Source of the DNA: Gammaproteobacteria bacterium
GTDB taxonomy: Bacteria > Pseudomonadota > Gammaproteobacteria > Pseudomonadales > Azotimanducaceae
Reading direction: 5' to 3'
Length of the DNA stretch: 64,000 bases
NCBI GenBank assembly: GCA_030123805.1
Contig: JASJXV010000001.1
Coordinates: 1-64,000 of the forward strand
Of the stretch, positions 1 through 64,000 are shown piece by piece. Made by a program: the position numbers and the translations under genes. How positions within the stretch are numbered: the first letter of the stretch is position 1; every line of letters starts with the position of its first letter. The notes under the pieces were generated by a model. It was not told the origin of the DNA. It saw nothing but the letters and a program-made list of their open reading frames with translations, and searched no databases.

Positions 1-56
1 TACCATTAATACTCCGGACCCTGCATTCGAAACAATGTAAGCAACTTCTTCGGGCA

Positions 57-1553
57 TTATCTAATGCCCTCCCAGGCACTTCGGGAAATGGATTGCGGGT
101 CCTCCACCACCTTCGATTCATCATTGAAACACATGGTCATTCTCAGGCCGGGTTGGTATTCCGGCCACCCCGGATCGCCGTCGCGGATAAAGTCAATCCA
201 TGCCTTGTGCATCACAGCCGCGACAGGTTGCGGTACGTCCCCTTCTCCGAGGAAGAAATCAACACCTGGCTGGTGCAGATTATCAAACGCAAAGGGTATC
301 TCTAATGAATGGGTCGCTTTTAATTTTCCCTCCAATGCCCTGGACTCCCAGCAGAATAGATACATCCATGTCTGTGCCCCATGTTTGGCACGCGCCTCCG
401 CTAGTCGAATGGCCGGTATACGAAACGAGTGATCGGTGGTCATGGCAATCATTAAGTCGTTAGCTGATGCGTTGGGTCGTTCCTGTCTAAAAGCATCCAG
501 CAAGGCATCCCCGGCACCGAATTCAGCTGCGGTTTTTCGCAACCTTGCTGCATCAACCGATCCGTATCCCCACAAGGTCGTTTCATCGAAATTGGTGCCG
601 GTCAGAACCGCTATATCTGCCCCTGCGCCTGCGTCTATCGCCTCCAATGGACTCCGGGGTAAAACATCATTGCCAACTACCGGGTAGAAGGGTGCAACGG
701 CAACTCCAAGGGCATTGATAACACCGAAATTTCCCTGAATTAGCGTATCTACCTGCTGCTGCGCCGCCAGTATTTGATCTACAGAAGCTGCCTGCAATGC
801 GCTGATATCTTCTGCTTTCATGGCCTCAATAAAATGCTTCGCGACTGTCCGGCCTGCTGCTGCCGTGAGGGTATGGTGAGCGGCGCCACTCTGGGGGATT
901 GCCTGGTAAAATAACCCTTCTGCCAGAGGCGATCCGAGTAATGTGGCCACGCTAAAGCCACCAGCAGATTCACCGGCAATTGTGACCCGGTCAGGATCTC
1001 CACCAAAACGGTCAATATTATCTCGGACCCACTTTAAGGCGTTAATCTGGTCCAGAATGCCATTGACTCCCGAGACCGCAAACTCTGCACCAAATCCGGA
1101 AAGATCGGTAAAGCCCAGTGCGCCCAACCGGTAGTTAATGCTGACAACGACAAGGTCACCGTTGATGGCGAAACGTGCGCCGTTATACCAGGGAATTCCA
1201 CCCTGACCCGTCCGGTACCCGCCACCATGAATCCACACCATCACCGGACGCCTGTTGCTATCCAATGCAGGTGTGCATATGTTCAAGGTTAAACAGTCCT
1301 CATTCCAGTTAACCGGGACATTGTCCGTAAGCCCACCGGAAGGTACTTGAGGTGCTGCAGACCCGAATTTCTGTGCTGATCTGACCTGGCTCCAGCTCGC
1401 ATGGGGCTGCGCCGCCTTAAATCTCAAATCACCGACCGGCGGCGCTGCATAGGGAATGCCTGCAAATAACAAGACAGCGTCTTTTATCCTCCCCTGAACG
1501 GGTCCGGTAGTCGTTTCCGCGATAGTGCTCATCGAGGTGCCATTGGTGGTCAT
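57..1553 (-). CDS. Type B carboxylesterase (alpha/beta hydrolase)
   Basis: A 498-residue serine hydrolase of the carboxylesterase/lipase type B family, expected to hydrolyse carboxylic esters; the substrate cannot be told. Seen: N-terminal family block (FAGIPYAAPPVG, about 30-41), EDCL at 85-88, oxyanion-hole HGGG at 109-112, nucleophile elbow GESAGG with Ser196, likely acid Glu324, and His415 in THSLEIPF, so the triad looks complete. There is no signal peptide, so it is probably cytoplasmic. The ATG at 1553 has a GGAG eight bases upstream, which supports it over the next in-frame ATG. The gene stands alone, with non-coding sequence upstream and the window edge downstream. Family call is secure; physiological role unknown. 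Confidence 0.93.
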   Translation of the reverse strand: MTTNGTSMSTIAETTTGPVQGRIKDAVLLFAGIPYAAPPVGDLRFKAAQPHASWSQVRSAQKFGSAAPQVPSGGLTDNVPVNWNEDCLTLNICTPALDSNRRPVMVWIHGGGYRTGQGGIPWYNGARFAINGDLVVVSINYRLGALGFTDLSGFGAEFAVSGVNGILDQINALKWVRDNIDRFGGDPDRVTIAGESAGGFSVATLLGSPLAEGLFYQAIPQSGAAHHTLTAAAGRTVAKHFIEAMKAEDISALQAASVDQILAAQQQVDTLIQGNFGVINALGVAVAPFYPVVGNDVLPRSPLEAIDAGAGADIAVLTGTNFDETTLWGYGSVDAARLRKTAAEFGAGDALLDAFRQERPNASANDLMIAMTTDHSFRIPAIRLAEARAKHGAQTWMYLFCWESRALEGKLKATHSLEIPFAFDNLHQPGVDFFLGEGDVPQPVAAVMHKAWIDFIRDGDPGWPEYQPGLRMTMCFNDESKVVEDPQSISRSAWEGIR

Positions 1554-2101
1554 AATTTTCTCCGATGCCGTTAAAACATAGTAATTATGTCAGCGGACTC
1601 TATCAGGTTTACTTGCGCATATGCAAAAAGGCACTCTGCTAGTCGCAATGCAGCGTTCCTTTTAAATGATTTAGGGAAGAGCGATCAACTGCCAGGATGC
1701 TGCTCGAAGATGCTTTGACACTGATCTAACACTGGTTTTCAAATACCGGTGGGATGATACTTGCTTGATTCGCAGAAATTCTTGTATTGAGCATCGACAA
1801 TAAGTACAAGTCTGGTGATTTGACAGGAATACTCAAGGTGCAGAACCCAGAATTGACTATTCAACGTATCACACTCGACATTCGAACAACTCACGATAGA
1901 TTGTCAACTCGGGGAAAATGTGCTTTATTCGACTTATACTCTCACCTCCTAAATACATTTAAAAGCCAATATTACAGACATTTCAATACAAATTGACTGT
2001 ATGGTCGATTACCAGGTGAACGACGCATTAGCCGTTAAGGAGTTACATAGAAAGAGTCTCGAAATGGCTGATTTGTGGGAGACACAACCAGGTCTCCATG
2101 G
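1554..2101. other. Intergenic region between permease and esterase genes
   Basis: About 550 bases without a convincing gene. Short plus-strand open frames at 1787-1996 (TTG start) and 2001-2225 have no family resemblance and no ribosome binding site; the second runs into the end of the permease gene. A dyad GGAGAC/GTCTCC at 2078-2097 lies just past the permease stop on the minus strand but lacks a T tract. The esterase promoter should lie around 1560-1620. This is where a missing ABC ATPase gene might have been expected, but no P-loop or signature-motif remnant is seen. Confidence 0.5.
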
Positions 2102-2935
2102 TCAAACGGCAGGTTTTGAGCTATTAAAGACAATCCGTCGTATTGCTCCAAGTACGACTGCTACCAACGGCAAGAGTCCGACTATCGACACCACAGTGGC
2201 GCCCACTGGCAGATCGGCGGTGTAGGAAATCCATAACCCGGCGACTGCACCGAACAAACCCAGCCCCCACCCAGTTAACAAACGGCCTACCAGTGAATGC
2301 GCTACCAATGATGCACTGAATGCCGGGATGATCAGGAAGGCAAACACCAGCAACACCCCGGCGATGTTCACCGCGAGAGTAATTACGATTGCGAATGACG
2401 CAAAGAACAGGACTTCCCAAAGGAAACCCGACTGGGGGGAGTCCTCGGTTGCAAATGATAAGGAGTAAAACTGTTTGCGGTAAATCCCGTGAAAAGCGGC
2501 CAGGACCAGATAGATCCCAGCCACAAGGGAGATTTCCTGCCAGCGTACCCATAGAATATTGCCATTGAACAAAGATTTAAGTTCCTCCATGCCTTGGGTT
2601 GAACGGCTGAGAATGACGATGGACAGGGCGGTTGCCACCACATAAACGATGCCAATGATGACTTCGCGCGTTGTTTTGCCGGGAATGCGGCGTAAACCTG
2701 CAAAGGCGAAAGCGACCGTCAAAGTGGCGCCCAGGGCATAAAACTGTGCCCTTAAACCGTGAGGCTCTTCACCCAGCAGAAAAGCGAAACTTACTCCCAG
2801 GGCCGCCACCTGGGCCAGGGCCAGATCAACGAAAATAATGCCGCGCACCAGTACGTGCAGACCCAGGTAAGTATGGGTAACAATCATCAAGGCGCTCATG
2901 ACAAAAGCCGGAAAAAGAATCAGCCAAGGGTCCAT
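2102..2935 (-). CDS. Metal ABC transporter permease, ZnuB-like
   Basis: A 277-residue polytopic inner-membrane protein of the ABC-3 (ZnuB/MntB/TroC) permease family, forming the membrane channel of a Zn/Mn-type uptake ABC transporter. Seen: about eight hydrophobic segments, an early VRGIIFVDLALAQVAALG stretch typical of the family, and AGVLLVFAFLIIPAF in the second half. An ATG at 2956 would overlap the upstream gene by 20 bases without an SD; the ATG at 2935, one base past the upstream stop and preceded by GGAG, is the better start. It is translationally linked to the binding-protein gene. No ATP-binding subunit gene lies in the window, so the ATPase must be encoded elsewhere or be lost. Confidence 0.88.
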   Translation of the reverse strand: MDPWLILFPAFVMSALMIVTHTYLGLHVLVRGIIFVDLALAQVAALGVSFAFLLGEEPHGLRAQFYALGATLTVAFAFAGLRRIPGKTTREVIIGIVYVVATALSIVILSRSTQGMEELKSLFNGNILWVRWQEISLVAGIYLVLAAFHGIYRKQFYSLSFATEDSPQSGFLWEVLFFASFAIVITLAVNIAGVLLVFAFLIIPAFSASLVAHSLVGRLLTGWGLGLFGAVAGLWISYTADLPVGATVVSIVGLLPLVAVVLGAIRRIVFNSSKPAV

Positions 2936-2936
2936 G

Positions 2937-3845
2937 TCATTTTTCTCCAGCGTCATTCAGTGCTGCCACGATGGCATCAAACAGATCGAAATAAGTATTG
3001 ATATCGGGTTGCGCACCCACCGATTGGGGCAACACTGCCACGCGAATACCGGTCTGTTCACTTAGATAACGCGCAGACCGGCGTTCGTAGTAAGGTTCCA
3101 TGATGAGAATACCGATGTCATCATTTTGAATGTGCATGACCAGTGAGTTCAGAGAAGCTGCACTGGGAGCGATGCCGGGCTTGGGTTCAACCTCATCAAC
3201 AATATGGAAACCGAAGACATCCGCCAGATAAATAAAGGACTTGTGATAGGCGATGAATGGTTTGCCTTCGAGGTATGCGAGCTCTGTGAGCCAGGTTTGC
3301 AGCTTGCTGTCCATCGCTTTTGCAAATGCATTTAATCGCTGCTGGTATTCTTCCTTATGTGCGGGATCTAATTGACCTAGCCGAGTTGCTATAGCTTGCG
3401 CCATGCGTATCCCGTTACGTGGGTCCAGCCAGTAGTGAGGATTACCCTTGGCGTGCACATCACCCATTGCACGTGATACTGGACCACTAATTTTACCTAG
3501 CAATGGCACCACATTGGAGAGATCCAGATAACCGGGGTTACCGGGCTGCACTCTGGCATTACGTGCCGATTGCAACAATGGTTGCAACCAGCCAATTTCC
3601 ATATCGGCACCGATCACCAGCAACAAATCTGCACGGAAGACTTTACGAATCATGCTGGGTTTGGCTGCAGCATAGTGCGGATCACGGGTACCCTGGGTCA
3701 GGCTCTGCACCTTCACCCGTTCTCCGCCCACCATTTCAGTAAGTGCTGCCAGATCCTGTGTTGTCGTCACGACACTTAACGTAGCGTGACCATTAAGGGC
3801 GACCATCAGTAACAGCAGCCCAAGCGAGATATTATAATTATTCAT
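2937..3845 (-). CDS. Periplasmic metal-binding protein, ZnuA-like
   Basis: A 302-residue cluster A-I (ZnuA/TroA) solute-binding protein that captures a divalent metal in the periplasm for the adjacent permease. Seen: a signal peptide ending near GHA (residue 21), then the metal-ligand positions DPHYAA, NPHYWLDP and AYHKSF, with an acidic residue in the IMEPYYE region as a possible fourth ligand. The His/acid-rich loop found in many ZnuA proteins is absent, so zinc is likely but manganese or iron cannot be excluded. The start is backed by AGGAGGG five bases upstream. It follows the outer-membrane gene by nine bases and couples to the permease, pointing to one operon. Confidence 0.88.
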   Translation of the reverse strand: MNNYNISLGLLLLMVALNGHATLSVVTTTQDLAALTEMVGGERVKVQSLTQGTRDPHYAAAKPSMIRKVFRADLLLVIGADMEIGWLQPLLQSARNARVQPGNPGYLDLSNVVPLLGKISGPVSRAMGDVHAKGNPHYWLDPRNGIRMAQAIATRLGQLDPAHKEEYQQRLNAFAKAMDSKLQTWLTELAYLEGKPFIAYHKSFIYLADVFGFHIVDEVEPKPGIAPSAASLNSLVMHIQNDDIGILIMEPYYERRSARYLSEQTGIRVAVLPQSVGAQPDINTYFDLFDAIVAALNDAGEK

Positions 3846-3854
3846 GATGCCCTC

Positions 3855-5231
3855 CTAAAACACATGTGCTGCATGACTGCCGAGATTGAATTCCAATTGC
3901 AACCAAAATGAGTGAGCGGTTTTATCGGGTAAGTGTTCTGTCCAGTCTCGGTTGTACTGCAACCGCAGCTTGCTGTATTCGGTCGGATACCAGGTCAGGT
4001 TGGGAGACAGTCGCTTGCGAGTGTCGCGCAGTGGATCACTTGCATTATCCGGATTATCGTCGTTGGCGCTTACATATTCCCAGCGTAATCCTGCTACCCA
4101 ACCGGGCTTGAATCCCCACAGCACTTGGGTGAACAGCCCCCAGTCATCGAGAGTTTCTCGGCTGTGATCACCCCAGTCACCCGCCTCATACCTGCGATTT
4201 AATATCTCGGTATGCCAGGAGACAAAAGGAAAGCCGCGTTGAGTGTAGATAGGCTGCCATTTCATATATAAATCTGTACCATATATTTTTGTATCAGTCG
4301 TCAAACCGCTGGCATTGGGACCCCATAGACCGGAGAAGCCGACATTCATGCTCAGCGTATCTAACGGATCAAAGCCGTTGAACCAGCGCGCCGTATAGAG
4401 CAAGTCGTCGAAATTGCGCACGTCCCTGTCAATCAGGGCATGGCCGGCGATTTCTTCTTGCGGTACATTCAGGAAACTGGTGGCTGTCTCACCCTTCGGG
4501 TTTTGCATGCCCAGCTTGAGTTCTGAGTACCAGCCCAAAGGCATCAGCCAGGAAATTCGCGCGCCTTGGCTGCGCAAACCATCACCACCAAAGAAGCGTG
4601 ACAACACCACTGGTTGATCGACGAAGGACCAAGTGTGGGGATGTTGAGGGTTCTGCCGCCCGAACTCAGTGAAATACTGGCCGCCTTTGACTTGTAGGCC
4701 CCAAGGCATGCTGCGGGTAATCAAAAATGCTTCTTCCAGTTCCACCACAGTCTCACCATCGGCGTTAATCTGAAAGATGATATTGGCCTGTGCATCGAAG
4801 TAAGGATCCACCGTTCCACCAACAGACAGCTCCACGTTCTGCACTGTAAAACCGTTCTGGCCGGGATCGTGGGCGCCGCCCTGTAAGTTTTCCAACTTGT
4901 CGTTATCGGCGCTGGAGCCACCAGCGGCGAACAGGCCAGATAAGCCAATCCGCAACCCGCTATTTTCTGTCCTTGCTGGGACCGCTGTTGATACGGCAAG
5001 TGCCACCCTGGCGTTTTTAAACGATATTACTTCCAGTTCCTCGAGACGTTGTTTCAGCGTGTTGATCTGCTGTTCACTGGTTTGTTGCAAGCGTTGAATT
5101 TGTTGCTTGAGTTCTGTCAATTGCCAGATTAAGTCCTCGTTATCCTCCCCAGCAAACACTGCTGCTGGATTGAGCAACAGCAAACAAATAACAACGGCTA
5201 CCCGATTAGTACAAAAATAAGAAGGACCCAT
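3855..5231 (-). CDS. Outer-membrane beta-barrel protein of the metal uptake locus
   Basis: A 458-residue protein with a signal peptide (cleavage near VFA-GED, residue 27), a short coiled coil (about 30-70, LKQQIQRLQQTSEQQ type) and then a long run of alternating aromatic/polar strands ending in a C-terminal Phe, the usual signature for BAM-dependent insertion. It is probably a porin-like channel of the outer membrane. The coiled-coil-plus-barrel layout recalls phosphate-selective-type porins, but I do not recognise a characterised homologue. Nine bases separate it from the metal-binding protein gene, so an outer-membrane entry route for the same metal is a reasonable inference. Substrate unproven. 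Confidence 0.72.
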   Translation of the reverse strand: MGPSYFCTNRVAVVICLLLLNPAAVFAGEDNEDLIWQLTELKQQIQRLQQTSEQQINTLKQRLEELEVISFKNARVALAVSTAVPARTENSGLRIGLSGLFAAGGSSADNDKLENLQGGAHDPGQNGFTVQNVELSVGGTVDPYFDAQANIIFQINADGETVVELEEAFLITRSMPWGLQVKGGQYFTEFGRQNPQHPHTWSFVDQPVVLSRFFGGDGLRSQGARISWLMPLGWYSELKLGMQNPKGETATSFLNVPQEEIAGHALIDRDVRNFDDLLYTARWFNGFDPLDTLSMNVGFSGLWGPNASGLTTDTKIYGTDLYMKWQPIYTQRGFPFVSWHTEILNRRYEAGDWGDHSRETLDDWGLFTQVLWGFKPGWVAGLRWEYVSANDDNPDNASDPLRDTRKRLSPNLTWYPTEYSKLRLQYNRDWTEHLPDKTAHSFWLQLEFNLGSHAAHVF

Positions 5232-5330
5232 AGTGCATTCCTGTTCTGTTTCACTGCCTGATAAATTACAGTTGACACGCTGCTGCAGAACACTGCCTAG
5301 GCTACGCGTCAGCCATCGGTGATAAAACAG

Positions 5331-5639
5331 TCAGAACAGGGGTGGAGCACGTACCCGGTAGGTATCGAACTGGGGTGTTAGTTGATATTCAGTATCAGTA
5401 ACAGGAAGCACATATAACAAAAAGTGCAGCCGGGTAATTAGGGAAGGGTCGGCAGAGGCCGTTTGCACATGGTTAAGACGACAGATCTGGCATTCGCCAT
5501 TTCCAACCAGATCCCCACCGCTCACCACATCCAAATCATGGAAAGCAACATGCACTGCGGCAAAAACCAAGGCGAATACCAACACCAGCCTTATGAGATG
5601 TTTCTTTTGTGTGGGTTGGCTAAAGGCGTTACTCAGCAT
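5331..5639 (-). CDS. Small membrane-anchored HD/CxxC protein of the metal locus
   Basis: A 102-residue protein with one hydrophobic N-terminal segment (about 14-32), then AFHDLD and GECQICRLNH, which supply His, Asp and a CxxC pair as possible metal ligands, and a C-terminal tail without a clear fold. Small proteins of this kind often sit beside zinc ABC transporters and are sometimes labelled zinc chaperones; that is a resemblance, not a demonstration. It is first in the likely operon, about 100 bases before the outer-membrane gene. The ATG has no strong SD, and a GATAAT element ends only six bases before it, so a very short leader or leaderless transcript is possible. Confidence 0.6.
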   Translation of the reverse strand: MLSNAFSQPTQKKHLIRLVLVFALVFAAVHVAFHDLDVVSGGDLVGNGECQICRLNHVQTASADPSLITRLHFLLYVLPVTDTEYQLTPQFDTYRVRAPPLF

Positions 5640-5939
5640 GTAATTATTATCCCACGAATGCGTAACAAGTAAAGCCTCGGCCGTGCAGGCGCTGCAAGAA
5701 ATTGTTTTGTTAGTGAACCGACCAAGGCGCGCCGATTGCGGAAAACCACACGCTTGATCCCGATGGCTCGCCGAAACTTGACGGAATTTAATTTGATATA
5801 CTTGATCTATGTCATGGGTGCTTAAAATTGATGGTTTATAAATGTTGTAGGTAACGTAGTTTGCAGACTGAGTACTGATTACGAAGTTATCGTTAATTGG
5901 TGCGGTTCACCCTGATATCATCGCCATAGGATATCCCGC
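5640..5939. other. Upstream region of the metal locus
   Basis: About 300 bases between the small HD/CxxC gene and the PAS relic. On the minus strand a possible promoter (TTTACT, 16-base gap, GATAAT) lies immediately before the ATG at 5639. No full Zur-type palindrome was found. GATATC occurs twice, ten bases apart, just before 5940. No other gene is visible. Confidence 0.4.
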
Positions 5940-6068
5940 ATGCCAACCAACGCTTCTGATTTGGTTGATTTTGCATCCGACGCTGCTTTCGTCATCAACG
6001 CTGCTCGCAAGATCGCGGCATGAAATATTCTGGCGCAGGGGTTGTTGGGTTACACTTCAGCTGACTAG
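5940..6068 (+). pseudogene. Decayed PAS-domain fragment
   Basis: Plus-strand reading from the ATG at 5940 gives 27 codons, then TGA at 6021, then 14 more codons to TAG at 6066. Read through, it matches the start of a PAS domain: DFASDAAFVINAARKIAA, a stop where PAS proteins have the Trp of an AWN motif (TGG to TGA), then NILAQGLLGYTSAD. Only the first 40 or so residues of a PAS fold are present, and the frame ends where nuoN ends, the two stop codons overlapping on opposite strands. It is probably the relic of a PAS-containing regulator whose remainder was deleted. A 27-residue functional peptide is unlikely. Confidence 0.55.
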
Positions 6069-7516
6069 GTCAGAGATTTAGCCAGGTCACCGAGCATATC
6101 AATGAATGGCGTCGGATAGACGCCAAGTGTCAGGATGGTGGCGGTTACCAACAACATCACCCAACCACTGGCAACCGGAATCCTGATAGGTTCCGTTGAT
6201 GTGGATTTCAGCGTCATGGTGTAGATAACACGGAGATAGTAGTAAATGCCTATCCCGCTACCCACCACAAGTGTAGCGATCAGCAACCAGAGTGTCCCTT
6301 TGACGCCCGCTGCAATTATATAGAACTTGCCTATAAACCCGGCTGTCAGGGGAATCCCGGCCAGCGAAAAAAGTATAATACTGAACGCCCCGGCAAGTGC
6401 GGGACGACGCCAGAATAGTCCTGTGTAGTTTTCAAGCGCGTCACAGTCCCGGCTTTCATCGGAATTGGAAAGGATAGTAACGATGCCAAAGGCGCCTAAT
6501 GTAGTAACAATATAGGCTACCAGGAAGAAAATTGAAGCTTCTAAAGCAAGCGCCATGCCACCCGTTATCCCGCCTGAAATGAAGGCTACCAGTAAATACC
6601 CGATATGGGCGATGGAGGAGTAAGCCAGCATTCTCTTCACATTATTTTGCATCAATGCCAGCAGGTTTCCAGCCAACATGGAGCCAATGGCGAAGACACT
6701 CAGACCGACCAGAATCGATTGATATTCAAACGCACCTGTGAGTACGAAGAACCGCACCATAAGGGCAAAGATTGCGCCCTTTGATACAGTCGCTACAAAC
6801 GCAGTCACCGGCGCTGGTGCGCCTTCATATACATCCGGGGTCCACATGTGGAACGGTACCAGAGACAACTTGAATGCCAGACCTGTTAACAGTAACGCAC
6901 TGCCAATAACGATGTAGGCCTGGACTGTTGCTTGTTCGGGATAGAAGCCGCTACCCAGTTGCTCAAAGGACAGAGTTCCCAAACCGGCATATAACAGCGC
7001 TGCACCCATCAATAACGTTGCTGAAGCCACACCTGACAGGATTAAATACTTGACGGCAGCTTCCAGGGGAATCAATCCCTTGATGGGGTACGAGATTAGT
7101 GCATACAAGGAGATGCTGAGCAGTTCGAGCCCCAACAAAAATGAAGCAAAATGCGTGCTACTTACCAGCACCATACCACCTAATGCGGAAAGCATTAATA
7201 ACAGATAAAACTCTTCGGGACGACCTGAATTGCCATCGAAGTAGTCATAAGCCAATAGGGATACAGCGATAGTCACCAGTGCGATGAGCGTTATTAACAG
7301 CAGTGCGAACCGGTCAATAACAAGCAGTTGGGTAACCTGGACCGGATCTATGCCGATAACGCAGGGAATAGTCGCCAGAGTAATGAACAGACCGATGACA
7401 GTTGTGGTACAAACAACTTTGTGATTTCGATTGTAGGCGATGATCATCAGCACCACGAGAATTGTCGCGGTGAGTGCTAACAAGGGTGATAGTGCTTGAA
7501 AGTCAAGAAAGGTCAT
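6065..7516 (-). CDS. nuoN: NADH-quinone oxidoreductase subunit N
   Basis: A 483-residue antiporter-like subunit in the membrane arm of complex I, one of three (L, M, N) thought to carry proton pathways. Seen: about 14 transmembrane helices, the conserved LPFHMWTPDVYEGAPAPVTAF block with its Lys/His-containing surroundings, and NNVKRMLAYSSIAHIGY. The ATG at 7516 overlaps the nuoM stop as TAATG, which fixes the start; an upstream in-frame start at 7534 would lie inside nuoM. It is the last gene of the operon; its stop overlaps that of the opposing PAS relic and no T-rich terminator follows directly. Confidence 0.97.
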   Translation of the reverse strand: MTFLDFQALSPLLALTATILVVLMIIAYNRNHKVVCTTTVIGLFITLATIPCVIGIDPVQVTQLLVIDRFALLLITLIALVTIAVSLLAYDYFDGNSGRPEEFYLLLMLSALGGMVLVSSTHFASFLLGLELLSISLYALISYPIKGLIPLEAAVKYLILSGVASATLLMGAALLYAGLGTLSFEQLGSGFYPEQATVQAYIVIGSALLLTGLAFKLSLVPFHMWTPDVYEGAPAPVTAFVATVSKGAIFALMVRFFVLTGAFEYQSILVGLSVFAIGSMLAGNLLALMQNNVKRMLAYSSIAHIGYLLVAFISGGITGGMALALEASIFFLVAYIVTTLGAFGIVTILSNSDESRDCDALENYTGLFWRRPALAGAFSIILFSLAGIPLTAGFIGKFYIIAAGVKGTLWLLIATLVVGSGIGIYYYLRVIYTMTLKSTSTEPIRIPVASGWVMLLVTATILTLGVYPTPFIDMLGDLAKSLT

Positions 7517-9027
7517 TACAGGCTCCCCAACCAAGAAGGTGTAGACTGTGTCAACTGATACAAACCTGCCAGTACCGGGTCTACAATGTCAAAGACAGGT
7601 TGCGGGTAAAGCCCCAGAAAAACCAATCCCACCATCATCAATACCATCACCGATATTTCCCTTGCCCCAAAATCTTCTACATCCAACTCCTGGGTTGGTG
7701 CTCCCTGGAATGTTTGCTGCATGGCGTACAGCGCATACACAGCGGCAGTAATCAGGCCCAGCGCAGCAAATACGGTGATCGGGATATTCACCTTAAAGGT
7801 GCCCATGAGTATCAGAAACTCACCGACGAAATTACCTAAACCGGGCATACCGAGCGACGCGATAATAAAGAACAGGGTAATTCCCCCCATTCTGGGCATC
7901 GATACCCAGAGACCGCCCATCGCGGTCATATCGCGTGTGTGTAAACGCTGCTGCAATGCACCGGCGATCATAAAGAGTGCCGCCGTACTCAAACCATGGG
8001 CAATCATTTGCATCACAGATCCCTGCAATGACAATTGATTCCAGGCATAAATTCCGATGAGCACAAAGCCCATATGGCTGACACTACTGTAAGCAACCAG
8101 ACGTTTAAAATCGCTCTGCGCAAACGCCAGAATCGCTCCATATATCACCCCCGCAACACCGAGTAGCATGGCCAACGGCGCTATTTCCACGGCGGCTTCG
8201 GGGAACAATGGAACGGTAAATCGAATCAGTCCATAAGCACCTGTTTTCAAGAGAATGCCTGCCAACAATACACTGGCGGCTGTTGGTGCCTGGGTATGCG
8301 CATCCGGTAGCCAGGTATGGAAGGGAAATCCCGGCAGTTTGACCACAAAGGCAATAAAGAAGCCCCACATTACCCAATATGCGACATCCGGTGAGAGGTT
8401 CGCGTCCAATAAAGCAAAATAGCTGAACGTAAATTCACCTGTGTTACCGTAGTTTGCGAATACCAGGGCGAGTATGGACACCAACAACAACAGCCCGCTG
8501 ATCTGAGTAAACAGAAAGAACTTCATGGATGCATAACCGCGGTTCTCATGTCCCCATATCGCGATCAGGAGATACATGGGGATCAGCATGACTTCCCAGA
8601 AAAAGAAGAACAGGAACATATCCAGTGCAATGAATACTCCGACCACACCCGCCAGGGTCCACATAATATTGAATTGGAAGAATCCGGGCCTATGATCTAT
8701 CTCTGACCAGGAGGAAACCACGGCAATCAAGCCCAGAAAAATGGTCAAGGTCACCATCAGAAGGCTTAGGCCATCCAATCCAACCAGCACTGCAATACCG
8801 AATTTTGGGATCCATGGAATGCTGTGTAAAATCAGCCAGCTGTTCGCAGTGGTCGCAGGTGTTGCGCTGAGATGCGGTTCGAGTAGAAACAGTGACGGTA
8901 GCAACAAGGCGGCGACGGCGATGGAAATCAGGGAGACCCAGCGTGGCCAATCCCGGTTCCAGCCCTCGGCAATCCAGGCGATTATTCCGCCAATAAATAG
9001 TATGGAGACTAGTGCAATTAATATCAT
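7516..9027 (-). CDS. nuoM: NADH-quinone oxidoreductase subunit M
   Basis: A 503-residue antiporter-like membrane subunit of complex I. Seen: 14 or so membrane segments, the LPGFPFHTWLPDAHTQAPTA region and the DFKRLVAYSSVSHMGFV motif shared by NuoL/M/N, and the conserved membrane Glu in the WEVMLIPMYLLI helix. Twelve bases separate it from nuoL upstream and it overlaps nuoN by one base. Length and motifs are standard, with nothing truncated. Confidence 0.97.
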   Translation of the reverse strand: MILIALVSILFIGGIIAWIAEGWNRDWPRWVSLISIAVAALLLPSLFLLEPHLSATPATTANSWLILHSIPWIPKFGIAVLVGLDGLSLLMVTLTIFLGLIAVVSSWSEIDHRPGFFQFNIMWTLAGVVGVFIALDMFLFFFFWEVMLIPMYLLIAIWGHENRGYASMKFFLFTQISGLLLLVSILALVFANYGNTGEFTFSYFALLDANLSPDVAYWVMWGFFIAFVVKLPGFPFHTWLPDAHTQAPTAASVLLAGILLKTGAYGLIRFTVPLFPEAAVEIAPLAMLLGVAGVIYGAILAFAQSDFKRLVAYSSVSHMGFVLIGIYAWNQLSLQGSVMQMIAHGLSTAALFMIAGALQQRLHTRDMTAMGGLWVSMPRMGGITLFFIIASLGMPGLGNFVGEFLILMGTFKVNIPITVFAALGLITAAVYALYAMQQTFQGAPTQELDVEDFGAREISVMVLMMVGLVFLGLYPQPVFDIVDPVLAGLYQLTQSTPSWLGSL

Positions 9028-9039
9028 TTCCCGAGCCCG

Positions 9040-10884
9040 CTAAATAAATTCCATTAGTATGGCGATTACCAGTACCAGTCCGGCCGCCATTGTTGCCGCA
9101 TACCAGCGGAGCTGGCCGGTTTGTGAAGTACCGATCAATCGATGTAGAAATTGAGCCAATGAGGCGGTGCCGTTGTAGACATAATCCACCGCGTCATCCT
9201 TGTTAATCGCTGCGATCCACCGGTAGGGACGCACCAATACAAGATCGTATAACCAGTCCATAGCCCAGTGGCTAAACCAGAATCTGGTCACCAGCCTACC
9301 CACAGCTGAATCAGTCAGCGGCGTGACATCAATGCTCTTGCGCAGGAAAATCATCCAGGCAATCAGGATACCAAGCACCGGAATCGCAGCTGTCACCCAG
9401 AAAACAGTTCCACCATGGCGCACGGGGGAAGCTTCAGGGAACACTGCATCCACCGGTACATGGAACCAGCCACCAACGATGGCCAGACCACAAAGAACAA
9501 CGAGTGGCACCGCCATTGCCCAACCCGCAGGTGCAGAAGGTTCGGTCCTGGTCTCACCAAAGAAAACGATGAATACCAGTCTGAAACTATAAATAGCCGT
9601 AAGCAGTGCGCCAAAGGCACCACCGGCCCAGAGCCATGGTCCCATATCACCGTACGCCCACGCCTGCAGCAATATTTCATCCTTACTGTAGAACCCGGAA
9701 GTGATAAACGGGAAACCGGCTAATGCGGCACTACCGATCAGGAAGCTCCAGAATGGTACGGGTAATTTCGTTCTTAACCCACCCATCTTGAAAATATCAT
9801 GCTCGTGATGAAGACTGTAAATTACTGCGCCAGCGCCCAGGAACAGCAGGGCTTTGAAGAATGCGTGGGTCATCAAATGGAAGATACCCGCTGACCAGGC
9901 ACCGACACCAAGGGCAAGAAACATATAACCGATCTGGCTGATGGTTGAATAAGCCAGAATTCGCTTAATGTCAGTTTGAGTCAGCGCCGTACATGCAGCC
10001 ATAATCAGAGTAATTAAACCAACCAACGCGACAGTCATCTGAGCTGCGGGTGCAAGCAGGAACAGGTCGTGTGTTCTTGCGATCAGGTAAACCCCTGCGG
10101 TCACCATGGTTGCTGCATGGATTAATGCACTAACCGGAGTAGGACCCGCCATGGCATCAGGAAGCCAGGTCTGTAGTGGTAATTGAGCTGACTTGCCGAC
10201 AGCGCCGCCGAGTATCAGCAGGCAGGCTATGGTCGGGATGGTGTCTCCTGTCTGCCATGTTTCACCCGCCAGTTTCATCATGGGTTGTATATCCAGAGTG
10301 CCCAGGTGAGCAAATAACAGGAACAATCCCAGCGCCATTGCGGTATCACCAACCCGGGTAACCACAAATGCCTTACGCGCAGCCAGTCCGTTGGCTGCAT
10401 CTGTATGCCAGAATCCGATCAGCAGATAACTGCAAAGTCCCACACCTTCCCAACCAAGATATAGCAGTAGCAGATTATCAGCCAGCACCAATACCAACAT
10501 GGCACTAACGAACAAATTCATGTAGGCGAAGAATCGAGCGTAACTCTCATCATCGAACATGAACAATGTGGAATACAGGTGAATCAGGAAACCAACACCC
10601 GTGATGACAAACATCATGGTCAATGACAAGCCATCCAGATAGAAGGAAAACCCGGGCTTAAATCCACCCACGTCCATCCATGTATATAAAGTCACTGTAT
10701 AGGCAACAGGATCAGTCTGCTGCAGATATTCTATGCCAATCAGAGCGACTATTATTGCAGCCAGACCTACTGATCCGGCACCAATGCAGGACACCCACAA
10801 CTTGGGTAATTTCCCGGCTGATACGTATTGTATGAGAAACCCCAACAGAGGCAGTATCGGGACTATCCATAGTAGATCATTCAT
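9040..10884 (-). CDS. nuoL: NADH-quinone oxidoreductase subunit L
   Basis: A 614-residue distal membrane-arm subunit of complex I with the long C-terminal lateral helix that runs along subunits M and N. Seen: GWEGVGLCSYLLIGFW, LPLQTWLPDAMAGPTPVSALIHAATMVTAG in pieces, and TDIKRILAYSTISQIGYM, all diagnostic for NuoL. The ATG at 10884 follows a GGACGAG. Residues after about 480 form the amphipathic connector and last helix. Length matches the E. coli protein (613), so it is complete. Confidence 0.97.
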   Translation of the reverse strand: MNDLLWIVPILPLLGFLIQYVSAGKLPKLWVSCIGAGSVGLAAIIVALIGIEYLQQTDPVAYTVTLYTWMDVGGFKPGFSFYLDGLSLTMMFVITGVGFLIHLYSTLFMFDDESYARFFAYMNLFVSAMLVLVLADNLLLLYLGWEGVGLCSYLLIGFWHTDAANGLAARKAFVVTRVGDTAMALGLFLLFAHLGTLDIQPMMKLAGETWQTGDTIPTIACLLILGGAVGKSAQLPLQTWLPDAMAGPTPVSALIHAATMVTAGVYLIARTHDLFLLAPAAQMTVALVGLITLIMAACTALTQTDIKRILAYSTISQIGYMFLALGVGAWSAGIFHLMTHAFFKALLFLGAGAVIYSLHHEHDIFKMGGLRTKLPVPFWSFLIGSAALAGFPFITSGFYSKDEILLQAWAYGDMGPWLWAGGAFGALLTAIYSFRLVFIVFFGETRTEPSAPAGWAMAVPLVVLCGLAIVGGWFHVPVDAVFPEASPVRHGGTVFWVTAAIPVLGILIAWMIFLRKSIDVTPLTDSAVGRLVTRFWFSHWAMDWLYDLVLVRPYRWIAAINKDDAVDYVYNGTASLAQFLHRLIGTSQTGQLRWYAATMAAGLVLVIAILMEFI

Positions 10885-10912
10885 GTTGACAACTCGTCCT
10901 GTTCATAGTCGA

Positions 10913-11227
10913 TTAACCTTTCAACCTGTTTGCAGCATCTATGTCCAGCGTCTTGAATCGCCGATGAAACTGCAGCAGAAGACCCAGTCCAACGGCGACT
11001 TCAGCAGCCGCAACACTCAGGATTAACATAAACATAACCTGACCGTCCGGTTGACCCCACCTGGCTCCGGCCAGGACGAATGCCATACCTGAGGCATTCA
11101 ACATGATCTCCAACGACATCAGGATAAAAATGAAGTTTCGTCTGATCATGACGCCAATCAAGCCAAGACAAAACAGCATGGCCGACAGGAGAAGTCCGTG
11201 CTCCAACGGAATGACGGCTGCATCCAT
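10913..11227 (-). CDS. nuoK: NADH-quinone oxidoreductase subunit K
   Basis: A 104-residue three-helix membrane subunit of complex I, homologous to MrpC. Seen: [21 protein letters not shown], then [12 protein letters not shown] with the proton-pathway Glu, and [14 protein letters not shown] with the second conserved Glu. The ATG at 11227 overlaps the nuoJ stop as TAATG. Length is normal. Confidence 0.97.
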
Positions 11228-11745
11228 TATTGGTTGTCCTCCTCTCTGTTCTCTTCAAGATAACGGCGACCTAACTGGTACGCACCGACAAGACCGGCCA
11301 GTAGCAGCATGGATGCTATTTCGACGGCAAGCACGTATGGCCCAAACAGGCTCATGCCGACGGCTTTGGGTTCGACACCGTGGCCAGGAAGCAGTACGCT
11401 TCCAGCGGCTAAGACATAAATGATTTCAGCCAGTAATATGAGCGACAGAATCGAGGGAACAATCCACATCCTCAGATTAAGCCATTCATGTTCCTGATCT
11501 ATTCCTTGCTGGCCCATATTCAACATCATGACGACAAATACAAACAGCACCATAATGGCGCCCGCATAGACGAGTATTTCCAGAGCCGCTGCGAAGGGAG
11601 CGCCAACAACATAGAAAATAACCGCAGACGCTAACAGGGAGATGATGAGGTATATCAAGCCATGAGCGGCATTAAAATTTGTCAGTACCAAAAACGTAGA
11701 TACCAACGCGATCGTTGCCGCTATGTAAAATAGTGCTATTTCCAC
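11227..11745 (-). CDS. nuoJ: NADH-quinone oxidoreductase subunit J
   Basis: A 172-residue five-helix membrane subunit of complex I. Seen: [21 protein letters not shown] and the [18 protein letters not shown] helix that contains the pi-bulge region in solved structures, then a short acidic, charged tail. The start codon is GTG at 11745; there is no better in-frame ATG. It overlaps nuoK by one base and lies 46 bases after nuoI. Confidence 0.96.
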
Positions 11746-11791
11746 GGTTCTATTCTCACGGTAAAAGGCTTGTTGAGGTGATCGGCATTAC

Positions 11792-12340
11792 TCACGGCAT
11801 CAGACTCCGAACATCTACCGGTTCAGCTTCGTTTTCAGCTTCACCTTTATCTTTGCCGCTAATGGTCTTTCCTGAAACATTCCAAAAACTGTACCCAGGG
11901 TATTTACCACATCCGTCTATCAACAGGTGTTCTTTCTCGTACACCATATTGCTGCGATCATACTCACACATCTCGAAATCAGGTGTGAGCTGAATTGCGT
12001 ATGTTGGACAGGCTTCTTCGCACATGCCGCACATCACACAGCGGGAGAAATTGATACGGAAAAACTCCGGATACCAACGACCGTCTTCAGATTCGGTTTT
12101 CTGCAACACAATGCAATCAACAGGACACGCGACTGCACACAGGTTGCAGGAGACACAACGTTCCTCGCCATCCGGATCTCTGGTTAAGATAATTCGTGCC
12201 CTGTATCGCGGTGGCAGGTATGGCATCTGTTCCGGATACTGCACTGTATCCGGCGGGGAAAAAGTATGGTGTAAAACCATTTTGAGTGTTATCAACTGGG
12301 TGAAGGTATTACGGATCAGATCCAGAATGCCCTTGATCAT
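11792..12340 (-). CDS. nuoI: NADH-quinone oxidoreductase subunit I (2x[4Fe-4S])
   Basis: A peripheral-arm subunit carrying clusters N6a and N6b that pass electrons towards NuoB. Seen: two ferredoxin motifs, [15 protein letters not shown] and [16 protein letters not shown] chose the ATG at 12340 (182 residues), preceded by GAGCAGG at normal spacing; a GTG three codons upstream at 12349 is the alternative. The C-terminal tail is acidic and a little longer than average. It lies between nuoH and nuoJ. Confidence 0.97.
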
Positions 12341-12362
12341 TGCTTGCACCTGCTCTGTATGT

Positions 12363-13319
12363 TTATGTGTTCATCCACAATACAACCCCTCCTGTCACCA
12401 CCAGATTGACCAGCGTAATCGGCAACATCACTTTCCAGCCCAGCGACATCAATTGGTCGTATCTGGGTCTTGGCATAGCCGCTCTGAGCAAAATGAAAAA
12501 CATAACAAAGCAAAATGTTTTCGCAGCCAGCCAAAAGATTGGCGGCAGGAAGCCCGGGCCAATCCAGCCACCGAAGAATATGGTTGCTATCATGGCCGAT
12601 ATCAGGATTACACCCAGATACTCTCCCACCATAAAGATTCCGAATTTCATCCCTGAGTATTCGGTATGAAAACCACCAACCAATTCTTGCTCTGCTTCAG
12701 GCAGATCGAATGGCAGCCTGTGGCTTTCTGCTATACCCGCAACCACAAATACCACAAAGCCGAAAAACTGACTAATTACAAACCAGCCATCCTGCTGGGA
12801 TTCGACAATATCGACCAGGCTAAAGGATCCGGACAGCATCACGACCCCCATCAGGGACAACCCCATAAAGACTTCGTAGCTGACCATCTGAGCCGCGGAT
12901 CGAAGACCGCCAATTAATGAGAATTTGTTATTGCTGGAAAGACCACCGAGAAGCACGGCGTAGACAGCGAGAGAAGTCATGCCCATAAAAAATAGCAGGC
13001 CGATATTCAAGTCAGCAATATAGGTTTCCGGTCCGTATGGAACCACTGCAAATCCCATCAGCATGGCGATCATGACAAAACAAGGTGCGATAACGAAGAC
13101 CTTTTTATCGGCGAACGGCGGTACCCAGTCTTCTTTTGCCAACAGTTTGAGGATGTCTGCAAGTGCCAATCCGATGCCAAACGGTCCTACGCGATTGGGA
13201 CCCAGTCGATCCTGCCACCAGGCCAACATGCGTCTTTCAAACCATACCAGTATCGCAGCATAGGTCATCGCACCTATGAGAGTGCCAAATATAACTACAT
13301 ATATCAGGAGATCTTCCAC
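12363..13319 (-). CDS. nuoH: NADH-quinone oxidoreductase subunit H
   Basis: A 318-residue membrane subunit at the junction with the peripheral arm that helps form the quinone chamber. Seen: [20 protein letters not shown] near the N-terminus, a cytosolic loop with [20 protein letters not shown], and ALLFFILLRA-type last helices. The start is GTG at 13319, seven bases after nuoG, with AGG upstream. Eight helices are expected and appear present. Confidence 0.97.
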
Positions 13320-13325
13320 TTTTGG

Positions 13326-16109
13326 TTACCTGTCACTCATAATCAAATTTGAGGGCCTGCTCGATTCCCAGCTTTCAGCTTTCTTGAATGTGCCGCGCTT
13401 CTCATGCACCAGCTCACCGGTAGCATCAATTCCATATGAATAGACAACACATTGCCTGGCTACCGATTCGCTAACTACAACCTCAAGCTGAACGTTAGCT
13501 CCGTTAATTTGTGTCTCAAGTCCATCATGATCTGCTACTCCCAATTGACCAGCGACGTCAGGATGAACTGCAAAATAACCGCGGGGTGTAAGTTCTGCTA
13601 TGGCTTTGCTGTAGGCGCTGAGCTCTTCGCTACCAAACAGGTGATAACCCGGCACCAGTTGGAGTGAGCCTCCTTGATGTCTCGTTATGGCGGGTATGGT
13701 TGTATGCCGTGTGTGCAGATCAGCGACCGGGGACGCTGTGGCAATTAGTCTCACACCAGGATCGCTATCAGTGAGCGCGCCGCCAGTTTCCGCCTGAAAT
13801 TTGATAATCGCCTGATTCGAGTTCCAACCCGGCGACCAGATATACGGTGTTAACGAAGAGGGCACTTCACCGGGCTTGATCAAGTTCGCGCCTTCCATAG
13901 TGAAAGCAAGGGCAGAGGTATTGTCCACCGGCTGCTGGGGCTCGTACATGGTAACATCAGCAACCATGGCTGTTCGTCCACTGGCGCGATGCGTCATGCG
14001 CGCAATCTTCTGCCCTGCGCCAGAACGATAACTGGCGTCTGGCGCAGCCTTGGTTACTCCGGACAGCGCTGCATTTTGTGCCGCAATATCTTCTGTAACC
14101 TGATCAAACTGCCTGATGGAGCCAAATTTCTGTGTACCCACCTGGTCCGCAATATCAAGCAACCATTGCCAACTCCCCTGAATATCGCCCTGGGGAAGAA
14201 ATGCTGCAAATGACCTTTGCGCACGACCTTCGTAGTTCACCAGCGTGCCTTCCGTTTCTGCAAAACTTGCCGCGGGTAAAACCAGAGTGGCAACCGATGC
14301 GGTCGGGTTGTCCAATTGATCTATCACAACCAGATTCTTGACTTTACCCAACCAGCTATTGATCGCAGTCGATCCGGCGCGTCGATACAGATCATTTTCC
14401 AGAACAATTGCAACGTCTATATCATCTGACCCTGACAACAAATCATCGAGGTTGTTGCTATTGCCATCATGCAACATGGTAACGCCCAGGCTATTGCACT
14501 CGGGAACACAGTAAATCAGGCCGCTATCCTTATTCTCCCCCTTGAGCGCCCAGGCAACATTAGCTGCAGCTTCCACCACCGCCAGATTCAAACTTCCGGA
14601 ACCGGAGATGATGAGGGGCTTCTCGGCATTCTTTAATATGCTAGCAATGCTGGCCGCCAGAGTTTGCTCGTTATCTGTCAAGTCAGCCGGTCTGCTGTAT
14701 CGATTGTCGATAATGTTGGCAATCGCATAACCTATTCGTGCAGTGTCATCCGGACCTGCCCGGTGCGTAAGGCAACTGACATCTTCCAGTCGGTCTTCAG
14801 ATGCGGTGACCAATACCAGTGGGCTCTTTTCATCTTGAGCCAGCTTGCGAACCGCAGCATCGTGCCACAACGGAATCTGAATCTGATTTGCCATCTCTTT
14901 GGACCGGTTTCTGACCGTCTGTCGTAGTGACAGGGCGAGCCGCGCGGATGTATTTGTGACATCCTCTCCCAGAATCAGGACCGCATCGGCTGCTTCAACT
15001 TCCCGCAGGGTTGGAATCCGGGCTCCGCCCGTTTGCTGGATGGCATAGATAGCATTAATAATCGATTGTTCCCGCCCGGAGAGCCCACTGTAGAAATTCT
15101 CCCTGCCCACCAGTTTACCCAGCAGATGATTGGACTCCAGGGAGGCCCTGGGTGACCCTATGGCAACAACTTTTGATCCGGCGGCAGATATTAATGCAGA
15201 AACTTTTTCTAGCATCTGTTGCTTGCTGACTGGATCGTAAACACCGCTGGCATTTCTCACGCCACAGCGGCGAATGCGATCCTCATGATTCACAAATCCA
15301 CCACCGAAGCGGCCACGGTCACAGAGAAAATATCCGTTAACTTCCGAGTTATACCTGTTGTGGATACGCCTTAATTCACCATATCGCTCTGCAACGCTGA
15401 TATTGCAGCCCATGCTGCAACCGGTACAGACGGCAGGTGCAGACTGCAAGTCCCACTTGCGGGTATAACGTTCACTCAGGGGTTTATCCGTGAATACACC
15501 GGTAGGGCAAACTTCAACAAGGTTTCCGGCAAACTCGCTCTGTAATACGCCGTCTTCATGGCGGCCAAAGTAGACTCTGCCGCGGGAACCAAAAACGGCC
15601 AGATCGGTACCACCGGCATAGTCCTGGTAGTATCTCACACAACGATAACAGGCGATGCACCGGTTCATTTCGTGGTTCAGCAGGGGACCAAGATACTGAT
15701 TGCGATGCGTGGTCTTCAGGCCTTTATAGTGCCGCATACTGTGACCGGCCATTACCGTCATATCCTGGAGATGGCATTCACCTCCCTCTTCACATACCGG
15801 ACAGTCATGGGGATGATTGATCATCAGGTTCTCAATCACAGCACTTCGAAATTCCGCTGCGGGTTCGGCGTCGATGGACAAAATGGCGCCTTCCGTTACC
15901 GGCGTCATGCACGACATCACCAGTCGACCCTGTTGGTCGTCCTCATCCTGATACTGAATCACGGCACATTGACGACAAGAGCCGATGGAACCCATGGATG
16001 GATGCCAGCAGAAGTAAGGCAGATCCAGACCCAGTCCAAGCAGTGCCTCGAGCAAATTGTCGTTGGCATCCACCTGGTAGGATATTCCATCAACAATAAT
16101 CGTCGGCAT
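13326..16109 (-). CDS. nuoG: NADH-quinone oxidoreductase subunit G
   Basis: A 927-residue iron-sulfur subunit of the peripheral arm. Seen: an N-terminal [2Fe-2S] domain (CWHPSMGSIGSCRQC), the N5/N4 cluster region with HDCPVCEEGGECHLQD and CIACYRCVRYY, then a molybdopterin-oxidoreductase-like domain opening with CTGCSMGCNI. It needs several clusters from the ISC system encoded later in the window. An ATG at 16142 exists, but the ATG at 16109 has AGGAG six bases upstream and begins MPTIIVDG, the normal N-terminus, so I use it. Confidence 0.96.
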   Translation of the reverse strand: MPTIIVDGISYQVDANDNLLEALLGLGLDLPYFCWHPSMGSIGSCRQCAVIQYQDEDDQQGRLVMSCMTPVTEGAILSIDAEPAAEFRSAVIENLMINHPHDCPVCEEGGECHLQDMTVMAGHSMRHYKGLKTTHRNQYLGPLLNHEMNRCIACYRCVRYYQDYAGGTDLAVFGSRGRVYFGRHEDGVLQSEFAGNLVEVCPTGVFTDKPLSERYTRKWDLQSAPAVCTGCSMGCNISVAERYGELRRIHNRYNSEVNGYFLCDRGRFGGGFVNHEDRIRRCGVRNASGVYDPVSKQQMLEKVSALISAAGSKVVAIGSPRASLESNHLLGKLVGRENFYSGLSGREQSIINAIYAIQQTGGARIPTLREVEAADAVLILGEDVTNTSARLALSLRQTVRNRSKEMANQIQIPLWHDAAVRKLAQDEKSPLVLVTASEDRLEDVSCLTHRAGPDDTARIGYAIANIIDNRYSRPADLTDNEQTLAASIASILKNAEKPLIISGSGSLNLAVVEAAANVAWALKGENKDSGLIYCVPECNSLGVTMLHDGNSNNLDDLLSGSDDIDVAIVLENDLYRRAGSTAINSWLGKVKNLVVIDQLDNPTASVATLVLPAASFAETEGTLVNYEGRAQRSFAAFLPQGDIQGSWQWLLDIADQVGTQKFGSIRQFDQVTEDIAAQNAALSGVTKAAPDASYRSGAGQKIARMTHRASGRTAMVADVTMYEPQQPVDNTSALAFTMEGANLIKPGEVPSSLTPYIWSPGWNSNQAIIKFQAETGGALTDSDPGVRLIATASPVADLHTRHTTIPAITRHQGGSLQLVPGYHLFGSEELSAYSKAIAELTPRGYFAVHPDVAGQLGVADHDGLETQINGANVQLEVVVSESVARQCVVYSYGIDATGELVHEKRGTFKKAESWESSRPSNLIMSDR

Positions 16110-16163
16110 TCTTTGCTCCTGTGGTATAGAAATCCATGACATTAGTTTGTAGCGGCATTTGCG

Positions 16164-17441
16164 CTATTGATACGAACACTTTTTATCTCGGATATGTTGT
16201 TCAAAATCTTCCCTGAAGTATTTCAGTGCACTGGTCAGTGGCTCAATTGCACCCGGCGCCAGCGCACAGTGCGTATTGCCTACGGCACCTATGAATCGAC
16301 CCTGTCGTTCCAGTATTTGCAAGTCTTCCGGCACACCTTCACCCACCTCTATGGCATGCAGTACTTTTTCAACCCAGGGCAGCCCTTCTCTACAGGGTGT
16401 ACAAAAACCGCAAGACTCTCGGGCAAAGAAACTCACCACGTTTTCAACCATCGCAACCGGACAGGTTTTGTCATCCAGTATGATCATCTGCCCTGTGCCC
16501 ATGCGGCTGCCGGCTTTCATGATGACATCGTAGTCCATCGGAAGGTCCAGATGTGCTTCTGTCAGAAAGTCTGTCGACGCCCCCCCTGGCAGAAAACCCC
16601 GGAGTTTGTAACCATCCTGCATACCACCGGCATGCACCTCGACCAGTTCCCTTATGGGTGTGCCCATGGGCAGTTCCCAGGTGCCTGGTTTCTTGACTCG
16701 CCCACTGATACCAAAAAGCTTGGTACCTGAATCTTCACCAATTCCTAACGATTTAAACCAGTCTGCACCATTGTTTACAATGTGTGAAACACATGCCAGC
16801 GACTCGACGTTGTTCACGATGGTGGGTCGTCCCCACAAACCACTCACTTGCGGGAATGGCGGCTTGGCTCTTGGATGGGCTCTTTTCCCTTCCAGGGAGT
16901 TGAGTAGTGCGGTCTCCTCACCACAGATGTATCTACCGGCACTCACGTGAACGTGGATATCCAGGTTATATCCTGAATCCAGAATATTCTTTCCCAAAAA
17001 ACCCTTGTCATGGCAGGCACTGATGGCTTTTTTCAGTTCCCGAATGGCATAGTGGTATTCGGCCCGGATAAAGATATAACCGACATCTGCCTGTATTGTG
17101 TAGGCGGCAAGGATCATTCCTTCAATTAACTGATGCGGATCCTGTTCCATGATCAGGCGATCTTTAAAGGTGCCGGGTTCCATCTCATCCGCATTGGCAA
17201 CCAGATATTTGTGGCCGGGATCGTCTTCATTCATGGGCACGAAACTCCACTTCATCCCGGCAGGGAACCCGGCACCACCACGCCCTCGCAGATTTGAGTC
17301 CTTGACCACTTGAAGGACTTCTGCAGGCGATGATTTACCGATTGTCTTGGTAACGGCTGCGTAACCACCCGTGCTCATATAGTCGGACAAAGCAACCGGT
17401 GACTTGTCAGCGCGCATGTTTTTGGTGAGTGGTGTTTCCAT
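16164..17441 (-). CDS. nuoF: NADH-quinone oxidoreductase subunit F (NADH/FMN site)
   Basis: A 425-residue subunit that binds NADH, FMN and cluster N3 and takes hydride from NADH. Seen: the Gly-rich GRGGAGFPAGMKWSF nucleotide-binding segment, ICGEETALLNSLEG, and ESCGFCTPCREG for the [4Fe-4S] cluster. The frame extends to a TTG at 17459 inside nuoE, but the ATG at 17441, one base after the nuoE stop and preceded by GAGGAAG, is clearly the start. Confidence 0.97.
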   Translation of the reverse strand: METPLTKNMRADKSPVALSDYMSTGGYAAVTKTIGKSSPAEVLQVVKDSNLRGRGGAGFPAGMKWSFVPMNEDDPGHKYLVANADEMEPGTFKDRLIMEQDPHQLIEGMILAAYTIQADVGYIFIRAEYHYAIRELKKAISACHDKGFLGKNILDSGYNLDIHVHVSAGRYICGEETALLNSLEGKRAHPRAKPPFPQVSGLWGRPTIVNNVESLACVSHIVNNGADWFKSLGIGEDSGTKLFGISGRVKKPGTWELPMGTPIRELVEVHAGGMQDGYKLRGFLPGGASTDFLTEAHLDLPMDYDVIMKAGSRMGTGQMIILDDKTCPVAMVENVVSFFARESCGFCTPCREGLPWVEKVLHAIEVGEGVPEDLQILERQGRFIGAVGNTHCALAPGAIEPLTSALKYFREDFEQHIRDKKCSYQ

Positions 17442-17442
17442 G

Positions 17443-17937
17443 TTATGCGTCTTCCTCAAAGATCTTATCCAGACTCTCGGGAGTCAGGTCGTGGTGCAGA
17501 TCATCACCTACCATCATGGCAGGCGCATGATCGCAATCACCCAGACAGGTCACCGGTAACAGTGTATATTTGCCATCTTCTGTGGTCTGGCCCGGTTCTA
17601 TCTGTAATTTCTCTTTCAATCGGTCGCGCACCTTGTTGCCGCCCATGATCCAGCAGGAAACACTATCGCAATACATGACAACTTTTTCACCGACGGGATG
17701 CCTGTAAATCAGGGAGTAAAAAGTTGCGATTCCATCCAATTCCTCATCGGACATTTCTAACAGTTTCGCTGTGGCTCTGAGGCTATCATCAGAAACCCAA
17801 CCACGATATTTCTGCACTATTTTCAAAGCATCGATAGCTGCAGATTTTCGATCCGGAAGATGTTCAATCTCGGCTTCAATTGCGTCGATTTCCTGTTGTG
17901 ACAATACGTTAATCATGTCGTTTTTTACTGCACTCAT
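17443..17937 (-). CDS. nuoE: NADH-quinone oxidoreductase subunit E
   Basis: A 164-residue thioredoxin-fold [2Fe-2S] subunit (cluster N1a) of the NADH dehydrogenase module. Seen: helical N-terminal half, then the four cluster cysteines in CDSVSCWIMGG and CLGDCDHAPAMMV. The ATG at 17937 follows AGGG; an ATG seven codons later is possible. It sits between nuoCD and nuoF with short gaps. Confidence 0.97.
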   Translation of the reverse strand: MSAVKNDMINVLSQQEIDAIEAEIEHLPDRKSAAIDALKIVQKYRGWVSDDSLRATAKLLEMSDEELDGIATFYSLIYRHPVGEKVVMYCDSVSCWIMGGNKVRDRLKEKLQIEPGQTTEDGKYTLLPVTCLGDCDHAPAMMVGDDLHHDLTPESLDKIFEEDA

Positions 17938-17957
17938 CTTTTTGCCCTGTTACTTTA

Positions 17958-19730
17958 TTATCGATCCACATCAGCCATTACAAAATCGATGCTTGCAATG
18001 ATGGCGACGATGTCTGCGATAAGCAGTCCCTTGCTGATCAAAGGTATTTGCTGTAAGTGAGCAAATGACGGGGTTCGTATTCGAGTGCGATATGAGGAGG
18101 TGCCGCCATCAGAGATAAGGTAATAAGTATTTAGACCTTTTGTTGCCTCAATGGTTACACTGCACTCACTCACAGGAATTTTAGGCCCCCAACTCACGTT
18201 GACAAAGTGGTGAATCAAGGTTTCGATATCATGCATCGTGCGTTCTTTGATGGGAGGCGTGGTAAGTTCATGCTCAGATTTGTACAGCCCCTCAGGCATG
18301 TTGTTTAGACACTGTTCAACAATTCTGATGCTCTGGCGCATTTCCTCGATTCGCACCACCGCTCGATCATAGACATCGCCATTTTGTGCTACCGGAATAT
18401 CAAAATCGAACCAGTCATATCCGCCGTAGGTTCTGTCCCTGCGGAAGTCGAAATCCATGCCTGTTGCGCGCAGACCCGGACCGGTAATGCCCCAATCTAT
18501 TGCTTCCTCTTTGGTATATATGCCGATGCCTTGCGAACGTTTTTTAAGAATGCTGTTCTGCATCACCATCTTGTCGTAATGATCCAGTCTGCCCGGCAGG
18601 TGGTTGACAAAGTCACGCACCAGTTTTTCCCAACCGATAGGCAGATCCTCAGCCACACCGCCTATCCTGAACCAGGCGGGATGCATACGACCTCCGGTTA
18701 TCGCTTCGATAATCCGGAACGACTGTTCCCGGTCGGAGAACATATAGAAAATTGGCGACATCTGCCCTATGTCCGTGGCGTAGGTACCGTAGAACAGCAG
18801 ATGGCTTTGTATTCTGAACAGCTCCGCCAGCATGATGCGGATCACTTTTGCACGATCAGGTACGTCAATCCCGGCCATTTTCTCAATTGCCATCACATAG
18901 GGCAGGTTGTTCATTACACCGCCGAGATAGTCAATTCGATCAGTGTAAGGGATAAAAGAGTGCCAGGTTTGACGCTCGGCCATCTTCTCTGCACCGCGAT
19001 GGTGATAGCCAATGTCGGACACAGCATCGACCACAACCTCACCGTCCAACTGCAAGACAATACGAAACGCGCCATGAGCAGCGGGGTGATTGGGCCCCAT
19101 GTTAAGGAACATGAATTCCGTATCCTTGTGCTTACGTTTCATGCCCCAGTCTTCAGGTCTGAACTTCAATGCCTCCTGCTCATAGTCCTGACGCTCGGGC
19201 GTCATCCTGAAGGGTTCCATTTCAGTTGCTCTGGCAGGATGATCTTTTCTTAACGGATGGCCTTCCCAGGTGGGAGGCATCAGGATTCTGGTCAGGTTCG
19301 GGTGACCATCAAACTGGATCCCGAACATGTCCCATGTTTCACGCTCATACCAATTGGCATTGGGCCAAATATCACAAATAGAGGGTATGCTGATATCTGC
19401 TTCGGGCAACGCAACTTTGAGTCGGATGTCTGCCCCATACTCAAACGACAACAGGTGATACACCACCGTAAAGTCAGTATCTGGAAAACCTTGCTTATTG
19501 ACACGCGTTCTTTCATCAACCGCAGTCAGGTCTAACAACATGGGGTAACCGGACTGCTTCAGATGACGCAATACAGATCTGATCTGGTTCTTGGCTACCC
19601 AGAGCGTCGGTATCTCATCAACTGTGTGTTGGGTAACAAAATTTGACGCATCGAATTTATTAAACAGTTCGCTCACAACCTTGGGTTGTTCGCCATTGCT
19701 CGAACTGCCGAACTGGCGCACCATCGCCAT
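17958..19730 (-). CDS. nuoCD: NADH-quinone oxidoreductase fused subunit C/D
   Basis: A 590-residue fusion of NuoC (about 1-190) and NuoD (about 200-590), as in E. coli and many other gammaproteobacteria. NuoC ties the arm together; NuoD forms the quinone-binding pocket with NuoB. Seen: [22 protein letters not shown] closing the C part, then [22 protein letters not shown] opening the D part, [14 protein letters not shown], and SGRL-type C-terminal residues DFVMADVDR. It lies 105 bases after nuoB, a gap with no visible gene. Confidence 0.97.
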
Positions 19731-19835
19731 ATGGTTTATTTCCCGGAGTAATGATTACAATTCGTTTACGTTAGTCGTGTATCTCATTCCTTTGAGGATG
19801 GATGCCGGTAATTAAATCTGCACTCCCCCTACGTG

Positions 19836-20474
19836 CTATACGTGATCGGGGGATCTCAGATCGGTCATCCGCATGCGTTCTTCATTTTTCAAGTCTCTTT
19901 GACTAACTTTTTTGGGTTTCACGACTGTCTGATCGCCTACTACCCAGCTGAGAGGACGACGTTCTTTCCCTATTTGAGCTTGCAGCAACATCATCCCCTG
20001 CAAAAAGGCATCAGGTCTCGGAGGGCATCCAGGCACATAAACGTCTACAGGAATGAATGTGTCCACACCCTGGACAACACTGTAGATGTCATACATGCCA
20101 CCGGAATTGGCACATGAGCCCATGGATATCACCCATCTGGGCTCCAGCATCTGTTCCCAGAGTCGCTGTATGACCGGAGCCATTTTGAGAAAAGGAGTCC
20201 CGGCAACAACCATCAGGTCTGCTTGCCTTGGTGATGCACGGATAACTTCGGCCCCGAACCGCGCCGCATCAAAGCGGCTGGTCAATGCGGTTACCATCTC
20301 CACATAACAACAGGAGATGCCAAAATTGTAAGGCCAGACTGAATGATGCCGTCCCCATGCCAGCATGCCCTCGAGTGTTGTCAAAAGCACATTTCGCTTT
20401 AAGTGCTCTTCAAAAGCGTCATCAATCTGCTTGACAGGGACCTGTTCATTGACAGGATCAAGACTCCACTCCAT
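19836..20474 (-). CDS. nuoB: NADH-quinone oxidoreductase subunit B
   Basis: A 212-residue subunit carrying the terminal cluster N2 that reduces quinone. Seen: [10 protein letters not shown] with the tandem cysteines, [11 protein letters not shown] and the [10 protein letters not shown] motif. The frame is open 41 codons further upstream, but the ATG at 20474 overlaps the nuoA stop as TAATG and begins with the normal N-terminus, so the longer form is rejected. Confidence 0.97.
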
Positions 20475-20878
20475 TATTTTCTCTCCAGACCTGTGCGTGT
20501 TTTGATACCCCAATCGAGGGCGCCAGATTTCCACTCGTAAATTAGGGCAAGAACCAGGATAACGACAAATACGACCATTGCCGCATATCCCGGCCAACCA
20601 AGCTCCTCAAAAGCGACTGCCCAGGCAAATATAAAGACAGTTTCCAGATCAAATATAACGAAGAACATGGCGATCATGTAAAACTCTACCGTGATCGGCA
20701 CCTGGGCTGTACCCACAGACACGATTCCGCTTTCAAAGGGTTCGCCAGTTGCCGGACGTCTTTTAATCCTGCCACCCACCACCCAGGAAAGACACATAAC
20801 CAATGCCACAAGACCTATCACCGAAATGAAATAGATTACCAACGGAATAAGACTGGAGCTCGCTTCGTTCAACTGCAA
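20474..20878 (-). CDS. nuoA: NADH-quinone oxidoreductase subunit A
   Basis: A 134-residue three-helix membrane subunit and first gene of the complex I operon. Seen: [10 protein letters not shown] loop between helices 1 and 2, and [18 protein letters not shown] with the conserved acidic residues of helix 2. No early ATG exists; the start is TTG at 20878 or TTG at 20872, with an AGGAG just upstream giving spacings of about 4 or 10. The weak start may limit operon expression. Confidence 0.94.
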
Positions 20879-21147
20879 ATTCTCCTATCAATAGCTGTGT
20901 TGAGAGTCGAGTCAAGGCCGACCGACTGCAAAATCTCTGATTTGGAAGTGCTGCAAGGGGTAATTTGAGGGGAGGTTGCTGACAGTGACGGTAACCGCCT
21001 GACCATATCTAACTCCGAATTCGATAACGACATCTGCTGGCGATTTAGAAACGTTTTAACCTGTCTGATCTGACTCAAATAACACTTCAACATCTACATC
21101 TACTTACGTATCTGGTACCACTTCAGAAACCGGTTTTGCGGATGCAG

Positions 21148-21176
21148 AATGTACACTGGATTGGTATTGGAATCAA
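21148..21176 (-). promoter_or_regulatory. Candidate sigma-70 promoter of the nuo operon
   Basis: On the minus strand TTGATT (21176-21171), a 17-base spacer and TACATT (21153-21148) fit a sigma-70 promoter. It would give a leader of about 270 bases before nuoA. Prediction from sequence only. Confidence 0.35.
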
Positions 21177-21351
21177 GGGATTCCCGTCATAAACAGCCGT
21201 TAAAACAGCAACAAAAATGGATTTTTCAGGAACTGACGCTATTATCACATCCGGTGAATTTTTAATGTTACGTTAGCTCCTATTGCCGCGCCTTATTCAT
21301 TACCGGTTGGTGCACTCAGGTCGGGTTATGTTTACCTTAATCGTACGCAAA

Positions 21352-21490
21352 GATTTCCAATCCAGCGGATGTTCTGTAATATCCCAGGTCAACAGATGTT
21401 GTAAACATCCCAGGTGAACGGATGTTGTAAACATCCCAGGTGAACGGATGTTGTAAACATCCCAGGTGAACGGATGTGGTAAACATCCCA
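21352..21490. repeat. 26-bp tandem repeat of alternating palindromes
   Basis: A direct repeat of period 26: copies at 21378-21403 (three differences), 21404-21429 and 21430-21455 (identical), 21456-21481 (one difference), a partial copy to 21490 and a degenerate one from about 21352. Each unit carries AACATCC and GGATGTT, a perfect dyad with a 9-base spacer; across unit borders the same arms form GGATGTTGTAAACATCC with a 3-base spacer. There are no variable spacers, so it is not CRISPR. The 17-bp border palindrome looks like an operator. It sits directly before xseA. Confidence 0.9.
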
Positions 21491-21513
21491 ATTAACAGCA
21501 ATACCGGTTTTCA

Positions 21514-22893
21514 ATGATGCCCCTGGCCAATCGCGAAATTCTCAGTGTCAGTGATCTGAACAGGCAGGTTCGCAACTTGCTCGAGGGTGAATTCCCTCAC
21601 ATTTTCGTGGACGGCGAACTATCCAACATGTCCCGTCCCTCATCTGGCCACTGGTACTTCACTCTAAAGGACGACAAGGCGCAAATTCGATGCGCCATGT
21701 TCCGCAACCGCAATCGATTCATAAATTTCAAACCGGTTGATGGGTCACAGGTCATCGTCAATGGAAAAGTCAGTATCTATGAAGGGCGTGGAGATTTTCA
21801 ACTCATTGTCGAACAGATGGAAGAAGCAGGCGACGGTGCACTCCGCAGGGCTTTTGAACAGCTGAAACAAAAATTGCATCGGGAGGGTTTATTTGATGAT
21901 GCACACAAATCCGAACTACCCTTCCTACCACAACACGTAGGTGTAATCACCTCACCATCCGGTGCCGCCATCAGCGACATCCTCACCGTGATGAGGCGTC
22001 GATTTCCTGCTATTGCCCTGACAATACTTCCGGTTCAGGTTCAGGGTGATCAGGCGCCTGATCAGATCGTGGCGGCGATAAAGACGGCCAACCTTTATAC
22101 CAGGAACCCGTTCGATCTGCTATTGGTTACTCGTGGCGGCGGATCACTGGAAGACCTGTGGGCGTTTAACAGTGAGAAAGTTGCCAGGGCAATACATGCA
22201 AGTGAAATACCTGTCGTCAGCGCGGTGGGTCACGAAGTGGATTTCACCATCGCAGACTTTGTTGCCGATCTCCGGGCAGCAACCCCTTCAGCAGCAGCGG
22301 AATTGATCAGTCCTGACCAGGTTGAATGGCGACAGATGCTTGCCGGATATCAAAACCTGTTGGTCAGCTGCATGGAAAATCAATTCGGCACAATGAGAAG
22401 ATCCCTGTTGAGTCTCTCCAGACGCCTGCGTCACCCTGGTCAGCGCCTGCAGGATCAAGCCCAAAGGCTGGATGATCTGGAGATCAGGTTAACCCATGCA
22501 GCGCAGAATAGAATCAAACAGACCCAGGCTAACGTGACCCTGCTGGCATCTCAATTGCACAATCCAGCCCATTTGATTGCCCGGGAGAAGCTGGTATTAC
22601 AAAACCTTTTACAACGACTCAAATCCAGATTAAGTCAGATAATCGAAGCCAGGAGCCGCCGACTCGCATTGACCATCCAGGGGCTCAATACTCTGAGTCC
22701 TTTGGCCACCCTGGAACGTGGTTATGCGATTATATCAACCACAGAACCCCAACCTGTCATCTTGAAAAGTACTGCTTCTGTAGCGCCGGGAGACAAAATA
22801 TCCGCTCGGCTGCACGCAGGTGAACTCATCGCCAGGGTAGAAAGTGTTAATGCCAAAACCAGTAATACAATCGACCAGCATTCTGAAACATAG
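21514..22893 (+). CDS. xseA: Exodeoxyribonuclease VII large subunit
   Basis: A 459-residue subunit of the cytoplasmic single-strand exonuclease ExoVII, which degrades ssDNA to short oligonucleotides and acts in repair. Seen: an OB fold (about 25-105, IFVDGELSN and GHWYFTLKD), the catalytic domain with GVITSPSGAAISD, RGGGSLEDLWAFN and SAVGHEVDFTIAD, then a long helical region and a C-terminal LERGYAI segment. Two adjacent ATGs (21514, 21517) can start it; neither has a strong SD. It lies just after the 26-bp repeat and overlaps the next gene by about 50 bases. Confidence 0.97.
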   Translation: MMPLANREILSVSDLNRQVRNLLEGEFPHIFVDGELSNMSRPSSGHWYFTLKDDKAQIRCAMFRNRNRFINFKPVDGSQVIVNGKVSIYEGRGDFQLIVEQMEEAGDGALRRAFEQLKQKLHREGLFDDAHKSELPFLPQHVGVITSPSGAAISDILTVMRRRFPAIALTILPVQVQGDQAPDQIVAAIKTANLYTRNPFDLLLVTRGGGSLEDLWAFNSEKVARAIHASEIPVVSAVGHEVDFTIADFVADLRAATPSAAAELISPDQVEWRQMLAGYQNLLVSCMENQFGTMRRSLLSLSRRLRHPGQRLQDQAQRLDDLEIRLTHAAQNRIKQTQANVTLLASQLHNPAHLIAREKLVLQNLLQRLKSRLSQIIEARSRRLALTIQGLNTLSPLATLERGYAIISTTEPQPVILKSTASVAPGDKISARLHAGELIARVESVNAKTSNTIDQHSET

Positions 22894-23704
22894 CCTGCAT
22901 ACGGTTGGCATCACCCTGCTGCTGGTCTATGCCGCGTTCACCACCGCACAATCCCGGCAGCCGGTTCATTTACCTGTTCCGGGAGGTCTTGTATTACTCG
23001 CCATGGAATCGGATCACAGACCCGAGGTGCAATTTGAAGGCAGGCGGGTAATGGTGCTTGAAGGTGATTCACAAAATCAATGGATGGCTGTGGTAGGTAT
23101 CTCCTTAGCGCATCTTCCTGGAACTTACGCTGTTCAGGTAGATGGGTTGAAATCAATATCCTTTGATATCAATCCCAAAGATTACGAGACCCAATATTTG
23201 ACCGTAACCAACCAGCGTCAGGTAAATCCAACAGCGGACGACCTGGTACGAATCCGACGGGAAAAGGCCGAGATGGACCGGACTTTTGTAAACTGGGATG
23301 ATTCGGCGGACCCCGTGACAGCTTTTATACTGCCAACCAGGGGTGTGGTTTCGAGCAGCTTTGGACTCAGGCGTTTTTTCAACGATCAAGCCAGAAGCCC
23401 ACACAGCGGGTTGGATCTGGCAGCCGCAGAAGGTGTTGCCATAGTCGCCCCGGCAAGAGGTAAAGTGACAGCCACGGGTGATTACTTTTTCAATGGTAAT
23501 ACGGTTCTGCTTGATCATGGACATGGTCTCATATCGATGTACTGCCATATGAGCAGGATCAATGTGACTCCGGGGGATATTGTCGCAGCAGGCGAGCTTC
23601 TCGGCGCGGTGGGTCGCACAGGGCGCGTCACCGGACCGCATCTGCACTGGAGCGTCAGTCTGAATAACGCGCGTGTTGATCCGAACCTGTTCCTGGCGGA
23701 GTAA
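22844..23704 (+). CDS. M23 family peptidoglycan metallopeptidase
   Basis: A 286-residue secreted protein with an uncleaved or cleaved N-terminal segment (about 18-36), a mid region of unclear fold and a C-terminal LytM/M23 domain. The zinc and catalytic residues are present: His187 and Asp191 in HSGLD, His235 in YCHMS, and His266/His268 in GPHLHWS. It is therefore probably an active peptidoglycan endopeptidase acting on cross-links in the periplasm. The GTG at 22844 has AGGG six bases upstream; an ATG two codons later is the alternative. Overlap with xseA implies co-translation; convergent with der, only 14 bases away. Confidence 0.9.
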   Translation: MLMPKPVIQSTSILKHSLHTVGITLLLVYAAFTTAQSRQPVHLPVPGGLVLLAMESDHRPEVQFEGRRVMVLEGDSQNQWMAVVGISLAHLPGTYAVQVDGLKSISFDINPKDYETQYLTVTNQRQVNPTADDLVRIRREKAEMDRTFVNWDDSADPVTAFILPTRGVVSSSFGLRRFFNDQARSPHSGLDLAAAEGVAIVAPARGKVTATGDYFFNGNTVLLDHGHGLISMYCHMSRINVTPGDIVAAGELLGAVGRTGRVTGPHLHWSVSLNNARVDPNLFLAE

Positions 23705-23718
23705 CTCGCCACTCGAGC

Positions 23719-25140
23719 CTATGAGCGTTTTTTCTTCTTCGCAACCTTCTTCACATGGCTAATCAAACGCCGCTTTTTGCTGATTTGCCTTGGTGTGAGT
23801 CTATTCTTGCGACCCGCATATGGATTATCACTGGTTTTGAATTCGAGACGAACCGGCGTTCCTTCCAGCTTCAACTCCTTTATGAACTGATGCTGCAGAT
23901 AACGCTGATACGCATCTGGCACCGACGCCGTTTGATTGCCATGCACCACTATGACCGGTGGATTAGATCCTCCGAGATGTGCGTATCGAAGTTTAATACG
24001 CCGACCATGGACCAGGGGGGGCGCATGGGCTGTAACAGCTTTCTTGAGGATCTGATTCAGTTCATTGGTTTTGAACTTGCGTGTTGCAGATTCATGGGCT
24101 TTGTCGATTGATGCATACAGATTGCCAACTCCGGATCCATGTAACGCGGAGATATAGTGCATTTTGGCAAAATCCAGAAACACCAGGCGCCGTTCAAGTT
24201 CGCTCCTGATATGGGTTTTTTGAAGCTGGGTCGTGCCGTCCCATTTATTAATTGCTATGACCAGAGCCCGGCCTGCGTCCAGGGCATAGCCCAGCAGGTG
24301 CAAATCCTGTTCTACAAGACCGTCTCTTGCATCCAGCATAAGAATGATGACATTGGTATCCTGGATCGCTTCCAGGGTCTTGATGACAGAGAATTTTTCG
24401 ACCGTAAGACCTACTTTGCCCCGCCGTCTAACACCCGCTGTATCAATCAATGTATAAGACTTTTCTCCCCGCTTATACGGAATATAGATACTGTCCCGTG
24501 TAGTTCCGGGTTCATCAAATACAACAACTCTCTGTTCGCCCAGCATTCGGTTTACGAGCGTTGACTTGCCGACATTGGGACGGCCAATAACAGCGATTTT
24601 GATTCCCCTGGCAGCACTTGCCGGCTCTTCATCAACATTTATGTCACTGGCAGAAAGTATGTCCAGCGTGTGTTGAATGAGAGCTGAGACGCCCTGACCA
24701 TGCACCGCGGCAATTAATTGCGGCTCGCCAAATCCAAGCGAGAAGAACTCGCTCTTTATAAAGTCCGGATCCTGGCCATCTATCTTGTTGGCTACCAGCA
24801 CGACTTTTTTGCTTTCTTCTCTTAATAGTTGACCAATGACCTCATCGCCACCGGTGCGCCCTACCCGGGAATCGACCATAAACAATACAAGGTTGGCTTC
24901 ATCTATTGCAGCTAAAGACTGATCGGCCATAGGTGCATCGATACCTGTATCCTTACCACTCAGACCACCGGTATCTATGACGATAAAATTCTTATCACCC
25001 AGTGCACCTTTACCGTATTGTCTGTCGCGAGTCAGCCCGGGGTACCTGGCAACTAATGCATCCCGAGTACGGGTTAGTTTATTGAAGAGAGTGGATTTCC
25101 CAACATTTGGACGTCCGACCAGAGCGATCACAGGAATCAT
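23719..25140 (-). CDS. der: Ribosome-biogenesis GTPase Der
   Basis: A 473-residue tandem GTPase (EngA) needed for 50S subunit maturation. Seen: two G domains each with [10 protein letters not shown] (about 7-17 and 186-196), DTGG/DTAG switch regions, NKID and NKWD specificity motifs, then the KH-like C-terminal domain and a Lys-rich tail ([11 protein letters not shown]). The ATG at 25140 has only a weak GAGAA upstream. It is last in the hisS-yfgM-bamB-der string. Confidence 0.98.
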
Positions 25141-25188
25141 AATGAATTCTCGATTATTGCTTACGGATCACTTTCAGTTGGGCAGCTG

Positions 25189-26403
25189 CTACTGAATAGT
25201 CAGAGCAGTCAACTTTCCACTATTCCCCAGAACGTAGAGCCGATTACTATTCGCTAATACTGCAGAACGAATACCAGCGCCATCTACTTTCTTTCTGCCG
25301 ACGAATCGACCATCTGTTTGCGCAATCAAATGTATGTAGCCTTCCAGGTCCCCCACCACAACATGATTGCCGATGGTCACGGGGGAAGTTATATCACGGT
25401 AAGTCAAGGCATCGACACGCCAGATTTCCTTGCTGGTATCCATATCATATGCTGTTATTACGCTATCTTCCGCCGCCAGATAGACTTGACCAAATCCACT
25501 TCCCAGACCCGCAAAACTGGACGCTTTGTGTTGCCAATTAATTCCGCCATTGGTGAGATCCAGCGAAATCAAACGACCTTGATAGCTCGCAACATATAAA
25601 CGATTTCCCTGCACCACCATTGCACCATCAATGTCCACTAGCCTTTCAAGTTCAGACTGGCCCTGGCTGACAGCAACTTTCTGTTCCCAATGGGGCAGTC
25701 CCTGCTCGGAATTCAACATGGCTACCCGGCCATTAGCAAAAGCTGAAATTACAATGTGCGGCAATAATACAGGCGTGCTGGTTCCTCTGAGGGTCAGGCT
25801 GGGTACGGTAGTGGAATAGGTCCAACGCCTGGCGCCATCCAGCGGATCAAAGCCGGTTATTTTCCCATCGATTGACTGGGCTACTGCTATATCAGTATTA
25901 ATTTGAGGTGGCGCTAACACTTCACTTGAGACCTTCGACTTCCATGCCATGCTGCCATCACTTTGATTAAACGCAACAATATGACCAGCGCTGGTACCGA
26001 CCAGCACCAGGCCATTGCCTACCCCGACACCACCTGATACCAGATCCACTTTTGCTTTACCAAAAGACAAAAAACCACCGGCTTTCTCATCTGCATAGAC
26101 ATCCCTGATGTCAACTGACCATATCTTCCTGCCTTTCTCCAGTTCCAGGGCCACGATTCTGCCGTCCACACTCGCTGCAAAGATCCTCCCTGCATCAATT
26201 GCTGGCACCAGCCTTTGGTACTTGTCCCGACTTCCATTTCCAATCCTGGTACTCCATAGAGTTTTGATTTCCACCTCGGGTGTGATACGCGTGAGTGGAT
26301 AAGGATCCCTTCTTTCTTCATCCTCGTCACCACCAAACCAGCTACAACCGGTTAAACCGAGTACTAACAGGATACTCGTAAATTGTGCGATTCCACGTTG
26401 CAT
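25189..26403 (-). CDS. bamB: Outer-membrane assembly lipoprotein BamB
   Basis: A 404-residue lipoprotein of the BAM complex that helps fold beta-barrel proteins into the outer membrane. Seen: signal sequence ending in lipobox LTGC (Cys20) and an eight-bladed beta-propeller with recurring PQQ-like repeats (VAFNQSDGSMAWKSKV, ISLDLTNGGINWQHKA). Its ATG follows the stop of the upstream TPR gene without a gap (TAGATG). The pairing with yfgM matches E. coli. Confidence 0.96.
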   Translation of the reverse strand: MQRGIAQFTSILLVLGLTGCSWFGGDEDEERRDPYPLTRITPEVEIKTLWSTRIGNGSRDKYQRLVPAIDAGRIFAASVDGRIVALELEKGRKIWSVDIRDVYADEKAGGFLSFGKAKVDLVSGGVGVGNGLVLVGTSAGHIVAFNQSDGSMAWKSKVSSEVLAPPQINTDIAVAQSIDGKITGFDPLDGARRWTYSTTVPSLTLRGTSTPVLLPHIVISAFANGRVAMLNSEQGLPHWEQKVAVSQGQSELERLVDIDGAMVVQGNRLYVASYQGRLISLDLTNGGINWQHKASSFAGLGSGFGQVYLAAEDSVITAYDMDTSKEIWRVDALTYRDITSPVTIGNHVVVGDLEGYIHLIAQTDGRFVGRKKVDGAGIRSAVLANSNRLYVLGNSGKLTALTIQ

Positions 26404-27132
26404 CTATTCCTCCGGTTGATCTTCTACTGGCTGGGGTTGTTCCTGCCGGTCCTGCTCTTCGACTTCCACGGCAGTGCTCACCGGTCCTGCAGATACAGCA
26501 ATATCGTCCAGTTTCATCTGCAACACGGGATTGGATCCGCCTTCTGGCAATTCGTTCAGAGCCGTTTGGTAAGCCTGTCTGGCTTCCGCTTCTCTACCCA
26601 TTTGGCGGTAAAAATCACCCCTGACCTCAGCATAAGATGATTTGAATACACCTTCATCGACGTTTTCGACCAGGGCCAAAGCGCGTTCCTGATCTCCCCT
26701 GGCCAACAACACTCGTGCCAGACGAAGTCGAGCAAGCGGCTGGATTGAATCATTATCATGTTGCATCGCCCATTGCAGATCTTTCTCTGCCTGATCCAGT
26801 TCTCCCTGTTCCACTGCTAGTTTCGCCATTTGCAGCGCCGCAAATTTCGCATAGGCAGATGCCTCATGCTCCTTGATTAGTGTATCTGTAAGGTATCGGG
26901 CAGTTGTAATCTGATTTGCACTTATCTCACTGCCTGAGGATAAGGCTGCCCGCAAGTCTTCATACAAAGCCGATGCAGCTTCTCCCTTTTCCTGCACACT
27001 GGTCTGCCAGGTTTGAAATCCGAACACCCCGGCCAGGACCACAATCAGCCCTACCAGCAACTGTTTGCCATTCGCATTCCACCAGTTCTTTAGCGCTTCA
27101 ATTTGTTCTTCGTCTGTGTCGTAAGCAACCAC
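26404..27132 (-). CDS. YfgM-like TPR membrane protein
   Basis: A 242-residue single-pass inner-membrane protein with a large periplasmic TPR region. Seen: cytoplasmic start DTDEEQIEALKNWW, one helix (about 21-41), several TPR units (LARVLLARGDQERALAL, YRQMGREAEARQAYQTAL) and an acidic Gln-rich tail. In E. coli YfgM associates with SecYEG and periplasmic chaperones. The start is GTG at 27132 with AGGAG six bases upstream. Confidence 0.93.
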   Translation of the reverse strand: MVAYDTDEEQIEALKNWWNANGKQLLVGLIVVLAGVFGFQTWQTSVQEKGEAASALYEDLRAALSSGSEISANQITTARYLTDTLIKEHEASAYAKFAALQMAKLAVEQGELDQAEKDLQWAMQHDNDSIQPLARLRLARVLLARGDQERALALVENVDEGVFKSSYAEVRGDFYRQMGREAEARQAYQTALNELPEGGSNPVLQMKLDDIAVSAGPVSTAVEVEEQDRQEQPQPVEDQPEE

Positions 27133-27183
27133 ACTTTACTCCTGTGTTTCTCGTATTACTGTTCTTCATGTCATTTTTAACGT

Positions 27184-28467
27184 TCAGCGGGATAACACGA
27201 TCTTATCGATCACTTTATCCAAATTTTTGCCGGTGATGCGATATTGATCGCTCTCATCCCTTAAATTTTTAACGGTGATCTCACCTGCTTTCACCTCATC
27301 CTCGCCTAATATAAGAGCGATTTGCGCACCGGATTGATCGGCTTTTTTTAGCTGCGCCTTGAATTTTCCACCACCGCAGTGAACCTGTACTCTGACATCC
27401 TGAAATTGATCGCGCAGTTGTTCTCCCAGCAGCAGTGCCCGCGCTCTGGCAGCATCACCCATCGATGCAATAAAGACATCGATGCCACTACCACCTGCGG
27501 TATCCGTCTGTTCAAGCATCAACAGTGCCAGCCTGTCCAGTCCCATGGCAAACCCCACAGCAGGTGTTGGACGCCCCCCCAATTGTTCCACCAGCCCATC
27601 ATATCTGCCACCTCCGCACACCGTGCCCTGAGCACCCAGCGCCCTGGTCGTCCACTCAAAAACTGTCCGATTGTAGTAATCCAGGCCACGCACAATGGTG
27701 GGATTTACCTCATACGCCATCTGCGCATCGTCCAGCATTTGTCTGAGTTGCGCAAAATGCTCTGTGGATTCCCGATCCAGAAAATCAATCAAAACTGGAG
27801 CATCCGAGAGGATAGCCTGCGTATTGGGATCTTTGCTGTCCAGAATTCGCAACGGATTCGAATCAAGCCTTCGTTGACTATCAGGATCCAGAGATGATCT
27901 GAATCTGGACAGGAATTCCACCAGTGACCGCTCATATGCTTTGCGGGATTCGACACTGCCCATGGAGTTGAGTTCCAGTGTAACCTGGTCGGCAACCCCG
28001 AGTTCTTGCCAGATTCTTGCTGTTAGAAATAACAGTTCAGCGTCAATATCCGGACCAGCCATGCCAAAACATTCACCACCGACCTGAGAAAATTGTCGAT
28101 AACGGCCTTTCTGGGGGCGCTCATAGCGAAACATGGGTCCCGAGTACCAAAGACGTTGAATCTGATTGAAGAGCAGGCCATTTTCCTGCGCCATCCTCAC
28201 GCAACCTGCCGTACCTTCTGGTCTGAGCGTGACACTGTCACCGCTTCTGTCGTCGAAGGTATACATCTCTTTTTCAACAATGTCCGTGGCTTCACCCACT
28301 GAACGGCTAAATAGCTGTGTGTATTCGATTACTGGAAAATCGACCTCGCTATAGCCATATGCCGAAAATATCCTTCTCACCACATCATCGACGTGACGAA
28401 AGATTTTCTGTTTTTCAGGAAGCAGATCCTGCATTCCCCTGACGGCTTGTATTTTCACTTCGAACAA
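27184..28467 (-). CDS. hisS: Histidyl-tRNA synthetase
   Basis: A 427-residue class II synthetase that charges tRNA-His. Seen: [13 protein letters not shown]-terminus, motif 2 [19 protein letters not shown], histidine-specific [14 protein letters not shown], motif 3 [14 protein letters not shown], and an anticodon-binding C-terminal domain. The start is a TTG at 28467 or GTG at 28458; AAGG lies upstream and the shorter form matches usual N-termini better. It sits between ispG and yfgM, as in E. coli. Confidence 0.97.
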
Positions 28468-28496
28468 TTACCTTGTTATTTCTTTCTCTCAGTCAC

Positions 28497-29594
28497 TCAC
28501 GATTGCTCATCAGCCAACTTCTTTGCCACTTTTTCTCGAACCATCCTTTCCAGTTCATCCAGGAGATTTTCATTATCCACCTTGTGATCGGGTTTACCCT
28601 CCACATAGATGAGATTGTTTGGCGATGCCCCGGTTAGCCCAACATCGGCTTCTTTTGCCTCCCCGGGGCCATTCACTATGCAACCAATAATTGCCACATC
28701 CAGGGGTGTTATTATGTCCTCTACCCGGCGCTCCAGTTCATTTATGGTACTGATCACATCAAAATTCTGACGCGAACAGCTGGGACAGGCAATAAAATGA
28801 ATGCCCTTGCTGCGCAGATGCAGGCTCTTCAAGAGATCGAATCCCACCTTGATTTCTTCCACCGGATCCGCAGCCAATGAAATACGAATCGTATCGCCGA
28901 TGCCTTCCATCAACAGCAATCCGAGACCTGCTGCTGACTTGACAGTCCCCGAGCGTAACCCTCCTGCCTCAGTAATCCCGAGATGCAGAGGCTGCTCAAT
29001 CTGGCTGGCGATGCCTCGATAGGCAGCTATTGTCATAAAGACATCCGATGACTTCATGCTTAGCTTGTAGTTTTGAAAGTCCAACCGATCCAGAACATCT
29101 ATATTTCTCTTGGCTGATTCAATCATGGCATCGGCGCAGGGTTCCCTGTACTTGCGTAACAGTTCCTTGCTCAGCGATCCGGCATTGACGCCGATTCTGA
29201 TCGGTATATTCTTGTCTTTGGCACAATTCACCACCTCCCGGATCTTTTTTGCACTGCCGATATTGCCGGGATTAATGCGCAAACAGTCCACCCCCAATTC
29301 AGCCACTCGCAGCGCAATACGATGGTCAAAATGTATATCTGCAACCAGCGGTACCTTGACCTGTTGACGGATCATGCCAAAGGCTTCCGCAGCGTCCATA
29401 CCGGGTACTGATACCCTTACAATATCGGCACCTGCAGCCTCGAGTTGTCGAATCTGGGCAACTGTGGCATCCACATCCCTGGTTTCTGTATTCGTCATGC
29501 TCTGCACAGAAATTGGCGCATCCCCACCGACCGCCACATTGCCTACCATCACCTGCCTGGAGACTCTGCGTTTGATTGTGGATTCCTGTTTCAT
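28497..29594 (-). CDS. ispG: 4-hydroxy-3-methylbut-2-enyl diphosphate synthase
   Basis: A 365-residue [4Fe-4S] enzyme of the MEP isoprenoid pathway that reduces MEcPP to HMBPP. Seen: a TIM-barrel N-terminal part ([26 protein letters not shown]), and the cluster ligands in CPSCSRQ and CIVNGPGEA. It needs clusters from the ISC system downstream in the window. It lies between rodZ and hisS. Confidence 0.98.
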
Positions 29595-29654
29595 AGTGTA
29601 ATCAAAGCTCCTGTAGCGAAGCTCTTCTTCCCGGTCAGAACACTTAATTTAAGG

Positions 29655-30701
29655 TTATTCGATTACCAACTTGGCTGTATCATTGAAGGTATACCCCTCA
29701 AAACTTACGGGTCGATCATTGAATGTCACTGTGACCGCGGACACCCTGCCGACCAACAACCTGAAAGGCGCCACTCCAAACAGGTCAAGAACGTCCCTGT
29801 CATGATTCAGATCGCCATAAATGAGATTCCCCGATGCATCTGTAATTTCCAGCCAGCAGTCATCTGTGAAAACAAACTGAAGGTGATCGTCGCCTCCGGC
29901 TGTAACATTGATGCGTTGTAATTCCAGGTTGCGATTGACGATAATCTCAGGCTGACTGGCACCAGAGTCGTTCACTGTCTCTGTAATGCCTTCTGTAGAT
30001 TCAGAAGTGAGTTGCCCAGCACCATTCTCTGTTAGGGCATCGGTTACAGGAGAATCTCCTTCTGTAGAAGCATCTGGAACTTCCGTCTGATCCACTTCAC
30101 CCGACCTTGATTCAAGGTCATCAAACGGCAGAACTGTTGCCGCCAACTGCTCGTTGATGTTAGCAGTTCCTGGCGATGTTGAGATCGCCAACGTCTTCTC
30201 ATCGGCACTGGATGTTACTACTGGTTTTTCCGTTTCAGGACTCAACCACCAGATGGCAACCAATAGTGAAGCTATTCCAATCAGACTGTAAATACCTGTG
30301 GTTGCAACGGGACCGGTAAAATTAGAAGATCCGACCCGTTGCTCTGTTACGTCCTTGAGTCTGGTTGTATCATCAACCGCCTCTATCAGCTCTGCTACAT
30401 AGACGGCGACGATTTCATCACCGGACAAACCGAGCTCTCGAGCATAAGATCGCAAGTATCCTTTGAGAAATGCCGGTTTTCCAATCTTTTCAAACTCACC
30501 TTCATCAATATTTTTTATATACCTCACACTGAGATACAATCGCTCTGCTATGTCCTGCCGACTAATCCCCTGGCCAATTCTTGTTTCAGCAAGGAGAACC
30601 GATACCTTTGGCAAGCCTTTCTCGCCAGGTTCATTCACATCGTCAGGGGTAGAGGCTCCCTCCTGTAAAGCAACCACTGAATCATTGGTATTGGTGCTCA
30701 T
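29655..30701 (-). CDS. rodZ: RodZ-like helix-turn-helix membrane protein
   Basis: A 348-residue bitopic protein of the RodZ family, which links MreB filaments to the cell-wall elongation machinery. Seen: cytoplasmic HTH_25 domain (about 32-105, GISRQDIAERLYLSVRYIKNI), one transmembrane helix (136-153), a Thr/Glu/Ser-rich periplasmic linker and a C-terminal DUF4115-type domain (DDCWLEITDASGNLIYGDL). The ATG overlaps the stop of the pilF-like gene as ATGA. Confidence 0.93.
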   Translation of the reverse strand: MSTNTNDSVVALQEGASTPDDVNEPGEKGLPKVSVLLAETRIGQGISRQDIAERLYLSVRYIKNIDEGEFEKIGKPAFLKGYLRSYARELGLSGDEIVAVYVAELIEAVDDTTRLKDVTEQRVGSSNFTGPVATTGIYSLIGIASLLVAIWWLSPETEKPVVTSSADEKTLAISTSPGTANINEQLAATVLPFDDLESRSGEVDQTEVPDASTEGDSPVTDALTENGAGQLTSESTEGITETVNDSGASQPEIIVNRNLELQRINVTAGGDDHLQFVFTDDCWLEITDASGNLIYGDLNHDRDVLDLFGVAPFRLLVGRVSAVTVTFNDRPVSFEGYTFNDTAKLVIE

Positions 30702-31480
30702 GGCGTTGTCGCCAGGTACTGTTTAAATTCATCGGAAGCCGGAAAGATATTCTTAAGCAATAGTGAATAGCTAGCCTCATCATCCTGTTTGCCAAAAATT
30801 CTCGCAATGCGTATTCCCAACCACAAACTCCGTGCATGTTGCCTGGACACTTCAATATACCTTTTGTAATAACTGCTTGCGTTTACATAATCACGGCGAT
30901 TGAATTCAATCTCGCTCAGCTCCAGCAAAGCCCTTGGTTGTCCGGGGTTCAACCTTACCCCTCGAATCAATGCTTTCTCGGCTTTTTCCAGATCACCCGT
31001 CTTCAGATAGCAAACACCAAGGTTTTCGAATACCTGGCTACGCATTCGGTAAAGTACATCTTCTGAAGCTTTTTCCAGATGCTTGATCGCTGCGTCATAT
31101 CGCTGCTGGTCATATAGAAAAGCTCCGTAATTATTCCGGGCCTGCGCTAGTTTCGGATCAAATCTGATCGCTTTTTTGTAATGTTGTTCAGCCAGTACCA
31201 ACTCACCTTGCACCTGAAACAGCGATCCAAAGGCGTTGTATGCCGCTGCTGATTTTGGATCAATCTCCAACGCCCTGGTCAATTTCTCATTGGCGCGCGC
31301 ATATTCCCCATTTCGAATATAGCCAATTCCCAGTTGTATATTTGATTGCAAAGCTTTCTCAGGATCGTACCTGCCTGTCAATCCGGTTGTCGTAGTCACG
31401 CACCCTGTCAGCATTGCACCGTACAATATGATGCCGAGTGATGTGTAAAAAGAGCGATTAAATCCTGATCTTTTGTGCAT
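30698..31480 (-). CDS. pilF: Type IV pilus biogenesis TPR lipoprotein PilF/PilW
   Basis: A 260-residue lipoprotein pilotin that helps the PilQ secretin reach and assemble in the outer membrane. Seen: signal peptide ending in a MLTGC lipobox (Cys27) and about six TPR motifs (LTRALEIDPKSAAAYNAFG, YKKAIRFDPKLAQARNNYG). It overlaps rodZ by four bases, so the two are translationally coupled. No other pilus genes lie in the window. Confidence 0.92.
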   Translation of the reverse strand: MHKRSGFNRSFYTSLGIILYGAMLTGCVTTTTGLTGRYDPEKALQSNIQLGIGYIRNGEYARANEKLTRALEIDPKSAAAYNAFGSLFQVQGELVLAEQHYKKAIRFDPKLAQARNNYGAFLYDQQRYDAAIKHLEKASEDVLYRMRSQVFENLGVCYLKTGDLEKAEKALIRGVRLNPGQPRALLELSEIEFNRRDYVNASSYYKRYIEVSRQHARSLWLGIRIARIFGKQDDEASYSLLLKNIFPASDEFKQYLATTP

Positions 31481-31507
31481 AAGAGACCACCATCAAAGCT
31501 GTTCAGG

Positions 31508-32665
31508 TCAAGAGTATCCTGCTGAAACAATAGGCCGCTGCTCCAGCTCCTTTTTCGATAATTTCTGACGCAGAATATAGCGTTCACTACGCCTTGTCTT
31601 ATCCTTTACCTCGCCAACTAACTGGCCACAGGCTGCCTGAATGTCCTCGCCACGCGTTGTCCTCACAGTTACGGAGAACTCTTTCTCGATTAACCGTCGC
31701 TGAAACCCCTTGACGGATATATTACTCGGCCGCTTGTAACCTGAACCCGGGAAAGGATTGAAAGGTATCAGGTTAATTTTACACGGAAATCCTCTCAATA
31801 ACCTGGCCAATTCCATGGCGTGCTCCGGTTGATCATTGATACCCGCCAATAAAATGTACTCGACCGTAATATTACGTTTCTCTCCCAGCGTGCTCAGATA
31901 ATGCCGACAAGCGTCAAGCAAGTCATTGATGGGATACTTGCGATTAATGGGCACCAGTTGATTTCTCAGTTCATCATTGGGCGCATGTAACGATATGGCA
32001 AGCGATGCATCCGTCTTGCCAGCCATTTTATAGATGCCTGGCACCACACCCGAAGTGCTCAGAGTCACGCGACGCTTTGACAAGCCATATGCCATATCAT
32101 GCATCATCAGGTCCAGCGCATCCATGACACTGGCGAAATTAAACAATGGCTCACCCATGCCCATCATCACAACGTTTGTAATTACTCTTTCCCGCTCAGG
32201 ATAGATCTTCGCCAATTCCCTTCGCGCAATTCTGAGCTGACCAATAATCTCCCATGATTTCAGGTTGGCGTCAAACCCCTGCTTCCCGGTAGCACAAAAA
32301 CTACAATCCAGCATACACCCGACCTGCGTGGAAACACACAGTGTGCCGCGCGTATCTTCGGGGATAAAAACTGTTTCAACAGAGCTTCCAGAAAGGGTTT
32401 TGATCAACCATTTACGCGTACCGTCACCAGATACCTTTGCCATGATGACTTCTGGTTCATGAATCTCAGCCGTCTCCCCCAATCGGGACCTCAGTGACTT
32501 GCTAAGGTCAGTCATGGTTTCAAAGTCGCTGTGATCACGTTGATGGATCCACTTCAATATTTGATCCGCACGATATGGCTTTTCACCCAACCGGGCCATA
32601 ATCTCCTCCAGCTTCCACTTACTGAGACCTAGAAGGTTGATTTTTGACGTCCTGGGATCTGGCAT
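31508..32665 (-). CDS. rlmN: Dual-specificity 23S rRNA/tRNA methyltransferase RlmN
   Basis: A 385-residue radical-SAM enzyme that methylates C2 of A2503 in 23S rRNA and A37 in some tRNAs. Seen: N-terminal accessory domain, CMLDCSFCATGKQG for the radical-SAM cluster, GMGEPLFN, and the methyl-carrying Cys in the C-terminal TTRGEDIQAACGQL. ATG preceded by AGGA. The C-terminal tail (KLSKKELEQRPIVSAGYS) is slightly extended. Confidence 0.97.
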   Translation of the reverse strand: MPDPRTSKINLLGLSKWKLEEIMARLGEKPYRADQILKWIHQRDHSDFETMTDLSKSLRSRLGETAEIHEPEVIMAKVSGDGTRKWLIKTLSGSSVETVFIPEDTRGTLCVSTQVGCMLDCSFCATGKQGFDANLKSWEIIGQLRIARRELAKIYPERERVITNVVMMGMGEPLFNFASVMDALDLMMHDMAYGLSKRRVTLSTSGVVPGIYKMAGKTDASLAISLHAPNDELRNQLVPINRKYPINDLLDACRHYLSTLGEKRNITVEYILLAGINDQPEHAMELARLLRGFPCKINLIPFNPFPGSGYKRPSNISVKGFQRRLIEKEFSVTVRTTRGEDIQAACGQLVGEVKDKTRRSERYILRQKLSKKELEQRPIVSAGYS

Positions 32666-32788
32666 TTAGTTAGTTCCTGTCCAGCACTTACTCAATTTGA
32701 TCATTATTCACTACACCTTGAAAATGCCAGGTCCATAAGTCAGCAGCATGAACTAACCTCTGCGAACCAGAATCCAGGCAACCACTGG

Positions 32789-33217
32789 TTAGCCTCTGGG
32801 GCAAATCTGTTCTTCGTTAAAGAAATAGCCTATTTCCCGTATTGCCGATTCGGCTGAATCTGAACCGTGTACCGCATTTGCATCGATCGACTTTGCAAAA
32901 TCAGCTCTGATGGTCCCTTGCTCGGCTTCCTGCGGATTTGTTGCACCCATCAACTCACGATTTAACATAATCGCACTTTCACCTTCCAGTACTAGCAGCA
33001 CCACAGGACCCGAAGTCATAAAATCGACCAGATCTTTGAAGAAAGGTTTGCCTCTGTGTTCAGCATAAAAACCTTCCGCGCCATCACTGCTCAGATGCTC
33101 TAGCCGTGATGCCAGGATTATGAGACCAGCCGATTCGAAACGACTTACAATCTCACCAATTACATTTCTCGCTACTGCATCCGGCTTGATGATGGACAGG
33201 GTTCTTTCTACAGCCAT
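32789..33217 (-). CDS. ndk: Nucleoside diphosphate kinase
   Basis: A 142-residue enzyme that transfers the terminal phosphate from ATP to nucleoside diphosphates through a phosphohistidine. Seen: [15 protein letters not shown], and [12 protein letters not shown] with the catalytic His. The ATG at 33217 has GGAG at good spacing. A strong terminator separates it from iscX upstream, so it probably has its own promoter in the 45-base gap. Confidence 0.98.
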
Positions 33218-33262
33218 TTAAATACTCCACGTATAACAAATACTCCCGGAAATCCAGGGGGT

Positions 33263-33294
33263 TAAAAAAGAAAACCCGCTATTATACGCGGGTT
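33263..33294 (-). terminator. Rho-independent terminator of the isc operon
   Basis: On the minus strand AACCCGC (33294-33288), a loop, GCGGGTT (33279-33273), then TTCTTTTTT. A GC-rich seven-pair stem with a T tract, 25 bases past the iscX stop. Confidence 0.85.
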
Positions 33295-33318
33295 ACTCGT
33301 CGAATTATATCGAAAGGG

Positions 33319-33519
33319 CTAAGCCAATTCTTCAATCCATGCCATCTGAATCGCCTCGAGTATTTTTTCTCCGCAGTGGGACGGCGTATCATCGAAATCG
33401 TCCAGTGCCAACACCCAGTCACGCAAATCCGTAAAGCGAATTTTGAGTGGATCAACATCTGCATGCGCCTCACTCAATTCGACAGCGATTTCGTTTACAT
33501 CCGTCCATTTCAGATGCAT
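33319..33519 (-). CDS. iscX: Fe-S cluster assembly protein IscX
   Basis: A 66-residue acidic protein that binds IscS and is thought to tune cluster assembly. Seen: MHLKWTDVNEIAVEL, IRFTDLRDWVLALDDFDDTP and EKILEAIQMAWIEE, the family's whole length. The frame extends 18 codons upstream, but the ATG at 33519 has GGAGG eight bases before it and gives the standard protein. Last gene of the isc operon. Confidence 0.96.
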   Translation of the reverse strand: MHLKWTDVNEIAVELSEAHADVDPLKIRFTDLRDWVLALDDFDDTPSHCGEKILEAIQMAWIEELA

Positions 33520-33599
33520 AACATAACCTCCGGGTGCGTATTTCGCTGCATACTTGAATGATCCCCCGAACAATTTTCATGTCGAGAGATACCATGCTC

Positions 33600-33938
33600 C
33601 TAATGGGCTTCCGAAACCTGGTTAATTGTGTATCTGGGAATCTCAATGACCAGATCTTCCTCACCAATCTCCACCTGACAACTGAGACGCGAATCCGGTT
33701 CCAGTCCCCAGGCCTTATCCAGCAAATCATCCTCCAATTCATCGGATTCCTCCAGAGAGGTAAATCCTTCACGAACAACAACATGGCAGGTGGTACAGGC
33801 ACACGACATTTCACACGCATGCTCCAGTTCGATGCCATTTTCCAGCGCCAGCTCAATCAGATTATCTCCCGGCTTTGCTTCGATGACGACGCCTTCCGGA
33901 CAAATCTCTTCATGTGGTAGAAAAATAATCCGGGTCAC
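33600..33938 (-). CDS. fdx: ISC-system [2Fe-2S] ferredoxin
   Basis: A 112-residue adrenodoxin-type ferredoxin that supplies electrons for cluster assembly. Seen: CEMSCACTTCHVVV with three of the ligands and SRLSCQVEI with the fourth. The start is GTG at 33938, overlapping the hscA stop as TAGTG. Confidence 0.97.
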   Translation of the reverse strand: MTRIIFLPHEEICPEGVVIEAKPGDNLIELALENGIELEHACEMSCACTTCHVVVREGFTSLEESDELEDDLLDKAWGLEPDSRLSCQVEIGEEDLVIEIPRYTINQVSEAH

Positions 33939-35821
33939 TAATCGATTCCTTGCTCCAGTGCATCAATCTGCTGTCCAGCCAATGCATTCTTAATACTGAT
34001 ATCCATGCGCCTGCCCGCAAACGTTTCGCTGAGTTTTCCCAGCAGTTCCGTTTCCTTGACGATTATTCTTGTATCAGATCCCGCACTGATCTCCTTTAAT
34101 CTTTCTACACCGGAATTCAGTTCCGCTATTTCCCGGTCATTCAGCAGTTCATCGGCATTTTTAGCCATGGCAGAGACGATCGCATCCAACATTCGGCTCG
34201 CATCGACACGCGCCTCATTCAGCGCTCTGATTTCCTTGTCATCAGTCGCGCGATCGAATGACTCCTTGATCATCGCAATAATCTCATGCTCCTCAAGCCC
34301 ATAGGATGGTTTTACTTCTACCGTCGTTGCCACACCACTGCCTGTTTCCAGTGCAGTAACAGACAAGAGCCCGTCAGCATCAACCTGGAAGGTTACCCGG
34401 ATGTGTGCCGCACCTGCCACCTTCGAAGGTATTCCACGCAACTCAAACCTCGCCAGGGAACGGCAATCAGAAACCAATTCACGCTCTCCCTGCAGAACAT
34501 GTATTAGCATGGCGGTTTGACCATCTTTAAATGTAGTGAATTCCTGTGCTTTGGCTATCGGTATGGGCGAATTTCGATGGATTATCTTTTCAACCAATCC
34601 GCCCATTGTTTCTATACCGAGAGACAGGGGTAACACATCCAACAATAGCATCTCATCATCGGCTTTATTACCCACAAGAACATTCGCCTGAATGGCTGCA
34701 CCAATTGCTACTACTCGGTCGGGGTCAATTTCGATTAATGGCTCTTGTTTGAAAAAGTCTGCTACTTTTTCGCGAACTCGCGGCACGCGGGTGGAACCGC
34801 CAACCATTACAACTGTATCAATATCCTCACCGGACAAACCTGCATCCCGAAGGGATCGACGGCAGGCACGAACTGTCTTTTCGAGCAGAGGATCAATCAG
34901 AGTATGGAACTGATCTCTGGTCAGCACTCCCTGCCATTTCAGCGGATCAATATCCAGCACCACATCAACACTGTCATGCTCTGTCAGTTGTTCCTTCAGC
35001 TGTCGGCTGGTCATCAGCAAACCACGTATCTGGTTCTGGCTGAGCTTGCCGCAGCTATTGCTCTGTTGAATTAACCACTCCGCGATCTCGTGATCGAAAT
35101 CATCTCCTCCCAATGCAGAATCACCGCCAGTAGCCAGGACTTCAAATACACCTTTAGTGAGCCTGAGTATCGATATATCGAATGTCCCCCCGCCCAGATC
35201 AAAGATTGCCAGGTTCCCTTCGGCACCGCTATCCAGCCCATAGGCAACTGCAGCGGCGGTAGGCTCACTCAATAAACGCAAGACATGCACACCCGCAAGC
35301 TGCGCCGCATCCTTGGTTGCCTGCCGTTGCGCATCGTCAAAATAAGCCGGAACCGTGATGACCACGCCATCCAATGCTCCTGCCTGGTGCTCCTCAGCTC
35401 TGGCAACCAATGCTTTTAGTATTTCAGCCGAGACCTCGACAGGGTTTTTATCCCCGACCCGGGTCCGAATCAGTGGCATACCACTCTTACCCTGAACGAA
35501 CTCATAAGGTAAATGGTCGCCAATTCTCCTGACATCCTCGAGTCCTCTGCCCATTAAACGTTTAACTGAGACAATTGTATTGAGGGGATCATCGACAGCA
35601 TTCTCGAGAGCTGAATGACCTACTCTGATTTGATCGTCGGGCAGGTACTGCACAACAGATGGCATTAAATGTCTATCCGACGCATCGGCTATGGTATCTG
35701 TCATGATGCCTATTACTGTGGCAACCGATGAATTGGTGGTACCCAGATCAATACCCACGGACTTCTTTCGAAGATGTGGATCCATCGCCTGACCCGGTTC
35801 TGTAATTTGCAGCAATGCCAT
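33938..35821 (-). CDS. hscA: Fe-S assembly Hsp70 chaperone HscA
   Basis: A 627-residue specialised Hsp70 that, with HscB, releases clusters from IscU to target proteins using ATP. Seen: [36 protein letters not shown], and a substrate-binding domain. Length matches HscA rather than DnaK. It starts two bases after the hscB stop and overlaps fdx by one base. Confidence 0.97.
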
Positions 35822-35823
35822 GG

Positions 35824-36363
35824 TTAGTAATCCAGAAGTTCTTCTTCCTGTACGTCAATTTCATTTATGAGCTTCGTCATATATTGCATCTTGTATACGA
35901 CTGTCGTCGCTGGTTTGAGTGATGAGGCTGACTCATCTGCCAGGAGCGCAGTGAAGTCTGCCATCAATGTAAAGAGAATTGAATTTACCTGGTTTCGCAT
36001 GTTTTCCAGCTCTTCCAAAGGGTTCTGCGCTTGACTCACATCATCAAGCGCTTCTCTAAGTTCTATCTGTTGCATCAAAAACGCAGGTTCTACTGCCGAT
36101 TTTTCCGTATCTGAAATCTCGACACCCTTAAGTTCTAACAGGTAGATGCATCTTTTCAGATCTGAACCGAGGACATCGTAAGCTTCATTTATCAGCGTCG
36201 TGTATTGTAACGACAGCCGCTGTTCATGGTCAGTCCCAGCGGCAAATCGATCCGGATGAACAGTGTATTGAAGTTCCCGATATCTACCCGACAGATCATC
36301 CTGATCAACCTGAGAACTGACTGGCAGATTAAATAGCTCGAAGTAATTTTGTTTTAAATTCAC
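35824..36363 (-). CDS. hscB: Fe-S assembly co-chaperone HscB
   Basis: A 179-residue J-domain protein that brings IscU to HscA and stimulates its ATPase. Seen: NYFELFNLP start, the HPD triad in [10 protein letters not shown], and a C-terminal three-helix bundle for IscU binding. The start is GTG at 36363. Confidence 0.96.
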
Positions 36364-36408
36364 AGAATTGAATATGAATCAAGGATGGTGTGCAGTTCGT
36401 GGAAATTG

Positions 36409-36732
36409 CTACACCTGAAAGCTCTCGCCACACCCACACTCGCTTTGAACATTCGGGTTGTTAAACTCAAAACCCTCATTTAAGCCTTTTTTTACGTAAT
36501 CCATTTCGGTTCCATCAATATAAACCAGAGTCTTCGGATCGACGTAAACATCTATGTCATGGCACGTAAAAACTTTGTCTTCCGGTTCTGCGACATCAAC
36601 AGGCTCCATAACATACATCAATCCAGAGCATCCGGTCGTTCGAACTGCCAATTTGATTCCGATGCCCTTGCCTCTTTCTGCAAGATACTGACTGACATGA
36701 AACGCCGCATTTTCAGTCATTGATATCGCCAT
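36409..36732 (-). CDS. iscA: Fe-S assembly protein IscA
   Basis: A 107-residue A-type carrier that binds iron or clusters and passes them to targets. Seen: the three conserved cysteines in TTGCSGLMYV and ECGCGESFQV. The ATG at 36732 has AAGGAG upstream. Located between iscU and hscB as in the canonical operon. Confidence 0.97.
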   Translation of the reverse strand: MAISMTENAAFHVSQYLAERGKGIGIKLAVRTTGCSGLMYVMEPVDVAEPEDKVFTCHDIDVYVDPKTLVYIDGTEMDYVKKGLNEGFEFNNPNVQSECGCGESFQV

Positions 36733-36765
36733 ATTGTGTTACTCCTTGGTGCAAATCACCTGCTC

Positions 36766-37152
36766 TCAGGATTTGCCACGTTTCTCTCGAATATCCTGAA
36801 CAGCTGCCTTAATGGCATCTTCTGCCAGTACAGAGCAATGAATTTTTACCGGCGGCAGTGCCAGTTCTTCTGCTATCTCGGTATTCTTAATCGCTTCTGC
36901 GTCATCAATTGTTCGCCCCTTAACCCATTCGGTCAATAGCGAACTTGATGCTATGGCTGAACCGCAACCATAGGTTTTGAATTTCGCATCCTCGATAATG
37001 CCGTCTGCACTTACTTTTATCTGCAAGCGCATCACATCACCGCAGGCAGGTGCTCCCACCATGCCGGTGCCTACATTATCAGCAAATGCATCCATCTTCC
37101 CAACATTACGCGGATTTTCGTAATGATCCAGTACTTTTTCACCATATGCCAT
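36766..37152 (-). CDS. iscU: Fe-S scaffold protein IscU
   Basis: A 128-residue scaffold on which [2Fe-2S] clusters are built from IscS-derived sulfur. Seen: GAPACGDVM, the YGCGSAIASSS segment, HCSVLAEDA, and LPPVKIHC, the last including the LPPVK motif recognised by HscA. ATG preceded by GGAG. Confidence 0.98.
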   Translation of the reverse strand: MAYGEKVLDHYENPRNVGKMDAFADNVGTGMVGAPACGDVMRLQIKVSADGIIEDAKFKTYGCGSAIASSSLLTEWVKGRTIDDAEAIKNTEIAEELALPPVKIHCSVLAEDAIKAAVQDIREKRGKS

Positions 37153-37173
37153 AAGCTATTCTCCAGCAGTTAG

Positions 37174-38391
37174 TTAGTGGACCGCCCACTCTATTTTGTC
37201 CAAATCTACGCCATCCTTATACATGTCCCACAGAGGCGACAACTCCCTTAATTTTTCAACAGCTGATCTGATTTTCTGAATTGCGTAATCCACGTCTTCC
37301 TCAGTGGTAAATCGACCAATAGAGATGCGTAATGAACTATGCGCCATTTCATCATTCAACCCCAAAGCTCGCAAAACGTAAGATGGTTCAAGGCTGGCGG
37401 ACGTGCAGGCGGATCCTGAAGAAACCGCAAGATCGGTGAGTGACATAATTAGCGACTCACCTTCGACAAAATTAAAGCTGACATTGAGATTACCCGGTAC
37501 TCGACGTTGTATGTCACCATTGATATACACTTCTTCCATGTCTTGAAAACCGTTCCACATCCGCTCTTTAAGAGCGAGGATTCTGGCGCCTTCGGTGTGC
37601 ATTTCCTGTTTGGCAATTCTAAAAGCCTCGCCCATACCTACCAGCTGGTGAGTAGCCAGCGTACCTGACCGCATACCCCTCTCATGGCCACCGCCGTGAA
37701 TCTGTGCTTCGAGGCGTACTCTCGGTTTTCTGCGTACAAACAACACGCCTACCCCTTTCGGGCCATATACCTTGTGTGCAGAGAACGACATCAGGTCGAC
37801 TTTCAGCTGCTGCAGATCGATATCAATCTTGCCTGCGCTCTGCGCTGCATCGACATGAAATATAACTTTTCGTTGCCGTGTTATTTCTCCAATCGCTGCA
37901 ATATCGTTGACGACGCCTATCTCATTGTTTACATGCATAATGGATACTATCAGGGTATCTTCCCGAATCGCCTCAGCGACACTTTCAGGTGAGATCAATC
38001 CATTGGATGCGGGATCAAGATAGGTAACTGCAAAGCCTTCTCGTTCCAATTGACGACATGAATCCAACACAGCTTTGTGTTCGATTCTTGATGTAACAAT
38101 ATGCTTGCCCTTGTTCTGGTAAAAGTGTGCTACACCTTTTAGGGCAAGGTTGTCCGATTCAGTGGCGCCCGACGTCCAGACGATCTCTCGCGAATCACAG
38201 TTGACAAGATCAGCTACCTGTCTGCGAGCTATTTCTACAGCTTCTTCTGCTTCCCAGCCAAACTGGTGCGAACGCGATGCAGGATTCCCGAATACTCCCT
38301 CAGCCAAAAGGCATTCACTCATTTTTTGAGCGACCCTGGGATCCACCGGTGTAGTTGCCGCGTAATCGAAATAGATGGGTAATTTCACCAT
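37174..38391 (-). CDS. iscS: Cysteine desulfurase IscS
   Basis: A 405-residue PLP enzyme that takes sulfur from cysteine for Fe-S clusters and tRNA thiolation. Seen: [24 protein letters not shown], the PLP Lys in [12 protein letters not shown], and the catalytic Cys in [13 protein letters not shown]. The frame opens at a TTG at 38412, but the ATG at 38391 gives the usual N-terminus and length (E. coli 404). Confidence 0.98.
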
Positions 38392-38416
38392 GTTCTTAAC
38401 CAATGCTTCCAATATT

Positions 38417-38908
38417 CTATCCTTCCCTTGAAGTTAGCCTGTCGAGAACCTCGAATTGTGCTGCTTCTGCCTGAGCGGCATCCTGCCGGGCTGCCAATTG
38501 ACGCACCTCGCCGCGAGCGATGATACTCGCCAGATCGATCCCTGATAAAAATTGATGGATCTGGATACTTAGATCAGACCACAACTCATGTGTCAGACAG
38601 GTTTTACCCTGATGACAATCTGCCTTGCCCGCACAACGCGTCGCATCCAGTGTTTCGTCAACCGAATCGACTATTTCCGCGACACAAATATCTGTACTGT
38701 TGCGACTTAACTTGTAACCACCACCGGGTCCACGAACTGAGCAAACCAGGTTGTGGCGCCTCATTTTTGAGAAAAGCTGTTCCAGATAGGATAAGCTGAT
38801 GCCCTGCCGTTCCGATATATCAGCCAAACTAATCGGACCCGAACCCTCATGCACGGCCAGGTCCAACATCGCCGTCACTGCGTATCTGCCTTTTGCTGTC
38901 AATCTCAT
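38417..38908 (-). CDS. iscR: Fe-S cluster regulator IscR
   Basis: A 163-residue Rrf2-family [2Fe-2S] transcription factor that represses the isc operon when clusters are plentiful. Seen: winged-helix start [18 protein letters not shown], and the cluster cysteines in [14 protein letters not shown] with the nearby His. The ATG at 38908 has AGAGG upstream; a longer frame to 38962 would begin inside the promoter and operator. The C-terminal extension is Ala/Gln rich. A matching operator lies just upstream. Confidence 0.97.
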
Positions 38909-38953
38909 TATTTTCTGCCTCTGGCGTCCTCTGTCTGCCAAATAAGGCAGCAG

Positions 38954-38986
38954 AGTATGCAATACCCGACTATTTTAGTCAATTAT
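38954..38986 (-). promoter_or_regulatory. isc operon promoter with type 1 IscR operator
   Basis: On the minus strand TTGACT (38982-38977), a 17-base spacer and CATACT (38959-38954) form a sigma-70 promoter. Bases 38962-38986 match the 25-bp type 1 IscR consensus at all but one position, including the GACT and AGTC half-sites around an AT centre, and cover the -35 and spacer. Holo-IscR would block polymerase. The consensus is known from E. coli; binding here is inferred. Confidence 0.85.
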
Positions 38987-39046
38987 TATTAATATTGCAC
39001 CTATTATCCGCTTTTAAAGTAAAAACAATTGCCGGAGAAGCTCTGC

Positions 39047-39847
39047 TTACTCGCCGGTCTTGTTCTCGATAGATGTCAAAATACCCCTGAGGATATTCAT
39101 TTCCATTTTATCCGGGCGTATCCTTTGAAACAGCCTCCTCAAGCGAGTCATTAGCTGCCGTGGATTATCAGGATCGTGAAAATCGATCTTAATCAGGGCC
39201 CGTTCAAGATGTTCGAAGAACAGCTCCAAATCCTCGCTAGTGGAAAATTCCTGATCCCAATGTCGTTGCTCTACTCCCAGGGAGAGGATTGATTCCTGGC
39301 TATTATCCGGTGGACCTGCTGCCGAGTCCTCACCTGTTTGTGCTTCTTGCCCGTCGTCGAGAAACGCGCGCCGTATTTCATAGCTGATGACCTGAACTGC
39401 CATGGCGAGATTCAACGATGGATATGCGTGACTGGTGGGTATATGCACATGGAACTGGCATTTCTGCAGTTCTTCGTTCTTTAAGCCTCTGGCTTCCCGC
39501 CCAAAAACGATCGCTACTTCATGATTTGAGGATTCCCCGATCACTTGCCTGCCGCACTCCTCCGGGTTTATCAGGGGCCAGGGTATGCTTCTGTCTCGAG
39601 CACTGGTGCCGATGACCAATCCACAATCGGCAATTGCCTCATCCAGGGTTTCAACAACAACTGCTTGTTCGATCACGTCAGACGCACTGGCAGCCCGCCA
39701 TCGAGCCTTGTCACTGGGAAAGTCTCTCGGTTTTACCAGGTATAGTCTGGTCAGGCCCATGTTCTTCATGGCGCGGGCAGCCGCACCTATATTTCCGGGA
39801 TGGGTGGTGTTTACCAACACAACTCTTACCCTGTCCAGATCGGCCAC
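39047..39847 (-). CDS. trmJ: tRNA (cytidine/uridine-2'-O-)-methyltransferase TrmJ
   Basis: A 266-residue SPOUT methyltransferase that 2'-O-methylates position 32 of several tRNAs. Seen: RVVLVNTTHPGNIGAAARAM, AIVFGREARGLKNEEL and the knot segment HIPTSHAYPSLNLAMAVQ. No early ATG; the GTG at 39847 has AGAGG nine bases upstream and beats a TTG at 39868. It lies upstream of iscR, as in other gammaproteobacteria, and is divergent from suhB. Confidence 0.95.
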   Translation of the reverse strand: MADLDRVRVVLVNTTHPGNIGAAARAMKNMGLTRLYLVKPRDFPSDKARWRAASASDVIEQAVVVETLDEAIADCGLVIGTSARDRSIPWPLINPEECGRQVIGESSNHEVAIVFGREARGLKNEELQKCQFHVHIPTSHAYPSLNLAMAVQVISYEIRRAFLDDGQEAQTGEDSAAGPPDNSQESILSLGVEQRHWDQEFSTSEDLELFFEHLERALIKIDFHDPDNPRQLMTRLRRLFQRIRPDKMEMNILRGILTSIENKTGE

Positions 39848-40048
39848 TGGCAATTTCCTCTGTACCAAAAGCTGGCTATTTTACACCAGGGTGGCAGTAA
39901 GGCGGGTCAATGTCGAGCAGGTCTTTTTGCAACCGAAGGAGACATGGATGTCGACGCAGAGCTTACATGGGGGTCCGACCTCTCGGGGTACTTGTAGCGT
40001 GTCTCAATAAGACCTATGCCAGATAGGCCAATTCCCCACGGATTTTAT

Positions 40049-40077
40049 CCGACAGATACCACCAACTCTGGTATCAT
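40049..40077 (+). promoter_or_regulatory. Candidate suhB promoter with a dyad spacer
   Basis: CCGACA (40049-40054), a 17-base spacer and TATCAT (40072-40077). The spacer and part of the -10 lie in the perfect dyad GATACCA/TGGTATC (40055-40075), which could be an operator. About 70 bases before suhB. Confidence 0.4.
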
Positions 40078-40145
40078 GCAGCCTGAAATTTTCTACCTCG
40101 CCATCCCAACCAGCCATACAAGTAATTTACCGGATATCCACCTTT

Positions 40146-40934
40146 ATGCAACCCATGGCCAATATTGCTCTGAAGGCAGCCCGAAATGCGGGTCAAATTA
40201 TCGGTCGTGCGCTGGATCGACCTGACCTGACCAGGGTAGAAGAAAAATCACCTCGGCACTATGTCACCAACGTGGGCAGGCAGGTCGAACGCGATATCAT
40301 CAATGCCCTGCAACACACCTACCCTGATCACGGCTTCATAACCGAAGCATCCGGTGATCAGTCCGGAGATAGTCGAGTCGTCTGGATCATAGACCCACTC
40401 AACGGCACGACTAACTTTGTGCATGGCATTCCACATTTTTCCATTTCGATCGCATGCCGGATCAACGGCAAAATCGAACACGCAGTCATATTGGATCCTA
40501 TACGGCATGAAGAATTCACAGCCAGCAGAGGGCAGGGAGCCCGTTTGAACGATATTCGCATCCGTACCAATGTAAAGACAGGATTGAAAGGTACCCTTAT
40601 AGCGGCAGGTACACCCGGAATCGACTCAGACATTCAGGAAGCCATTGAACTTGAATTTGGTGTGGCCAGATCCGGAGCGAGTCTGCGCCAATCAGGCTGT
40701 CCCAGCCTGGATCTGGCTTATGTCGCAGCCGGTCGTCTGGACGCTGTCTGGCTGAGCGGAAAAGCCCCATGGGAACTCGCGGCGGGAATTCTGTTAATTC
40801 AGGAAGCCGGTGGTCTGGTGAGTGATTTCTCTGGCGCCCAGTCCTTTTTGGCTTCCGGAAATCTTACCGCCGGCGGCCCCAAAGTATTTAAACCGTTGCT
40901 TCAACTGGTGCAGAAAAACCTGGGACGATCCTGA
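40146..40934 (+). CDS. suhB: Inositol-1-monophosphatase family protein SuhB
   Basis: A 262-residue Mg-dependent phosphatase; in E. coli SuhB also acts with Nus factors in rRNA antitermination. Seen: metal-binding residues in ITEASGD (Glu), WIIDPLNGTTNFVHGIPHFS, and GKAPWELAAGILLIQEAGG. The N-terminus MQPMANIALKAARNAG closely follows E. coli SuhB, fixing the start. It is convergent with secF; a dyad GATGGCGA/TCGCCATC (40951-40980) lies in the gap. Confidence 0.96.
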   Translation: MQPMANIALKAARNAGQIIGRALDRPDLTRVEEKSPRHYVTNVGRQVERDIINALQHTYPDHGFITEASGDQSGDSRVVWIIDPLNGTTNFVHGIPHFSISIACRINGKIEHAVILDPIRHEEFTASRGQGARLNDIRIRTNVKTGLKGTLIAAGTPGIDSDIQEAIELEFGVARSGASLRQSGCPSLDLAYVAAGRLDAVWLSGKAPWELAAGILLIQEAGGLVSDFSGAQSFLASGNLTAGGPKVFKPLLQLVQKNLGRS

Positions 40935-40950
40935 ATCGCGGCTTCAGTTT

Positions 40951-40980
40951 GATGGCGACGCTGTGCCCTTACTCGCCATC
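40951..40980. terminator. Hairpin between convergent suhB and secF
   Basis: Perfect eight-base inverted repeat GATGGCGA (40951-40958) and TCGCCATC (40973-40980), the right arm overlapping the secF stop. It could end transcription from both sides, but neither side has a T tract, so factor-independent termination is doubtful. Confidence 0.35.
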
Positions 40981-41929
40981 ATGGCCGCATCATATCTGGA
41001 TCTTCTACCCCTTCTTTCACAGGTATTGCCAGATCTTCCTTGCTGATGTTTAGCATTATCAATACACTGGCAGCAATATAGATCGAAGAATAGGTGCCGA
41101 CTACCACCCCAATTATCAATCCAGTGGCAAATCCATGTATCAATTCACCGCCGAGGAAGAAGAGTGCAAACAGTACCAGTAACGTCGTAAATGATGTCAC
41201 CAGCGTGCGACCCAGAGTCTGGTTTAACGATGTGTTGATTATGTCGATGGGTTTACCGCGACGCACTTTTCGGAAATTTTCCCGAATCCGGTCCGACACG
41301 ACAATGGTGTCATTTAGCGAATAGCCAATAACCGCCAAAATCGCCGCCAGTACAGTAAGGTCAAAGTTCCAGCGCATCACAGAGAATATGCCCAGAGTAA
41401 TCACGACATCGTGAAACAGGGCAATCACTGCACCCAGAGAGAACTTAAGCTGGAACCTGAATGTCACGTAAAGCATCACCATTGCAAGGGCTAATAGCAT
41501 GCCCAGGCCACCCTGATCTCTGAGTTCATCGCCAACGGCTGGTCCCACGTATGCAGAGCTCTTTAGCGAAACTGTGCCATCATGGGATTCGCGCAAAACC
41601 TTCATCACACGATCGCCAATCTCGACATCCGCTTCCTCGCCCAGATGTTTTTGGGGTGGTATTCTGACCCGGACGTCTTTATCGGAACCGAAATACTGCA
41701 CTACAAATCTTTCAAAACCTGCTTTTTGCAACACATCACGGATTTCTTCGGGGTTAACATCGGTGGCATAGGAGACTACAACCAATGTGCCCCCGGTAAA
41801 ATCCAGTCCCCACTCCACCTCGTTCACGACTAAAGAAATAATTGACAACAGCACCAACACCAATGAGATACCGGCGGCTATCTTTCGTTTACCCATGAAA
41901 TCAATATTCAGTTCGCTCACTGCTTTCAT
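40979..41929 (-). CDS. secF: Protein translocase accessory subunit SecF
   Basis: A 316-residue RND-like inner-membrane protein that, with SecD, uses the proton gradient to help proteins leave SecYEG. Seen: six helices, a periplasmic P4-type domain after helix 1, GLDFTGGTLV, and YSLNDTIVVSDRIREN. The frame runs up to a TTG at 41974, but the ATG at 41929 has AGGA eight bases upstream and gives the normal length. Confidence 0.97.
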   Translation of the reverse strand: MKAVSELNIDFMGKRKIAAGISLVLVLLSIISLVVNEVEWGLDFTGGTLVVVSYATDVNPEEIRDVLQKAGFERFVVQYFGSDKDVRVRIPPQKHLGEEADVEIGDRVMKVLRESHDGTVSLKSSAYVGPAVGDELRDQGGLGMLLALAMVMLYVTFRFQLKFSLGAVIALFHDVVITLGIFSVMRWNFDLTVLAAILAVIGYSLNDTIVVSDRIRENFRKVRRGKPIDIINTSLNQTLGRTLVTSFTTLLVLFALFFLGGELIHGFATGLIIGVVVGTYSSIYIAASVLIMLNISKEDLAIPVKEGVEDPDMMRP

Positions 41930-41976
41930 GTAATTATCCTGTGAGTCAGCCTCCTGATATGTATTAACTTGCAAGC

Positions 41977-42007
41977 AATTGATCCAGAGGGGTTTTTTGG
42001 ATCAATT
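41977..42007. promoter_or_regulatory. Strong hairpin in the secD-secF gap
   Basis: Perfect ten-base inverted repeat AATTGATCCA (41977-41986) and TGGATCAATT (41998-42007) with an 11-base loop. It lies between the secD stop and the secF ATG, within the expected mRNA. No T tract follows on the minus strand, so it may be a processing or stability element rather than a terminator. Confidence 0.6.
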
Positions 42008-42071
42008 CTTGACCAATACAGCAACACAACGAGTGTTAACGCTTTTTGCGGAGCAAGTTTATACATAGTGT

Positions 42072-43922
42072 CTAAATAGCCAGGGTCTTTATATTCCTGC
42101 CACCGTAGGTCAGATTAACGATAGCCCTTGTTCCCATAAGTGCCGTGAACATGGAAGTCAGAATCCCAATAGAAAGTGTTATAGCAAATCCTTTGATTGG
42201 TCCAGTCCCAATACCATAAAGTATCACCGCCACTATTAATGTCGTTAGATTCGCGTCAAGAATCGTTACAAATGCCCGTTCAAAGCCCGCATCAATTGCG
42301 GCCTGAGGTGACAGGCCATTTTTCAATTCTTCCCTGATTCGTGCAAATATCAGCACATTGGCATCGACTGCCATACCAACGGTTAAGACAATCCCCGCAA
42401 TTCCCGGTAACGTTAATGTCGCCGAAAGGCTGGACATAACAGCAATTAACAGCACCAGGTTAAATGCCAGAGCCAGATCCGCCGCCAGGCCAAACAGTTT
42501 GTAGTGAAATGGCATAAATAGCAGCACCAGTACCAATCCCACCGCCACGGATATGGCGCCCTGTTCAATATTTTCTTCACCCAGGCTCGCGCCTACTGTT
42601 CGCTCCTCGACAATATACATGGGTGCAGCCAATGCCCCTGCTCTTAGCAACAGGGCAAGATCTCTTGCTTCTGCGCCCTGCAGGCCCGTAATTCGGAATT
42701 TTTTCCCCAGGGCCGATTGTACCGTCGCAAGACTGATAACTCGCTTCTGTTCATATGGGATCCTTTTCCGAACTTCTTCGCCGTCAACCGTCTCGTACAC
42801 AGTTCTCGTTTTAGTCTCAATAAAAAGAACGCCCAGTCTACGCCCGATATTGTGTCGAGTGGCCTGATGCATAAGATCCCCACCCGTACCATCCAGGGTG
42901 ATATTGACCTGGGGTAAACTGGTATCCGGATCAAAGCCTACCTGCGCGTCAACTACTCTGTCACCACTGATAATGATGCGTTTCTCGAGCCTTGCATCAC
43001 GACCCTCATAGTCCCAACTAAAGGTAGTACTCCTGGGAGCATCCGGTTTCGCCTCGAAATGAAATTCCAGAGTAGCCACCTTCCCCAGGATTCTTTTCGC
43101 CTGAGCAGTGTCCTGAACACCCGGCAGGTCAACAACAATACGATTCTTGCCCAGACTTTGAACCAGTGGTTCTGACACCCCGAGTTCGTTTACACGGTTA
43201 CGAATGGTTTGCAGATTCTGTTTTACTGCATAATCCTCAATGTTCTTGATCTCTGCTTCTGTGATGGTCAACAACAACTGAAATCCAGTGCGGTCATCAA
43301 TTGTAAATACAAATTCACGGTACTGGCTTTCAAGCAAGTCCCTGGCTTCGTCTCTCACATCCTCCCTGGCGAATGAAATTCGCAAGGCCCCATTGTCATC
43401 CTGACTGAACTGCCGGTACCTTATCCTGGCTTCCCTGAGTTGTCGCTTTATGTCGGTTTCCTGGCCCTTCAAACGATCGGAAACTGTCTTCATGGTGTCC
43501 ACTTCCATCAGAAAGTGTACGCCACCGCGCAGATCAAGCCCATACTTCATGGGCCGGGCACCCACGGACACCAGCCAATCCGGCGTCGTGGCTGCCGAAT
43601 TGAGGGCCACGACAAAACTTCCCCTGCCTTCATCCAATGCTCTCTGGACGATGGACTGTGCTCTCAATTGATCGTCTGCGGAAGTCAATCTGAGCAACGC
43701 ATTGGTTCCCTGAATCGCCGCGCCGAAGTATTCAATCCCGGCATCTTCAAGTATTGCCGATATCTGCTGCAGATTTTGCAGACTAATGGCACCGCCACTG
43801 GCGTCGGTGGTTATCTGAATGGCATAATCGGGAGGATAGAGATTGGGGAGTGCATAGATTAAACCAAACATCAGCGCTCCAACAAGAACCATGTATTTCC
43901 AGGCAGGATAAGTATTGAGCAT
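42072..43922 (-). CDS. secD: Protein translocase accessory subunit SecD
   Basis: A 616-residue partner of SecF with a large periplasmic region after helix 1 and five C-terminal helices. Seen: YGLDLRGGVHFLMEVD, VSEPLVQSLGKNRIVVDLPGVQD, and AVDANVLIFARIREE with the proton-relay Asp. Length matches E. coli (615). It follows yajC and precedes secF. Confidence 0.97.
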   Translation of the reverse strand: MLNTYPAWKYMVLVGALMFGLIYALPNLYPPDYAIQITTDASGGAISLQNLQQISAILEDAGIEYFGAAIQGTNALLRLTSADDQLRAQSIVQRALDEGRGSFVVALNSAATTPDWLVSVGARPMKYGLDLRGGVHFLMEVDTMKTVSDRLKGQETDIKRQLREARIRYRQFSQDDNGALRISFAREDVRDEARDLLESQYREFVFTIDDRTGFQLLLTITEAEIKNIEDYAVKQNLQTIRNRVNELGVSEPLVQSLGKNRIVVDLPGVQDTAQAKRILGKVATLEFHFEAKPDAPRSTTFSWDYEGRDARLEKRIIISGDRVVDAQVGFDPDTSLPQVNITLDGTGGDLMHQATRHNIGRRLGVLFIETKTRTVYETVDGEEVRKRIPYEQKRVISLATVQSALGKKFRITGLQGAEARDLALLLRAGALAAPMYIVEERTVGASLGEENIEQGAISVAVGLVLVLLFMPFHYKLFGLAADLALAFNLVLLIAVMSSLSATLTLPGIAGIVLTVGMAVDANVLIFARIREELKNGLSPQAAIDAGFERAFVTILDANLTTLIVAVILYGIGTGPIKGFAITLSIGILTSMFTALMGTRAIVNLTYGGRNIKTLAI

Positions 43923-44041
43923 AACAGACCTTGGTAATATGAATTCGCAGAACCAGTCCAGGCGTTAAATGATCGAATCGGCATTGCCGACTGTGGTTCA
44001 TTTAACCAGTGGACAAGACGACTCCTTCAATCAGAGTTTCC

Positions 44042-44371
44042 CTAGATGGATTTTATGGTCCCTTTTGGTAACACGGCTGAAACAGCACTTTTTTGAAGCT
44101 TCAGCTCTATCTTATCCGCCGCTTCAAAGACCAGGAAGTCATCTTCAATCTTCAGCACCTTGCCGATCAAGCCACCATTGGTAACTACTTCGTCACCTTT
44201 ACTCAGACCGGCAATCAGATTCCGGTGTTCCTTCGATCTTTTGCTCTGGGGGCGCCAGACAATGAAGTAAAAAATGAGTGCGAAAGCGACGATGATCAGT
44301 ATGTCAAATCCTCCGACCCCCCCCCCGGAGGGTGCTTCAGCAGCCACAGCTTCAGCGATAAAAAAACTCAT
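44042..44371 (-). CDS. yajC: Preprotein translocase subunit YajC
   Basis: A 109-residue single-helix inner-membrane protein that associates with SecDF. Seen: helix at about 23-42 (FDILIIVAFALIFYFIVW), RPQSKRSKEHRNL, then a small beta domain (GDEVVTNGGLIGKV). A run of ten G residues on the coding strand (44326-44317) encodes the Gly codons 16-18 and the first base of Val19, a possible slippage site. Confidence 0.95.
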   Translation of the reverse strand: MSFFIAEAVAAEAPSGGGVGGFDILIIVAFALIFYFIVWRPQSKRSKEHRNLIAGLSKGDEVVTNGGLIGKVLKIEDDFLVFEAADKIELKLQKSAVSAVLPKGTIKSI

Positions 44372-44514
44372 AACTCAAACTCTCAAAAAAAATCTTTTAA
44401 ATATCTCCCCAATCTTTTGAGGAAATTAGACGATTCCGGTGGACTCTGGACCCTGCCAGAGCAAAGGGTGCCTATTCTGCGGTATTCGCTACATATTAAC
44501 CACTTTTTGCCGCA

Positions 44515-45660
<1,146 letters not shown>

Positions 45661-45688
45661 TTATGTCCATGCCACGATTTGATTTCAC

Positions 45689-46732
45689 TTAAGTACTCAC
45701 AGCCAGGTCGATCAACATGGCATCACCATAACTGTAAAAACGATACTGCTTCACTATCGCCTCTTGATATGCAGCCATGATCTCTGCCAATCCAGCAAAG
45801 GCGCTTACTAACATTATCAATGACGAACCCGGAAGGTGAAAGTTGGTGATAAGTGAATCAACGCACCTGAACTGATAACCCGGATAGATAAATATACTCG
45901 TTTCACCACTGCAAGGATTGATCTCACCCGAAGCAGCAGCAGTCTCCAGACAGCGCACGCTGGTGGTACCAATGGCTACAATTCTGCCGCCTTTATTTTT
46001 GCAATCCAGGACCTGCTGACAAACTTTCTGATTTACCTCTATTGTTTCAGAGTGCATCACGTGTTCTTCTATATTCTGTACGCGCACTGGTTGGAACGTG
46101 CCTGCTCCTACATGCAGCGTCACAAACGCCTGCTCAATGCCTTTTTCAACCAACCTGGCCAGGAGTTTTTCATCAAAGTGCAGCCCGGCTGTTGGGGCTG
46201 CCACCGCGCCATCTTTGCGGGCATAAACAGTCTGGTAGCGTTGTCGATCTTCCGCATCATCCGCCCTGTCGATATAGGGAGGTAGCGGCACGTGTCCAAA
46301 GCGTTCGAGAATGAGTTTCACTCCGGGCGGCGGAAATTCGATCTCATAAAACTGACCTTGACGTTGACCGACGGTGAGTTTGAGGTGATGGGCTGAATCA
46401 CCCTCCAGAATGATCTCACTGGCCTCCAGCAGCGATTTGCTGGCACGCACTTGTGCAATCGCAGAGTAGATTCCGGTCACTCGTTCAATCAGAACTTCCA
46501 CTCGGCCCCCGGTCTGTTTGTGTCCGAACAATCTTGCCGGAATAACTTTGGTGTCGTTGAATACCAGCAGATCGCCAGGATTGAGCAGTTCTGGTAATTC
46601 TGTAAAAACCTGATGGCTGACCTCTCCTCCAGGTGATCGCAGACATAACAGACGGCTAGCCGTTCTTTCCGGTAACGGCTGCCTGGCAATCAATGCATCG
46701 GGCAGGTCGAATTCAAAATCGCTTAGTAACAT
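45689..46732 (-). CDS. queA: S-adenosylmethionine:tRNA ribosyltransferase-isomerase
   Basis: A 347-residue enzyme that turns preQ1 in tRNA into epoxyqueuosine. Seen: DFEFDLPDALIARQPLPER, LVFNDTKVIPARL, TAGLHFDEKLL, HVGAGTFQPVR and the C-terminal FHLPGSSLIMLVSAF. It directly precedes tgt, its pathway partner. Confidence 0.98.
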   Translation of the reverse strand: MLLSDFEFDLPDALIARQPLPERTASRLLCLRSPGGEVSHQVFTELPELLNPGDLLVFNDTKVIPARLFGHKQTGGRVEVLIERVTGIYSAIAQVRASKSLLEASEIILEGDSAHHLKLTVGQRQGQFYEIEFPPPGVKLILERFGHVPLPPYIDRADDAEDRQRYQTVYARKDGAVAAPTAGLHFDEKLLARLVEKGIEQAFVTLHVGAGTFQPVRVQNIEEHVMHSETIEVNQKVCQQVLDCKNKGGRIVAIGTTSVRCLETAAASGEINPCSGETSIFIYPGYQFRCVDSLITNFHLPGSSLIMLVSAFAGLAEIMAAYQEAIVKQYRFYSYGDAMLIDLAVST

Positions 46733-46759
46733 GGCAGGACGAAAAAGTTAAAAAGATGG

Positions 46760-47779
46760 CTATTTTAGCAGATGCAGAACGACTGGAGTGATATGTGAGT
46801 CTGGATGTGCGTAGGCATCGATTAGCGCACGCACCTTTTCAAGGCTCAAAGATCCCGGTTTGCCTCTGCTTAGTGCTAATTGATTAGCTAACAATTGCAG
46901 AACTCGATTGGTGGGTGTAGGCACGCCATATAGTCGGCCCAATAACACGATCTCGCCATTGAGATAATCTGCTTCAATCGATCCCGTACCGCGAAGAATA
47001 CTCTGTAGCGATGATCCTCCCACGCGCGCACGTCCTTCGATTGAAGCCATTTCCAATAGTCCATCGCTGCGCTGTCGGACCTCTTCCCTGCTGGCACAAC
47101 TAATACCTGCCGCTGCATAACATGCCAGCGCTTCGTGGATCAGACGCCGATAAATATCAGCCGATTCCGAGCCCGCATTGCACAGTGCCTGGAGTGAGTT
47201 ACCCAGATTCTGCAACAACTTGGCGTATTTCGATCGCATGATATCGGCATCGGGTTGAGAGCTGAAGTTGGCATCAACAAGATCAGCGGCAATCTGATGC
47301 GCAATCTCGTCAGCTCCGTTCGGGTAATTGCCGATATCCAGCACGCCGCCAATGCTTTTGCAGTGATGCAACACAACCCCCGCTTCAATATGGGTCGCAG
47401 GCAAAATCACTGGCATACCATAAACCCTGTCGAAATTCCGTAACGCCATTCTTTCATTAGCCACACCGTTTTGGCAGCAGACCACCGGTACCGATGGTCC
47501 GGCTGTTCGTACCAATGTTTGCAGTGCATCCTGAGTGTCTTGTGACTTCATACAGAGCATGACCGTGTCATTATCCCGAAATTGGATCTGTTCAGGATGC
47601 GCTACAACTGCCATGTTGAGGCGTTCAGTTTTATTCGGATCTGCAAGCACCAGCCCATTCGCTTGAATGGCTTTCAGGTGTTCACCCCGGGCGATCAGAA
47701 TGACTTCTTTACCTGACTGAAATAGTCTGGCGCCAATGGTACCGCCTATAGCTCCGGCACCATAGATGATGTATCTCAT
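46760..47779 (-). CDS. Ketopantoate reductase family protein (PanE/ApbA-like)
   Basis: A 339-residue NAD(P)-binding protein of the ketopantoate reductase family. Seen: Rossmann start IIYGAGAIGGTIGARLFQSG, CQNGVANE, and a helical C-terminal domain with KYAKLLQNLGNSL in place of the usual K-x-x-x-N pattern. It could make pantoate for CoA synthesis, but the family contains many members with other substrates and no other pantothenate gene is near. It lies after icmF with a 314-base structured gap. Confidence 0.78.
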   Translation of the reverse strand: MRYIIYGAGAIGGTIGARLFQSGKEVILIARGEHLKAIQANGLVLADPNKTERLNMAVVAHPEQIQFRDNDTVMLCMKSQDTQDALQTLVRTAGPSVPVVCCQNGVANERMALRNFDRVYGMPVILPATHIEAGVVLHHCKSIGGVLDIGNYPNGADEIAHQIAADLVDANFSSQPDADIMRSKYAKLLQNLGNSLQALCNAGSESADIYRRLIHEALACYAAAGISCASREEVRQRSDGLLEMASIEGRARVGGSSLQSILRGTGSIEADYLNGEIVLLGRLYGVPTPTNRVLQLLANQLALSRGKPGSLSLEKVRALIDAYAHPDSHITPVVLHLLK

Positions 47780-48093
47780 ACGTTCTCCGTGTTGGCCAGA
47801 TCATTTTGACGACATAAAAAGAAACAGTCCCGAATGGTCTGACTTAAGCTAATTTAGCCGCTTCAAGATACCATCTTCAAGATACCAGCAGCAGGTGTCG
47901 CGGATTCCTTTCCGTAGCCTTCAGGCGCGGCGCCAAACGCGTGGAGAGAGGGGTGCCGCCATCGGACCCGTTAGGGGCTCTCGACTAAGTGAGGGTAGCT
48001 GGGAGAGCCGCAAGCCGCGGAGGAGAGGAATCCGCGGCATCTTCTGCGCAACAGCCTGGATTGACTTTAATTCAATGCCAATCGCGACAGTTC
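47780..48093. other. icmF to panE-like intergenic region
   Basis: 314 bases with no credible gene. Most of it is the nested-hairpin element at 47899-48036. An AAGATACCA-type direct repeat (CTTCAAGATACCA twice, around 47862-47887) precedes it. The panE-like promoter should lie within about 100 bases of 47779. Confidence 0.6.
47899..48036. repeat. Nested-hairpin intergenic element
   Basis: An outer inverted repeat (47899-47913 with 48022-48036, 14 of 15 paired) encloses two further stems: GCGGCGCC (47927-47934) with GGTGCCGC (47952-47959), and GGCTCTC (47976-47982) with GAGAGCC (48003-48009). As RNA it would fold as a three-way junction. It may be a structured RNA, a processing element or a palindromic mobile element; no second copy was seen in the window. 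Confidence 0.6.
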
Positions 48094-51000
48094 CTACATA
48101 TTGCGTCTGTAAATGCCGCCCACACCGTAAAGCGCACTGGAGATCTGACCCAGTGAATTGGATTTAACAGCCTCCATCAACGCAGCGAAGATATTTTCCC
48201 GTCGCAGCGCCACCGCCTGCAACCTGGCCAATGCCGCAGGGCTCTCCTGCCCATGGTTTTGTTTTAATGCCGCCAGATTCTCTATCTGTTGATCCTTCTC
48301 CGCTTCGGTGGATCGCATCAATTCGCGATCCGCTATCGATTCTTCCTGGCCTGCGACGGGCAAAAAAGTATTCACCCCGATAATTGGCAGACTGCCGTCA
48401 TGTTTTCTACTCTCATAGTAAAGGCTTTCTTCCTGTATTTTTCCACGTTGATACATGGTATCCATGGCGCCCAACACTCCGCCTCTTTCAGAGATCCGAT
48501 CAAACTCTGAATAAACAGCTTCCTCCACAAGGTTTGTCAACTCATCGATAATGAATGATCCCTGCCATGGATTTTCACAAAAATTTAACCCCAGCTCCTT
48601 ATTGATGATCATCTGAATCGCTACTGCTCGTCTGACACTTTCCTCCGTTGGCGTCGTGATCGCCTCATCATAGGCGTTAGTATGCAAACTGTTGCAATTA
48701 TCAAACAGTGCATACAAAGCCTGAAGTGTAGTTCTGATATCATTGAAGTTCATTTCCTGGGCATGCAAACTCCGACCGGAGGTCTGAATATGATATTTAA
48801 GCATCTGACTTCTTGGACTTGCAGCATAACGTTCGCGCATAGCGCGCGCCCAAATTCGCCTTGCTACTCTGCCAATAACCGCATATTCAGGATCCATACC
48901 ATTACTGAAAAAGAAACTCAGGTTGGGTGCAAAATCATCAATCTTCATCCCGCGGGCGAGATAAAACTCAACCAGAGTAAACCCGTTGGAAAGGGTAAAC
49001 GCCAACTGGCTGATCGGATTGGCGCCGGCCTCAGCGATATGATAGCCGCTGATAGAGACACTGTAGTAGTTTCTCACTTCATGTTCGATAAAGTACTCCT
49101 GCACATCCCCCATCATCTGCATGGCAAATCCGGTTGAAAAGATGCAGGTATTTTGTGCCTGATCTTCCTTGAGGATGTCTGCCTGGACAGTGCCTCTTAC
49201 TTTCTTGAAGGTCGCTTCCCTGATGTTGGCATAGGTTGCTGCATCGACCACTTCGTCACCCGAGATACCCAACAACTCCAGGCCAAGACCATCGTTCCCA
49301 TCTGGCAGATCACCGGCATAACGTGGGCGTTTTTTTGTCTTGAAATACCGATCTATCTTCTTCCGCGCATCCGGCCATTGGCCGGTCTCATGCAGATGCT
49401 TTTCTACCTGCTGATCGATGGCTGCATTCATAAAGAACGCAAGCATTGTCGGCGCCGGACCATTTATTGTCATGGAAACTGAAGTGCTCGGATCACAAAG
49501 ATCGAATCCGGAATAAAGTTTCTTCAGGTCATCCAGGGTGGCAATTGATACCCCCGAATTCCCAACCTTTCCGTAAATATCGGGGCGCTTGTCCGGGTCT
49601 TCACCATACAGGGTCACCGAATCAAAGGCTGTGGATAACCTGCTGGCTGGTTGTCCTTTGGATACATAATGAAAGCGTCGATTGGTTCGCTCCGGGGTTC
49701 CTTCCCCGGCAAACATGCGAGTCGGATCTTCTCCTTCACGACGATAGGGAAATACACCAGCCGTATAAGGATAAAAGCCCGGTAAGTTTTCTTTGCACAG
49801 GAATTTAAGCAACTCTCCCCAACCTGAATAGGAAGGTGCGCCTATTTTGGAAATTTTCAGATGACTCAGGCTTTCTTTATAATTATCACCGCTAACTTCT
49901 TGCCCACGGACGAAATAGCTGTATTTTTCGCTAGTTACCCCTTTAAGACGGGCTGGCCATTCTTTAAGCAATCGAATCTCTTCGGCGGATAGTTCAGCAA
50001 CGGCTTCCTGGTAGCGTTGGCGTATTGTCAACAGAGTCTGGTCTCCCCCCGCAGTTAACTGTGCAGCCTGATACGGGGACAGTGGTTCGGGCAAACATTC
50101 GTCTTTCAATACCTGCAATGTTGCATACAGGTGTTGCGCCTGATCCGCCACTTTTGCTTGCGTATCAATATGGGTGTTGATCTGCCTTCCCTGCTCACTA
50201 ATCTCTGCAAGATAGCGAATTCTGCTACCTGGAATGAGCGAGACCGATTTGGGTTCCTTTATGGACGTATCCACGTCGGGCATCCAGACTGCCTGATCAA
50301 GACGCAGTTTCTCAGCTAATTGCACGGACAGGTTGTAGAAGGCCCAGGTAACGCCTGGATCATTAAATTGACTGGCAATGGCAGGATAGACCGGAATCTC
50401 GTCTTCGCTTCGCGAAAAATCGTTGTGATTACGCCGCCACTGCTTTTTGATATCCCGTAACGCATCCTCGGAGCCCCGTTTGTCGTACTTGTTCAAGATG
50501 ACCAGATCTGCATAGTCAATCATATCGATCTTTTCCAGCTGACTGGCGGCTCCATAGTCACCGGTCATCACATAAACCGAAAAATCCACCAGATCAACAA
50601 TTTCACTGTCACTCTGGCCAATGCCTGCTGTCTCTACAATGATCAGGTCATAGGCGAGCGACTTTAGAAACAGGACTATGTCTCCAAGCATCTCGCTGGT
50701 TGCCAGATGCTGGCGTCGGGTCGCCATTGAGCGCATATACACTTGTTCTGAGGCGAGAGAATTCATACGGATTCTGTCGCCCAACAGCGCGCCTCCAGTC
50801 CGACGCCGCGTTGGATCGATGGCCAGTACAGCGATATGCATAGCCGAATTAGCACGCAGAAATCGGGCAATCAATTCATCCGTAATACTGCTTTTCCCGG
50901 CGCCACCTGTCCCGGTTATCCCAATCACCGGTACCTTGCCCGCACTCATGTCCCATTGATCGCGCAGCGCGCTCAATGTTGCTGTGTCTAAACCACCTTC

Positions 51001-51537
51001 CTCAATAGAGGAGATCATCTGCGCGACCGAAATCTCATCTTCCCGATCTGCTTTTGCAGGTGGCGAACCTGCTACACGTTTGCAGCGGGTCCGCTCTACC
51101 AGATCCTCTATCATCCCAATCAAACCCATCGCCATGCCATCGTGTGGATGATAGATCCGTTCTACCCCATAGCGTTGGAGATACTCGATCTCTGCCGGTG
51201 TAATAGTGCCACCACCACCCCCAAAAATACGTATGTGCGAGGCATTATGCTGCTTCAACATGTCCACCATGTAGGTGAAAAACTCGACATGTCCGCCCTG
51301 ATACGAACTGATAGCGATGCCATCAGCGTCCTCCTGCAGAGCCGCAAATACGATGTCTCGCACGCTTCGGTTGTGCCCGAGGTGAATGACTTCGGCACCC
51401 TGAGCCTGAATCAGTCGACGCATGACATTGATTGCCGCATCGTGACCATCAAACAATGATGCCGCGGTGACGAATCGCAAAGGCTTGTCCGCAGACTCAC
51501 TCTGTACAGTGGAGATCTGTTTTGAAACAGCACTCAT
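48094..51537 (-). CDS. icmF: Fused isobutyryl-CoA mutase IcmF
   Basis: A 1147-residue single-chain adenosylcobalamin enzyme that interconverts isobutyryl-CoA and butyryl-CoA, with its own G-protein chaperone. Seen in order: B12-binding domain with DGHD (His32 as lower ligand) and GGGGGTIT; a MeaB-like GTPase with GTGGAGKSS (208-216) and NKYD; then a methylmalonyl-CoA-mutase-type barrel ([42 protein letters not shown]). Substrate preference (isobutyryl, isovaleryl or pivalyl-CoA) cannot be read reliably. It requires B12, synthesised or imported by genes outside the window. Confidence 0.93.
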   Translation of the reverse strand: [1147 protein letters not shown]

Positions 51538-51990
51538 GATTTCTTGTTCCGGTTGTATTGATTGATTGCAAGCTGCAATTCACATAAAAAATTCAATAGA
51601 TGAAATAGAGAACTCTCTGGTTTGGGTCTAGTGTATAGATTGTCAGGTACATTGGGAATCCGTTGTATTCACTACAGGCACATAAGTCTATCCATTCTAC
51701 CCGGTGTAATTTGATTGACGCGCTGGTAGATGAGTTGCGCAACGAATTGCACTGACACCTCACCTGCCTCTAATATACGCACCTGTGGAAGCTCTGATTA
51801 AGTGGATATTTGCGTCATAACAAGTGATGCGGCGACGGGCGACTTGAGGGAAATTGTGCGGTCGGATTGCCGCATCACCGGCGGCCTCGTATGCTTTAAA
51901 TTATTGAGGTTTCCAAAAGTCGTACCCACACAGCTACGGCGAAAATAGGCCAAAATCAGACCTTTCCTTGATCGATAACACTATAGTGGG
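51538..51990. other. Divergent region between icmF and the thioredoxin-fold gene
   Basis: 453 bases holding both upstream regions. The right part (51787-51914) is a possible miniature inverted-repeat element with an internal hairpin. No open frame with an SD or a known family was found. Confidence 0.5.
51787..51914. repeat. Possible miniature inverted-repeat element
   Basis: Bounded by GGAAGCTCTGATTAA (51787-51801) and TTATTGAGGTTTCC (51901-51914), imperfect inverted repeats resembling ends of some IS5-type elements. Inside lies the perfect dyad TGATGCGGC (51825-51833) with GCCGCATCA (51869-51877). No target duplication was recognised, so the call is tentative. Confidence 0.35.
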
Positions 51991-53664
51991 ATGCAAAACC
52001 AAACCATGAGATTCAGCAAACAATGCATGCTGTTACTGGTCGCTCTTATAGTACTTGCAAGCTGCAGTGACGATATTGAAAGACAGGATTCTGCTGACAG
52101 TGGCGAGACCATGCGTGTTGCACAAACCAAACCCGATCAGGGGCAATCATCCATTGGTAACGACTCCACAATCAGCTGGTTTACAGGCAGTGTCGAGGCA
52201 GCGTTCAGTCACGCAAAGGCGCAAAGTAGACCACTCTACTTATACTGGGGCGCAATCTGGTGCCCGCCATGCCAGGAAATCAAAAGTACGGTATTCAAGA
52301 GCAATAGGTTTATCGCGCAAAGCAAACTGTTTGTGCCTGTCTACCTGGATGGCGACACCAGGCTGGCACAGTCCTGGGGCGAACATTTCGGTGTAAAAGG
52401 TTACCCCACTATGATCGTGTTTAACCCGGACGGCATAGAGATTACCCGAATTCCAGGAGGTATAGACGTATCCCGTTATACCCGTGTGCTCGAACTCAGC
52501 CTCAATTCAATGCGCCCCACTGCCATGCTTATTGATCTGTCCATCAATAATCCCGGCGACCTTCAGTCCAGCGACTTTACTCAATTGGCTTATTATTCAT
52601 GGCAACAGGATCATACTGCCTTACCGGAAGATCAGGGATCCGATCTTTTCAAATCCCTTTCAGAGATGGCGCAAGATCGAAATCCGGAAGCCAGTGCAAG
52701 ACTGTATATGCACTATATTGCGACCCTGGCAGAAGAGCGTAAAACCAAAACTGTTGCTGAAGAATCCGGCAAAGTGTCTGCAAATCAGCATTCTGCCATG
52801 CCTGAAGCTATTGATCGGATTAAGCTAATTCTGGCATCTGATGACTTAACCCTGGCCTGTTGGGACTATCTTACCTATTATTCCGAATCCCTGGTGTCTT
52901 TGATTTCCACTGCAGGCAAAACCCGTGATCAACTGATCCAGCTGTGGCAGGAGAAAACCCTGTCACTTCACCGCGACAAATTGCTCTCTACCGCAGAACA
53001 ACTTGCCGCCTGGTTTCCTGTACTTGAACTCTTCTGGTTGACGTCGCCTGAAGGAAAACTTGCAGCAGAGCTGATTTTAAAACTCAAAGCCGATGTCGCT
53101 CACGCGGACAAAATAACCCGAAGTCCGTATGCTCGGCAAAGTGTAGTCAATCAAATAAATCATCTGTTACAAACCGCCAAACTGTATGACGAAGCAGAAA
53201 AACTGCTACTTGCGGAGTTAAAGACCTCCAATTCAGCTTACTATTTCATGAGCAGTCTTGCCGGTCTGAGCGAAAAACAGGAACGCTTCGACGCAGCGAT
53301 AAAGTGGCGCAAACAAGCCTACGAATCTTCGCAGGGCGATGCGACACGATTTCAATGGGGTGCAACTTATATTCGAAGTATCATCCGCATGAAACCTGAT
53401 CAGCATGATCTGATTGTAGCTACCAGCATCAAGCTCTTCGATGTGCTTGAGAGCAGCGATGAAGTATTTGCCGGAAGAAACTTTCAGGTATTAACTTCAC
53501 TAAACGGCAAACTAAAAGAATGGCAAGCAGAGCAAGACAACCAGGAGTCACTGGCGCCCTTTCACAAAAAGCTGGAACAATTATGCGCAGAGCAGGAAAT
53601 TGCCAGCCAGGAATCGAAAAACTGTACCCGTCTCCTGGAAGGTTTGGTTATATCCGCCGCATAA
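51991..53664 (+). CDS. Thioredoxin-fold lipoprotein with long helical C-terminus
   Basis: A 557-residue predicted lipoprotein (lipobox VLASC, Cys25). Residues about 60-180 form a thioredoxin-like domain with WCPPC (Cys91, Cys94) and the cis-Pro loop GYPTM, close to DsbD-gamma/thiol-disulfide reductases of the periplasm. The remaining 370 residues are helical and repeat-like, perhaps TPR-type, with no recognised family. It may reduce or isomerise disulfides in envelope proteins; partner unknown. ATG at 52006 is an alternative start. It is the first plus-strand gene after a long minus-strand block. Confidence 0.75.
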   Translation: MQNQTMRFSKQCMLLLVALIVLASCSDDIERQDSADSGETMRVAQTKPDQGQSSIGNDSTISWFTGSVEAAFSHAKAQSRPLYLYWGAIWCPPCQEIKSTVFKSNRFIAQSKLFVPVYLDGDTRLAQSWGEHFGVKGYPTMIVFNPDGIEITRIPGGIDVSRYTRVLELSLNSMRPTAMLIDLSINNPGDLQSSDFTQLAYYSWQQDHTALPEDQGSDLFKSLSEMAQDRNPEASARLYMHYIATLAEERKTKTVAEESGKVSANQHSAMPEAIDRIKLILASDDLTLACWDYLTYYSESLVSLISTAGKTRDQLIQLWQEKTLSLHRDKLLSTAEQLAAWFPVLELFWLTSPEGKLAAELILKLKADVAHADKITRSPYARQSVVNQINHLLQTAKLYDEAEKLLLAELKTSNSAYYFMSSLAGLSEKQERFDAAIKWRKQAYESSQGDATRFQWGATYIRSIIRMKPDQHDLIVATSIKLFDVLESSDEVFAGRNFQVLTSLNGKLKEWQAEQDNQESLAPFHKKLEQLCAEQEIASQESKNCTRLLEGLVISAA

Positions 53665-53677
53665 TTGATGCAATAAA

Positions 53678-54523
53678 TCAGATCTTGTAAAGGCTCATCA
53701 GGAGTTTCTCCAGTATTCTGTCGGGAAGAAACGGCACAAGGCTGATCAGCAATCTCTGCATGAATATTCCGACACGATAGTTTAGTGCCGGATGCTTCGA
53801 TTCTATAATCTTCACCAATATGTTTGCCAGACCTTCCGGATCTGCACCATTTTGTTCATCTTGCTCCATCACCGCTATAGCTCTGGAACACCGCTCACCA
53901 TAAACCCCTGCGGGATCGATCGCCGCAACAAAGATCCTATTGGCAGTGAATCCAGTATGATAGTCCCCTGGTTCTATCCGGGTTACAGATATTCCGAACG
54001 GTTTTAACTCCATACTCAGTCCATTTGACAAGCTAGCCAGCGCTGATTTTGAGGCCGAGTAAAACGCTTGAAATGGAATCGATACAACTCCGCCGAGAGA
54101 ACCAATATTTATTATGTGACCAAACCCCTGCTCGCGAAGATAAGGTAACGCAGCACGGCAAACCCGATGAACACCAAAGAAATTGGTGTCAAACAGCGCT
54201 TTGGCTTCATCGATGGTGGTATTTTCTATGGCACCGGCGATACCATAACCGGCATTATTCACGATGACATCAATGACTCCCGCTGCATCAATGACATGCG
54301 CGATTGCCCTGTTGACGGAGATGTCATCGTTAACATCCATGGGTATCATTTTAAGTGCATTGGGATCAGAACTGTTATCCAGAAATTTGGCGCGTCGACT
54401 GGTGCCATATACAGTGTGTCCTCGCTCTACCAACGCTTCTGCACAGGCTTTCCCTAAACCGGAGGACGCACCTGTTATCAGGATTACTTTGCTCTCACTG
54501 GCTTTTTTAACGGGTTTTCGCAT
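53678..54523 (-). CDS. Short-chain dehydrogenase/reductase
   Basis: A 281-residue classical SDR. Seen: ILITGASSGLGKACAEAL for NAD(P), NNAGYGIAGA, and the catalytic YSASKSAL. Substrate unknown. The ATG at 54523 is chosen; a GTG at 54559 would add 12 residues. It is last in a likely three-gene operon after the M28 peptidase and zinc dehydrogenase genes and converges with the thioredoxin-fold gene, only 13 bases away. Confidence 0.87.
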   Translation of the reverse strand: MRKPVKKASESKVILITGASSGLGKACAEALVERGHTVYGTSRRAKFLDNSSDPNALKMIPMDVNDDISVNRAIAHVIDAAGVIDVIVNNAGYGIAGAIENTTIDEAKALFDTNFFGVHRVCRAALPYLREQGFGHIINIGSLGGVVSIPFQAFYSASKSALASLSNGLSMELKPFGISVTRIEPGDYHTGFTANRIFVAAIDPAGVYGERCSRAIAVMEQDEQNGADPEGLANILVKIIESKHPALNYRVGIFMQRLLISLVPFLPDRILEKLLMSLYKI

Positions 54524-54561
54524 CGTTTTGTGCTCTTTATGAAGAAAACCACAAATCACAT

Positions 54562-55461
54562 TCAGTCTATCGATGAGTCCAGTTCAACAAGTAACTGCCT
54601 TATTAACCTGAAACTGTTTAGATACTCGTCCATTTTTATGATCAGCATTGAATCCCTGGCCGAGTGGATTAACCGCTTCCTGTTCGGGGTCAATGAATGG
54701 AGGTTAAGTACCGGTACACCAACTGCCTTGAACGGTTCCCAATCGCCAGAGATCCATCGGTATAATCTGCTTGGCGCAATTTCCGATCCAGTGCCAAGAG
54801 CGGCACAACCCAACCTGTGCATTAGAAACCTGGAAGATCGCGGATCCGCCTGCATGAGACCCAATCCCAGCGTATCCAGGTTAATCATGGCAGCTGTATT
54901 GTTAAGCTCTTCCGGCATCATCTTACTCACATAATGAGAAGAGCCTAGCAACTCGGTTTCTTCCTCTGCAAAACCGGCAAATACATATGTATGACGCGGT
55001 TTGCGCGCGGCCATCTCCGCATAGAGGTAGGGCAAAAGAGCAACACCGGTCCAGTTGTCCGCTACCCCGTTACCCCTTCTGGTCTTGTCGTAGTGCGCAG
55101 CCACCACAACAGTCACGTTGGTGGCCCCTTCAAGCGTGCAAACAACATTCTTGTGAAGACTGCCGGTAATTACTGACATTCCTGCATTTAAACATCCGCG
55201 CCGCTCAAATTCCTTCAGCAACAGATTGGCCCTGGCCTGATTTGATTGAGGGGACTTTACCAACGACTCCATTAGGTCCTGCGAAGACACTGATAAAAAC
55301 GGATCGATAGGAGGCTCCACTGTCAGGCATTGAACATCCGGAAATCGGTTCATTGAGCAGGAAAACGAGCAGCACACAACTGCTATGACGAACACTTTCC
55401 AGCATCGGGTCCGTGTATTGAAAAATGACCTGGGGACCGGTTTCAATGGCCCTGACACCAC
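54562..55461 (-). CDS. M28 family metallopeptidase, predicted lipoprotein
   Basis: A 299-residue secreted aminopeptidase-like protein. Seen: hydrophobic N-terminus with Cys-rich end (VVCCSFSC), and the two-zinc centre AAHYD (His123, Asp125), ADNWTG (Asp135), AEEE (Glu166-167), INLD (Asp196) and a late His in LIHSARDS. Substrate unknown. The start is GTG at 55461 with AGGAG seven bases upstream, four bases after the dehydrogenase stop, so they are co-transcribed. Confidence 0.82.
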   Translation of the reverse strand: MVSGPLKPVPRSFFNTRTRCWKVFVIAVVCCSFSCSMNRFPDVQCLTVEPPIDPFLSVSSQDLMESLVKSPQSNQARANLLLKEFERRGCLNAGMSVITGSLHKNVVCTLEGATNVTVVVAAHYDKTRRGNGVADNWTGVALLPYLYAEMAARKPRHTYVFAGFAEEETELLGSSHYVSKMMPEELNNTAAMINLDTLGLGLMQADPRSSRFLMHRLGCAALGTGSEIAPSRLYRWISGDWEPFKAVGVPVLNLHSLTPNRKRLIHSARDSMLIIKMDEYLNSFRLIRQLLVELDSSID

Positions 55462-55465
55462 ACGG

Positions 55466-56476
55466 CTACTCCTGTGGATGTAAGATGATTTTCCCGCATT
55501 CTCCGCTTAATTGCAGATCCCAGGCATCCTTAATCTGAGACATGGGAAACTTATGCGTAATATAGGTATCCAGGCGTTCCCTGGAATTACGAATCAAGCC
55601 CAACATCTCGGGAGCATCGGTGATGTGATTCCAGTGCCAGGCACCATGCACATGAAGACCTTTGCCGACAATTCCTCTAACCGGTATTTGGCCGGACCAA
55701 CTGATAAAGGTGATCTCTCCTCTGCCGCGCACAGCCTTAATCAGAAATGGCGGGCTATCAGGATTGTCTGTGGTTTCAATTACCTTGTCTGCGCCCTTGC
55801 CATGAGTCAACTCCAGTATCTCTTCCATAGCATCGTCCTTGGTGGGATCAATTACCGCCTCTACTCCCAGTTTTTTGGCAAGCTCCGTTCGATATGGTCG
55901 CATTTCCAGAGCCAACACCCTGGCACCACGATAGAGGGCATTAATACATGCACCCAAACCAACTGCACCCAATCCTGCTACCAACACAGTATCGTAACTA
56001 CTCACCTGCATCAGCTTGCTAGCGCGAAAGGAAGGGCCAAGGGCACAGCATGCCATAGCAGCATGATCATATGAGAGATCGTCCGGAATCTGCATGGTTA
56101 AACGATCTTGCTGTATGCAATATTCAGCAATGGTGGAGGTACCGGTTTCTGAATGACATGATTCCAGGGGGTCTACTGATGAGGTGCAATGGATATAATC
56201 TCCCTTCATACACAGATAGCATTCTCCACAACTGTGTGCGGGCATCACAGCGACGCGTTCACCCACTTTGACGCGGGACTTTTCTCCGACCTCTACGACT
56301 TCCCCTGCGGCTTCATGGCCAAGGTCTCTGACCATGAGACCCGATGCGTAATGGTTCGATTCGGTGCACAAGGGTGCAGAGTGAATTCTAATCTTGACAT
56401 AGCGGCCTCGTACCCGGGGATCGGGTACGTCGACTATCTCACAGGCATTTTCTCCAGTTATCTCGACTGCTTTCAT
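55466..56476 (-). CDS. Zinc-binding medium-chain dehydrogenase
   Basis: A 336-residue MDR protein. Seen: GHEAAGEVVEVG, structural-zinc cysteines CGECYLCMKGDYIHC, a Rossmann VLVAGLGAVGLGACI, and GKGADKVIETTD. It probably oxidises an alcohol or sugar-like substrate with NAD(P). The frame opens at TTG 56506; the ATG at 56476 has GGAG nine bases upstream and is preferred. Heads the operon with the M28 and SDR genes; divergent from the enoyl-CoA hydratase gene. Confidence 0.88.
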   Translation of the reverse strand: MKAVEITGENACEIVDVPDPRVRGRYVKIRIHSAPLCTESNHYASGLMVRDLGHEAAGEVVEVGEKSRVKVGERVAVMPAHSCGECYLCMKGDYIHCTSSVDPLESCHSETGTSTIAEYCIQQDRLTMQIPDDLSYDHAAMACCALGPSFRASKLMQVSSYDTVLVAGLGAVGLGACINALYRGARVLALEMRPYRTELAKKLGVEAVIDPTKDDAMEEILELTHGKGADKVIETTDNPDSPPFLIKAVRGRGEITFISWSGQIPVRGIVGKGLHVHGAWHWNHITDAPEMLGLIRNSRERLDTYITHKFPMSQIKDAWDLQLSGECGKIILHPQE

Positions 56477-56673
56477 TAGCGTTTCTCCGCCTGATTGAAT
56501 GAGCAAGTAAATTCAGCATCATATTTCCCACTAATTCAAGCGTTTAGGTCACCGCGTCAGCTTTATTTTTTGCAGTAATATCTTTAAGTTCCGAATTCCC
56601 CACTTGATTCGCAACGCCGGTTATCGGATATTGCATGCTTCGATTTACTAACGGAAGCTGTGTGGATAAAAAT

Positions 56674-57456
56674 ATGGAAAAAATGAAACTGGAATTTCAG
56701 GGCAAAATCGCAGTGCTGAAATTCAACCACCCGGAAGTCATGAACGCAGTGGGTAGCGAGATGCTGGAAGATTTCATAGCAGCTATGGCAGAAATAAGAA
56801 ATCCTGCGAATGGCGCCCGCTGCTTATTGCTCACCGGGGAAGGTCGCGGTTTCTGCTCAGGCGCGAACCTGTCAGGCGGAGGGCGTCAAAATATTTCTCG
56901 GGGTGCCGGTGATGGACTGAGAACCACTTATCATCCTCTGCTGCTAGGGTTGCGAGATCTGGACATGTGTATTGTCACTGCTGTCAATGGCGCTGCAGCA
57001 GGTGTCGGTATGAGTTTCGCCATGATGGGCGACATTGTTTGTGCCTCCAGGCAGGCTTTTTTTCTGCAAGCATTTGCACGCATCGGGTTGATCCCTGATG
57101 GCGGTGCAACTTTCTTGTTACCCCGATTGATTGGATGGGGACGAGCGATGGAGCTCTCTATGCTTGCTGAAAGACTACCCGCAGAGAAGGCATACGAATG
57201 GGGACTGGTGAACAAACTCTTTGATGATAATGATGCACTGATGGAAGGTGCCATGCAGGTCGCACAGCAGTTGGCTGACGGCCCAAAATCTCTCACCTTG
57301 ATGCGTAAGGCTTACTGGCAAACCTGGCACAATGCCTACGAACAACAACTGGATCTGGAAGCACAATTACAGAATGAAGCGAGCCGAACCAGTGACTTTG
57401 CGGAAGGTGTTAGTGCTTTTCTTGAGAAGCGTGACGCTCAGTTCAAGGGGGAATAA
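56674..57456 (+). CDS. Enoyl-CoA hydratase/isomerase family protein
   Basis: A 260-residue crotonase-fold enzyme acting on acyl-CoA thioesters. Seen: GRGFCSGANLS and NGAAAGVGMSFAMMGD for the oxyanion hole, and IPDGGATFLLPRLIGW where the active-site acid normally sits, here Asp rather than Glu, as in PaaG-type isomerases. ATGs at 56635 and 56674 are in frame; the second has GGA at good spacing. Two bases separate it from the following SDR gene. Confidence 0.88.
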   Translation: MEKMKLEFQGKIAVLKFNHPEVMNAVGSEMLEDFIAAMAEIRNPANGARCLLLTGEGRGFCSGANLSGGGRQNISRGAGDGLRTTYHPLLLGLRDLDMCIVTAVNGAAAGVGMSFAMMGDIVCASRQAFFLQAFARIGLIPDGGATFLLPRLIGWGRAMELSMLAERLPAEKAYEWGLVNKLFDDNDALMEGAMQVAQQLADGPKSLTLMRKAYWQTWHNAYEQQLDLEAQLQNEASRTSDFAEGVSAFLEKRDAQFKGE

Positions 57457-57458
57457 TT

Positions 57459-58232
57459 ATGTCACTATCGGGTCGTTTAGCATTGGTCACCGGTGGGGGT
57501 CGTGGCATCGGCCGGGCTATTTCCCTGGCACTGGCGGAAGATGGCGCAGATGTCGCTATTAATTATCGAAGAGACATTGATTCCGCTATGGAAGTTGTAT
57601 CGAAAATAGAAAAATTGGGTCGCAGGGCAAGAGCCTATCAGGCATCGGTGGATAACTTCGAACAAAACGCGACCATGGTTGAGATGATCGAAAATGAGCT
57701 GGGTTGTGTGGGTATACTTGTCAACAATGCGGGTATTGCCAGCCGGGGACAGTCGGTGGCCGATACAGATCCGGCTGAACTACAACGTGTGGTGGCTACT
57801 CACGCTTTGGGTCCACACTATCTTTCAAAACTGGTTATTCCCGGGATGAGGGAACTGGAACGGGGTGACATAATAATGATTTCCAGTGTTGCGACCCGTA
57901 GCCTGGGTGCATTCGGTGCTCCCTACAATATGGCTAAGACTGCCATGGAGGCATTGGCCTATACACTGGCCAAGGAAGAACGTCCAAGCGGTATCAGGGT
58001 GAATATTGTTGCACCCGGACTGGTTGAGACCGAGATGGGACGCCGCCTTATGGCTGCAACAGCAGGTGTTAAGGACCTGCGTGAACTCGATGCAACAATG
58101 CCCTTTGGACGGGTTTGCCGACCCGAAGATGTTTCTAATGTGGTGCGATATCTGGTTTCCGATCGCAACTCCTATCTTACCGGGGAGCGTATCTATTGCG
58201 ATGGCGGAGGACAGAGCGAACTGAAGGTCTGA
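57459..58232 (+). CDS. SDR oxidoreductase, FabG-like
   Basis: A 257-residue short-chain dehydrogenase. Seen: VTGGGRGIGRAISLAL, NNAGIASRGQ, SSVATRSLGAFGAPYNMAKTAM with Ser and Tyr-xxx-Lys, and a closing YLTGERIYCDGG. It may act on a 3-hydroxyacyl-CoA made by the hydratase just upstream; that is inference from position. The ATG follows GGGGAA. Confidence 0.9.
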   Translation: MSLSGRLALVTGGGRGIGRAISLALAEDGADVAINYRRDIDSAMEVVSKIEKLGRRARAYQASVDNFEQNATMVEMIENELGCVGILVNNAGIASRGQSVADTDPAELQRVVATHALGPHYLSKLVIPGMRELERGDIIMISSVATRSLGAFGAPYNMAKTAMEALAYTLAKEERPSGIRVNIVAPGLVETEMGRRLMAATAGVKDLRELDATMPFGRVCRPEDVSNVVRYLVSDRNSYLTGERIYCDGGGQSELKV

Positions 58233-58406
58233 TTTGATTAGATTTCTCTGCACTACTTCCTGGCAGGATTGCAATGGTGTTGAGGTTAGTTCCCGCCTGG
58301 GAGGCTGAACGAGATGTCGGTGATACGGCAACCCGGCCACGAGAACTGCGACCGTAGCGAGGGCAAGACTGATTGAGCGGTACGCCTAACTATTTCCAAG
58401 TGGCTG

Positions 58407-58425
58407 AATTGTAACTCTTACAATT
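58407..58425. promoter_or_regulatory. 19-bp palindrome upstream of the alcohol dehydrogenase gene
   Basis: AATTGTAA-CTC-TTACAATT, perfect eight-base arms, about 95 bases before the ATG. It overlaps a possible -35 (TTACAA) with ATACTG as a weak -10. Looks like a dimeric repressor site; it could also end the preceding transcript, since TTTTAAT follows. Confidence 0.45.
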
Positions 58426-58518
58426 TTAATGCTTTGTGAATACTGGCTAACCCGCCTAAATGTAGCAGTTTCCGGTGGGCCGCATCCGGAAAGGAACTAA
58501 CTAAAAGGAGACAACAAA

Positions 58519-59625
58519 ATGGAAATTATTGCAGCCGTTGCCAACTCTGTTGAAACACCGTTTGAACTGAAAACTCTCGATCTGAAAGAGCCGGGTCCGG
58601 ATGAGATTCTTATAAAGATTCATGCTAGCGGTGTATGTCACACCGACGCGGCAGTCAAACAGCAACATATCCCCGCCCCCCTGCCAATGGTTCTTGGACA
58701 TGAAGGAGCAGGCGTGGTTGAAGTGGTGGGTGCAAGCGTGCAGGGATATGAGGTGGGTGATCATGTCCTGATGAGTTTTGATAGCTGCGGAAGCTGTCCC
58801 GCATGTAAAAGGGGCTATCCAACTTACTGTGCCAATTTCGTGGAATTAAACATTCTGGGAGACCTGGTTACAGGTACCACGCGACTGAGTGAAGCCGGAC
58901 AACCCATTAACGGTTCGTTTTTTGGACAGTCATCATTTGCAACCCATGCCGTTGTGACTACCCGAAATCTGGTTAAGATCGATAAGGATCTGCCTTTGGA
59001 TGTGCTGGCGCCAATGGGTTGTGGTATTCAAACAGGAATGGGCACTGTCATTAATACCCTTGCACCATCTGCTGGTAGTTCACTGGCTGTCTTCGGCACA
59101 GGCTCAGTAGGTTTGTCAGGCATCATTGCGGCGAAGATTACTGGATGCGCTAAAATCATTGCCGTCGATATTAAGCAGTCTCGACTGGATCTGGCCGCAG
59201 ACCTGGGAGCGACGCATACAATAGACGGCAGTGACACACAGAAGGTCGTAACTCAGATTCATGCGATAACAGGCGGCGGGGTTAACTATGCATTTGACAC
59301 AACAGGTGTGCCTGCTGTTGCGCGTGCCGCAATAGATGCGATGTGCAGTCAGGGTGTTTTAGCCCTGGTTGCAGCACCACCCGGAGGAACTGAGCTTAGC
59401 ATCGACATACCCATGACAGTAGCGACGGGTAAGACAATCCGGGGCGTAATTGAAGGTGATGCCGTACCGTCGGAATTCATTCCAAAGCTGATTGAATTCT
59501 ACCGAGCCGGTCAGTTGCCTTTGGAAAAAATGATTACAAAATATCCATTCGATCAGATTAATCAGGCATTCAATGACGTGGAGACAGGCAAAACCTTGAA
59601 GCCAATACTGATCATGCCTAACTAA
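58519..59625 (+). CDS. Zinc-dependent alcohol dehydrogenase (aryl-alcohol type)
   Basis: A 368-residue MDR enzyme, full length for class III/aryl-alcohol dehydrogenases. Seen: catalytic-zinc ligands GVCHTD and GHEGAG, structural-zinc cysteines in CGSCPACKRGYPTYC, and the NAD site FGTGSVGLSG. It probably oxidises a primary or benzylic alcohol. AAGGAG lies nine bases before the ATG. Its stop overlaps that of the opposing pseudokinase gene by two bases. Confidence 0.92.
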   Translation: MEIIAAVANSVETPFELKTLDLKEPGPDEILIKIHASGVCHTDAAVKQQHIPAPLPMVLGHEGAGVVEVVGASVQGYEVGDHVLMSFDSCGSCPACKRGYPTYCANFVELNILGDLVTGTTRLSEAGQPINGSFFGQSSFATHAVVTTRNLVKIDKDLPLDVLAPMGCGIQTGMGTVINTLAPSAGSSLAVFGTGSVGLSGIIAAKITGCAKIIAVDIKQSRLDLAADLGATHTIDGSDTQKVVTQIHAITGGGVNYAFDTTGVPAVARAAIDAMCSQGVLALVAAPPGGTELSIDIPMTVATGKTIRGVIEGDAVPSEFIPKLIEFYRAGQLPLEKMITKYPFDQINQAFNDVETGKTLKPILIMPN

Positions 59626-62600
59626 TCTTCAATTCGTGCAAACAGTAGTCTCAATTCATCCAACTTGTCTGGAATCAGGTGGTGTGCTTCGATGGCCGCC
59701 ATATCATAAAGCTCTTGCGCTGGTTGGGTAAAATCGCCAAAACCCAACACCCGGGAATATCTTACTAGCCATTGGGAAAGCCGGCTTATTGCTGCAAAAT
59801 CTTTATTCTCCCAGGCATGATGCAGCTCAGTCAATAGACTGCCCAGTCTGATAATAAACTGTTCCACTTGCGTATGGATTTTTGGATTATCAAGATTCAA
59901 TTGTGACCTGATTGGTTCAGTAGCAGGTTGCTCTGTAGATCCTCGTGCAAAAGCACCAGACGCGGGCTTTTCGGACGCGGTCGCGCCATCGACATGGTCT
60001 TGTAAGCCCGCTTGTTCGGCTGGAATTCCCGCATTTTGATATTCAGTTCCGGTCATGCCAATGTCGGTACCCAGGTCTATTCTGCCAACAAGATGTTTCA
60101 AATCAGCCAACCTTTCTTTGGCTCTGGCAAATTGGTGAGATTTCACCATTTCTTCAAGGTCTTTTGCTGGCTGAATCAAAGGATGCAATTTCACACTATC
60201 AGCTTCACCTCTAAACCTATAACAGAGTTTTGTTAATGCAGAATAATTGTCTGTCCCAAATGCCAAATCCATATTAGCAAGCTGAGATTCCAGCCGCGAT
60301 ACAGATTTCTGGACCAACTTTTGAATGGTAGGATTACTGACGTTTAAAGACGATCTGACCGGTCCGGTTCCCTGATATACTTTGACGTCACGAGAACGCA
60401 ACCCGGTACCTTGGCCCTGACTTATATCCACTGTCGGCGTAACGGGTTCGGACTTTAATTCTGTCTTGCGCTCTTGCGTGCTCTCACTGGAATCGGCTGC
60501 CGTTCGTGCTTGAACTTCTTCCTCTGCACTGGCAACTGCTTCTGCTCCAGCTCTTGCTTCCTCTTCCGCTTTCCTTTCTGCTTCGACTCTTCGCCTGGTT
60601 TCCTCGTCTACCCTGCTTTCTGCTTTGGTTCTTCGACTGGTTTCCTCGTCTAATCTTTTTTCTGCTTCTGCTCTTATTCTGGCTTCCTTTTCGGCACTGG
60701 CTTCAGTTTCCGCATTGGCTCTCTCTTCAGCCTTAATCCTGGCATCGACCTCGACTTTATTTCTGGCTTCAATTTCGGTCCTGGCAGCAATTTCCGCCTT
60801 AACTCTGTCTTGCATTGCCTGTTTTTCTCTTACCTCAGTGTTTAGCTGTGCTTCGGCTTGCGTTCTCGCTTCAACTGCTGCCTTGGTCTGATCTTCTGCT
60901 TCAACCCTTGCAATACCCTCTTTCCTCGCCTGGGCTTCCGCATTGGCTATCTTCTCTGCAAAGATTTTTACATCCGCCTGATGTGCGAGTGCTTCCTCAT
61001 TCTGCTGATCCTCGTCAACCAGGACTTCTATGGTGGCTTCAAATATAACCCCTCTACCTGGTTCACGCCTGACTACAATATCACCACCCATCACTTTGGC
61101 TATTCGCTTGCTTATAGATAATCCCAATCCTGCCCCTTCCCCTTGCACCTGTCCGGTATTGATTTCTCTCGCAATAAATTCAAGCAGGTTTTCGACTTCC
61201 TTTTCTGGCAGGGAGCTTCCAGCACCATGAACCGTCAACGTCAGAATCGCACTGGATTCACTCTCGATGATTCCCGGAACAACAATAATATCGTCCTTTC
61301 CAGAGCATTCAACTGCATTGCTAACGAGATTGGTAAGTATCCTTCTTATCTTTCCTGGATCAGAAATTATTCTTGGTGGCAGCTCGCCTTCAACCTGGGA
61401 AGAAACCAAAATCCCCTGATCCTTAACTTTGATATTCATCAGGTTTACGACATCATCAATCACAAACCTCGGGGAAAAAGATGCTACTGCGACGTCAGTG
61501 TTACCCGTTTCTATTTTGGACAATTCGATAATGTCATTAATCAACTCAACAGCTCTATCAGAGCTGGATGAAATGGCATCGATACACTTCCTGCTTGCTT
61601 CGCTCTCTATACCGAATCCGCGACGCAATACTTCCGCATATCCCAGAATTGCATTCATTGAGCCTTGAATATCCGGATTTAGCTGAGCCAACAGATCAGC
61701 ATGACTTGCCGGAACGTCTCCTTGTGTTGGTCCCGGATGTTGAAGTGATTGATTCTTCACCTCCAATTCCTCGAGATGCTTAAAGCTCACCAACACCCCA
61801 ACGCGTTTACCTGAGTCATCAAGAAGAGGAGAAGAGTTCGTCATGAAAACGCCAAACTTGTTACCGGCGGATTTAAGCCTGAGCCTTAGATTCACCTGTG
61901 GAACGCCCTCGATCAGCGCTTGACTCCAGGGCGCTTCAGCATCGCTAATAGGTGTTCCATCTGCATCCGCACTTCTCAGTATGAATGTCTTTTTCCCCAG
62001 CAATTCCTCACCTGACAATTTTACGATGTTTTTCATCGATTGATTAGCAAATACAATAGTCTGATCTGAATCCAGAATAAGCACTCCCTCATCCCTCGAA
62101 TCAAGTGCCGAACCTATCAGGGCTTTCATGGGTGGTGGCATAATCCGTTGGCGCAGCATTTTCATGCGATACAACATGAATCCAAACACCCCAATGACGG
62201 TAAGAAACGCGCCAAATCCGTAAAAAATCGAATAGCTTGATCTATCGGATACTGCAGATTTATCTGAGGTGGTCACTGAGGTGATCGGAACACTTCTCTC
62301 TTGTTCCTCTGGTGTAGCAAGCACAGGAGTGAATACAGGTAGCTGGCGAACCACCTCTTCCGCAGATTCCAGAGTAGCCGATTCAACAACCTCATCAGAT
62401 TTGACTTCTGTTGCCTCGGCATACACTTGCTCGGCTTCCGTGACTACAGCGGGTTCTGTTTGGTCAACTACCATTTCCAGGTTAACGATCATTTTGATCT
62501 GATCCCCGGCTACTTCCCTGATTTCAGCCAACACATCCTCTTCTATCGGAGAGTCGATATCCAACCACCAACTAATCCTGGACCTGGATCGATCAATCAC

Positions 62601-63092
62601 TTCAGAATCGAAACCCAATCTCGCCAGATTCGCTTGCCTTCGAATCGCGCTAACCCGGTTATTGAACACTCCCATTGACACGCGATTCTGATAGTCTCCG
62701 CCTTGCAAATAGACAATGTCTTTTATGTTACTGCTACGCAAAGACCGCAATTGGTCGTTAACTTTATAAAGTGATTCCAATCCAGGGCTGACAACGATGA
62801 AACCCAATGATTCCCGTTCCATTTTCTCCCGTTGTTCAACAGGTATGCTCTTCCCCGCAAGGATTTGTATCACCTGCTGAACTTTTGTTAGGTCATCAAA
62901 TGGTCCAAAGGTATGGCGAGAATCAGAAACTGGCCTGGATTCCTGACCAGCCGCCGTAACTGACAGGGTGTAAAAAATTGTTGTGAACACAATCAGGATC
63001 GATGTGTTCTTGCATCCACGGCAAAATCCTCTGAGCGCTAAACTCACCAGGTTTCTTCCAATTTCTTGCTTTCCGTGTGTTCGAATCTTCAT
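59622..63092 (-). CDS. SPOR-domain pseudo-histidine-kinase scaffold
   Basis: A 1156-residue membrane protein. In order: N-terminal hydrophobic signal/anchor (about 31-48), periplasmic SPOR-like domain (about 95-210), Glu-rich linker, helix 289-308, PAS (about 323-440), HisKA-like (463-535), HATPase-like (575-692), Ala/Glu/Arg coiled coil (703-870) and two Hpt-like domains (912-1006, 1061-1156). The kinase histidine is gone: LNPDIQGS (471-478) stands where SHEIRTP normally does, Pro473 replacing His. The G1 Asp is His622; Asn588, Asn592 and the GEGAGLGLS G2 box remain. The Hpt histidines are Tyr958 and Gln1107. It may bind ATP, but phosphotransfer is unlikely. Role inferred as a septum-linked scaffold. 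No clear SD; weak promoter near 63250-63276. Confidence 0.85.
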   Translation of the reverse strand: MKIRTHGKQEIGRNLVSLALRGFCRGCKNTSILIVFTTIFYTLSVTAAGQESRPVSDSRHTFGPFDDLTKVQQVIQILAGKSIPVEQREKMERESLGFIVVSPGLESLYKVNDQLRSLRSSNIKDIVYLQGGDYQNRVSMGVFNNRVSAIRRQANLARLGFDSEVIDRSRSRISWWLDIDSPIEEDVLAEIREVAGDQIKMIVNLEMVVDQTEPAVVTEAEQVYAEATEVKSDEVVESATLESAEEVVRQLPVFTPVLATPEEQERSVPITSVTTSDKSAVSDRSSYSIFYGFGAFLTVIGVFGFMLYRMKMLRQRIMPPPMKALIGSALDSRDEGVLILDSDQTIVFANQSMKNIVKLSGEELLGKKTFILRSADADGTPISDAEAPWSQALIEGVPQVNLRLRLKSAGNKFGVFMTNSSPLLDDSGKRVGVLVSFKHLEELEVKNQSLQHPGPTQGDVPASHADLLAQLNPDIQGSMNAILGYAEVLRRGFGIESEASRKCIDAISSSSDRAVELINDIIELSKIETGNTDVAVASFSPRFVIDDVVNLMNIKVKDQGILVSSQVEGELPPRIISDPGKIRRILTNLVSNAVECSGKDDIIVVPGIIESESSAILTLTVHGAGSSLPEKEVENLLEFIAREINTGQVQGEGAGLGLSISKRIAKVMGGDIVVRREPGRGVIFEATIEVLVDEDQQNEEALAHQADVKIFAEKIANAEAQARKEGIARVEAEDQTKAAVEARTQAEAQLNTEVREKQAMQDRVKAEIAARTEIEARNKVEVDARIKAEERANAETEASAEKEARIRAEAEKRLDEETSRRTKAESRVDEETRRRVEAERKAEEEARAGAEAVASAEEEVQARTAADSSESTQERKTELKSEPVTPTVDISQGQGTGLRSRDVKVYQGTGPVRSSLNVSNPTIQKLVQKSVSRLESQLANMDLAFGTDNYSALTKLCYRFRGEADSVKLHPLIQPAKDLEEMVKSHQFARAKERLADLKHLVGRIDLGTDIGMTGTEYQNAGIPAEQAGLQDHVDGATASEKPASGAFARGSTEQPATEPIRSQLNLDNPKIHTQVEQFIIRLGSLLTELHHAWENKDFAAISRLSQWLVRYSRVLGFGDFTQPAQELYDMAAIEAHHLIPDKLDELRLLFARIED

Positions 63093-63706
63093 GACACACT
63101 ACTCACAAAAAGTTCTTAGGTGTCGAACTGATGCCGCTCACACCAGGAATATTTTTCAGTCCGCCCTTGGTCCGAATATAACCATGTCATTAGTGCAGGA
63201 CCCATTATCTATGCTTGCGACTCACCATGCGATTTCATCAGTTGCCCTAGATTATCCTAATAGTCCCACATAATCAATAAGTTACGATTGCTATGCGACC
63301 GTACCTAAGCACTCGCAGAGACACACATCCCAAGCATCGCTTTACCCGATCCAGGATTCCCAAGATCTGTATGGCATTCAAATATCCTCATTTCTGGACA
63401 GCCATCAAATCAGCTTTTAGATCATTCAAATTCGAGGTAGTAATCACTGATTAATTTCGGACATCCATTAACCGTTTTTGCCTAATTTGACGGAGTCATC
63501 CATTGATCTTTGATCAGTTTCAACTACCTTCCTATGGCTGTGTTTTATTGTGCTACACCAGTTCCCCTGATAAGAAGCACCTTCGGATAAGTATCACTGT
63601 GGTGGGCACCGATTTAGCTATGTATACCTGGTGCGTGGTATCTCACTCCTGGTTACGCAGTAAAATCACGAGATCCTGGAGCGAGTCTTGGCTGCAGGGC
63701 AGATTG
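63093..63706. other. Upstream region of the pseudokinase gene
   Basis: About 600 bases with no gene I can support. A possible minus-strand promoter (TTGATT at 63276-63271, 15-base spacer, GATAAT at 63255-63250) would give a leader of about 150 bases for the pseudokinase. A plus-strand frame at 63503-63718 has no SD or known family. Confidence 0.4.
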
Positions 63707-64000
63707 TCAACCAGGTGAATGGACTTGGGATTGCTGTTGATAAAACTTGATCCAGTGTTGACCAATCTTCTTGATAAATGACAGAACAGCCTCGTTAGAA
63801 CCGAATGCTCTACAAGTTCGATTATGTTGCATGTTATAAAAGCACAACCAATCATCCACGTTTTGACCTAGTTTTCCAAGATTCCGGTACACTGTGATGG
63901 GTGGCAGAAGACCTGGATTATCTCTTTTTACTTGCGCGGTCCATACCAGCAACGACTGATAACCTCTTAAAGTTATATCAAGCACAGGTGGGTGATTTCC
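63707..64000 (-). pseudogene. Possible transposase C-terminal fragment
   Basis: A minus-strand frame open from the window end to a TGA at 63707. Its middle, TVYRNLGKLGQNVDDWLCFYN followed by a Thr/Arg stretch and FGSNEAVLSFI, resembles the C-terminal end of IS481/IS3-type transposases (the L-x-x-L-x-x-D-x-D-x-W-L-x-x-Y-N pattern). The catalytic part would lie beyond the window. It looks diverged and may be a relic; a different family is possible. Confidence 0.4.

Follow-up and report, generated by a model that had tools for sequence, protein, structure and literature searches.

What function can be left to a protein organised as a membrane histidine kinase with phosphorelay domains when each of its phospho-accepting histidines has been replaced? 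This question is raised by a gene in the window, i.e. the whole stretch of 64,000 nucleotides of a gammaproteobacterial contig analysed here, for which a first-pass annotation had proposed a non-catalytic role at the cell envelope. No description of this architecture was found in the open-licence literature searched.

Domain organization of the protein

The reading frame starts with ATG and contains zero internal stops (Table 1). The early description of a kinase-like protein with recognisable domains and a frame unbroken over 3.4 kb is borne out by this 1156-residue ORF and its Pfam matches, PAS_4, HisKA, HATPase_c and Hpt all exceeding their gathering scores in the complete protein and the Hpt family (2e-6) matching two stretches, the best of which spans residues 1076-1155. 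Over residues 295-691 the protein is 38% identical to a live paralogue, with the TM, PAS and DHp-CA parts kept. Pfam gave no REC match in the window protein; both live relatives scanned carry a REC domain between kinase and Hpt, at the place occupied here by the stretch of residues 700-880.

Table 1. Features of the gene and its product, in window coordinates
Feature	Residues	Position	Strand	Basis
Gene, phospho-dead SPOR/HK-like/Hpt-like protein	1156 aa	59622..63092	(-)	intact ORF
Signal peptide or first TM helix, N-terminal	30-49	62946..63005	(-)	hydropathy
SPOR-related periplasmic domain	54-205	62478..62933	(-)	alignment, AlphaFold2, Pfam SPOR in relatives, PDB 1x60
TM helix, then basic residues (cytoplasmic side)	287-308	62169..62234	(-)	hydropathy
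PAS domain	330-442	61767..62105	(-)	Pfam PAS_4 1.5e-9
HisKA-like (DHp) domain	469-530	61503..61688	(-)	Pfam HisKA 1.2e-9 and alignments
Pro instead of phospho-acceptor His	473	61674..61676	(-)	alignments
HATPase_c-like (CA) domain	578-689	61026..61361	(-)	Pfam 7.5e-15 and alignments
His-Gly, G1 site	622-623	61224..61229	(-)	pairwise and multiple alignment
Pro-free Ala/Glu/Arg-rich stretch, probably helical	700-880	60453..60995	(-)	composition, periodicity, tandem repeats
Hpt-like domain 1	911-1010	60063..60362	(-)	alignments, predicted four-helix bundle, 7c1i match
Tyr at Hpt His column	958	60219..60221	(-)	alignments
Hpt-like domain 2	1060-1156	59625..59915	(-)	Pfam Hpt, alignments, predicted bundle
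Gln at Hpt His column	1107	59772..59774	(-)	alignments

Structure prediction returned two four-helix bundles for Hpt-like domains 1 and 2, the predicted fold of both being that of an Hpt domain. The model of domain 1 compares with HptB (7c1i) at Z 13.8 and rmsd 2.4 over 103 aligned residues, and Foldseek gave a probability of 1.00 to several Hpt proteins but E values above 0.1; since helical bundles easily reach Z scores of this order, we place the weight for Hpt identity on the Pfam match and the alignments. The stretch preceding these bundles, which has 4 Leu, shows a strong period-2 signal and no heptad (3.5) periodicity, so that the 170-residue coiled coil of the first-pass annotation finds no support in the window copy. 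Among relatives, heptad periodicity is clear in three (G051, G040 and G122), borderline in G200 and absent from G188 and G002.

For the periplasmic domain, Pfam SPOR (PF05036) scores under cut-off in the whole protein (0.028) and stops 0.3 bit short of the gathering score with the domain alone (5.2e-4, 20.7 versus 21 bits); in seven relatives, two matches lie above that score (43.9 and 26.6 bits, the best at 3e-11) and five under it. A PDB sequence search retrieved the SPOR domain 1x60 as a weak match (E 0.017), and AlphaFold2 predicts, at pLDDT 90, the RNP-type beta-alpha-beta-beta-alpha-beta order with a core at about residues 85-179. Taken together, these profile matches, the PDB match and the predicted fold uphold the suggestion of a periplasmic SPOR-like domain, as a SPOR-related one. 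Within it, the motif SLGFIVV (95-101) is invariant in 8/8 aligned rows. If the published SPOR profile numbering is that of Pfam, the position of the usual glycan-contacting Gln (Q270 of RlpA) is Val in the profile matches of two relatives (L115 and L119), in a column likewise invariant (8/8), so that the glycan or septum targeting suggested by the first-pass annotation is a putative function. Among the 50 matches listed in a structure search with the SPOR-related model, diverse ferredoxin-like folds appear, led by 6ozd (Z 9.8, rmsd 2.5 over 75 aligned residues), and no SPOR entry, an absence that excludes nothing.

Loss of the phosphorylation sites and derived Hpt motifs

Alignments place P473, Y958 and Q1107 in the three phospho-His columns of the window protein. 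These substitutions had been read correctly from the outset, as had the loss of the G1 Asp; the residue assigned to that site, His622, had not, as gapless pairwise alignments with live kinases of two genomes (G000 and G063) pair the Asp with G623, H622 lying one residue earlier. The losses are common to the family. None of the nine dead rows with a residue in the HisKA column has His there, versus 3/3 live hybrids; G199 and G196, whose aligned piece begins past this column, are not counted and show no His in the 26 preceding residues. The G1 Asp is missing from all 11 dead rows and present in both live rows that cover it. The CA domain of the window copy retains the N-box Asn and the G2 motif GxGLGL, the latter complete in this row only (1/11) and the former found in 3/11. 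A recent loss confined to one copy is thus ruled out, relatives of the same architecture that cover the sites sharing the losses instead of keeping intact histidines. H464, 9 residues ahead of P473, was considered as a substitute acceptor and discarded, its column holding no His in the 10 other dead rows, several of which are gapped.

Two kinds of sensing had been suggested for the protein, and neither fits as a trait of the family: sensing of ATP appears unlikely from the G1, G2 and N-box counts given above, and sensing of a PAS ligand is at odds with the lack of any PAS match in the five relatives scanned. As far as sequence can tell, the HisKA His, the G1 Asp, the Hpt His residues and REC are all lacking, and the protein is predicted to be neither a functional histidine kinase nor a phosphorelay member.

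The Hpt pair has acquired features of its own. In seven live hybrids, 14 of 15 Hpt domains carry the acceptor His, a set checked by an unselected BLAST that covered eight domains plus one Val-bearing domain. In the dead family His is found in 0/10 rows of Hpt1 (Asn in 8, Tyr, Arg) and 0/9 of Hpt2 (Arg in 4, Lys in 3, Gln, Thr). Position +5 of Hpt1 is Glu in 9/10 dead rows and Ser/Ala in the 14 live Hpts, and positions +4/+5 of Hpt2 read Arg/Lys-Tyr in 9/9 dead rows and Gly-Ser/Ala in live Hpts, while Lys/Arg at +3 of Hpt1 has been retained in 10/10. The Hpt1 Glu and the Hpt2 Arg/Lys-Tyr offer definite predictions on what a dead Hpt binds. The fifteenth live-hybrid domain, the third Hpt of G506, bears Val; a dead Hpt alone need not, therefore, denote a scaffold protein.

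Distribution, relatives and genomic context

The gene or a remnant of it occurs in 15 of 206 genomes of the host's family, in five genera. A contig search with the single protein found nothing, and one with an alignment found 10 loci, all in genomes already counted. Four copies are broken or remnants, namely a split ORF (G197), one with a frameshift and two in-frame stops (G045) and two fragments (G189 and G207), which implies that some lineages can do without the gene. G002 retains both Hpts and half of the SPOR-related domain and has lost the kinase module together with the second TM segment, without which its Hpts could even be periplasmic. In an order-wide search of 390 genomes, the SPOR-domain profile matched its own gene (3.6e-57) and its own HlyD-type protein (2.5e-29), followed by matches at about 1e-14 and weaker, those inspected lying in ORFs of about 200-640 aa. 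Further SPOR matches whose ORFs measure about 220-350 aa were excluded by length, and those checked in longer ORFs of six genomes (G201, G008, G020, G183, G001 and G060) proved to be C-terminal SPOR-type domains of other proteins.

The phylogenetic tree separates the 11 dead rows from all others by a moderately supported branch (91/87, recovered in 94% of the bootstrap trees), and the live rows nearest to the window copy are hybrids, as are the best matches of the tandem-Hpt region outside the family. The closest live relative found is a tandem-Hpt hybrid kinase encoded beside a REC-GGDEF-EAL gene (G000 contig C18 and others). At E < 1e-20 the live tandem-Hpt region was matched, among the 206 genomes, only in G000, G008 and G057, besides the dead gene of G002. 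Among the matches listed, with at most six candidates scored per genome, the same three genomes are the only ones whose REC-GGDEF-EAL protein shows 52-100% identity over REC and the rest. Most carriers of the dead gene therefore lack a live parent kinase, and restraint of that parent does not by itself explain the protein; as a general role, modulation of the live hybrid or, among the matches listed, of its cognate regulator was rejected on the same grounds. A PhzF (PF02567)/TauD (PF02668) flank, convergent to the dead gene, is common to three genera, the neighbours of the window copy are different, and none of the loci examined gave an operon clue to a partner.

A putative envelope scaffold and its alternatives

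We propose, at a probability of roughly 55%, that the protein is an envelope-anchored docking scaffold, independent of phosphorylation, derived from a hybrid kinase and uniting traits of FimL with those of HubP/FimV; its docking partners, location and effect are what we infer, and its architecture, the losses and new motifs held in common, the selection acting on relatives and the kinship with live hybrids are what was observed. The locus common to three genera speaks for this proposal; the rarity of the gene, its broken copies, the truncated G002 form, the dead third Hpt of G506 and the lack of an operon clue speak against it. The ancestor would have been an active hybrid of PAS-HisKA-HATPase-REC-Hpt-Hpt order, whose sensor was presumably exchanged for the SPOR-related periplasmic domain and its REC for the long helix, the phospho-sites being lost. 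Anchoring at the envelope would be the task of the SPOR-related domain and the TM helix; dimerisation or docking may fall to the dead DHp/CA module, the long helix could act as a spacer, and the two dead Hpt bundles would dock REC domains or further partners with no transfer of phosphate, much as FimL and DivL do, positioning them at an envelope site. The chances are about even that the relatives preserve the steps by which a whole relay became an anchored scaffold, leading from the active hybrid through a form with lost phospho-sites that kept PAS and G2 (the window copy) to one without the ATP site and finally to one with the kinase module deleted and the dead Hpt pair kept.

That the protein is instead a functionless hybrid kinase in slow decay, heading for loss and still open in frame here, is improbable, even though broken or remnant copies exist, the ATP site was eroded stepwise, and PAS and kinase module have been lost between lineages. 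Against it, the dead domains of measurable pairs evolve at dN/dS of 0.11-0.20: G040/G122 gives 0.11 for TM plus pseudo-HK, 0.13 for Hpt1 and 0.18 for Hpt2 (0.24 for the helix), and TM plus pseudo-HK gives 0.20 in G199/G196, the closest pair, and 0.15 and 0.17 in G198 against these two. In that closest pair, constraint is weak on the SPOR-related part (0.44) and on the linker (0.74), which counts against the scaffold. The Hpts are also better conserved than the helix (90% versus 63% identity in G051/G197, where synonymous sites are saturated), the derived motifs are held in common and SLGFIVV is invariant. Selection for a non-catalytic role, as anticipated by the first-pass annotation, thus finds support in the shared losses, the conserved dead domains and the new motifs replacing the active-site motif; because the searches brought up no close orthologue of the window copy, selection on this copy itself is something that we infer.

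Dead Hpts might also act without any scaffolding, as competitive inhibitors that sequester the receiver domains of live phosphorelays, in the manner of AHP6, a plant pseudo-HPt. The preserved Hpt folds with their intact predicted bundles and the Lys/Arg at +3 in every Hpt1 suit such a role, and other REC proteins could still be its targets; nevertheless it appears unlikely, because the obvious victims, the live tandem-Hpt hybrid and, among the matches listed, the REC-GGDEF-EAL protein, are mostly missing from the carriers, and anchor and long helix would be superfluous. Very doubtful is a receptor acting by conformation, with ligand sensing by its SPOR-related or PAS domain and hetero-oligomers formed between its dead kinase module and live kinases, as reported for RetS. 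The window copy, with its kept TM, PAS and DHp-CA parts, could support this arrangement, for which the heterodimer of the ChrS pseudokinase and HrrS provides a precedent (PMC9491836), but no PAS was found in the five relatives tested, and most carriers yielded no live tandem-Hpt hybrid.

Comparison with known systems

The docking scaffold proposed here shares parts with several other proteins. In the tandem-Hpt hybrid kinases the PAS, DHp, CA and both Hpt domains are homologous to those of the window protein; these kinases differ by their REC, their phospho-sites and another N-terminal part. To our knowledge, FimL is devoid of a SPOR-related domain, a TM helix and a kinase module, and DivL of any Hpt or SPOR part. 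Pseudomonas FimL carries Gln at both Hpt acceptor sites (PMC3019171) and interacts both with PilG, a REC protein, and with FimV, a polar hub (PMC3019171, PMC10519157); the window protein resembles it in having two Hpt-like domains with non-His acceptor sites, and FimL is related to the ChpA N-terminus. Caulobacter DivL is a pseudo-histidine kinase with Tyr at the DHp His site that binds DivK~P (PMC4211667), and a similar use as a binder is what we propose for the window protein; DivL keeps its N, G1, F and G2 boxes, whereas G1 is lost from all dead rows and G2 is complete only in the window copy. RcsD resides in the membrane and bears an inactive kinase domain ahead of an Hpt (PMC13317618), but this Hpt keeps a reactive His, whereas both Hpts of the window protein are dead and preceded by a long helix.

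HubP/FimV combines a periplasmic wall-binding domain, a TM region, a long cytoplasmic part and a C-terminal client-binding domain (PMC12918733), a layout that the window protein would repeat with putative wall and client binding, SPOR-related and dead Hpt domains standing in place of LysM and TPR. No LysM or FimV match appeared in the window protein among 10 Pfam families (E up to 1) or the best 25 of 61 NCBIfam matches listed. A replacement of FimV is ruled out by co-occurrence, its C-terminal domain being encoded in 14 of the 15 genomes with the dead gene (in the window genome, on contig C109). Pseudokinases and pseudo-Hpt proteins are known singly, as DivL, RcsD and FimL; here the kinase module and both Hpts are dead in one protein, and live and half-eroded relatives are available in which the path from relay to proposed scaffold can be traced residue by residue.

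Gene organization and predicted topology

The window protein carries PAS, HisKA, HATPase_c and Hpt domains, all over the Pfam cut-offs, and a SPOR match scoring slightly below. Its two hydrophobic helices, with basic residues following the second, imply by the positive-inside rule that residues 50-286 should be periplasmic and the remainder cytoplasmic. The stretch coding for the long helix (residues 700-880), whose hydrophobic pattern alternates with period 2, contains 42-bp and 18-bp tandem repeats at 60558-60720. Beyond the gene, a minus-strand frame open at the window edge (63707-64000) resembles, by eye only, the end of an IS3-type integrase.

Coordinates of the gene and of the helices of its product
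Feature	Position	Strand or molecule	Remark
Phospho-dead protein gene	59622-63092	minus strand	single intact frame, 1156 codons
N-terminal signal or TM helix	residues 30-49	window protein	hydropathy
TM helix, basic residues directly after	residues 287-308	window protein	hydropathy

AlphaFold2 prediction on eight sequences (pLDDT 90) revealed a beta-alpha-beta-beta-alpha-beta core at about residues 85-179; Pfam SPOR was recovered at E up to 0.1 in seven of the eight members (best 3e-11), and the SPOR-type amidase domain 1x60 was the only PDB sequence match at E up to 1 (E 0.017). Denuded glycan binding is doubtful, because the invariant SLGFIVV strand places Val at the position of the glycan-contacting Gln found in most SPOR domains. 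Proteins of HlyD type, and others, also end in related domains. One of these, in the source genome (L039 3170-4975, contig C3), is HlyD-type by Pfam, and its C-terminal domain is 29% identical to that of the window protein, SPOR not being called there by Pfam; the putative HlyD-type proteins of L105, L106, L107, L112 and L195 end in a related domain too.

Shared loss of phospho-sites

Our alignments place P473, Y958 and Q1107 at phospho-His positions, as the first-pass annotation had proposed; it was also right that the G1 Asp is gone, the aligned residue being G623 and not H622, which lies one before when compared with live kinases (hybrid kinases retaining phospho-sites). The loss is shared by the relatives lacking these sites (dead). 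Nine dead rows have a residue at the HisKA column, and it is Pro, Ile, Ser, Val, Arg or Gln, the alignment being uncertain for the most eroded ones; the aligned pieces of G199 and G196 start past this column and the 26 preceding residues contain no His. All 11 dead rows lack the G1 Asp, which is retained by both live rows covering the site (in the joined G008 row it falls in a gap). Among these 11, only the window copy has a complete G2 motif and three keep the N-box Asn. None of ten dead Hpt1 or nine dead Hpt2 domains has the acceptor His; the G045 Hpt2 was left out because its contig stops ahead of this column, and the G188 Hpt2, which is included, shows Lys there followed by a Lys-Tyr motif. 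New motifs have appeared nearby: Glu at +5 from the His column in 9/10 dead Hpt1, where 14 live domains have Ser/Ala, and Arg/Lys-Tyr at +4/+5 in 9/9 dead Hpt2, where the same number have Gly-Ser/Ala. The window copy has both and, judged by sequence, is almost certainly phospho-dead.

A live paralogue is encoded on contig C18 of the source genome (3.49 Mb, 252 contigs). This protein of 993 aa, 38% identical to the window protein over 295-691, combines PAS, HisKA, HATPase_c, REC and two Hpt domains, keeps the full motifs SHEIRTPMN and HWLKGSAGS, and adjoins a REC, GGDEF and EAL protein. The same kind of hybrid was found in G063 and G008, as well as in G329, G317, G506 and G302, which belong to other families of the order. 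BLAST with both C18 Hpt domains retrieved nine from these last four genomes, eight with His; together with the six of G000 (the source genome), G063 and G008, His is present in 14 of 15. The exception, the third Hpt of G506, has Val and could possibly represent a starting point for the dead domains; it lies in a minus-strand ORF of L131 (residues about 605-697), flanked by two live Hpts in a live hybrid. Tandem-Hpt hybrid kinases stand beside a REC protein at L038, L041, L056 and L129-L132, in several families of the order, the neighbour being REC-GGDEF-EAL by Pfam in L038 and by eye in L041 and L056.

Distribution, descent and selection

When 206 genomes from the family of the source genome were searched with the SPOR-related and Hpt regions, and the loci read, our own count came to 15 genomes in five genera with the gene or a remnant (G000, G002, G040, G122, G045, G188, G189, G051, G196, G197, G198, G199, G200, G203 and G207). 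The window copy and those of G051, G200 and G040 join the SPOR-related domain, TM region, pseudo-kinase, helix and both Hpts in one frame. The G188 frame runs through Hpt1 and ends close to a contig edge, with Hpt2 on a different contig; contig ends truncate the G122, G198, G199, G196 and G203 copies, those of G197 and G045 are interrupted, and G189 and G207 hold fragments. Short peptide repeats (PSAEIE, EP, KEPSASLN) occur in relatives L095, L097 and L104, immediately ahead of the Hpt part in the first two. For ten carriers the named records are assemblies from metagenomes; their labels read Proteobacteria, Gammaproteobacteria, Pseudomonadales or, in one case, K189A clade, which NCBI taxonomy groups with HTCC2089 in the OMG group. 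Labels of this kind suggest a marine family.

A maximum-likelihood tree built from 30 kinase modules sets the 11 dead ones on the same side of a moderately supported branch (91/87); within it the window copy adjoins the live rows, its exact position being unsure because its branch is long. It retains PAS, N box and G2; G040 matches HATPase_c (4.9e-8), HisKA weakly and PAS not at all; kinase profiles found no match in G051, G200 and G188; and G002, in a single frame, has lost the module. This reads as an erosion series that has spared the N-terminal SPOR-related region (of which G002 retains half) and the two Hpts. The G002 product (L043 3920-6229) has a signal-like N-terminus and lacks the second TM segment; both of its dead Hpts may lie in the periplasm.

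Simple counting (Nei-Gojobori), applied only to pairs with usable synonymous divergence, yielded for G040/G122 dN/dS values of 0.11 (TM plus pseudo-kinase), 0.13 (Hpt1), 0.18 (Hpt2) and 0.24 (helix). TM plus pseudo-kinase gave 0.20 in G199/G196, 0.15 in G198/G199 and 0.17 in G198/G196; values for the SPOR-related domain were 0.18-0.19 in three pairs and rose to 0.44 in G199/G196, a pair whose linker reached 0.74. In G051/G197, with saturated synonymous sites, the Hpts are 90% identical versus 63% for the helix. Unused domains should not evolve at such rates. Since our searches turned up no orthologue close to the window copy, selection on it is deduced from these relatives.

Partners and functional implications

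A PhzF and/or TauD gene adjoins the 3' end, pointing toward the dead gene, in G051, G197, G122, G045 and G188 (TauD of G188 identified by eye). The related place of the dead gene in three genera supports orthology, but genes that converge do not form an operon. With upstream neighbours varying among genera and an alcohol-dehydrogenase-like gene (by eye) at the 3' end of the window copy, the dead gene therefore seems to stand alone. Apart from the dead G002 gene, strong hits for the live tandem-Hpt region occurred in only three of the 206 genomes (G000, G008 and G057). Among the matches listed for its REC-GGDEF-EAL neighbour, those of high identity fall in these three as well; thus, the dead protein of most carriers seems to work independently of both. 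The FimV C-terminal domain is present in 14 of 15 dead-gene genomes versus 138 of 206 overall, which is suggestive at most because the genomes are related.

We slightly favour, with a probability of about 0.55, an envelope-anchored docking scaffold, any docked partner and its location being inferred. FimL is the closest published working model: it has Gln at the acceptor sites of both Hpt-like domains (PMC3019171) and helps to retain the PilG receiver protein at the cell pole, in connection with FimV (PMC10519157). DivL demonstrates that a dead kinase module is able to read a phosphorylated receiver (PMC4211667), and the overall plan is seen in HubP and FimV, which run from a wall-binding domain through a TM region and a spacer to a client domain (PMC12918733).
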